Translations under genes and position numbers: made by a program | Shown here: positions 1-64,000 of the stretch, piece by piece | Numbering within the stretch: position 1 is the stretch's first letter | How the letters are laid out: each line of letters begins with the position of its first letter | The notes under the pieces: model-generated | What the model was told of the DNA's origin: nothing | Databases searched by the model: none | What the model saw: only the letters and a program-made list of their open reading frames with translations | Assembly (NCBI RefSeq): GCF_024713975.1 | Contig: NC_091104.1 | Coordinates: 10,373,580-10,437,579 of the forward strand | DNA length: 64,000 nucleotides | Reading direction: 5' to 3' | DNA from: Paralichthys olivaceus | Lineage: Eukaryota > Chordata > Actinopteri > Pleuronectiformes > Paralichthyidae

Positions 1-514
1 GTTGTCTGGTGTTTTATATACTTTCAAGTTTCCATTTTCATATTTCTGCAGATATAACTATAGATATGACATAACTAGTGTATAATTTTTGTAAGCCTGT
101 AATTCTTTCTGAAGAAACAATCACCACAAAGTCCATTTAGTGGCTGTGAGCTTTCCGTTGTATCGCATGATCCACCTTAGCAGAAACTTTTTTCTTTGGA
201 TATTGAAGATGTTTAAGTTTATATTTTTTCCTTTCTTCTCATCCACGTTTGATTCAGTAGAGACCAAAAGTTTGTTCTTGGTTTTGCCTTCATTCCTTTA
301 ACGTAGTTATTCCTTTCATTATGAGAAATGCTAGCAGTAGCAGAAGGAATAGTGACTCAATTCTCCAGAGCAGATACTAAATGGATCATGTGGTGAAACA
401 GTTATGCAGCAAACATTTTCAAGGTCAAGAATGAATTTTCAATCTCAATAATGCATTTTCCATCTTTTTAAGTTATGATTTCATTTATAAGCATGACAGT
501 GTATGACAATGTAC
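1..514 (-). other. fhl5: fhl5 intron after coding exon 2
   Basis: AT-rich sequence downstream of the fhl5 exon 2 donor. No further LIM exon is visible here, so the next exon must lie left of the window. Confidence 0.6.
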
Positions 515-1015
515 CTGGCATGACAGTTTTCTTGCAGGTGGTACACTTGGAGGAATAGTCATGGGCGTAGCACTCAGTGCAGAGCAATGAATTGTCCTTG
601 GCGGCAAAGGCCTTCTCCACCAGAGAGCGGCTGCACTTGGCGCACTTGAAGCACTGCTCATGCCAGTGGCGATCCTTGTAGGACAGGTCCTGTAGATATA
701 ACACATTAGTTATTGCACTGATGGATATTCTGTTTATTTAGTAAATGCATTGTTAGAAGAATCAAATTGCGATAAAAAAATACATACTTTCTTATTTTAC
801 ACCTGGGTTACAACAAAGTCCTGGCTCTAAGGGCGATTGTGGTGGTTTTTTACCTTGCAGTTGCAGCTTATTGGTAAAGAGCATCCCTCACAGCAGTTGG
901 CAAACAGGTTCTCATAGCACTTAGTGCAGTACTGCATGTCCTCTTTCATTATGTACTTCTTCCCCAGCAGAGAGTCTTTACAGTAATGGCAATCGAAACG
1001 CTCGCTGGTGGACAT
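515..1015 (-). CDS. fhl5: Four-and-a-half LIM domains protein 5, first two coding exons (partial)
   Basis: Coding exons 854..1015 (starts ATG, 54 codons) and 515..689 join in phase 0 and give the N-terminal 112 residues of a LIM-only protein; human FHL5 is about 284 aa. The visible part holds the half LIM finger (CxxC at residues 9-12, more cysteines to residue 53) and LIM1, with the family signature CKDLSYKDRHWHE across the splice. LIM fingers bind zinc and mediate protein contacts; FHL5 (ACT) is a transcriptional coactivator of CREB/CREM. Exon 2 ends in phase 1 with donor GTAC, and the remaining exons lie beyond the left edge. The family is certain. The paralogue FHL5 rather than FHL2 rests mainly on its neighbours fut9 and manea, which sit beside FHL5 on human 6q16. 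The fragment reads equally well as a generic FHL. Confidence 0.85.
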
Positions 1016-1034
1016 CGTCGTCTGCTTTTCTTAG
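1016..1034 (-). other. fhl5: fhl5 5' UTR part of the first coding exon
   Basis: Upstream of the ATG a pyrimidine-rich stretch ends in TTCAG at 1035, so the exon probably begins at 1034 with a short leader. This implies a separate upstream non-coding exon. Confidence 0.5.
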
Positions 1035-1139
1035 CTGAAGGTCAAAGAGAGCAACAACAGGAAAATTGGACAATAAAGTAAATGGTAAGAGATGAAAAAA
1101 GCTCCTTTAATAGTGCAGGCAATCTCTTACCCCTCTCAC

Positions 1140-1372
1140 CAGCCAAGCAAATACACCAAGCAATTTCTTTTCCCTTTCTTTTGAGAGAATCTGAGAAAAA
1201 AATGAGCGTTGTGTTGAGGAAGTGTCGACCTCGGCTGATATGGAGGGAGGATGAGGCTGTAAAGCTGAAGGGCTGCAGAGAGAGAGTGGACCAGGAGCAG
1301 GGATAGGGCAGGGATGAAGAGCGGTGAGGCAGGATTAGGGGTCTCCACTGTGGGGGATCGTCTATAAATACT
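1140..1372 (-). promoter_or_regulatory. fhl5: Candidate fhl5 core promoter and non-coding exon 1
   Basis: On the minus strand TATTTATAG (about 1361-1369) is a good TATA-type box. About 200 bp downstream a donor-like GGCTG|GTGAGAG lies at about 1140, and 105 bp further is the acceptor at 1035. Together these suggest a TATA-driven first exon of about 1140..1335 and a very short first intron. No transcript evidence is available; this is inference from spacing and consensus. Confidence 0.35.
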
Positions 1373-1440
1373 GGCCCTCTTATTAGCGTTAATCTCTGGG
1401 GAGAATGGACACGCTCCGCTGCATCATTCTGCACCTTTTA

Positions 1441-4400
1441 AGGGCGCTGATGGTGCACATATCACCGAGCCTCAAACTGATTCCATCATTGTTGCTTTAT
1501 TGTTTTAAAAGCAATGAGAAATGCAGTGTGATGACTTTATGCAACTGATGCAACACACAATGAGATATATGCTTCAGGATATTTTTCATTTTCTCAGTTT
1601 GGATTTCGGTGCCACAGCAGAGATATAGTCGGCCATTTGGATGCGGTGACGTGTCCGGACACACTTGTGGCCTTTGTCAGTGCCTGCTATACTCACAGGC
1701 AGTTGCAGATGGCTTATGAGAGGTAGGCGCCAGCAGCTTTGTGGTTGCCAGGTACTGAACTATATTGCCAGGACCTCTCAGTGGCTATTGAGAGTGCTTT
1801 GGCAGCACTTCAGATGGAGGGAAGCTGCAGGCCTGTGGATGTTCAATTCGTCCACGGTGAAATGAAGGAGGAGCAGGAATGACAGATTAATAGGGACCAT
1901 CTTGATACTCTTGTAACTCCATCAAATTCTCTTCGTGTTAAGCAGTGGAATAAGAGCGCTCTCAGGCTATGGTGCTGTGACTGTGCATCATCGAAATACA
2001 ATATTCAATGTGTGTATGTGTTTGACTCAATAAGCTCATTAAGTTTCAGGTGTTAAAAAATGCATTTGAAATAAATCAAATTGTCACTTTTCCACATGGA
2101 TATTAATCAAAATTCTTCTGCGTCTTTGACTGACACTTGGCTAATTACATTTTGATTCTTGGAATATGTGCTCATATCATTTTTCCAAAAGGATCAGGGG
2201 GGGCGGACATCTTCATAAAAATAGCCTGGGAAGACCACCAGCCCAGCCCACAGGCTTAATCCCTTGTATACACACACAGGAAGGTCAGTGACAGGGATGA
2301 GGCTGAGAGGAATGTAACTCTGTCTGGATGAACTCTGTCTTCACTCCACATTCGCTCCGCTACCACTCCTTGTAGAAAGAAGAAATAAACATTGCAGAAA
2401 CACTCTGGCAACAAATAAGCTGCAGTCCTTTGTTGGATCAACAGATGATGTTGAAACAGGTTCTGCGGTGCATGTAGGTGGTGTCAACAAACCTCTGAGG
2501 AACAACTAAAGGCTGTATTATGTTTGACCTACACGATGCATGCTATATAAGCCTTTCAGCACAAACTAAATCACATTTTAGGAGCAGGACAGGTTTGTGG
2601 TCTGAAGCCGTGTCATCCTTCAGGTTCTTCTTATTTCTCAGCAGGAGGATCCTTCGGATTACCTAAGGTTATCTTTTGCCCTGGATTAAATTGCCACTGT
2701 ACTTTACCCTGGCTCCCTGCTGGTGTCCAGATCAGTGGCTGCACGTCACAAAACAATGCAGACCTTAAATAAACCCAAGATCCAACTGTAGGACAAATAT
2801 AGTCACTGCCTCTCGAAAAGTGTCTAATCTTTGTTGCGTTGCTGCACAGTCTGTCATCATGTGACATCAAGCTGGGGCGGAGGTGACCCATATTCACCAG
2901 TGAAATAAAAACTCATCTTGTAGATTGAGCTGGCATAATATCAAAATCACATGAATAAAAAAAAATTGCATCTCAACAGGCTGCGTATTCACAGAAGCAG
3001 ATTAGTGTACATTCTGTTTATATTGTCGGACTTAATCTGCACTCATGCATGCATGTTTGTATTTTCATTTATTATAACTGCTCTGATCTGATGGATAGCA
3101 GGTGCTGCTCTTTGTCTCGTGGATTATTAACTTGTACACCAGGCAGTGCCAGCGCTGCAGAGCAAAAAGCTTGCTGATCTTGCATTTTCCTTTTGCCTGC
3201 TTAATCCTCCGAAGTCAACTAGTGAGCAGCTGCCAGCTGATTTCGAATGCGGCCTGTCCAGCCCTAAAAAAAAAGGCCTTTATTTGACCCGGACTCAGGT
3301 GTCCTCTTATCTTAATGTATTCAGGCTTTACAATAAGGTGTCAGGGGCTGTTCCCCCCCCCATTAATCGAATGATCTCACAGAAGAAGAGAAGCATTTAC
3401 TTGGTGCCTCCTTTGAGGTGGTGACTTGTTGCAGACTGATCAACACGACACAGTTGAGTTTCTCTGGAGCACAAAAGCCTCTCTGCATCGGAGTTGACAA
3501 CTGGTTGGCATGGTGATGACAGCATAAGTGGGATCCATTAGGTTGAGACGAGGGGCGGCTCTAGTGGTTAATGAGTGGACTCACACAGACCCGGGCCTTT
3601 GAGAAGGCCTCTGCAGTCTTCTGCGACACGCAGAGCTCGCTTTCAATGTGGCGTTTTTCTACCGAACAGGATAGCCACACAGGGGGTTGCCGGGGATGAA
3701 GAGATACAATCTACTAAGTCTACAATCTCGCAAAACCTTACACCCCTCTAGGGAGGCCGTGTGAGGGCCCTGGGTAATGCCATCACTGTCTCGGCCCCTC
3801 CTCCCCCGGGTTCTCACCAACGTGAGTCATGGTGTGTGTGGGTGACAAGACCTGTCGCACAGCCAGACATACGATCTCCACTGCTGAGGAGAAAAGAAAA
3901 TTGTCCACTCCTAGGAATGCACAACCCATTAAAATGTTCTCCTCTTCCATCCCATTCCTCTTCAAAGTCCACTGACACCGTACACCTAGAATAAATATGA
4001 TATGTTGGAGCAGCAGATAATGATCAATTATTTAAAGCCAGAAAAACAAAAGGAAGAATCACAATCTTTTGTAAACCTCATAGAGCTTCAGAGGACAGAA
4101 AGAAAGAACACCGACCAGGAATAATAACTTCATCCTCAAGGTCTGTTCAAACGCTGAAAATGTTCCAGAGACTTAGATGATTCAAAAAGCCCAACTTCAT
4201 CAATATGTGGGTGAATCTAACATGGTGTAAATTGTCAAATGCCTGCTGCTAGCAGTCTCTTTTATATGTCACATCAAATCCTATTTTGGTGCCATGGGAG
4301 CAGCAGAGACAAGCTTGAAACATAACATTGACATTATTACATTTTAAGTTGTTACATGACAAACTTGATAGCAAAGAATTACTTATTTACACATTCAGAA

Positions 4401-7400
4401 GTTACAAAGCAAGTCCAATGTTCAAGTTAAGATACTGCCGCTGATGCTAGCTGCATATCATACATACATGCACAGTACAATTAGAAGATCGTACTATTCT
4501 CATGTATGAGAACGGGTCTGGAGCTCTTAGTTCATTTTTTCCCAATTTCCAGGGGGCGTTATCATCAAACAACAACCAATCAGAGCAACAAACCGCGCGA
4601 CTTGTGGCAGGAAAGATGTGAACCTATTATCTCATAACCATTGTTTGTTCTTATAGAGAATCTGTCAAGCTCTTTTGATACTATCTCCATAGCAGATTCA
4701 ACAGACCTCCCCACATCAGTGCTAGCCAAACTGGTTGTTAACAACAATGCTTCAGCTGTGTTCCTTTTGGATGCCATAAATCATCATATCAAAAATTATG
4801 GACCCATTACGGACCAATGGTTGTTCCAGGACATGATGTAAATCGATCTGAATGGGAGGGCAGCCAGGTTAATCAAGAAAGTGAAAAATTGCGTTTCCCC
4901 AAAATGATTCCTTGAGGAACAAGAGATGGAATCTGTGTAGAAATATTCTGTCATGTGTCCAAACATGTCAATGCAACATCCAGAGCTGAAACCCTCTGTG
5001 GCCCGGTCTTGAGTTCTGCAAACTGGAGACATACCCCCCACCCCACCTGAACTTTTACATTAATCCCAAACTGACATCAGCGGATTATTTATGCCACTGA
5101 TCCAGGCACACACTTTGACCTGCAATGTTGAGTGGAGGCCGTTGACAAAGGAGTGTCATCTTCGCTGCATGGTGCAGGAGATGACTTCAAATATCAGAGT
5201 GCTTGTGAGCATATGGGGTATCTAACAACAGCTAGAGGATCGAGGCGTAACCACCACAACACACTCTCCTTGCTCTCATCAATCGCTTATCAAGGCTTTT
5301 GGATTGCTATTTATACCTCAGTCTGCATAACATGGGACTGTAGAACAGCGCAGGCATCAACTATGGAAATCCCATTTAGATGCATGAACACGGTGGCATC
5401 GTGTCAAACTTAGAACTCTATACTTTCAAGATAAAGGAAATTACAAAAATGCAATTTGGAACATGCGCTTATCTCTGTATTGTCAATACGACACACTCAT
5501 TTGTAAGGTAAATATATCACTATAGCCAGTAGCTTGTTAGCTATTAGCAGTTAGCTCACTCTGTATGACGGCAGCAAAATCCACTTAACCGCACCTCTAC
5601 AGTTGACTCTGACTTGTAAAATGTAATTTGTTAAACCTGTAAAATGGTTTAATTGAAGTTAACGCACTTTGGTTTTCACACAGTTGAACAAACAACAACA
5701 AATGAGATATAGGCCAGCTCTTTGCCCCTGCTTTAGTGGTAGAGTTGCCATCTGTCCAGTTTTAAGTCGGACAGTCCAGTTTTTAAATCTATCTGTCTTC
5801 TAGTCGGACGCTCTTTGTCCTTTTTTTGAGATCATCCCTATTTATACTTTATCCAATGGTATATTATAAATATATTAAGAGGCCTGAATATAAGTCTGTG
5901 ATGATGTGAATAACTCAGTGGGGGATTTTACATTCAAAGCAAAGGTACCATCAACTCAAAAATCTCCTTCCATATGACCTGTTCGTTTTGGTAAACGCGC
6001 AGACAGTGCACAAAAGCAACAAAACAGCGGAATCACTATTTGTTATGAAAAACAGTGCCAGTTTTAAAAAAAAATGTCAAACTAATTCCCTTACAAAGAA
6101 AAGGTAGTTACATGCTTCATCCATGTTTGCTCATTTATCCATATCTTTATTTTCTTTGACACTATCAGACATCTACAGTTCAAACACAACATTTGGCAAA
6201 ATACATTAATTTGGCAAAAAATAAAGAAAGATAAACTTACTGATTGACTCACTGACATTTTCAGTGAACTGGCAAAAAAAAGGAGCATCTTCATGTTCAA
6301 TCACACAAGAAGATTTCATCTCACTTGGTTATACAATGGTTTTTTATGAGGACTCCAGCAAAATCATGGGCAGGTCAGACAGTATCCAGAGACGTCCTGA
6401 TTCACTCTCTGGTGATGTGACACACTCACAGACTCAGACACGGGGACAGAGAAAGTTGTGGCTCCTCGTGTTTGTTTTTGTGCGAAGTAAAAAAGAGAGA
6501 AAGGAAGAGAGGACGAAAAGGACGGACATCACACAGAAAAGAAAAACTTTTCATTTCATAAAGTCGCCGAGCACATTGGACGAGAAATCTTTTTTCAATG
6601 AATAGACTGTACAATATGAAACCCACAAGCAACAGGTTCATAGTGAATCTGTGGGACAGGCAGAGGTCTTGCATGACAGTTTTTTGATCTCACAATAGCT
6701 CCATCTAAAAGACAGCCACCAGCACAGTGAGTCACACAACTCCACATGAATGAAAGTGCTATATCTGCTGCATTTGAGCGTGACTCCTTTTCAATTAGGT
6801 CACACCAACAGGATTACTGCCTATAAAAACTTCTCCAGTGTAAAATTACCTCCCCTGACGAAATCGTCCACCTTACAACACTAACGCCATTGTCTCTGAT
6901 GCAGGTTATTATTTTCAAGTCTCTCTCTCTCCTTTCAGTTTGATTCACAGTCTCTGGAAGCACCAGCTTTACTTACAAAGGAACACCGAAATCACATCCA
7001 CCGCCGGACGACACTCGCATGTTATAAAGAGATTTGAACATTAAAAATATATACAACACCAGTGTTTCCTTTTCCCCCGTAAATGCGAGAGATCCCTCCG
7101 TCTGGTTCACACATACAGGAATGATCTGTGTTAGTGGGCTGGTTCGATCCTGTCTACAACAAGGTTTTATATACAGGTTTTCGTTATGGCATTCAGAACC
7201 ATATTCCATAAGAAAAATAATTGGATTCATCAATATTTACATCAATGGTCCCTTTTGACAGTGTGAAGACGTATCAAAATGATAATAAACCTGACACGTT
7301 TGAGTACTCTGACCAAGAAGCCACAGGCTTATCTTGCATAAAATGTTGCCATGGTTTTGCACAGTACCTTTGGAAAAATGTTACCATCTTGTCAATAGCT

Positions 7401-8813
7401 GCAGAGTGCTGTTTGACAGACATTGATTGTGTGAAATATCTACAGATGAAGAGCTGTCTGTTAGTTGTGTGATCTCGAGTGGTGTAGTGCTGTAAACAGG
7501 AGTGTAAAGAAAAACAAGAAACAACTTAATAAGCTCCGCCAACTCCCCGAACAGCACTGGTGTAATGATTCAAAAACAGAAACGTGGATAATCTCACCGC
7601 AAGCACATTTTTCATAACATGTGGGCAGATCTCACCTTGTCTGAGCTGGTCTCATTCACACTTGCTTTAACCATATGCTGCAGAAAACAGTTGAAAATAT
7701 CAGTGTCTATATTTAAGATGAAATTGTCGATGAGAGAACAGAAGTAGCAATGTAACAAAAAGATTCCGTCATGTGTTAATTTTGTGCTATTTTTGATTTT
7801 TGTATACATGTATTCGATGAGAAATTACTTTTCAAGATTAAATCAGTATGCAACATAATGAGCTGTGTGGGAGTTTCACATCCCAGCACAATGGCTCGGC
7901 ACCGTACCATCATCATCCACATGGGATCCCACCGCACTGTGACACATTACATGTGACAATGAGCGATTCGCAACACGATTAAAATAGTAACCTCCCTCTC
8001 ACCGAGCGGAGTCACATCTGCTGTCAGAGGCGAGTGGGGTAATGATCACCATATGCCATCAACGACCACAGTGTACGATGAAGATCTGTCTCACTGTACA
8101 CGTGTTCAGATCGGCAACCGCGGGATTAACTGTGCAACTGCAAACTTCAAAAAATATGGAGAAACAAATTACAGCTACATCATTTTAAATATACACAATA
8201 TGTACACAATTTTCACATTTGAGCTTAGTAAACACTGCATAGGTGACTGCATCACTAGCACAGATGAAATTGTTTCTTTTTTGAATCGTATAATGCCTCA
8301 CTTGAATAAATATCACATAAATATTTTCACTTTTCTGTCTGTCTACTTCGGCAGCCAACACTATTGCAAAGTCTGTGTGCCACTTCATGAGAAGGTGATT
8401 TTAAAAGAAAGAAAAAAAAACAAGCTTGCATTCAGAGTATTATCAGTCGTTCACACAAACATGCATTCATAGCTCAAAATAAAACAAAAACATAAAAAAT
8501 AGCAGCAAATGTGGTCATGTTAAGTAAAACCTGGGTTAAAATAAGAATAAAAATGTAGTGCATTTGTAATTTGTTAAGAAATAAATACAAATAACAATGG
8601 ATTAACGAAAAAAGGCAAAGTAAGGCTTAGCAAATTGGCTTGCAAATAAAAAACACAAGATGGACATCTCACTGGGCCGTTGAACCAATAGAAAAACACC
8701 AGTCAGGATCTCTCGACAGAACAGTGAACATGAACCTTCATATCAACCGAAGGAAACAAATTTAAAGCACTGCCTTCAACAACAAAACAAGCCCTTCATA
8801 GCCCTTCACAGCA
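1441..8813. other. fhl5-fut9 intergenic region, including the probable long fut9 3' UTR
   Basis: No exon of a known protein family was found in this 7.4 kb. Open frames here are short and lack homology I recognise. The part nearest fut9 is probably its 3' UTR. A minus-strand AATAAA at 6146-6151 is one candidate poly(A) signal, which would give a UTR of about 2.7 kb. UFL1, which lies between FUT9 and FHL5 in human, is not seen. Confidence 0.5.
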
Positions 8814-9896
8814 CTATCCACCCCAGTACCACTTGTCAAGGTTGTTGAATGCCTTATACTCCTTGTGCCTGCGCAGGTAATCACAAGCCAGGCATGTGTG
8901 CTCTGCCCAGAAATAGGCCTTCTTTACTTTAAAGTGCCGTCGCCACTCAAAGTACCTGACGTACATTTCCTCATTTTTGTCCAGGAGCAGCAGGTAGTCC
9001 GCCAGCTCCTTGGGTGAGGGGAAGTCATCCACGTGGATGAAGGCGTCTCCCTGGATAAAGTTCTCATAGTTTGGCCGGGGCGGACCGAGAACCACGGGCA
9101 CTGTTCCCACCGAGAGCGGGTTGTACAGTTTCTCAGTGATGTAGTCCTTATGGATGGAGTTCTCAAAAGCCAGGTAGAACTTACAGCTGGCCATGGTGGG
9201 GAAGTAGTCCTGGTCGGCAATGTATTCCCCAAAGGCTTGTCCGTAGGCGTGAACCTCGATGTGTTTGTACAGCTCATTGTAGTACTTCACCCGCACGTGG
9301 TCCTGGTTCCAGTTACTCACAATCCAGCAGATCAGTTTGTTTTTGCTAGGTGGGACAAAGTCCTCCTCGCCCTCCGCTGCTACGATGGACCCATAAGGCA
9401 CTTCAATGTCAGCATCCTGACGGTAATTGAGAGTCAGATTGAACAGGTTCTCGATCCCGGGCAGCTGGGACGAGTGCGACGGCGACTCCAGGTTCATCCA
9501 TACCCACTTCTGGAAGGACGGTCGCTGGAACGGCGGCAGGTTGGAGAGGTCGGTGCAAATGTCTCTGTGATGGATGATGATGCCATCTGACTTGTTGTAG
9601 AAGTTTCTGTCCGCTGTGATGAAACAGCCCTCAATGTTGAAGAGAGAGCTGCAGACGCTCAGGTCGTAGGTCTGTCCGAAGGGCCATAGCCATATCAATA
9701 CGGTGGTCACGTTTTTATCGCTCTTGGTGGAGAAGAGGCTCTTAACGTGGTCCGTGGACGCCGTTGACTCTACGGGACCTGACAGCCAGCTGGTGGACGG
9801 TTTAAAATACATCAAAAACAGAGTGACAAAGCATCCCAGTATGAACGTGCCGAGCAGAAGGGGTCGTAGGATTCTGTGAAAAGGTGCAGATGGCAT
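8814..9896 (-). CDS. fut9: Alpha-1,3-fucosyltransferase 9 (Lewis x synthase)
   Basis: This is one uninterrupted coding exon of 360 aa, against 359 in mammals. It is a Golgi type II membrane enzyme that transfers fucose from GDP-fucose to N-acetyllactosamine in alpha-1,3 linkage, making Lewis x/SSEA-1. A short cytoplasmic tail is followed by a membrane anchor (about 10-31), a stem, and a GT10 catalytic domain with HHRDI at 109-113 and the family motif FENSIHKDYITEKLYN at 244-259. N-glycosylation sequons at N62, N101 and N153 fall where FUT9 has them. I chose the ATG at 9896 over the longer frame to 9959 because a consensus acceptor (TTTTCAG|GA) lies 8 bp upstream and the resulting N terminus aligns with FUT9. 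Coding is minus strand, as are fhl5 and manea. Confidence 0.95.
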   Translation of the reverse strand: MPSAPFHRILRPLLLGTFILGCFVTLFLMYFKPSTSWLSGPVESTASTDHVKSLFSTKSDKNVTTVLIWLWPFGQTYDLSVCSSLFNIEGCFITADRNFYNKSDGIIIHHRDICTDLSNLPPFQRPSFQKWVWMNLESPSHSSQLPGIENLFNLTLNYRQDADIEVPYGSIVAAEGEEDFVPPSKNKLICWIVSNWNQDHVRVKYYNELYKHIEVHAYGQAFGEYIADQDYFPTMASCKFYLAFENSIHKDYITEKLYNPLSVGTVPVVLGPPRPNYENFIQGDAFIHVDDFPSPKELADYLLLLDKNEEMYVRYFEWRRHFKVKKAYFWAEHTCLACDYLRRHKEYKAFNNLDKWYWGG

Positions 9897-9904
9897 ACTC
9901 TGTC
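9897..9904 (-). other. fut9: fut9 coding-exon acceptor and leader
   Basis: A pyrimidine tract ending CTTTTCAG abuts 9904 on the minus strand. The coding exon therefore starts 8 bp before the ATG, and at least one non-coding exon lies upstream (at higher coordinates). Confidence 0.7.
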
Positions 9905-11378
9905 CTGAAAAGGGCAAAAAAACATGAAGAGAAAAGTCATGATCAACAGGATGTAACACCCAAACTAATCACTCAATTAAAATCCAGCATCTGCCTCTTC
10001 TTGCGATAGTCTATGAGTTTACACTCTGCTATTGGATCAATGAAATGTGTGACCTCCTCGGGCACATTTTATTACAAACCTGGTGAATTCGACTGAATGC
10101 TGAAATCCGAGCAAGAGTAGACGTCGTGGGGGTCGGAGGGAGCAGCTCCTACATCGGGTCAACGGTGAGATCAATCTTCGATGTGAATCAGCGCTCATAG
10201 AAAAAAAAAGGTCATGGCTAAGAGATGCCTCTTACACAGAAAAATAATGATGCACGGGTCCTCTTAGCAATTCCTCCTTTACATGAGAAGAGGGAGAGAA
10301 TCAGAGATAATCGGTTAGGGTTCTACAGAAGAGGGGGGGGGAAACACACAAAGCATCACCAAGAAAACACAAAGCATACATGAGTTGCAGGTTATGTGCT
10401 GTCAGCAAGCAGGAGAAGGCTTCATCTACACAAATAACTCAACAGATGAGTTGGAAAATAAAATAAAAACACTACAGTTATTGAAAAATGTCCAGCTAAT
10501 GGTGATTGTTCTTTTAATCATTGCCAGTTAAGCTTGGGGTGCAAGCTCCCAACTGTTATTAGTTTTTGGCACAGACCTTGCGTACTGTAAGAGAATGCTG
10601 CCATCTTAAGGCAGGGGAGTAGAAGGGCCCCCCCTGACTCTGACTCTACCACTCTCTGGGGCTCAACACACCTGCATGCTGCACAGAGGTCATACTAGAA
10701 GGAATAAACCTTCAGAGAGGTTTTTGTTAATCCTGTGCATCACTGAAACATATTTACACCAGTAACTGCAGCTCAAACGCAGATATTGTTCACTTTATGT
10801 GTCCAGCCCACCGTGTGGGGAGTGACATCAGCTTCATGTAAAGCATCGCCACCATCTACAGCATCATCTGTATGACTTAGCTCCAGAGATGTGAACCATG
10901 AACTCGGGCCAGATGAGTGTGACTCCTTTTAAAGGCTTACAGTATCAATACATTTTCATGTAGGCAAATCCTCTTACACTGCTGAACCACGCTTTCTGTC
11001 ACCAGCCGTGATAAGCTCTTTGCTTTACTGAGAATGCAGCCCGGCAAGGCACATGCGGCTATACCTTCGTATGTTGGTGTCAGGGATACAGGACTGGAGC
11101 GATCAGTGCTGCAGAGATCAAAATCAAGGGCCTATTAAATATGCAGTGTGTGGTGTTAAAGTTAGTGTCTCCATGGTGATGGCGCTGAGGTCAGAGTATT
11201 TGATATGGGAGGGTTACACGGCCACAACACTTGTTATTTTCCTCCCTCCCTTCCATCTTATGAGCCTGGAGTGGGACACGTGCTCAGCCCAGGCATTCAT
11301 TCACATTTTAAAGAATATAGCTGAGGTTTTTTTTTTCTCCTTTATTTATCAAATGTATTGTGATGTATTTGGGACACA

Positions 11379-11415
11379 GGGAGGGAGGGAGAGAGAGAGA
11401 CAGAGAGAGAGAGAG
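11379..11415. repeat. GA-rich microsatellite
   Basis: Imperfect GGGA/GA tract. Confidence 0.85.
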
Positions 11416-12004
11416 CATTGCATGGGTGAGTAGTCTGCAGCAGGGTTTGAAATGTCTGGAGCAAAGCAGGAAGCACAGATATTTCTTTGGGAAGAATCAT
11501 TCCCAAAGATGTGGTTTCAGTAACAGGTATAAAGGGCAAAAATGAAAAATGCTTGACCCCTGCAAAAAAACAGAAATCACATATTGGGCATTTAGCTCTG
11601 ATTTATGTGCTTCTGTCAGGGAGGCCACAGCTCTGATTGTAAAAAAAAAAAAAGGGGACACTCCATCCCAGGTGAGAATTAATTTCCACCCTGTGAGCAC
11701 TGAAGGTCATTTTAAAACGTGATGCCATATAGAGGAGGAAAATGGTTGTCAAGTCATTGAAGTTGATGAGGATATTCACATTTTTGCGCACCAGAAACGT
11801 GCAGAGATAAGAAATAACCCCATGGAGGATGATGCTGGAAAGAAATGCACAGTGTGAAAGCCTCAAATATGCAGAGGAGTCCAATCTGTATCATACACAT
11901 CCCCTTAATTTGAGGTGTGCATGTGCGTTATGATTCGACAAATGCTAAGAAAAACAAGCTCCATAGTGAAACATGGAAATTAAGCGATGATTTCTAATTA
12001 GCTG

Positions 12005-12600
12005 GCCGGGATTTGTCGTCAAAAAGCAGGTACCGCTGCTGCCGCCGCTTCAGCCATGGGGGGAGAGAAAGAGGAGAAAACAGCAATTTCACTCACCATC
12101 TTGACAAGCGTGAGCCAAAACAGACCTTTCCTCTCATTTCCTCCAGAGGATCGGACCCTCCTCGAGGGCAGCGCGATGGAGGATGCGTGGATGCGGCTGC
12201 AGGGGAGAAATCATGCCCGTGCGCGGTGTCGTGTTCGCAGGGATAGATCCGGAAGAGCCCGCATCCATCGTCTCGATCCTCGATGATACCTATGCACGGT
12301 CGGCTGCAATGTGCGCGCAGTCCTCTGCACGCCGACGCGCGCACAATGATGGCTGCACACACACACTGTCACACACACTCAAAGAAATGAAACAGGAGGA
12401 AAGGACGGGAGCATCGGAGGCTACCACAGCAGCCTGCACGCCGGAGTCACGGCTCGGTGTGTGAGGACGCCATGTATGCCCAGGCATGTGATGCGATGTG
12501 GAATAATTCCCTGCTGCCTGCCCATGCGCTACCTTCCTCTGTTTACCGTCAATGCAGCTGCAGGTTCTGGCGGAGCCTCGGTGCACGCGTGTGTGTGCGT
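12005..12600 (-). promoter_or_regulatory. fut9: CpG-rich region, probable fut9 promoter and 5' exon
   Basis: About 600 bp is much richer in CG dinucleotides than the surrounding AT-rich sequence, particularly 12170-12360. On the minus strand a good donor, GCATAG|GTATCA, occurs at 12290/12289. A non-coding first exon ending near 12290 and spliced to 9904 is plausible. It lies upstream of fut9 and downstream of the manea stop, so fut9 is the natural owner. Open frames here are CpG-island by-products. Confidence 0.45.
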
Positions 12601-12755
12601 GTGATGATGATGAGATTGGTGCACGTTACACTTTAAGTGCTTAAGGTTCGGATAAGAATAAACAGGAGAGTCGTGCGTGTGAGTGTGTGCAGGGATCGGC
12701 AGGTTTCCCCCTCACAATGACTGATGCACCAAAACAAGACAAATATGGGGGAGTG

Positions 12756-12756
12756 T

Positions 12757-12789
<33 letters not shown>

Positions 12790-12790
12790 G
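12756..12790. repeat. (GA)n microsatellite
   Basis: Almost pure GA dinucleotide tract just beyond the CpG-rich block. Confidence 0.9.
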
Positions 12791-13861
12791 TGTGTGAGTC
12801 AGTGTCTTTCAACCACAAGGCTATTAGAGGCGATAATGCACCATCAAGGCTGACTACATTATTAAGTTATTAAAGCAGTTTGTGCACATTACCAGGTAAT
12901 TTACAGCAGCTGATTGGCTGCGTATACTGTGACAGACAAAACACTAATGTCTCAGTGAAGAAGCTGAAAACATGGTGTGTGAATCTGTATCAACACATTT
13001 GGAAATTAAAAGCCTTTGATTTTGTTGTATATTATCTTTTTTCCTCTGAATTTAACTCTTCAATTGGAAAAAAACCAAACTCATTTATTTCAAATTTCAA
13101 ACAATTCAGAATGTTTGAAACAATACTTTGAGGTTAAAAATGTCACATTACACGTCTGAGATAGCGAGGATATAGATTCTGGCTGAATCTAACCAACATT
13201 CCGCCAATCACATTGAGCTCCAGTGGTCATGTGGCGTGGATGCTTAAATGTACAGCACCGTCAAATCTTGTGAATGTCTTATTAACAAAGAAAGGCAACA
13301 GTTAAAGAGGCGCTTCAGACGCAGCTCCACTTCCTCCCACAATCCAGTTTTATCCTATTTCATTGCATCAAATTACTAAATAAATGTAAAAATGAACACT
13401 GGAGCAAACATAAGATGACAGAAACTGTAACAAAATCATTTCATGTTTACTTTGCCCTGTTCCATCTGCAAATAGGATCCCGATGATTCAGCGTCAGTTT
13501 TTGGAACATTTAAATACAGTCACTAAGTTCAGCTCACTCTTTGCAGCTTCCACAAACTACACTCTTCACACAATGCTTTGCCACACACAGACAAATGTGT
13601 CTTCTCTCACACACTGACAACCGAAACAGAGTAGCTTGCAGAATTTGAACAGATTGGTGACTGAAAAAAATAAAAACCACTGTATGTCCCAAAGGTTGGA
13701 CAACAATAGGAATTAGCCTTTGAGAGGTGAGCCAGAGTTTGGGAGGTGTCACTCGCTCTCTAATCCCTGGTCGAACCAGCGGTAACTAAGGAGTTAGCAT
13801 CACTATGGCAACGATTAAAACTGCAGAGCACAAACACACCTGATTCAGATCAGCTAATTAG

Positions 13862-13864
<3 letters not shown>

Positions 13865-13928
<64 letters not shown>

Positions 13929-14110
13929 CTCCAAAGTTGTGAGGACACTCACTGACATAATGCAACAGTTAACAGCCTAACCCTCCATAACCCTAACCAT
14001 CCCAACTAAATGCTTAACCTAAAGCTAACTCTAACCCTACACTCAAGTCCCAATCCTCAAACAACTCTTTGAATTTGAGGACCAGACAATGTCTCCAGGA
14101 AGTCAAAATG
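13865..14110. repeat. (CA)n microsatellite embedded in a dispersed repeat
   Basis: About 31 CA units (13865-13927) are followed by a degenerate stretch with AACCCTAAC-like words and 'gaggacactc/gtcctca' words. The combination of a CA tract, a 'fragment with GAGGACA' and CCCTAAC words is a familiar dispersed repeat in fish genomes. The CCCTAA words are irregular, so this is not a telomeric array. Confidence 0.6.
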
Positions 14111-15437
14111 TCCTCAAAATGATGGCATTGAACCACAATTAGCCCTAATTACTAGAAAGAGAAGCACGCACACACACACAAACACGAGATGCACAACGAC
14201 ACAAACACATATTATTATAACAAGAAATAGGCAAACACGGTTCAGCTGCCATGAAAGTGACCACAATGCACCTTTACATAAAACCATCATTCAAACGTTT
14301 TAGGTTCAGTCTCCTGTGGAGGGACATTGTGGAACAAGTCTCAGAGTTATGACCTGGAGTTTTGAATCCGTGGTTGGTGAATAATTACTTGACCTGTCAC
14401 ATATGCTTACAGTAGGAAAACCAAGTGCTAAAATCGGGTAGCTGTTCGATAGATTCACACGTAGACACTGTGTGAATGGAGCCTGGAGGAGATGCAGATA
14501 TCAACACATTTGACACATCACAAAATAATTTTCCAGAATTTAAATGACATAAGAGAACACATACTGTATAACGCTGGTGGACTCCTTACGCCTCATTTAG
14601 CTGATGCTCGTCCCTGGAAACTGCAGTTTTCAAATGTAGGATATGAGGTGTGCTGCTTTGTTTGACAAACACAAATAACAAAAAAACAAACACAAAGACA
14701 AACATTTCAATGTAGAAATAAGTCTCACCTGACATTGTTGCAGTTAACTATGAAGGGCCGGTGGTATCTTCCAGAGTAGGCGTCTCTTCTGCAGGTTGTG
14801 AAGGACTAAGTGTGGATGGTGTCGGACGTCTTATCTTATTTCTAGGTTACGGTCATCCACCAGCAGATACTTGTTATCTGTGAAGTATGAGTGGCTACAA
14901 ATCACAATGTAGACAAATCTAAATAAAGAACCAACGACATGAATTATGACTGTTCCTGTAGAAATCGCTTTAACCTTAAAACACAGACTTAAGATCATGT
15001 ACAATCATTCCACTTTACTTTCCGTGATTTTGTTTACATGCAGGGTTTTAATCGTGGATTTGTTGCAGTTAATTTCGATCTTGTAATTGTATAAAATCGG
15101 TCATCATATTTGATTTCAAGCTGCTAGGGCAACTGAGGAATATTACCAATATTATTATACAACTGGCTGATTTAGTGTTTTGTCTGTTGATTTACTGTCC
15201 CTGTAAAATAAATACACTTGTACTTAAAGCACAAATATGGCACAAATATTGCTTAAAAATGAGAATCAGTTTATTTGAACGATGAGAATTAAGATAATCA
15301 TGATATTAAAAATAATAATCACGCAGCTGTAGAAATGAAATACCAATGATGTTCTTACCTGATGTCCCCACCCACCTCTTCTTGTCTTCTTTCAGTGTGA
15401 AACAAATGGCATCTTTACCATCCTTTCAGAGCTGCAC

Positions 15438-15443
15438 TTTATT
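15438..15443 (-). promoter_or_regulatory. manea: Candidate manea poly(A) signal
   Basis: Minus-strand AATAAA about 295 bp past the manea stop, giving a short 3' UTR typical of compact fish genes. Confidence 0.45.
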
Positions 15444-15736
15444 GCTTTCTAGTGAGGTTTAATACAGTCACAGTTTACAGAAATCATGCTGCACAGTTTC
15501 AGGTGGATACATCGGAGACAGTGACAAAACATGCTGATAATGTTATTTGTCCCAAAAAGTGCCAAGGGCGGTGTCAACAATAATACCTAGACATCAGGTA
15601 AATTAACAATAATTCACCTGAAATTAAAAAATTAAGATAATGACGTAGTTGATCATAAAATTATTCATCAATTTCATCTGATCCATTCTGTAACTAGGGG
15701 TCTGTTAAGTTTTTATGTCAGAATTCCATGGTCAAA

Positions 15737-17735
15737 TCATTCCTGCCACCTTCGTCGCTCACCACCAAATATGGCAGCCCATTTGCGAGTTATCTCCAGG
15801 TAGATAGCAGGCTTGTTGGGCAGGTAGTCCAGGTACACAGTCTGGCTTGTTTTGGGAATTGCCATTTCAATCTGTGTCCCCTCGTGCCACTCATTAAAAG
15901 ACGTTATAGATATAAAATCAGGCCGGGCCTCTAACGCGGCGCTCAGCGAGGTCTCGTAGTATTTGCCGTTTATGCGGTTTCGAGTGTTCTGGAAGTTCCA
16001 AGGTCGAATGCTTGTGTCAATATATCCCGGGCCCACGCTCGGGATGAAAATCAGGTTGTTGTCTTCGCAGAACGCTTTGATAGAGTCCCAGTTCCGCTGA
16101 GTGGATCCATAAGAGAAGCCATTAGTGGCGAAGTAAGTGTAGACACCGTCGAATCCTGCGGTCAAGATATCCCTCTTATGTTTCTCCTCGACAAGAAGGG
16201 CGATGAAGATGGCGTCATATGGGGTGTCTCTGATGCTGTTACTCTCTGTGTGTTTCAGCAGCTTCGCCCACTGTTCCGAATTCATCAGATAAGAGTCGTA
16301 CACATAGAAGAGCGGAAGCAGCTTGCCAGTGTTTGTACGGTACTTGAAGAAAGCCGGGTGCTCTCCGTATCTGAGGAGGAGAGTTATCAGATGGATTATC
16401 AGACACAATAATTATCAATTAATGCAACAAGTCGTGACAGAATGATTCGATGAGAAAGTGTGAGATCAAGAGACGGACAACACTGAAGGAACACAGCACT
16501 TCTCACCTGTCTATGATGTATTTGACATTAGAGAACATATTGACTTCATCCCTCCCTTTGTACGGCTCAATGTGAAACGCGACCTGTGAACGCAAACATC
16601 ACAGCAACATTAATTTACATCTTTTATAGCAGACACATTTTTTATCAGCCAACTGATGAATTGGCCTTTGGTCAAACCTTTGATCAGATTTCATGTTATG
16701 AAACTCACAAATATCTGCATACAGACCTTAATATAGTATTTATGAGCCACTTCCAGCAGCAAAGGGACAAAGTCATCTGTTGGTTCTCCATTGTCATCCT
16801 TCATATCAGGAGGATACCAGGAAACAGCAATGACACCTGGGAATAAACAGTTCAAGGTCAAACATGACTGAAAGAAAACACTTATAATATAAAATAACAA
16901 TTCCTCATGAATATAATAAATTATACTAATAGAGGGAAAAGGTCTTGCAGTGATATTAAATGTGCACTGGGAGTATAACAGCAGACGATCGTTGAGGGGT
17001 TTTGATATGAATATCCGTCGATATATGGATTTGTTGTGTTGAATCAGTTTATCAAAATTGTTTATACCAATAAATCAGGGAATCTTTTCTGAATATTTAG
17101 CTACAGTAAAGTGTGATTTATTTCTTTATCTATTTTTAATTTTGGCAGGTTTGTTCCTCCACATCTCATAGCGAAAGAAACACATCACCCAGTTTTTTCC
17201 TGATTTCAAAGTTCAGGCAAAATCCTCTCTTACCAACAGCTGCTGTACGCAGCTGCTGCATGTGAGCCTCTATGATGGAGGGGTCCTTGGAACTGTAAGC
17301 TCCCAGAGAGGGATAAAAGTTGGACCCGATGTCGTCAGGTGGGCTGTGTCTCCCTTGTGGATACCCATGAGCCACCTTTAAGTCCCAGTGTGGCAGCTGC
17401 GGATGGTCCCAGTGGATGTATTTGCCATCGAACTTGGGATTCCCATACCATGTGTAGTAGAAGGTATGGACATAGTAGTTTGGAGGAGCAAACTTCTTCA
17501 GTGTCGCCTCCAGTTCTTCATCTTTTTCTGACTTAACGGCGTCGCTCATTTTAACCTGGTGGGCTTTATTGTCGTTTTCTCTCCGGATCTGATTGTCATT
17601 CTTTCTGTCGGGAAACACGGGGCTGCTGAATAGAGAGTCCTCTGGTGAGAGAGCTTTCAAAACCAGAGTTATGACGAGGGCGAGCAGAATGAAAGCTAAG
17701 AGTGTGATGCAAGATTTGCGCCTGAACCTTGCCAT
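15737..17735 (-). CDS. manea: Glycoprotein endo-alpha-1,2-mannosidase
   Basis: Four coding exons: 17234..17735, 16727..16836, 16507..16583 and 15737..16370, total 1323 nt = 440 aa plus stop (human 462). This Golgi type II enzyme removes Glc(1-3)Man units from N-glycans, bypassing ER glucosidases. The protein has a short basic tail, a membrane anchor at about 9-28, a stem, then a GH99 domain. Visible GH99 marks are FYYTWYGNPKFDG, SWYPP, GFDGVYTYFATNGF and FNEWHEGTQIE, with the two carboxylates E390 and E393 matching human E404/E407. Splices are GT-AG. The exon 2 donor (AAG|GTCTGT) is weak but keeps the frame. The related MANEAL is excluded mainly by the neighbours fut9 and fhl5. Confidence 0.95.
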
Positions 17736-17842
17736 CCTTCAGTCTGTGCTGGAAAGATTCCACAGTTCATTTCTGAGGCAGCAGGGAGGGACTGTTGTTG
17801 GAGAAGAAGCCATCGAAACTCAGCCAGTGAGTTTTGTTCAAC
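17736..17842 (-). other. manea: manea 5' UTR in the first coding exon
   Basis: Minus-strand CCTCCAG|GTTG marks a probable acceptor, so the exon likely starts at 17842 with about 107 nt of leader before the ATG at 17735. Confidence 0.5.
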
Positions 17843-18071
17843 CTGGAGGTTTGACAAAAAAAAGAAATAATCAATAAGTCTATTCATTATTGTCACGATT
17901 GATGCACTAATTGGTTTGGTCCATACATAAACATAGTGTTTAAAATTCTATCAAAAAGGCAGTTGAAGTCAGAAACTATTATCAAAATTGATATACCTGC
18001 TAATTATTTTCTTGATTATTGTTTAATCTCTAAATATTAAAAAATCCATCAATATTCCTTCACATTTGCAG

Positions 18072-18140
18072 ATCTCAAGTGCCTTGAGATAATGTATATT
18101 ATGAACTGGCACTATACAAATAAAATGTAAATGAATTTAA
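18072..18140 (+). repeat. LINE/SINE 3'-tail-like repeat
   Basis: The words AAGTGCCTTGAGATAATG and CACTATACAAATAAAAT are the recognisable end of a dispersed fish retroposon ('...gcgctatacaaataaaattgaa'). Confidence 0.5.
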
Positions 18141-18789
18141 ATGTCTTGTTTTGATGTGTAAAGCCGCTGAAGTAAACAGAAAAAAAATCGCTGCCAATCA
18201 ATGTCCTCTTGTTAGTATTATTTCAGACCAAGGCTGGATTACTAAACATACACAGGAGAAAAATGTCCAGGAGAGATAGAACCTCAAGTCAGACGTTTGT
18301 AATAATGAACAGAATATTCTGGATATCATTTAAAATGGCCATTATTATTCCCTGAACTCCAAGTTACCACAATCAAACCTCAAACTATCAAATATACAAA
18401 CATGGTCTTGAGACAAAAAAATGAATGAATCATCAAACATGTTGTCAATTTTGTGTCAATCGATTCATCAATTCAAACTGTCTGCTCTCAAGTCCGTGTT
18501 GGTTTCTAGGGAAATAATGAAAAGTGTAACGGACAGTGGGGGGGCCAAATGACAACAACACTGCCCCGGGGCCCCTCCATGAGCCAGATCCGCCCATGAC
18601 ACAGACAGGGCTGTGTTTTGAGTGACAGGACTGAAGGCGGAAGTGAAAAACACAGAAACAGTTCAGTGACTTGATGAAGACGTGAGAACAGAGATTTATT
18701 GAGACAGAATGAACCGGATCAGCTGCTGCTCCACCTGCAAACATGAACTTTGGACTCTGCAGCAGAAATGACTTCTATCCTCAGACACA

Positions 18790-19115
18790 CAAACACTTCC
18801 GGGCTCGCGTAGTGAAAACCACGTCTGTTTAAAGCGTCAACACCGTGTTCGATACCTGGTTCAGTGTCTGTCGTGACGATGAGGACGGGGCATCCTCTCA
18901 AGATTCAGCCTCGAGTAGGACAACCTGCACTTCTGGTTCAGCAGCCGTCCCGACAAACCACAGATCTGGAAACACTCCGCCCGCGACAGAGACACGACTG
19001 AGACCCATCCAGGAGGTCTAACGAGCCGAGGTCACGCGGTGCGTCCCGAGGAGTCAACAACAGACACAGCAGCCACTTTCACTGATGTCGCCCCCGTTCG
19101 ACGTGGGTGAGGTAC
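18790..19115 (-). promoter_or_regulatory. manea: CpG-rich region, probable manea promoter and first exon
   Basis: CG dinucleotides cluster here and the block contains an ETS-type CACTTCCGG (18794-18802). On the minus strand a good donor, AACCAG|GTATCG, sits at about 18858. A non-coding exon ending there and spliced to 17842 would complete manea. Inferred only from composition and splice consensus. Confidence 0.4.
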
Positions 19116-21115
19116 TGCAGTGAAACCCTCAGAACATGGATGGATGGATGGAAGGAAAGATGGATGAATAGATAAACCTGATGTAAAAATATAAGATGAA
19201 AAATCCAACCCTTCAAATCAGCCTGGATACAGATTATTTCTTATTTATTTATTTCACCTTAGATTATTGATTCATCCATTTTTCTGGTGTAGAAAATGGT
19301 AGAAAAATAGTGAAAAGTGTCAATTACAATTTTCTGAAATCTGTGGTAAAATATTCACATTTTTAATTTCGGACGTGTTCAATAAAACAAGAAGCCATAA
19401 TTACCTGTATTAAAACAAGTCGTGTTTGCTGGATAACTGCAAATGATGTTGTTTCTGTGCATCAGGAGGTGGAGATGGTCCTCTCCTGCTCAGAAAGTCT
19501 GTGTTACGATCCCTGGCTCCTCCGGTCTGCATTCCTAAGGGACCTTGGTTAAGAACTGAACTGAAGCCCAAATTGCACCTGAAAGCACTGAATATAGAAG
19601 TGCTGTATGAATGAGTACATGAATGGATGGAAGCGCTTTGAGTGTTGGTTGAATGGTGACACAGTGTCGAGGGAAAAGCAACGTTGTAATGTTTTTTTAT
19701 TTCTTGACGGCACAGACACAAATATTACAGACAAAACAATCTTTAGTTTCCATCCATTTTATTTAATTTATAGACTTTCAAACAAACTTGTACAAATTGC
19801 AAAACAGCTTTTGGTAACACCTCATTGTTTCCTTATTATCGTCGTTAGGAAATAAATAAAATGAATCAAAAGTAAACAATGTGAAGAAAGAACACAGAAG
19901 TCCAACAGAAGAAGAATACCACAGAGAGCAAAATAGAAAACGAAATAAAGAAAAAGGAAGAAAAGAAAGAGGCAACTGTTTTCCACAAGAAGTAAACTGC
20001 ATCTAATTAGCAGTGACTGACACTGAAGCGCTGACCGGGCTAATCGCTGGTCAGCTGAATAGACAACTGAAGTACCTCCAACATTTTTACTGACGTTGTA
20101 ATGAAGAACCCATTTGAGCTGTTGAGCTTGATTTACATCAGATTTGCACTGTAATGCTGTATATGCACACCAGGTGGCATCACAATCACACAAAACAAAA
20201 CAAAACTGCCTGTCCCTGGTGACCACTTCCTAATCTACCAGTTTTCATATTCTGTACCTGAACTAGTTCAGTGATTTCACACAATATATCTGGGAAATTA
20301 TTTTGATGAGGAATAAGAATTAAGAAATAGACGATGGCGAACGTCTACCAGCTCGGTTTGAGAAGTGGCGTTTGTGTGTGGGTGTGGAGTTGAGGCACAG
20401 GGAGGAGACAAAGGAGTGGAGGAATTGATGCCCAGAGGAAGATGTGTTTGAAAAGAGCGTCTCCACTGTCGGCAGCAACTGATTCAGCCTTTATATTTCA
20501 TTCAAGCCGGTCTCTTCACATTCTTTGCTACTCATTGGGACGTGGACTTTTTCAACGGTTAAATATACAAACCAACAACCACGAGCTATAATGACTTCAA
20601 ACTGTTACTCTGGAATCTGGTTTTTCGTGTCTATCGATTTAACACTGCCTGTAAATATCAGTCTTATTGAAATAGATAGGTGGGATTTTCTCTGCTTATC
20701 AGAGATCAAGGCGAGAACAATATTCATTTTTGTTTAGCTGAAAATAATTCCTTTGAACTCAGCCCCTCTACAAGGAGAAGGCATTATCCATACACGAGAC
20801 AGAACCTCAGAAAAACTCAAGTGGCATCGGAAGTAAAACCACCAAAAGATTATTTGTTAATAATATCAAAAATACCAATAAACAGGCAAATAAAATAAAA
20901 CAGATTGGTCACAGCAAATTTATGTACACATACACATTAAGAAAAGAGCTGTCAGTGGAGTTGGAGGGTGAGTGGGGAAGAAAGAGGAGAAAAAAAGATT
21001 TGGGCGATTAGATGAGCCCCATATCTTCGCTATACAGGGGAGTTACAGGGGTTGCCATGACGGCAGACCAAGGACGGACAAGGTAAGAGGGAGGGGAAGA
21101 GCCGAGGCTGAACGT
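19116..21115. other. manea-ppp1cb boundary and ppp1cb 3' UTR
   Basis: No coding exon found. The part nearest 21115 is presumably ppp1cb 3' UTR. Minus-strand AATAAA near 19755 is a possible end, giving about 1.36 kb. This stretch is the junction between the human 6q16-like and 2p23-like gene blocks. Confidence 0.45.
19548..19665 (+). repeat. tRNA-type SINE fragment (3' part)
   Basis: Words such as GAAGCCCAAATTGC, GTGCTGTATGAATG and AAGCGCTTTGAGTG match the 3' body of the same SINE seen more completely at 36473-36685. The tRNA-like head is missing. Confidence 0.5.
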
Positions 21116-35057
<13,942 letters not shown>

Positions 35058-35366
35058 CTTCGAACTGATGCTGCACAGCGCTGGCCCGCTTCAATACGCG
35101 CCCCGGACACGTGGAGGCGCTGCTGTGCAGGAAACTGACAGTGGATGTCGGAGCACTACAGGTGCTGCACTTAAACTCACTTCAACCACATTAACATCAA
35201 TTAAATACGTTTATTTATGGCTTTTTAAAAGTCATGAACATATCCTGTGTTGAGTTATATCTAGTGTGCATATTATTATTTTGTTAAATGATAAACTTCT
35301 GCTACATCTGCACTGATATTCAGGAATATTCACATCTTTACCTTTATCAGCACGAGTCAGTATCAA

Positions 35367-35525
35367 TTAAAGGGATAGTTCACCCAAACAATGAACTGGT
35401 CCTTTAAAATCAAAATTTTAAATAATCAAAAGTTTAATAAGTTGGAATCAAAACTAATATGATAAGATAAGATAAGATACTCCTTTATTAGTCCCACATC
35501 TGGGAAATGTGCAGTATAATATGAA
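35367..35525. repeat. Transposon remnants: TTAA-type terminus and LINE-like tail
   Basis: TTAAAGGGATAGTTCACCC (35367-35385) is the terminal sequence typical of TTAA-target fish MITEs, here without a partner end. Next to it, four GATAA units and ACTCCTTTATTAGTCCCACA (35460-35505) resemble the 3' tail of an L2-like retroposon. Confidence 0.5.
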
Positions 35526-37134
35526 GTAATAAGTAACATGCAATACTTAAGTGTAAGGAATATTAAAATAAAGAAATATATTTTCCTCCTTCATACGAGT
35601 AATTACACACACATACACAATCTGTTGAAACTGCTCTGCCCATTTTCTACAACATTAATTTACCATAGACAGACTTTGTTGAGATTGTCAGAAACAATAG
35701 TATTCTTATTATATGATCACAAGCAAAGGTGTTTTTGCACTGAGATACACTACATTGAGAAATGTTTCTACATTTTTTAGCTACATACCTCAATTTTAGA
35801 AACCTCTGTTAACATAATTAAGTCCAGTACAACACCATCAATGGGAAACATATAACTGAATGAACACCTCTCTGACAGCGTCTAATAAAACCCTGATCAT
35901 CAGGAATCATTAAAGTTTACAAGGTTGTATTATATTGTAGCAGATTGTACAGATGTACCTAATAAAGTGGACAATGAAATTTTTGTTTAATCTGTACCAG
36001 CAGATTTTATTTTTAAAGTGATGGTGAACTTTAGGGAAAGTAAGAATAACAGTACATGAGTACACTCCAAAACTTTACATAAGTAGAACACTTAAGTAAA
36101 TGTACAGCCCAATACTGTATGTTTAACAGAAGCAGACAGTGGCTTTAGTCACTTTATGGAGGTCATAAATCAAGCCCCTTTTATGTTTTATCAGCAGGTT
36201 ACATCACTGATAAAGCTAATAAATGCAGGCTGATGTGTGCTGTGCTCGGAGCCCAGTCACTCAAGCGTGGGTGCTTTGTGTCATTTATGATGGGGTGACA
36301 TTCTGGATTTAATGTCTATCTAAAATAAACACCATTAAAGGTTTTGATGGTGATGGTTGACTGGTCAGACAGGCGACATCCTCAGTTGTTTTCAGTTGGA
36401 CCAACTACAACATTTATATTTGCCTTGATAAAGCTTGATACAACAGTGAAGTAAAAAAAGTGAAGGGAACCATCGGGGCAGCTATGCTCACAAGGTAGAG
36501 AGGGTCGTCCACTAATAAGAAGGTCCGTGGTTTGATTCCCAGCTCCTGCATTGCAATGTGCAAGATATTGAACCCAAAATTGCCCATGATGCTTGCCCTG
36601 TGTGGTAGAAGAAGTGCTGAATGAATGTGTGTGTATGGGTGAATGTGACTTGTAAAGAGCTTTGAGTGGTTGATAAGCCTGAAAATCTCTACATTAGTAC
36701 ACTCAATTTGCCATAAGCATCCTTCACAAGGACAAAATATGCTAATTTCACGGTAGTGGAGAGAATGTGGACTTAAATGCAGGAGCGAGGCAAGAGGCAG
36801 GTCCAATTAAAAAAAAACCATAGGAAACAAACAAAGCAACAAATCTGGATCAGGATCTTGAAGCTGAAAGAGACTGAACAGACAACTCGACAAAAACAGA
36901 ACTGAGGAATTGACTTAAATAAAACTGAACTGAAACAGGAAACCCCAAACTAAAACAGATGCTTACATGTCTCACTGACATTTTTCCACCTCTGAGCCAG
37001 TAATGTTTGCTGTGGTTCAAGGACAATAATTAACTTGTATAGACAGAGCAGACAGGCCTATCCTATCACCGCCAACAATGTCCTTTCTACTTCCATCGTA
37101 AATGACGCTCTGTCATTTCTCCTCTTTTGACTCT
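35526..37134. other. plb1-ppp1cb intergenic region, with plb1 3' UTR
   Basis: Apart from the SINE no feature is supported. The plb1 3' UTR must begin at 37134 and run downward. No strong AATAAA (minus strand) occurs close by; one lies near 36005. Confidence 0.45.
36473..36685 (+). mobile_element. tRNA-derived SINE
   Basis: A tRNA-like head with a box-B-like GGTTTGATTCCC (about 36531) is followed by GATATTGAACCCAAAATTGC, GTGTGTATGGGTGAATG and GTAAAGAGCTTTGAGTGG. This is the order found in a widespread tRNA-derived fish SINE. It lies between plb1 and ppp1cb and has many point changes, so it is old. Confidence 0.65.
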
Positions 37135-40100
37135 TTAAAGCCCAGTGCACCTCATTTCCTCCTCCATCCTCTTCCTGCCTCCCTTGTCTCTGCAGAAGAA
37201 AAAGAGCCAGGTAGCAACACAGCCAATCAGAAGGCCAACAACGGCAAGGACGGCTGCAAGCCAAATGGCCACGCTGTTCGAGCAGTCAGGGTTGAGGGGC
37301 AGGGGCTTGCTGAGCGTCGTGGAGCTGTCGGATGTGGGAGCTGGAGGGATGGTTGGACTAGAGAAGCTGTTCTCCTTTGTGAAGATGTATGGATGCTCCT
37401 GAAAAACACAAGTGAATCATACACTTCCACTTCCATGGATTGTCAAATCAATCACAAGTGGGTCAACAGCAGCTTTCTTACCTTAGTGGGGCATTTGAGG
37501 TTATTTCTGGCATTTGTGAAATCGTTGTATGTCTGTTTTTTACCCACTGGCTCCAACTATAGTGGGGAAACAGAAATGTTTCAGTTCAGATCGTGACCTA
37601 AGTGCAGGGAGAGGTTGTAATTTAAACTGACTTCGTCCAAAGCCTTCCTCTGTCCAACTCGATTACTTTACTGTCCATGTGGCCACACTCACCATGTTAT
37701 TCCATAGAGCTGCAGCCATGCCAGCATGTCCCTGTTCACTGAAATGGAAACAGTCCTCAGAGAAGTAGGTGTTATCAACTCTGCCATCCTGGAGAGGAAA
37801 AAATACAGAATCAGTGTTTGCAGCAAAAAGACTTATTTACTCTCCTAAATCTAAAATAGTCCTTACATTAAGGAAGGAGACAAGTAACTTACAGCATTCA
37901 AAGGAATGATAGAGTTTTGAAAAAAGGGCTGAACAACCACAGCAAAGTCCTCTCTGCCCTCATAGCGGCCTCCGTACACCACCTTTTCCGTCTCCATCTG
38001 GAAGGAAAAACACAAATACTGACGTTGCAACAAGCAACATAATGATGTCTCCTCAGATTGTCAGAGAGAAAAGAAAATCAGTCCTCGTCGTTCTCGTCAG
38101 CTCACCTGAATTTCCCGATTGATCCGTTGGACTTCAGCAAGCTCTAGAGAATCCTCTTCTGTTTGCAAGAAGCATGGGCATGCCATCCTGAGGAGGAGAA
38201 GTGGAGATCAAGATCAATAAAAAGCTTAATAATCACTGCTTCTGATGCAATCAACTGTATATTATGATATCTGTGGAAGACCTAGTCCTTTATTGAGCAT
38301 CATATTATTACATATTCCTGTTGTGACAAGTTATGACATCAATATTTAGACATCTGCCTCAGACACAGAGTATTTGGTTCAATGTGCAATTGATTTGGCA
38401 TGAGTGGATCGACAAGCGTACGGTTGTATATAGTTGCACCCAAGACTGTCCCTTTTGACTCTGCGAAGGCCTTTGAGTTCCAAGATCTCCATGACATTGA
38501 CTATAGTCCTGGGAACCTTCGGACAAAAGAAAGAACGATACGACTTTTACACTGTTTCAAAGAATTCAATTCAATTGATCCTTTTTGGGCATCAATGTTA
38601 AAGTTAACACTGCCTTTTTTCAGTGTAGGATCTCTGGTGGTATTTATGGCACAATCCGATTTACCTCTTTGTACAAAATGTCCAAGCTTGTCATCATGTG
38701 GTGGCTGTAGTTCTGAGGCGACAGAGAGGCCTGTAGGTTTGAGACACACAATGCACATTTATCAAATCACAGTCAATACATGTACACATAAAACTACTCA
38801 TGCCTGCGATATACAGGGTGGCAGGGTGGGGCGGTACAGCGCTGTCACCCCACAGTAAGATGGTTTCCAGTTCGAATCCCTGTTCAGACAGGGGCTTTTC
38901 TGTGTGGCTGTTGCATGTTCTCTATGAGCTGTCACTATCACAATCTCAGAGCTCTTAGTCGTAAATTGGTGCTCTGCTTGATATTTTGTTGCAAATCCCA
39001 AACATTAAAGAGAGAGAAATCCCCATCAGAAATGGAGAGAAAGGAAATGGAGGCAAGACGAGAAAAGAGAATGGGAGCGAGGGAGAGAGAGAGAGAGAGA
39101 GAGAGAGACGGAGGGAGGGAGACAGGATGAAGAGAGTCTGGGTTGACTTCAGTGTTGTTTATGCCTCTCAGAGAACAAGGCCCGCCACTGTGGCCTCGTG
39201 TGCTTGTTTAATTCAGACAGAGGCCTGAGCTGGAGGAGGGGGCTGTTTTGTGTGAAGTGACAGAATGTGCTCATTGAGGAGAAACCACGTCTGCTCTCAT
39301 CTCACTCTGACACGATAAAACAATTAGGGGGAGGGCTGCTCAAAAAAAGCTTGATTGTTCTGCTCCGGTGCTCGGGCTACGTTTTGGAGAGTGATATCAT
39401 GAGACAGCTCCACACAGGACACGTTTAACCACTGAGGGGGGGAGAGACAGCTCTGACAAAAACGCCCCTGCGTCCATCGGCTCGTCCTGCATTTCCTGTG
39501 ACGACTTCTTAAAGCAGCTCACCGGGTCGTGGCAGTACTGACACAGGTCATTGCCTCCGATGAAGAGGGTCACCAGCTTCCAGTCATTGTTGAAATCCAC
39601 TGACTGTTTGCATTAAATGGATGGAGAGAGAATCGCAGAGACAGAGAGGGAACAAAGATTATTCACTTGTTTCTCTTGTGCATTTCTTTAACGTGAAACC
39701 AGTGCATGCGTTAGAAAATGTTAAACTCACAGAATCCTTTTTCAGAAGATCAACCAGATTTCGGACCTGCCCTGGGACTCCTCTGTAGAGAATCATAGAC
39801 AGTCACGAGCGCACAAAACATTTGAGAGGGAACAATTTGAACCTGATAACAAATCAATACACTCACGATATTTTTGCCCCTGATACGGCCACATTGAAGC
39901 CAGTCTGTTTGCCATTTTCTCCCATTGACATTCCCTTGATTTGAGGATTGAACTTCTTTAGAATATCTGATGCAAATTAAAAATAAGAAGAGTGAATAAC
40001 AATGCTAGCTGTGTTCCAGTCCACCTCTGTCATCTTGTGGTGCTACTGTGCATTACACTTTAATAAAGGTGCTATAGAAACCAAGGAGACTTACTGGGTA

Positions 40101-43100
40101 ATGTTGTGACAGTCTCAAGAGTGTCGTCTCCTCCAATGCTTGTTAATGGAAAACAAATAATGAATAAAAAATGTGCATGATGAAATGCACATGATTTTGC
40201 TGTTGCACAGTCTCTCACCTCCATGAAACTCCTTTGTACTCAGTTTTGAGCTGCATCAGATTCTTTGCCTTTGCACCAAAACCAGTCTACAAAAGAGATG
40301 CAGACATAATTTTCATCATCATCCTTTAATTGCTTTCCTACTGTTTCTCCCTCTGACTCATTAAATTGATAATGCACTCTCTGCTTATACATTTACATGA
40401 TTAATCAAGTGATATAATTGATCCAGCATTGATCCATCTCCACCGGCTTTATATGACAAGTTGTGTTTTGTAGAAATAATGTGCACAGCACGATGCACAC
40501 AACTTAAAAGGCACAACAAGAAATTATGTTTGTATTAGTTGCAAAATAATCCTCAGAGAATAAAAAATAGACTATAGCGATAAAAGTAAGTTGCATAAGC
40601 TCATAAAAAATGCAAACACACAAAACAGACACATGAAAACACAGTAATGTGCATCAGAGACTAACTTGGTGCACATGGTGCCTTTTCAAGTGTTTTTTAA
40701 TGATTCTTCAGCATGACTATGGATTCAACATCTTAGATGCTACAGCCTCAAAATTTGATCACAAGTCTTTAGACGGGTGCATGGGATCTGTAATACATTT
40801 AAATTACTGGACCTGAGAGAGTGAGCGGACGAATAAGGGTGGAGTGAATCAGTTAGGTGTGCAGGGGCCTGATGGTGCAGCGATCGATTTGTGAGATTGA
40901 GAATTTTGAATTGAATTCTGCATGTGACGGTAAGGATGTAATAAAAGCCAAAGCAAAAGAAAACAAAGATGCTTATAAAAGATCTGCATTGATTGATGGA
41001 TCGCTGGTGAAAGTGCAATGGAAGACAAGTGAAAGGGGGAATAAAAGTAGCGGGATCTCACCGTTAGAGAGTCGCCCAGAGCGGCCACCACCTTGACGTC
41101 TGCTGGCCGTACCCTGTGAACTAACAGAGCATCAACGTGAGCACACGCTGCATCAAACCCTTGTCTCTCACTTCCTGTCACGGCTGAGTGACATCATGTG
41201 ACTTTACCTGAAGAGGGCACAGAGTTGGACGGAGCCGTGTCGACACAGGAGAAGTCACTTCCCCAGTTCTACAGAACGACAGAGACGTGTTTTAGGCATT
41301 TGTAGTGGTAATGTATTGCTTGCCATCGTGCACCAGCTCCATGGTTATTATGGTGGAAGTTTTCTGGAAGCTGGTGAGAGGAGAACTCAGGCAGCAGCTG
41401 ACGTCTTATGCAAAAGAGTTTAATGTTGACTTGACTCATCAAAGAGACAAGAAGCTGGAACAATATACAAACGCTAACAGAGTAACATGAGCAAGTGTCA
41501 CCCCCGAGTCTAGAACAAGATGGTTAGAAAGGCTTCTGCTGTCACTCTCGATGTTACACGTAGGGGTTCGCATCCAATCGGACAGTTAAGCCTAAAGCAT
41601 GCATTCCTAAATCACGTTGTGTCTTCCCACTGGTGTTACACACAAAAGAATTGGAGTTGTTGCCGCTCTGTCTGGGGCATCTGAATTAGATATAGTTGTC
41701 CTTTTATCTTAAACCTGACCTTGGGTATTGCTTGGACAGAGAAGAGAGAACGTGTGGACTCTATTCTCCTACTGTACTGATGCAATGTGTGAGGACAGTC
41801 AAAAATTCCTTTATGACTTACATTAACAGGAGGAGGAGTGGGTGGAGGACCTGGGAAGGTGTAGTTGCTGTTGACTGCGGTCCTGAAGAATGGGCTGGTC
41901 TAATGAAGAAATTATAAACATAAGAATGTGTATACATAAAATCCATTAGATACACATATTGTGTTGTTTCTGATCAAATGCTGCTGAAAGCCACGTTACC
42001 TCAGAGGGACACTTCAAATCGATGCAGTCTTTAAAGTCATGTGAAGAAGTCTTGTTTCCCACTGGCTCTAACTGAGGGATAATAAAAGTGGGAGATTTAT
42101 TTTGAATCAGGGAGAAGAAACAGAATTCAAAATGCAAAGTAAGAAATGTCTTTTTGTGAAGTAAGTCACACCATGTTGTTCCAGAGAGCTCGAGCCATGA
42201 CAGTGTGAGCTTTCTGGCTCAGGTGAAAACAGTCGGGGGCGAAATAAGAGCGATCAGGACTGCCATCCTTTAAAAAAAAAAGAAGGGATGAGATTTTTAA
42301 ACATACTAAAATGAATGAAAACACAATTCTATATCATGTTTCAAGTTTGTCAGCTTTTACCTCTAAAGTGGGGATGGTTGTCTCTCTCAGCATGGGCTGC
42401 AGGACCACGGTGAAGTTGTTGTGTGTGTCGTAGCGACCAGTGTCAACCAGCTCTCTCATGACACGCTGCAAGGAAACACAGACAAAACAACATTTTTGTT
42501 TCTTTATTTACATGTAAATGATTTTATTCCACCTTGTTTTTCTGCTTTATTCAAAGTCTGACCTGCTCGAAACTACGTCAAGCCGGTGACTGTGAACGGT
42601 TTAGCAATTAAGATCAGATAAGCAACATCCTTAGTGTCTTTTGAATGTAATTTTTTGATTAAAAAAGATGTAAATTTAATTCATTCTCTATTGCTTTTTG
42701 AGCTGATTATCTATCTCTTGTTTCAATTGCTGCCTTTTCTAATTTCCAGTTTCTGCATTTCTCTTTTCTAGATACATTCAGTTTATTATTCTAAGTTAAT
42801 TATTTTCTTGTCACATATATATGCAGTGTTTCTCCTTTTGCAGCACAAACGTTGCTCATCTGATGATGATTGATCAAGTTCAGAAGCAAAATCCAATGAT
42901 AAAAGAAAAAATTTACAAACTGTATAGTCTCATTAAATCTAAAATCACTTTATCCCACTTAATTACTTGTTTGAGAACTTTGTTTAATTCAAAGTCTGTC
43001 CAGCAAATCACTGAAGTTTTAAAAATCTAATTCATTCAGTGTTTTCAGTCAGCAAATATGAATGAGATGCAGTGTGAAAGCTGCATATCAGCACTGTGAG

Positions 43101-46100
43101 CTGCTTTTCTCAGCTTGTCTTGACACATTTTTCTTTTTTTAATCAATATTTGTTTTGTCACTATAGAAATACCTGATATTCCCTACTGAAGTCATTGGCC
43201 TTCTGCAGTGCAGCGGACCCTTCTTTAGGTTTCATTATACAGGGACAAATATAACTGAAACACAAACATCAAAACTGTTCAGTGATGAGTTGCTCATGTT
43301 TTATTTTTGATCAAACTGTGTCTTACAAAACCAAAACTCACTAACCCTACAAACCAGGTGGGACAGCCCAGAGACTTATCACTGTTCAGATCACGCAGCG
43401 GCACAATGTGTAAGAGCTCCACCAGGTTAACAATGGCACGGGGCACCTGGGTAAGAACGAAACATAAAGTTCATAGTCTGTCTGTAGTTTATGATACTGA
43501 AATGCTCCTGTGAGAGTAAGATGGTGAAAACATATACTTCACTGTGCAGGATGTCCAGAGCCTGGCGGATACGATTGGCCACATTCCTGGGCGAGAAATA
43601 AACCTGTGGAGAGAAGCACAAACTGTGAATTTATTATTGATTCCAAATTAATCCCAAATCAGTCAACAACTATTGTGATAATGAATGAATCATTTGAGTA
43701 AGGTGGTAGATCAATACGAGCAATGCATCACATCTGACACAGTGTGGAGATGAATAAAAATGTCAAATTAATGAATAATGATAAAAGCCCAAAACTAATT
43801 GCACTTAATGTTTTGGATGATTAAAATAAAAATTGTTGAAATGTCAACAGATTGTGGATCAACATTTTTGTCCTCTGTGATAAATTTAATTTAATTCAAC
43901 AATCATATATAAATTAGGAAAAGAAAATTAAAGTATGACAACAGTCTTGATAAAATATAAGAGTGCTTACACTGTTTAAGCAGAAGTCACATATGTCATT
44001 GCCTCCAATAAACATAGTGATCACTTTCCAGTCATTAATGAAATCAATGCGCTGTAAAGATAATAGGTACAATTAGCAATCATGAAAATAAAACTGAGAC
44101 AAAGTTCACCCAAGGTTCAACTGTCGTTCACCACAGCCTTACCGAATCGTTTTTCATTTTGTCCACCAAGATGTTCACCTGTTGCACCATATTACTGAGA
44201 ACAGGATGAGAAAAGTGTGTATTCATTCTTCTGATGTGCTCATTATAAGTTCTGGTCAGGTTTTACTTGACAGGATTAAAAGAAAAGTGACCGACCTGCT
44301 CTTCCCTCCCGCCACAGCCTGGTTGAGGAAGGCCTTGGGATTGTACTGTTTACCTATTCCCTCTGAGAAGCCGGTCAGTGAGGGGTTAAACTCCCTCAGG
44401 ATATCTGCAAAACCACAAACACAGACAAGCTTAGTGCCGCAGTTGGCTCATGGTTGTATAAAAATAAGTCAAATGTAATTTTTTTATTCCATTTAATTTG
44501 GTAAAATTACAGAAAATAAGTGAAACGTACTTGGCAGAGTTGTTACCGTGGTGATGTTTTCATCCCCACCGATGCTGAAAGATGCAGAAACAGTTTTTTT
44601 ACGTCACAGAATCACCAAATGAATTCCCACACTGTTAAAAATGTGACCCGGGTGAACTTTACATTATCTTACCTCCAGGACAGCCCCCTGTACTCATTAA
44701 TCACTAACAGAAGGTTGTCTACCTTTGCTCCCACACCATTGGCTGCCTGCAGAGAGAGGTCACATACTGAGAGCATGAAAAAAACCTATCTATCTATCTA
44801 TCTATCATCCATCCATCCATCTATCCATCCATGTTTGTACGCCTTTTATTATTAGGAGAATGAAAATACTCACTGTAATAGAATCACCCACCGCTGCCAC
44901 CACCTTGATATCTCCAGGTCTGAGTTCATGCACTGCACAGGAAGTAAATATATAAGTATATATTATATATTTCCATATACATGAATCAGCAGAATAAAGA
45001 ATAAGAGCAAAAGATATTCTCTACCTGAAGTTGGTGTGGTGGGAGATGGACTGCGGTCTGTGCAGGGTATCTCTGTCCCCATAACCTGAGAGCAGTTTGC
45101 CGTCTTGCTGCTGTAGAGCTGCCGCTGAATTTCAAGACTTCTAGGGTCTGTTAGTGAGGAGGCTTTGTTGTTGAGTGTCGTTACTCTGTCAGAGCGGGAA
45201 TTGGTCTGTGTCCTCAGGAAAGGTCGTTCCTGAGACGAGAGTGGAAAAGAAAGTGAGACAATAGTTCTTGAATCTTATTTTATTATTATTTATAAGTTTC
45301 TTTAGGACACGTTTTGGATCAAAGGCTGGAAACAAACCACAGTAACAGCTGACTGAAAACAGTGTTTAGCAATGGCGGGCCTTACCTGGGTGGGGCAAGG
45401 AATAGCGATGACACCTTTGGTCATTGGCTGCAGCTGGAGGAGGAAACGTGACGATTGGTTAAGACTTTTAGGTTCAGGTGGGGCCATCCTGTTTAGCCAA
45501 TAACCACAGAGCGCCTAATAGTGCTGATTACACAACTCGTGTTTATAATGCTCAGTGAACAATGAACGGAGAAAGACATCATTTAGATAATCCCACCAAG
45601 TTAATCTTTACATCTCTTATCTACTCCCAGGTCAGAGCAACAAGCGTTTACTGTAGTAATTGTTCCATCGCACTTTTGTTGGGAGGGATCATAGAGACTT
45701 GTTTCATTTTACAACTCAGACGCAGGGTCGATGTCGCTGTCAGATCAAAGTAAAGATCAACGTCGAAGATTTTCAACATTCTGCTTTGTCATTCTGCACG
45801 TTTTAATTTGCCATTCGTTACTTTGGATTTTAGGAATTTACCATGTTTGTCCAAAGCTGAATAGCAAGTTGGTTTATGTCAGAGCCCATGTTGTCCTGCA
45901 AAGAAACACAAGACATGTGCTCGTTACACATGAGCCATTTCAAGGGAAGCTTTGTTTACCATATAGTTATCTTATTGTTATGGCATCTTGAAATATATTT
46001 CCTTTACTTACAGAATCTGAGCGGGGTTCGAGGATGACTGGGGCAGACTGTTGCATGACAGAGAAGTCTGACCTGTTGCTGTGCCACCTTGGATTTTCAA

Positions 46101-49100
46101 AAACACCACTTAGAGAATCCTGAATACACATAAGGCGGATAATTCATAATTGTTATGATAACTTTATTTATATGGCACCTTTCAAAGCAGTCATTATAAA
46201 GTGCTTCACAGAAAGAACAAATACAAAACCAGAGAATACAACAATCTAAGACAATAAGAAAAAGATATTATTTAAATCAAAAAACTGAAAATACTATACA
46301 AGACTTGAACATGAGCCAGAAGCAAAAGTTTCTACCTGCAGCGTTTTTAGAAGAATTGCTTTCTGTAGCCTTTGGTTTATGCTTTCATCTTTCAAACAGT
46401 CACAACTGCAACACAAAAAGGGAAAAACACATCTGACATCTTTTACAAAGAGCAAGATCATTACTCTATAGATACAGATCATTTCTTTTTATTTCAAAAT
46501 AAAAGTTATTTCTTACTTGTCCTGCTGGTGATACGTGCTCCACACTGTGACATGGATTAATGCATGATGCAGCTGTAAACATGCACCAAGCATGTTAGTT
46601 ATTTATTCACAGCAAAATTCTGGTAAACAAAACGCTACCATACCTTTTCTTGCAAGTTCCGCAGAGCTGCCTCCACATCCCGAACAACAGCTTCAACATC
46701 CGCAGCAACCTGAGGCAAGAAAGAACAGTCGCATCATGTTATCGTCCATCTATACATCCATTCGCCATACTGCATTAGGTCAAATAACATGATTTTGTAT
46801 GAAAGAAGGAATCTTACATGTGGTGAGCAGGCACACAAGGAATCTGCCGAGACAAACAGCAGAACAAACTTCCAGCCTGAGACCTGCAACAAAATATGAA
46901 GGACAAATATTATATTTCAATAATGTATAAGATGTTTAAAAAGAGCAAAAGTGAGCAAACTCTATCCACTGTCAGACGTTGATAAATGTCTAAAGATTAA
47001 TTTGTCAAACAGAATATACTGTTCATTACAATTACCATGGAACTGGTTTTCTGTCACCATGAACTTTAATTTGTTTAAAGATGATAAAGAAACAGTTTTA
47101 GATGCATATTAATAATTATCCAGGTTCTAGCTGAGACTTAAGAGGATTGCTACTACATGCATGTGTATGGAGGAAGTCTGGTTTGGCCAAAATAAGGACA
47201 GACATACTGGTGTTAGTTCATCTCGAATAGAAGAAATACAAGTTTTAAATATAAGAGTCTTGTTAATGTTGCTTGTCCTCCCAAATACAGAATCTGGTCC
47301 AAGTATAATTTATTCATATTGTTTTATTCTAATATTTAAGGAGAGTAAACAGAATTCTCTGTAATGTCTACAAAACATTAAACTTTGTTCTGAGAGAGTT
47401 AATGTGCACCTGATGTGACAGGGACTGAGACAGTTCTTCCGCTTCCTTCAACAAACTCCTGCAACACAAACACTCTCATATAATAAACAGCATTAAGATG
47501 TGTGACCGTTCATCTGTGTGGGATGTGTCTATTACCTGGGTTGCAATGAGTCCTGACCCACGTGATGAGGGATCATTTCAGGGGTAAACATGGAGAGCAA
47601 CTCTATAAAAGTCACAGACAGTTGTAAAGTAAAGCTACGGTGTGTTTCATCCCTTACAGTACATTCAGACTGAGGATTATGTACAGTGTGATATGTACAG
47701 TGTGAGGTAAAATACTTTCATCAGTTCATCACCCGCGTTTACAGCCCTGGTCTTATCCTGAACGATAAACTCGACTAAACTGTCAGATTATTGTTCCCTT
47801 GCTTGTTCATCAAAGTGTGCTCTGTATCTGGAGCTTTCTGTGACACGCTCTTGACTTTTAGCTCAAATCCACTCAAAGGTTAATGAGTGACAGAGAAGGA
47901 TTATTGTGGTTAACTGACACAAAATCCAAGACCAGGACACTAACATGTACTTATTCATTTATTTATTTATATCCATGTACCTGTCATTGTAAAAATGGTA
48001 AAATACTTTGTTGAGTCCTCTTGTTATTTTAGATGATTATGTACTTTTGTTTTTCCACTAGTTTGTACAAATACTCAGTGGTGAGAGAGCGCAGTGGGAC
48101 TTACCAGTTATTCTACTGACCAGGATGGATGCCTCGTGCCTAATTATGAAGACATACACATCTTTAGATACACAATTAAAATATCTCTTAAAAAAGTTTA
48201 TTGATGTGTCTGCTCTCAGCTCTTACCTGTGAAACAGCGGCACGCCCAACGTGTAAACAGCTGAGATATCGGCAGGTCTGAGAGCGTCGACTGACGGTGA
48301 GAAAACAAGTGAATTAAAGCAAAGTTAGGGAACAACACTGCAAAATGAATTTAGATAATTTGGCTTGAATTGAGGGAACTGATCGTGATGTGCTGTCACA
48401 GAAATCAATCAAAAGAAAACACCAACCTGAGGAGGATGGAGACGAGGGTCCAGGAGTTGGTGAGCAAAGTACTGACATGTAACTTTCTGCCTGTGACATA
48501 AATATGAAAACTCAGACTATTAGTCAGTGTGTGTGAAAAGCAGATAACACTAAAACATGACGGACAGCACCGTACCATCTCTGTGTTTGACTTTTTCGTT
48601 GGCTGGTCATTTTCTCCAGCAAGGTAAACAGCATCTACATGTGACATAGGAAACAAATACAGTGAAAAATGTAATACCCAAAGGTCATGCAGTAAAAATT
48701 CCCTCTTCTCATCTTGCACTCTTCTTAAAATAATGATGTAGTGAATAAAATGATTAACTTTATTGCACACAACTCATTTCCTTTGTTGAACCACGCCTGG
48801 GATCACGTTTCTTTACTTTGCTTCAAGGTTATAACTGATTTGATGAGAATTACCTGACATTACAGCCACTCATTGCTTGTATCATAATCCTGCGTAATAA
48901 ACTGTGGTGTAATAAACTTTCTGTGTGGTTTAGTCTTTTTGCATTTGATGCCCAAAGTCCTTTCTGCACATTTATACGTAGCGGAGACAAACTTTAACTT
49001 TCGTGCGAGTGTTTGTGTTGCAGGAGTTTGTTGAAGGAAGCGGACGAACTGTCTCAGTCCCCGTCACATCAGGTGCACATTAACCCTCTCAGAACAAAGT

Positions 49101-49899
49101 TTAATGTTTTGTAGAAATTGCAGAGAATTCTGTTTACTCTCCGTGCATTATTGAAAGATAATATTTGTCCTTCATATTTTGTTGCAGGTCTCAGGCTGGA
49201 AGATTGTGCACACCACTGTGCACACCATCAGAAAACACATGTATCTTACACAGGTAACACTTTAGGTCACTGTTTAACGTTTATAAGCAGTATATAAACA
49301 TTTAATGATCTGCTGATTACACATTAAAATGCCATTTTGAGTGCTTATAGTTGGAAACAACTACAACTCATCCACCCATAAGTGGAAACTGTTTTATTAG
49401 CAGATATTGAATTCTAATATAGTGAAGCACACATTGTTATATAATGTATGTCTTGAAATAATACGTTACAATTGCTAATCAATTCTGTGCACTAATGAAC
49501 ATACAATTATATTATACTGCTTATAAATGCTAAAATCAAAGGTTACCCTAAGCTCAAACTCTGAAATGCATGAGTTAGACAGCTTCTGCAATGATTACTG
49601 TGTAAACTCGTCTAACTCGTGATGCAGAATAACTTACAATATGTGAACATGACCACAACAACCCTACATAAAAAGAGAAAGTGGCTGTGTTTTATCTTTC
49701 TCCCCAAACAACCCCAAAGAAATGTATGGTGAAAACTTCAAAAAATTCAGATTCCTCCAATCTGCAACGTGTAATTCAGTTCATTCAATATGTAAACATA
49801 ACTTTAAATGTGTACAATTATTGCCTGTTCTTTACCTGTAAACTGAGCCCAGGATCCAACAAGGGCTGCCAGGATCAGGAGCGCACATCTCGTCGTCAT
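37135..49899 (-). CDS. plb1: Phospholipase B1, membrane-associated (tandem GDSL lipase)
   Basis: I could join 41 exons without a frame break: 3279 nt = 1092 aa plus stop. The protein is an ectoenzyme with broad phospholipase A/lysophospholipase activity, known from intestinal brush border. It has a signal peptide (1-19, [15 protein letters not shown] core), three GDSL-type repeats (about 63-340, 341-697 and 698-1005), a Pro/Ser/Thr linker, one transmembrane helix (about 1048-1073) and a short basic cytoplasmic tail. Repeats 2 and 3 each carry a full set of catalytic blocks; repeat 1 does not. Mammalian PLB1 has about 1458 aa and four repeats, so one repeat is missing here. It lies upstream of ppp1cb on the same strand, as in human 2p23. 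Exon borders are hand-placed and the weaker donors (exons 18, 36) deserve a cDNA check. Confidence 0.93.
38815..38960 (+). repeat. SINE-like dispersed repeat in plb1 intron 34
   Basis: GGCGGTACAGCGCTGTCACC, a box-B-like GTTCGAATCCC, GGGGCTTTTCTGTGTGG and TTGCATGTTCTC follow the order of a common fish repeat. Confidence 0.55.
39080..39125. repeat. GA-rich microsatellite in plb1 intron 34
   Basis: GA dinucleotides grading into GGGA units. Confidence 0.85.
41822..44932 (-). other. plb1: plb1 exons 15-27: catalytic GDSL repeat 2
   Basis: Exons: 44874..44932, 44673..44746, 44531..44574, 44296..44404, 44143..44194, 43971..44051, 43538..43603, 43355..43446, 43173..43254, 42361..42465, 42172..42267, 42000..42071, 41822..41899. 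Block I is AAVGDSIT with nucleophile S358, the oxyanion block is FIGGNDIC with N471, and the last block is FAPDCFHLS with D607 and H610. All are as needed for SGNH/GDSL hydrolysis. The last exon is a Pro-rich linker (PGPPPTPPP). Confidence 0.92.
44786..44833. repeat. (CTAT)n/(CATC)n tetranucleotide repeat in plb1 intron 15
   Basis: Compound tetranucleotide tract between exons 15 and 16, with six CTAT followed by CATC units. Confidence 0.9.
46158..46215 (+). repeat. LINE/SINE 3'-tail-like repeat in plb1 intron 11
   Basis: ACTTTATTTATATGGCACC, TTTCAAAGCAG and AAAGTGCTTCACAGA match the tail of a common fish retroposon. Confidence 0.55.
49007..49207 (+). repeat. Inverted copy of plb1 exon 7 and the start of exon 8
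   Basis: Block 1 (49007-49142) matches the reverse complement of 47340-47475 over 136 bp with about 5 differences and no gap. It includes exon 7 with both splice sites. Block 2 (49146-49207) matches the reverse complement of 46864-46925 over 62 bp with about 2 differences, covering the exon 8 acceptor and its first 20 bp. The 414 bp of intron between the blocks in the original is represented by 3 bp in the copy. The copy sits in plb1 intron 1 and points the other way. Two exon 7 codons are changed (GAA to GAC, CTG to CCG). Confidence 0.93.
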
Positions 49900-50100
49900 G
49901 ATGTAAGCAGAATATTCAGCACCTTCCGCACTGAGGGGGTTTGTGCCGCGTCCTCCTCTTCTCTTCCACTCTCACCGACTGTAAAAGTGCCTGTGTAGAG
50001 TGTGGAGAAGAGAGAGTGTGTTCCTGAGAGGGTAGGATGAGGAAAACCACTCTTCGTGCACACTCTTTTATTCTCAGTCATATCTTCCCTTTATCAGTTT
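49900..50100 (-). promoter_or_regulatory. plb1: Candidate plb1 promoter
   Basis: On the minus strand a TATA-like AATAAAAG (about 50065-50072) lies 165-170 bp before the ATG and a GATA-type CTGATAAAG (about 50089-50097) just upstream. GATA factors suit an intestinal gene, but this is inference from short motifs. Confidence 0.3.
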
Positions 50101-51146
50101 ATCTGGATAGCAATCGAGCAGATTACAGGTCATTCCTCCCTCTACGTATCTATGAATTGTTTGTCAGTGTGAGGCTGAGTCACCTGCAGTTCATCCACTA
50201 GATCTAAAGAATATTCTCATGTTTGTAAACTGACCAACATGAGACCGTGCTTTTAAAACTTGTATCCAATGTGAAGTAGTTTCTATAGGTTTTCTGTTTT
50301 AAATGTATCCAATGTATGATCCTAATTGAAAAACAATGTAACTCCCTGGTATCAGGGACCAATAATCAATCTGTAAATCAATCTCAATTTAACAATATCA
50401 ATATGCAACATTAATATTTATAAAATGAACAGTGCACGCACTCTGTGGCTGAAAGCAGGCAGGGGCCGGTATCTCGTGGCGATGAGCAGGTTTTCTTTGG
50501 AGGGACTTGAAGAGGTTCTCTTAGTTACACCAGCGCACACGGAAGAAGGACAGAGATGCAGGGCCGGCTCTGTTCTATTACCTGCGTGCTGCCACAGGCA
50601 CCTCCTGGGGGGTCACGGGGGGCCTGTTTGCTCTCAGCCAGAGGCCAGAGCCTGAATTTAAACCATAGACTGTATTTTAAAAGTTCAGTTCTCTGACATT
50701 TACTCTTTTTCTGACATTATTAGTCGCTGGAGATGCATTTTACACTTTTACTGTTGGTTTGTTCTAATTAGCTTTGAGTTCATCATGCTTAAGGTTGATT
50801 CTGATTCTTAAGGTTGAACTGTCAAACCTGAAGTTCACTTTTACTTTAAGAGTAAAGTCCAAAGCCTGGAGGCCAGGAGCCATTATTAATCACAGTTCCT
50901 GTAGCAGCTCATTCTGTTCCGATGTCTCTTCATGTGCTGCAGATTAGAACACAGTGTTAAAGATTGTGCTAATATTACAACTCATTACTTCTCTGAAATA
51001 TAATTTGGACATGTGCACCACTGCTTTTCATTTACACATTATGAATTTACCAGATGATGAAGCTAAGGGTGTGGTCAGTAGGTGGGCGTGTTTACACTCC
51101 CCGGAGGTTGAGAGGTCAGAAATCAGCGCTAGACTCAGAGCAAACG

Positions 51147-51362
51147 TCAATCAATCAATCAATCAATTAATCCATCAATCAACAACTTAATCAATCAATC
51201 AATCAATCAACCACTCAATCAACCAACCAATCAATCATTTAATCAACTTCTCAATCAATCAATCAATCAATCAATTAATCCATCAATCAACAACTTAATC
51301 AATCAATCAATCAACCAACCAATCAATCCATCAATCAACCACTCATCAATCAATCAATTATA
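51147..51362. repeat. (CAAT)n array with higher-order structure
   Basis: About 215 bp of TCAA/CAAT units with scattered variants. A variant block beginning CAATTAATCCATCAATCAAC recurs 108 bp later (51164 and 51272), so part of the array was duplicated as a longer unit. Confidence 0.9.
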
Positions 51363-51542
51363 TTTAATTTGTATAGCCCTTATTCACATATCACAATTTG
51401 TCTCATAGTTCTTAACAAGGTGTGACATCCTCTGTCAACAAGAGTAAGGAAGAACCTATGTTAAAGTTGATTAGATTTACATTCATACAACAAACAAAGG
51501 AACAAACAGCCTCTTTGTTTGTTGTTCCAGAAGAGCAAGCCT

Positions 51543-51870
51543 TAGAGGGATAGTTCACAAGAGTAAGAAACTTAAAATGCCTCCATACTGCTTGCGATGT
51601 GTCATCCAAGTGTCGGTAAGCCCCAACACGTTCATGTGTGAAGCACAGACGACTTTAAGGCTAAAAACAAAGTGTAAATGAAACTGTTTAGAGTCAAATT
51701 TGAATGTCGGGATTTAAGAACACTTAATTGACACCACAGGAACAGTGTGGAGGCATTTTAAGTTTTTTACAGTTTGAGAAATTGGTCACCATTTACTTCA
51801 ATTGTATTGGATTTGGATGAGCACTTCAGCATAGGCTGAAGCTACATCCACTTTTATATACAGTCTATGA
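51543..51870 (+). mobile_element. Truncated TTAA-type MITE (copy B)
   Basis: Begins AGAGGGATAGTTCAC and shares with copy A the words GTCAAATTTGAATGT, ACCACAGGA-CAGT and ATTGGTCACC-TTTACTTC, in the same order and orientation. The right terminus is lost. Confidence 0.6.
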
Positions 51871-52419
51871 TCAAAGCACAATAATAATAATATTGAAACA
51901 ATATATGTGTAATTATACAATTTCATATAAATCATGTTTAAATAGGTTCCTCTCTGATTTAGAGCTGTGCTAGGGCCTCACTGAGCAGCAGACAGTTCCT
52001 GTGATGACAAACGTAACCAGGCACCAGGGGTTTCATAAAAATGTTATGTAATAATATGTTAACAACCAGCCATGTAGCAAAACTGTTCATGTTCAGTTTT
52101 GGAGATCAGATGTGATTAGATTGTTAAACACTTTATGAGTTTGTCCTCAGATTGGCTTTGCAGATAGCGCGACCCTTGGAATTGAACGAGAGTAAAACAA
52201 CAAGTTATCTTGATGTTATCAGATTTTGTTTATGTCTTTTTTTTTATGGTTTATAACATTTTGATATGTTGCAACAAAACAAGTGCATCCATCTAAATGC
52301 AGCAATCAGCTTAGAATGAGTCAGATCACTTGATCATTCCACACTAAACTCTGCAGATCTGAATTCTTCCTCCATCTTCATTTAATCAACAACACGGCAA
52401 ACAACACAATAATTCCAAT

Positions 52420-53096
52420 TTAAAGTAAAATGAGTTCACCGAAAAATGAAAATTCACTCATTATCCACTCACCACTGTGGCGATGGAGGGAGGGATGAAG
52501 TGTTTGAGTCCACAAAACACTTTAATCGACTCAATCCACCAGGGTTTTGACCTGAAAATGACTTAGAGTCAAGTCAAATTTGAATGTTGGGGCTTATATT
52601 GGAAATACTCTGCATACTGTAAACACTTGCACATTGTACTTACTCAGCTGTACTGCTCTTCTTATTTTTTCCTTTTTACCTTCAAAAACATACTGTGTAT
52701 ATATTTTTATATTTATATTGTTAAATTTTAATCCTTGATTTTATTAGCTTCTTATATTTAGAGATGTCTGACATGCACCAACAACACCAAAGCAAATTCC
52801 ATGTATGTGTAAACTTACTCGGCAATAAAAGCTTTTCTGATTCTGATTCGGACACTCGGATGAAACCACAGGAGCAGTATGGAGGCGTTCTTATATATTT
52901 GTTCTGTTGTTTATTTACGTTTTCTGAATTGGTCACCGTTTACTTCAATTGTATTAGTTTTTGGCTGCAACCCTGTTTACCCCTGAGCCTCCATAAGAGT
53001 TTTGTGGACTCAAACACTTCACCCACCCCTCCATCCCCACTGTGGTGAGTGGATAATGAGTGAATTTTTCATTTTTGGGGTGAAGCATCCCTTTAA
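52420..53096 (+). mobile_element. MITE with long terminal inverted repeats and TTAA ends (copy A)
   Basis: The left end (TTAA..., then AAAAATGAAAATTCACTC and ATTATCCACTCACCAC) is mirrored by the right end over about 55 bp, and both outer ends are TTAA. That fits a non-autonomous element with TTAA target preference (piggyBac/Kolobok-like). It has no transposase frame. It is interrupted by a retroposon tail at 52598-52852. Confidence 0.75.
52598..52852 (+). mobile_element. L2/CR1-like retroposon 3' tail nested in the MITE
   Basis: GCAAATTCCATGTATGTG, AAACTTACTCGGCAATAAA and GCTTTTCTGATTCTGATTC at the right edge are the well-known end of fish L2-like LINEs. It splits the MITE interior, so it inserted later. 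Confidence 0.6.
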
Positions 53097-53205
53097 CTGC
53101 AGTTGCACCATCTTACTTTCGTGTCACCTCCGTCGCCATCAGCTGATGTTCGATTCCTTCACCTGCATTTAAACACACTCACGGTTCACCTGTGTATTTT
53201 GTCCA

Positions 53206-53460
53206 CGTGCAGGATCCGCTCGGCTCTGCTGCCCCCTGGCGGAGCTGCGCCGGCGGGACGTCCTCCTGACCGGATGTTGATAGTAGCTCGCGCAGCTCAG
53301 ACAGGAACAGCTGGAGAAGAACAACAAAGACTCGACGACGACACAAACTGCAGATGTTCGTCTGACACGCGCCTCGTTCGTCCGTGACACCGACGCTGCC
53401 GGAGACATTTTGCGCCGCTGACTCCGACCTGACCGGTAAGAACCGTCCGCGGCAGCGAAC
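53206..53460 (+). promoter_or_regulatory. ypel5: ypel5 CpG-rich promoter and non-coding exon 1
   Basis: This is a strongly CG-rich block upstream of ypel5. A donor CTGACCG|GTAAGA ends a probable non-coding first exon at 53435. GCCCCCTGGCGG at 53231-53242 (reverse CCGCCAGGGGGC) is a close match to the CTCF core. The downstream intron start holds seven GTTAGC/GCTAGC/GCTAAC-like words (53482-53573). Confidence 0.55.
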
Positions 53461-54648
53461 GTGTTGTTTTACTCCCTCGCTCCTAGCTTGTTTTCATTAG
53501 CACTGCTAGCTCAGAGGCTAACTCAACGTTAGCTTCTTCTCGCTGGATAACTGAAGAAGCTAACTACGCTAAACCACGACGAAGACCAGCCGACGTCCTC
53601 CATCTTCTCCCCCCTGTTAGAAAGTGCTCACGGACAGTTTGGACACAGCCTCTCTGTGTTGTTGAACAAGTCGTCATGGCAGCTTTGAAAATAAAAGCTG
53701 CCATGTTCAGTCCACAGGACTCCGGACACAGCACAGTCTGGAACACGAAGTTCTTGTGTCAGTAGCAACAACAACAACAATACGTCAACACGATAATAAT
53801 GAAATGATCGAGTCAGCTCACAAGGTTTTTTTATTTAAATTGAAGCTTCTAAGTTATATTTTTGTTCAGTTAAATTTGAGACGTTGAGCTGATTTACTTC
53901 AGTTCACTGGTGACAAACGGTTAAAAATTATGAAATGACCAAAGTAATCATTGAGTCTCTGTTTAATATCACATATAATATTACAAGTTATCTTATTTGT
54001 TTGTACTGTCATTGTTTATACTGTCGTTTTTCTTAATTTACTCTATTTAATGTTGTTGTCTTGGTCTGTGTATATTTCTATTGATGGATAGAGGGAGTGC
54101 ACTTACAACCCAATCATTCAATCATGATTCTGATATCATCCAATCAATTAATTACACTTTACTTTTATTCTTGTCTTTCCAATCAGTAGTTTACAGAATA
54201 AAAGTAAAGATAGAAAATGCAAATTAAAGCCCTGCTGTCCTAAAGAAAATGAAATTGCTGAGGGAATTGGAGATAAAGAAGGGAAGAGTAACCAAATCAA
54301 CTTATTTTGTTGTGGTTCTTCAAACAAAGTCTATATGCCTACTCAACTCTAGATGTATTATGGGCTGGATAACTTGATAGTCTTCATAGACACAATAATC
54401 CAATGTGAAGCCGTCCTGCCCATTGATTTATCCACAGTAACCTCATAAACATGGTCATGTTAGAGGAGTGGCTGCTTTGTTTTGAAAAAACCTCTCACAG
54501 AACACATTTGCATGGCTCGCAGTGGATACTAGCATGTTGCTCAGCTCCATTTATGTGTAACTTCTGTTTTTAGTCCAGCTTCCAACAAAAAACGTTTGTC
54601 CTTCTGTTCCCCCCCCCCCACATTAGTTGTAGTTCAGTCATTTCCCAG
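53436..54648 (+). other. ypel5: ypel5 intron 1
   Basis: About 1.2 kb between the non-coding exon and the first coding exon. The acceptor TTTCCCAG ends at 54648. No other feature seen beyond the GTTAGC-type cluster at its start. Confidence 0.55.
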
Positions 54649-54658
54649 AGATCTGACA

Positions 54659-55136
54659 ATGGGGCGTATCTTCTTGGACCACATTGGCGGAACACGCCTC
54701 TTCTCCTGTGCCAACTGTGACACCATCCTGACTAATCGCTCTGAGCTCATCTCGACGCGTTTCACAGGAGCCACAGGCAGAGCCTTCCTCTTCAATAAGG
54801 TACAGTGAAACGCATGAAGAGAGGAGGATCATACACCCAGGATACAAACATTCAGTATTTCATTCCTGGCTTGAAAACCAATGTGTGTGCTCGTGTCTCA
54901 AAACCCTGCAGGTGGTGAACCTGCAGTACAGCGAGGTCCAGGACAGGGTGATGCTCACCGGCCGGCACATGGTGAGGGATGTCAGCTGCAAGAACTGCAA
55001 CAGCAAGCTGGGCTGGATCTACGAGTTTGCGACCGAGGACAGTCAGAGGTACAAGGAGGGACGCGTCATCCTGGAGCGGGCGCTGGTTCGGGAGAGCGAG
55101 GGCTTTGAGGAGCACGTCCCCTCAGACAACTCATGA
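54659..55136 (+). CDS. ypel5: Yippee-like protein 5
   Basis: Two coding exons, 54659..54799 and 54912..55136, give 121 aa. The Yippee zinc fold is set by two CxxC pairs, C17/C20 and C73/C76, with the family spacing of 52 residues. The sequence agrees throughout with mammalian YPEL5 as I know it, a sign of very strong constraint. YPEL5 is associated with the CTLH/GID ubiquitin ligase complex and with centrosome/nucleus in cell-culture work. The first ATG lies 10 bp after an acceptor; the intron (54800..54911) is 112 bp with GT-AG ends. It is on the plus strand, divergent from plb1 and convergent with lclat1. Confidence 0.97.
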
Positions 55137-55891
55137 GCCTCTAAAGTTGGATCAACTTGAAGGCTCACTCCTGTGCACTGCTTCCCCTCTCCTCCACCCC
55201 TCTGTGCTGCATGGCGCCACCTGCAGACTTAGTGCTCAGTGAAGTGATGGCTGACAACTCCTCCTTCCCCTCCACCCCCTCCCTGTCTCTAGCCTAAGAC
55301 CCTAGACCTCTGCTGATTAGAAAATTGGCTTTGCTGGATCTGTTCTTGCTGAATAGGCTTCCCCCAATAAATACTCCCTGATAAATGTGTCACAGGGTAC
55401 ACCCACCACCCCACACCCCTACAGAACAGCAGGAGTTGTTGTAACTTCACTCGTTTACCTCTTCATGCACGGTCACACAGTCTCATCATCGCTGCACACA
55501 GCATGCTTCACACTTTGTTGGTAAAATAGTTGAATACATGCACGATAATAGACATCGTCAGTCACTGAAAAACATCCACTGGTTGTTTTGTTTACTTAGA
55601 TAACTGGAGGCGTGTTCATCATTCTCACACGGGCAAAGCAACCAGCCCGGTTCTACACTGCAACGTTAACCAAAACACATTTCTTTATTGGGGCTTGTCC
55701 TTCTGTGTCGTGAACTTGGTCTCTCTGTATCCGTCATTGGTGAGCCCCGCACACAGTGAAGAGTTAGTTGTATTTTCAGTTACCTATTTTATTAGCCTGT
55801 ATTGTACTGAATGTAAAAGTGTTTCAAATTTCTGTTCTCATCCAAACGATACAGCACAGATTGATGTCATGTTTAAGTATTCGTTGTAGTG

Positions 55892-55928
<37 letters not shown>

Positions 55929-56999
55929 GGCAGGTTTCGCATGATGAATCATTGTTTCGATTGACGTGATATTTTTGGGGATGAACACAAAGTGGCTTTA
56001 AAATGTCCCTGTTCTTGCAGTTCCTGGTGTGGAAGTGAGCCCCCGCTGCACGATAGAAAATCATAGAATTAATCCTGTACAGAGTTCAACCAATCAGCAT
56101 CTGTTACTATGGATTCTGTGCCATGTGAAGTGTGTCTCTAGGGTGTCAGTGCAGGAATGTGTCTGAGGCGTGATGAGATGTTGTCTGGCCTCCTGCTGGG
56201 TTACGGACAGGATTATGAGAGGATGGGTCACACAAGCGTTTTGAAACGAGCTGGGTGAGGAGCTAACGAGGCCTCAGGAGTAACACAATAGAGGTTTAAC
56301 AAAGAGCCTATTCTGTAACACAACGCAGTTTTTTAAATGACAACAAACCTAAAACCTCCTTTATCATCCTGAATTTAGGGCACATTTGGTTCCATGACAA
56401 CTTGTTCCTTACAACGTAGAGCTTTAATGGAGTAAGTCTTTAAAATCAAACCTGTGCCCCTATTTTACACCTTCCATGCCCTGTGAAGATTTCAAAATGT
56501 CACACTGAGGAAAAAAAAAGATCTCAGTTTTCCTGACATTTGAGATTATTTTTGGAACCGTGTTCGCAGCGCTCCATCATGACCCTGGTGTAACATTGTG
56601 CCATTTGAGATGTGGTGAATGCCTGCAGGCGTTACCAGAATGGAACAGCCTTCACAAGTGATGCTGTTAATGCTTCGCCTCGCCTTTGCAAGGTCATGTG
56701 AGAGGGTGCACATGTCATTTCTACACAAAAACACAGAGAGGAAGCTGACACCATCCGTATCAGCAAGTCATAAGTGCAGTGTACAGTCAACGGCCATGAC
56801 AGAATCTAGTTATCATTCATCCACTTTTAGCAATTGATTTTATTTGATTTACTCTTTGTTATTATTTTATTGACTGATGCATTTATCTTATTGTATATTT
56901 TTCCTGATTGGAGGTTAAAGGAAATTGTTTTCTTGTATTGCTACAGCAGGATTTTCTCTGGTGTGATTTCTAAATAAAGATGCAGTCTTGCTGGGTTCA
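55137..56999 (+). other. ypel5: ypel5 3' UTR (probable)
   Basis: AATAAA signals occur at 55366-55371 and 56973-56978. The second, followed by a GT-rich stretch, would give a 3' UTR of about 1.85 kb; use of the first would give a short form. Confidence 0.45.
55895..55928. repeat. (GAT)n trinucleotide repeat
   Basis: About 11 GAT units in the probable ypel5 3' UTR. Confidence 0.95.
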
Positions 57000-59900
57000 A
57001 TTCATCACGTTTGTGCTTGTTTTGTAACTTTCTACACATTTTAACCGTAAGTATTATCCATTGTCAAATCATATACTTCGCCCGACAAGAAATTTGTGCT
57101 CAAGGTAAATCAGATTTTTAAGCTTCGTGTTTGGCCTGTGGGTGGCAGCAGAATACTGAGGAACAGGATGATCTCTGTGGACGTTTTCCCATGGAAGCAT
57201 GATGCTGAGTCCCTCGCCTGCCTCTGACGTTAGCTCGCCTCACATGGTTTGTGGAGCATCACTGCAGGATTGAAATAGAAGGATGTTACTGAATGAAAAT
57301 GAATGAAATCTGTTGGATTATTTAAAGTCAAATAAATGCCCTGTTAAGGAAAAAAAAAAGTGCATGAGTAGTGAGGGAGAAAATGTGAAACATTTGCTAC
57401 CAATAACACATCACATCCAGACTGTAATCCAGTTTAATCCCACCTACTCTGCACTCACTCTGAATCACCCACGATGCAGAGGTTTGACTGCATTTTGGTT
57501 TATAAATAGGCAATGACGTTTCAGCCCTAATCCACCCACTAATATTGCAGTGCTGCCACCGAGTTATTTATAGCCGTGATCCTGTTGGAAGGCCTCTTTG
57601 TTGGTGTGTCTGTGTCACAGCGGTGGGATCAACAACAGGTCTGCTTCTCTGCAGTCACTGCTGCAGGCGCCCTGCACCGAGCTCGCAGTACTAAACTTAG
57701 CTCACACAAATATTAATTAAGGTCATTGAACAAAATAAACTGTCCCGAGTTATTTTTGAAACCGACAGCAGTTGCTTTTCTTTTCCTTTCTTTTAAAGGA
57801 TTAATGGATTGAGAAGACTGATGTTTTTATGAGCATATCCAGTGCCATTTAAATGCCGGACATGACTAGAGGCAAAAAGGAGGTTCCATCTTGAGAGAAC
57901 TGACTGTCCTGCTTTATAATTCATAGTAGTCTTGGACTTCGTCCCTGCATAACCTCAGGGTTGTCTGCTGTCTTTATTGAAAAAGCCATCTGGCCAGATA
58001 AGGATAATTACACCATCCTGTTGATCCTATTAGTGTGTATGCAATTGGAAAGACACGGCACAAATCTGGATGTGGCAGTCTTTTGTGTGTGTTTACAAGG
58101 AGAGCTATTTTTCCACTACCCTTCACATCCAGTCCTCTTGGGACAATCAGATTCTCTTAAGACTTAAATCTCCAGCCCTTCTATGCAACTAGATACTAAA
58201 CCAGTCTTTTAGAAACAAATCCAACAACAGGAGTACAACATAAACTAGTGGAACGATGCCGTCATCTGTCTTCCTTCCACCCACTGTCAGACCCATCAGA
58301 GCAAATTTGAAGTTATGTGTATTCAGATGCAGTGGATTATTTTGAATGGAGACCAAAAAAAAGAACTGGGAGCATAAATATGCCCTTAATTGGCCCATGA
58401 TTCATCACCATCCCCAGTTATTTTAGTTCACCGTCACCTTTTTGTCCTTCCACGTGATATCACCATCACACCCCCACCCCCCCTACCCCTCCAGGAGAGG
58501 AGCAGCAATATATAGAATGTAGAAATAAACTTCTCTCATTCCCCTCCACTCTCTCTTCACACTCACACACAAAGGAGTGACATCATTCTGTCAGTGGGAG
58601 AAAATAGCATGCTTTCCATTGACATCACTCCACATCCCGTTGCTAGGCGACAGGGGAGTCAACATTAGTTACTATGGCGACTGCACTTCACCTTCAAAGC
58701 TCCTGACCTTTTTCGTTGTCCGTGGCAGACAAGACCATTTTTGTATGTGTGCACGCAAAACAGGCAAGGACAACTACAGCCCTTAGTGTTGTGTAACATG
58801 AGCCTTCACGATATCGACTCAGCCGCTGCAGCGTAGCGTTGATACAGCAGATTTAAGCAGTGACGAGAGAATGCATGAGATGATTGGGCAGCAGCTAAGA
58901 GACCCATTGTCAAACTTCTTTATAATGTAGTGACACCACACCATAATGTATCCAACAGGGGTTCTCAAAGGTCCTTGAGGGGGTTCCAGGAGGGTCCCAG
59001 GCAGAAAGGGAATTTTTAATTTATTTTTCACTGTAATTTCATTATGTAAAATATGGTAAAAATCTTGTTTGAGAAACACTGGAGCATAACACTCAGATGA
59101 CACCACAACCTAATGACCATTAACTTATTTACCCAAAAGATCAGGTGAGTTGTCATGCAGTATTCAACATTTCCAAAAACCTTGAAAGAACAACATCTGG
59201 AAATCTAACTGAATTGATACAGTATATTTATTCAGATATATACATGTATATATATATTTCTTCCTTTTAGAGACGGACTGACAACAGTGTCCACTGTGTG
59301 TACCTGAGGACAGTGACTTTAATGAGGTCCAGCATCAGCAAGTGATTGTAAAATGAGCAACACTAAACAGCACAGGTGAACAGGTAACTCACTTTCTAGC
59401 TGAACTTGTTAAAGATATATGGACAGAGAACTGTGTTTGGTAAACTACAACACACTGCTGTAAAAAGTGTTAACAGCTGATCACAGTGACTGAAACCAGC
59501 CCCTTCACATGAACTACAGGAGCTTCAGATTCACATAAAACAGGAAAGATGCTTCAGTCACCTTCTAAATAGTGCAGTCGATCATGAAAGACGTTTATAT
59601 AACAAACTAGGTTGAAGTGGTGCGCTACATCACAAACCGCACAGTGTTGGTGAAACTGCTAAAGGTCGTCAGAGACGCAAATGTTCCCCGACTCAGAGAA
59701 TTAACGTGTTTTGAGACGGCATCGAGCTCAGTGGCAGCGGGAGTCAGTGGCTAAAAGTGTGGTGGAAGCACCGCTTGAATCTTGTTTCAATTTCTGTCCT
59801 TTTTTGGCACAATTGGGAGTCGCTTTCTCAGCTGTCACTCGCTAATTGAGTTTAGCAGGCGCATCAATGCCAGTCCTCTAGAGAGTGACAAAGGCAGAGG

Positions 59901-61002
59901 TGGGCATTACAGGGCTTTTTTGGATTAGGATGAGTTCAGGGCCAGTTTTCCACTCCAAGTCTGGTCCTCTGTCCCACCCTGCACATCGAAGGGTAATGTT
60001 GTCCCAACAGGGCATTCTTCCACCCCAGCACCACCCACCCGTCCTGCCACTGCATGGCATCCCTTCAATCCTAGAAAGGGCACAAAGTTCTACACGTATG
60101 CAGACGTAACATCTCAGTCAGATGTTTGATCTTGATGAGTCGCTGATTACAAGCGTGGACTCAGTGTCTGTGGTGATTGAAGCTACACTCTCTCCTACTA
60201 CATTCTGTTTGGTACTGTTTTACATCACATCTGCTTCTCTCCCCTTTGGCTTTTATGCGCAAAGCTAAACATCACAAGTTATTTCTTATGAGCATGTGGG
60301 AAATTTCATTCCCCAATTTGTATAAAAGGGCAATTATACCCAATAAAGGTAAACAGTAGTACATATATACCTGTATACACCTTGATAATTCTCTAGGAAT
60401 TGTACCCGCAATATGACGGATTCATTCAATTAGTTTCACCATACTCCCACTAACTACAGTGCTAATTTGAATATTGGTTAATCAAGTCATCACATGTACA
60501 TTTGAACTGTACTATGGCTCTGTTCCATATTTTATGACACTGATATAAAACCGAGGGCAACACAGGATACAGTAAATAAAAAACAGCTTTGAGGACATGG
60601 CAATAGTATAAAAAAATGCTAAACAATATTCCCAGACACAGATCAACACTGAGGTTCTTAAACACCAACAACAAAAGAACAGATAAAATGCACAGACAGC
60701 AAGCGAATCAACTGTGATTGTACAGGAAGAGAATTACAGGGCAGGTGACGCCATGTATGATGAATTTCTTGAACCCAAATTTACATAACATTCCTCTTTT
60801 TTTTCCTTCAACAGAAAGTTAAGATCTTTCCACTGAAGCCATGCATACTGCAGGGGAGCACTTAATACTCCCTGTCTAAGGCATGGAGTTCTGGCTCTCT
60901 CTAAGGGATCTACTAGCCCTTTGGACTGAACACCGAGACAATCGAGTCATCAGCGTCCTTGCCGAGCACATGCCATTGACCAGTCAATCCTGTCTACCAT
61001 CC
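57000..61002. other. ypel5-lclat1 convergent intergenic region
   Basis: No coding exon found. The portion next to 61002 is presumably lclat1 3' UTR. The only element recognised is the hAT-like fragment at 58955-59085. Confidence 0.5.
58955..59085. mobile_element. hAT-like non-autonomous fragment
   Basis: AGGGGTTCTCAAAGGTCC and GAGGGGGTTCC at the left and TTTGAGAAACACTGG at the right are characteristic of fish elements with CAGTGTTTCTC-type ends. The left terminus is decayed. Confidence 0.45.
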
Positions 61003-62609
61003 TCACTGCATCTTCTCATCCATCTTCTTTTTCTTGTCACCCACATCAGCAGCCATGGACTTCCAGTATCGATGGCAGGCCAACTCCAGCAGCTCCAGCC
61101 CTCCAACCAGCTTCTGCTGGGTCATATACACTCCAACCATGACCAGGCAATAGAGCCTGAATGGAGCCCACAGCCACAGGCCAGTGAAGCACAGAGCGAT
61201 GAAGCAGGTCCAGTACAGAAGAGAGGCGGCTTTGATCAGAGCCACGCGCATCTCCGTCTTACAGGGCGGCACACGTGCGACACCTTCTCTGTCGAAGGCC
61301 CGGGGCTGGCCTGAGTAGAAGTCGCGCAGACGGACCTCCTTCTCAGCCCAGCGCTCTCTGCACCAGGATTCTAGTTCTGACGAGGAGGGCAGCGAAGCCA
61401 CTGGGTAGCGGCGGACGTGGAAGTGGATCTCTCGGGGGAAAAGCCCCAGGATGAGGTGTCGTTCTGTCTGAGGGATGTTCTTGGGATAGGCCACTGTGAT
61501 GTCATGAACGGCATCCAGATTGTCTCCTAGGAAAAGGGACACAATTTCTTAAGTTAAGTTCTAAAAGAAAAGCAGAACATGATTTTGACTTCATGACTTC
61601 CGACTTAATGTGAACTGTGTAGTTCCAGACAAAGACATAACACGACAGGGAGACTTCATATTATCCCTTTTCCACATTGGTTATTCAACTGTGTTATTCA
61701 CCCTTCAAAATGTCAGCTCCCAACTCAAGTACACATGTACCTCTAATTATACAGGGGCTTAGAGCTTCATCCCCGCTCTGCCTTCCAAACAACCATGAGC
61801 TATATACCATCCCATCCTCAGTGCTTTGACAACACACAGGGAGAATTGAATGAAATATCAAGTGTACAGGACATCTGCCAGCTCCTGCTCCTGTACAGCT
61901 CAGGTCTACGATGGTAAAAATAGAGCTCAGATGGGCAGACTGGACCAAGACGAAATGTGCAGCATGTCAGTCAGCTGTGCAGACAGCCGGAGAGGAGAAT
62001 TAGCTAAGTCTGATGAAATCACAATGATTCACAGCACCTGCTTGGAGAGTTGGTGCCATGCTCAGCATCCAGGGTGGGTGGGGTTCGAGACGGCGAGGCC
62101 AGAGGTGGTATTTAAGAACTCTGGACGACTGCCATAATTGGCTCATAGGGAAACATGAGGATTCCAGGGGTGCTGTAATGGCTGGCAGGAAGATGAATTA
62201 TAGGTCTGAATCTTTGAATAACAGGTATGATCCCTCTTCTCAAAACAGCGTCAGTGGAGTAACTAGTCTTTATAGTAACATGTCAATTTCCCCTGGTTAT
62301 GCTGAGGACGTGTTTCCATAGTTATAACAGGCTTTGTGCCCTACTTATTCTTTTTGCCACAAAATCATTCCAATTATCAAAAATGGAATAACACAGCACC
62401 GCTCTGTCTACAACACCGAACATTTTTAGCAGATATTTAAGATGACCATTGTCTTTACATGATTTCAGAAAAGTGTTGATGTCACAGCTGACCTTTTCGC
62501 AGTCTGTCCACAATAAAGGTGAATCCAGTGGTTCGGGGATGCAGCACAAACTCGCATTTTGGCAGGTTGTTCTGGGCAGCAAACAAATCACTCTTTGCTC
62601 TTGTATTTT
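61003..62609 (-). CDS. lclat1: Lysocardiolipin acyltransferase 1, last two coding exons (partial)
   Basis: Exons 62493..62609 and 61003..61526 join in phase 1 and give the C-terminal 212 residues or so. LCLAT1 is an ER/mitochondria-associated membrane acyltransferase (PlsC family) that re-acylates lysocardiolipin and other lysophospholipids. Diagnostic segments are FVLHPRTTGFTFIVDRLRK, NLDAVHDITVAYP, FPREIHFHVRRYPV and GGLELLELAC. Hydrophobic stretches near the end (ALIKAASLLYWTCFIALCF and following) match its C-terminal membrane segments. The tail is Lys-rich, but unlike mammals it does not end in a KKxx signal. The PlsC catalytic motif (HxxxxD) lies in exons beyond the right edge. Stop TGA at 61005-61003. 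Confidence 0.94.
61527..62492 (-). other. lclat1: lclat1 last intron
   Basis: 966 bp, donor GTCAGC, acceptor CCTAG. No nested feature seen. Confidence 0.75.
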
Positions 62610-64000
62610 CTGCAGGAGACAGACACAGTGGTAAACCTCGAGTAGACACAATCACTAAATAAGTGATACATGTTCATTAGTACAGTGTCGTCAAAATGGT
62701 TTGTGTCCTCACAGGGATGCAATCAATATTTGTATATTTTATACGATTTACATTATAGTTACAAAGTTTGCATCTGTTTAACTGCGTAGAGTCAGACTAC
62801 TGTATAGAAGTTAGGAACTAAAAAAAGACAGATACGATCACAAAAATAACGCTATAGAATGACAAAAATATCTGCAACAACAGTAATAATGTCGGTAACA
62901 GGATGTGACTACATTTATGAAATACATCCTCCAGTGACAAACACTTAGACAGTTATAAAAACCACCACAGTACATGAACACAGGAAAGATGAGTGTTTAT
63001 TAACCATTCCTCAGGAACTAGTTGCAGGAACATGTAAACTACATCATGACTCATTCATATTATGTAACAAGCAGCTGCTTCAGACAGACAGAGGTACTAT
63101 GGACAGACCTCTGCTGATCAGGCCTCTGTTCTCTTGGGGGGGACGTATTGAACTTGTCACTCTTATGCAATCTTTCAATCGGTTCAGTTTGTAGAGGGTC
63201 TTAAGTAAATCCAGAACCTGTTACTGAAGCTGGAAGCCTATGTGAACAAACTAGCATGCTTTAGTTATGCAACATGTCAGAGTTACACGCTACTTTTAAA
63301 ATTATATTTATAAACCAGTTTATTATAATTCTGTTAATTGATTAGGACCAACTGTCACACAGTCACTGACAAAGAGGATATAACGTTAGATCCCACAATA
63401 ATGAATTGTGAAATACAGTGATACCGTGAAACCTTTTTATTATTCTGAGAAATTTGTCATACTGTGAAAGTCTCAAACAGTTGCAACCCTACTCAGAACA
63501 TACTGTATACATAACGTCAGAATAATCCCAGTAGTTTAAGAGACTTAACTGCAGACGCATGCTGGTGCAACCACACACGCCCAAGTACAAACACAACATC
63601 AAAAGTGAAACAATCTTTTAAAGCCTTAAAGCTGCCGGCCAATTATGATGTAACTAAACTGGAACCCCTCATGACATCATCAGAGGTCATGACATCATGA
63701 AATGTAAAGAGAAGTTAAGCTTCCCCTAGAAAAGCTGCTCTGGACTCTGATTGGCTTAATTGTGATCCAAAGGGGCTTTGGACACCAAAGATCAGAGCAT
63801 TCCTGCAGAAATGACTGTGTGGGGTGTGTGTCTGGGTCTTATCACTTTGAAATTGTGTTTGCGTAACAGCGTCAGGTGTCAGGCCACACTGAGCTCTATA
63901 AACTGGCTGGTGGACAACACGTTCTGAGGATAACAACTGAATTGTAGGCAAAGTGTTGCAGGTATGGAAGGAGCGCTGGGTTCTTGACGTCTCACCAGTT
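62610..64000 (-). other. lclat1: lclat1 upstream intron sequence
   Basis: No further lclat1 exon recognised up to the window edge, so this is intron. Nothing else supported. Confidence 0.55.

Follow-up and report, generated by a model that had tools for sequence, protein, structure and literature searches.

An inverted copy of exon 7 of a plb1-type gene, together with adjoining intron sequence and part of exon 8, lies inside intron 1 of the same gene in the 64-kb window (the whole stretch of DNA analysed). The inverted repeat is real and far above chance, and the copy has a total length of 204 nt. We consider it probable, at roughly 0.7, that it came from one local template-switch (MMBIR-like) insertion with a skip of 414 nt, that it has been drifting as intron sequence since, and that its likely effect is none or slight mis-splicing.

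Results

Self-BLAST of the 64-kb window, with cut-offs for inverted pairs of at least 40 nt and E 1e-6, paired 49004-49142 with 47478-47340 on the minus strand (139 nt, 133/139 identical or 95.7%, E 8e-59) and 49146-49207 with 46925-46864, also on the minus strand (62 nt, 60/62 identical or 96.8%, E 2e-22). A second self-comparison of the window gave an extended variant of the first block, 152 nt at 92%. The eight differences over both blocks are all substitutions, without a single indel, and are scattered over the arms from position 2 to position 199 with no conversion tract visible. The earlier note had put the blocks at 136 and 62 nt, their identity at about 96% and the sequence missing between them at 414 bp, all of which is correct to within a few bases.

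The first original arm (47340..47478, minus strand) holds 20 nt of intron 6, the whole of exon 7 and 70 nt of intron 7, and the second (46864..46925, minus strand) comprises the 3'-terminal 42 nt of intron 7, acceptor included, followed by 20 nt of exon 8. On the plus strand the copy carries the same content in two blocks, 49004..49142 and 49146..49207, separated at the inner junction by a 3-nt filler, GTG (49143..49145). Missing from it are 414 nt of intron 7 (46926..47339, minus strand), which have no convincing transposon-like ends or flanking duplication. The spacers from arm to arm are 1525 and 2220 nt. The acceptor and donor of exon 7 and the acceptor of exon 8 all fall inside the copy; as it is antisense relative to the plb1 sense strand, these splice sites are unusable there.

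Apart from this pair, the only inverted pairs recovered by self-BLAST in the 64 kb were those of CA/TG arrays with one another and one between 52435-52522 and 52995-53084. Long CA/TG arrays are located at 13866-13926, 22930-23009, 31479-31557, 33445-33483 and 34348-34386, two of them of about 40 units. The segment 52435-53084, with inverted arms of about 90 nt that are 90% identical and some 470 nt apart, looks like a fold-back transposon, and its arm ends are presumably of a kind seen in teleost transposons. Such ends, the compactness of the introns and the abundance of CA arrays point to fish DNA. Direct similarity (72% over 160 aligned positions) was also observed between 33960-34101 and 52848-53006, probably an old shared transposon piece. 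Rfam gave no match in the window at the gathering threshold, that is, no known structured RNA.

Nine minus-strand exons, with ends picked by eye, join at GT/AG boundaries to give a single open frame of 178 codons that begins with a signal-peptide-like stretch. The coding part of exon 1, which holds this start by reading, occupies 49836..49899, and intron 1, the host of the copy, 48635..49835 (1201 nt). Exons 2-6, spanning 47536..48634 and amounting to 289 nt of exon, lie between the arms; they are followed by exon 7 (47410..47458, 49 nt, acceptor ttgcag, donor gtgcac), which enters in phase 2 and leaves in phase 0, and by exon 8 (46818-46883). Because exon 7 is 49 nt long, its skipping would shift the frame, and joint skipping of exons 7 and 8 (115 nt) would do likewise. 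The frame is open across all nine modelled exons, and the gene is therefore without visible decay there.

A plb1 gene is defined by tandem GDSL-lipase repeats behind a signal peptide. This arrangement was found here, with the qualification that the first repeat gave no Pfam hit and neither repeat a good PDB match. The second repeat, joined by eye, matched Pfam Lipase_GDSL at E 8e-20, while single pieces gave weak, sub-threshold Lipase_GDSL matches for only two of eight; a further GDSL-type exon recognised by eye in 40849-41193 had no Pfam hit as a piece on its own. No GDSL motif could be read in the first repeat, which contains exons 7 and 8, and a PDB sequence search with this repeat returned one chance-level match (E 0.85), the same search with the second repeat returning nothing at E 0.001. 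Neighbouring genes are fut9 (PDB 8d0o, E 2e-142), an endo-alpha-1,2-mannosidase gene (PDB 6zdc, E 3e-102), ypel5 (PDB 8qbn, E 6e-46) and an acyltransferase with an Acyltransf_C domain, which we take to be lclat1; tandem GDSL repeats near ypel5 and lclat1 presumably match plb1 synteny. The gene model and the Pfam match on the second repeat uphold the strand, exon numbers, intron position and assignment to a plb1-type GDSL-lipase gene proposed earlier.

The 4-mer GTGC is present at all three junctions of the copy (49003, 49143 and 49206). As microhomology it is suggestive, a hint only, since some 4-mer is also shared by 1136 of 20000 triples (5.7%) of randomly drawn 16-nt windows. Beyond the blocks, the similarity score observed for the 3' flank was reached by 22/300 shuffles in the near comparison and 262/300 in the wide one, and that for the 5' flank by 183/300 and 162/300, respectively. 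A larger decayed inverted duplication around both blocks is unsupported by these shuffle-like scores. The near 3' flank holds an 8-nt match, CACATGTA, equalled in 22 of the 300 shuffles, by which the copy could formerly have been a little longer. In the right flank, directly at the copy's end, TGTGCACACCA occurs twice within 49205-49227 with starts 12 nt apart, and this doubling may have been left by the insertion event.

The earlier note offered two accounts of the missing 414 bp, a copy that had shrunk or an original that had gained sequence later. We favour a skip during copying, or else a subsequent deletion in the copy that left the filler, because a gain in the original offers no explanation for the GTG filler and the 414 nt are without clear transposon ends; a later gain fits less well. 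A transposon origin of the segment was rejected, as it has no convincing terminal repeats and, by reading, no target duplication; the sole inverted pair near its ends is AT-rich, matches at 15/20 and has one arm outside the segment. When the 414 nt were compared with the right part of intron 1, 268/300 shuffles scored as well.

The pre-mRNA from exon 1 to exon 9 (3256 nt) has a predicted minimum-energy fold of -1025.3 kcal/mol, against -804.5, -808.4 and -808.6 kcal/mol for three controls in which the copy was shuffled base by base. Copy and original are paired in the predicted fold at 135/139 and 60/62 positions (195/201 arm positions), and the arm duplexes alone are at -245 and -95 kcal/mol. 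The stem said earlier to bury exon 7 is thus the predicted minimum-energy fold, with 48 of the 49 nt of the exon paired; without intron 1, 29/49 are paired, in another structure. The stem vanishes when intron 1 is removed first, and therefore any effect would hinge on exon 7 being made and paired before intron 1 is spliced. Exon 7 sits about 1.2 kb past the intron 1 acceptor, a distance that at usual elongation rates takes far less than a minute to transcribe. With so short a delay, pairing of exon 7 with the copy before splicing of intron 1 is possible, on a minimum-energy model of naked RNA that ignores co-transcriptional splicing, proteins and helicases.

Discussion

Two collinear inverted blocks, flanks that are not clearly alike, an internal jump and a 3-nt filler fit a template-switch insertion. 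In an ancestor, as DNA was being replicated or repaired, a strand crossing plb1 intron 1 would have switched to the opposite-strand template at exon 7, copied about 139 nt, leapt 414 nt, then copied roughly a further 62 nt and gone back. The outcome would be an inverted templated insertion of 204 nt within intron 1, drifting as intron sequence since. The plb1 pre-mRNA could in principle fold this copy onto exon 7, yet the copy would normally depart with intron 1, and for this reason it is likely to have no effect or to cause mis-splicing at a small rate. The copy is probably neutral now. How the copy arose, how old it is and whether it is neutral are all inferred from one sequence.

Inverted templated insertions close to their template have been documented (PMC8421209; PMC7954356), the former study describing that MMBIR insertions copy a nearby template in inverted orientation and carry short microhomology. 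The plb1 insert resembles templated insertions of the MMBIR type, a group that also takes in FoSTeS, in being near and inverted to its template and in having an internal jump and filler, and the self-comparisons do place an inverted copy near its template. It differs in that the template is 1.5-2.2 kb away, the event is longer than the catalogued short ones and the microhomology is only suggestive. In PMC7954356, switch fragments of the great-ape gold-standard set are at most 128 nt long and the template distances discussed are tens to hundreds of nucleotides. Both the whole insert (204 nt) and block 1 alone (139 nt) exceed that size, and the template lies beyond those distances; these points, and the weak microhomology at the ends, stand against a template switch. 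Among the literature matches listed, which are a poor guide to the published record, none described such a copy in plb1, and the listed matches for plb1 with zebrafish mostly concerned fungal PLB1.

The divergence between copy and original is 8/201 (95% CI 1.7-7.7%), or 6/193 if the differences beside the two outer ends are attributed to noise at the junctions. With substitution rates of 2.5-5e-9 per site per year assumed, the insertion is perhaps 3-8 My old. Both differences in exon 7 change an amino acid (E/D and L/P), which fits an unconstrained copy if the copy is the side that changed. The similarity had been ascribed earlier to youth or to gene conversion. Youth agrees with the divergence of 3-4%, whereas conversion has no support here: no tract is visible and, in our judgement, conversion is not needed to explain the similarity.

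The stem might act on splicing, although we regard this as doubtful. In the nascent RNA it would hide both splice sites of exon 7, leading to less inclusion of that exon or to back-splicing of exon 6 onto exon 2, which would give a circle of 289 nt. The frame shift caused by exon 7 skipping means that the action of the stem would reduce functional plb1. The gain in predicted stability over the shuffled controls, the pairing of nearly all arm positions and the dependence of exon 7 pairing on intron 1 agree with this account, as does the role of inverted Alu pairs across introns flanking exons, which promote circular RNAs and can change exon choice (PMC11263572). Complementary arms do bracket exons 2-6 as a circular RNA would need, but the downstream arm is not confined to flanking intron: it takes in exon 7 itself, consists mostly of that exon and intron 7, and reaches just 20 nt into intron 6. 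A fold of naked RNA also leaves out proteins, helicases and splicing during transcription, no decay of the gene is visible over its nine modelled exons, and the direction of an effect is not given, as the RABL5 duplex counteracts exon skipping (PMC11263572).

Equally doubtful is an effect through RNA editing. The duplex may be an ADAR substrate, with exon 7 and intron 7 edited from A to I, by analogy with exon-intron pairs such as that of GRIA2, which is edited. A nearly perfect duplex of about 200 bp is available, exon 7 holds 13 adenosines, and base-pair reading of the self-BLAST alignment gave one A-C mismatch in intron 7. Many such duplexes are, however, edited without any consequence that we know of. 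Inverted SINE pairs in reporters were edited and lowered reporter output (PMC5080714).

Long inverted pairs within transcripts are common elsewhere in the form of inverted Alus (PMC11263572), and the prior for a special function is therefore low; in our judgement most inverted-pair stems are tolerated. Transcripts with inverted SINE pairs nevertheless show lower expression according to PMC5080714, which also describes a selection-like bias against such pairs in transcripts. Neutrality is then not to be presumed, and an effect cannot be waved away. Less likely than either effect by itself is the further step in which the inverted exon copy would be a cis-acting 'lock' on exon 7, setting plb1 output via frame-shifting skipping, a circle of exons 2-6 or editing of the exon.

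Two known kinds of duplex invite comparison with the one predicted here. Like intronic inverted Alu pairs (IRAlus), which affect splicing and circular RNA, the plb1 arms would form a long intramolecular duplex in one pre-mRNA; unlike them, they are not a dispersed repeat family, as far as the window alone tells, and one of the two arms consists of a coding exon together with its two splice sites. The plb1 case shares with exon-intron editing duplexes, in which an editing complementary sequence is involved, an intron segment complementary to an exon. The predicted plb1 duplex is far longer and nearly perfect, and has its complementary part upstream in intron 1 with exons 2-6 between.

An assembly artefact, with a chimeric or fold-back read incorporated in the contig, is improbable. 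Inverted copies close to their source are a known read artefact, but such artefacts are normally exact or indel-rich copies, and here 201 nt hold eight substitutions and no indel, 414 nt are missing internally, the junction contains filler and the sequence flanking the copy on either side is unlike that of the original. The restriction of the differences within the blocks to substitutions, together with the internal gap, makes an artefact unlikely.

A MITE-like element was observed at about 49253-49547 (ends by reading), with 38-nt arms that are 76% complementary and a shared TTATAAGCAGTATA core; its end sequence occurs once in the window, and chance gives likewise (39/100 shuffles). Least probable of all is that the gene piece was picked up by a transposon and deposited in intron 1, for although this element starts 46 nt from the copy's end and repeats of 10-13 nt, 85-92% alike, bracket the copy within the intron (inverted at 48901-48910/49210-49219 and 48969-48981/49517-49529, direct at 48764-48774/49207-49217), the copy lies outside the element, the repeats are short and, in our judgement, of the sort expected by chance in 1.2 kb, and with the source 1.5 kb off in the same gene a local event is simpler.

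The local template-switch insertion, if its stem is inert, would be an ordinary templated insertion that shows what load of antisense exon an intron bears without visible harm. If the stem acts, plb1 would offer a young natural case of a duplex covering an entire coding exon, and a system for testing nascent RNA folding before first-intron splicing. Should the copy be a 'lock' on exon 7, it would be a natural snapshot of the birth of an exon-intron regulatory duplex.
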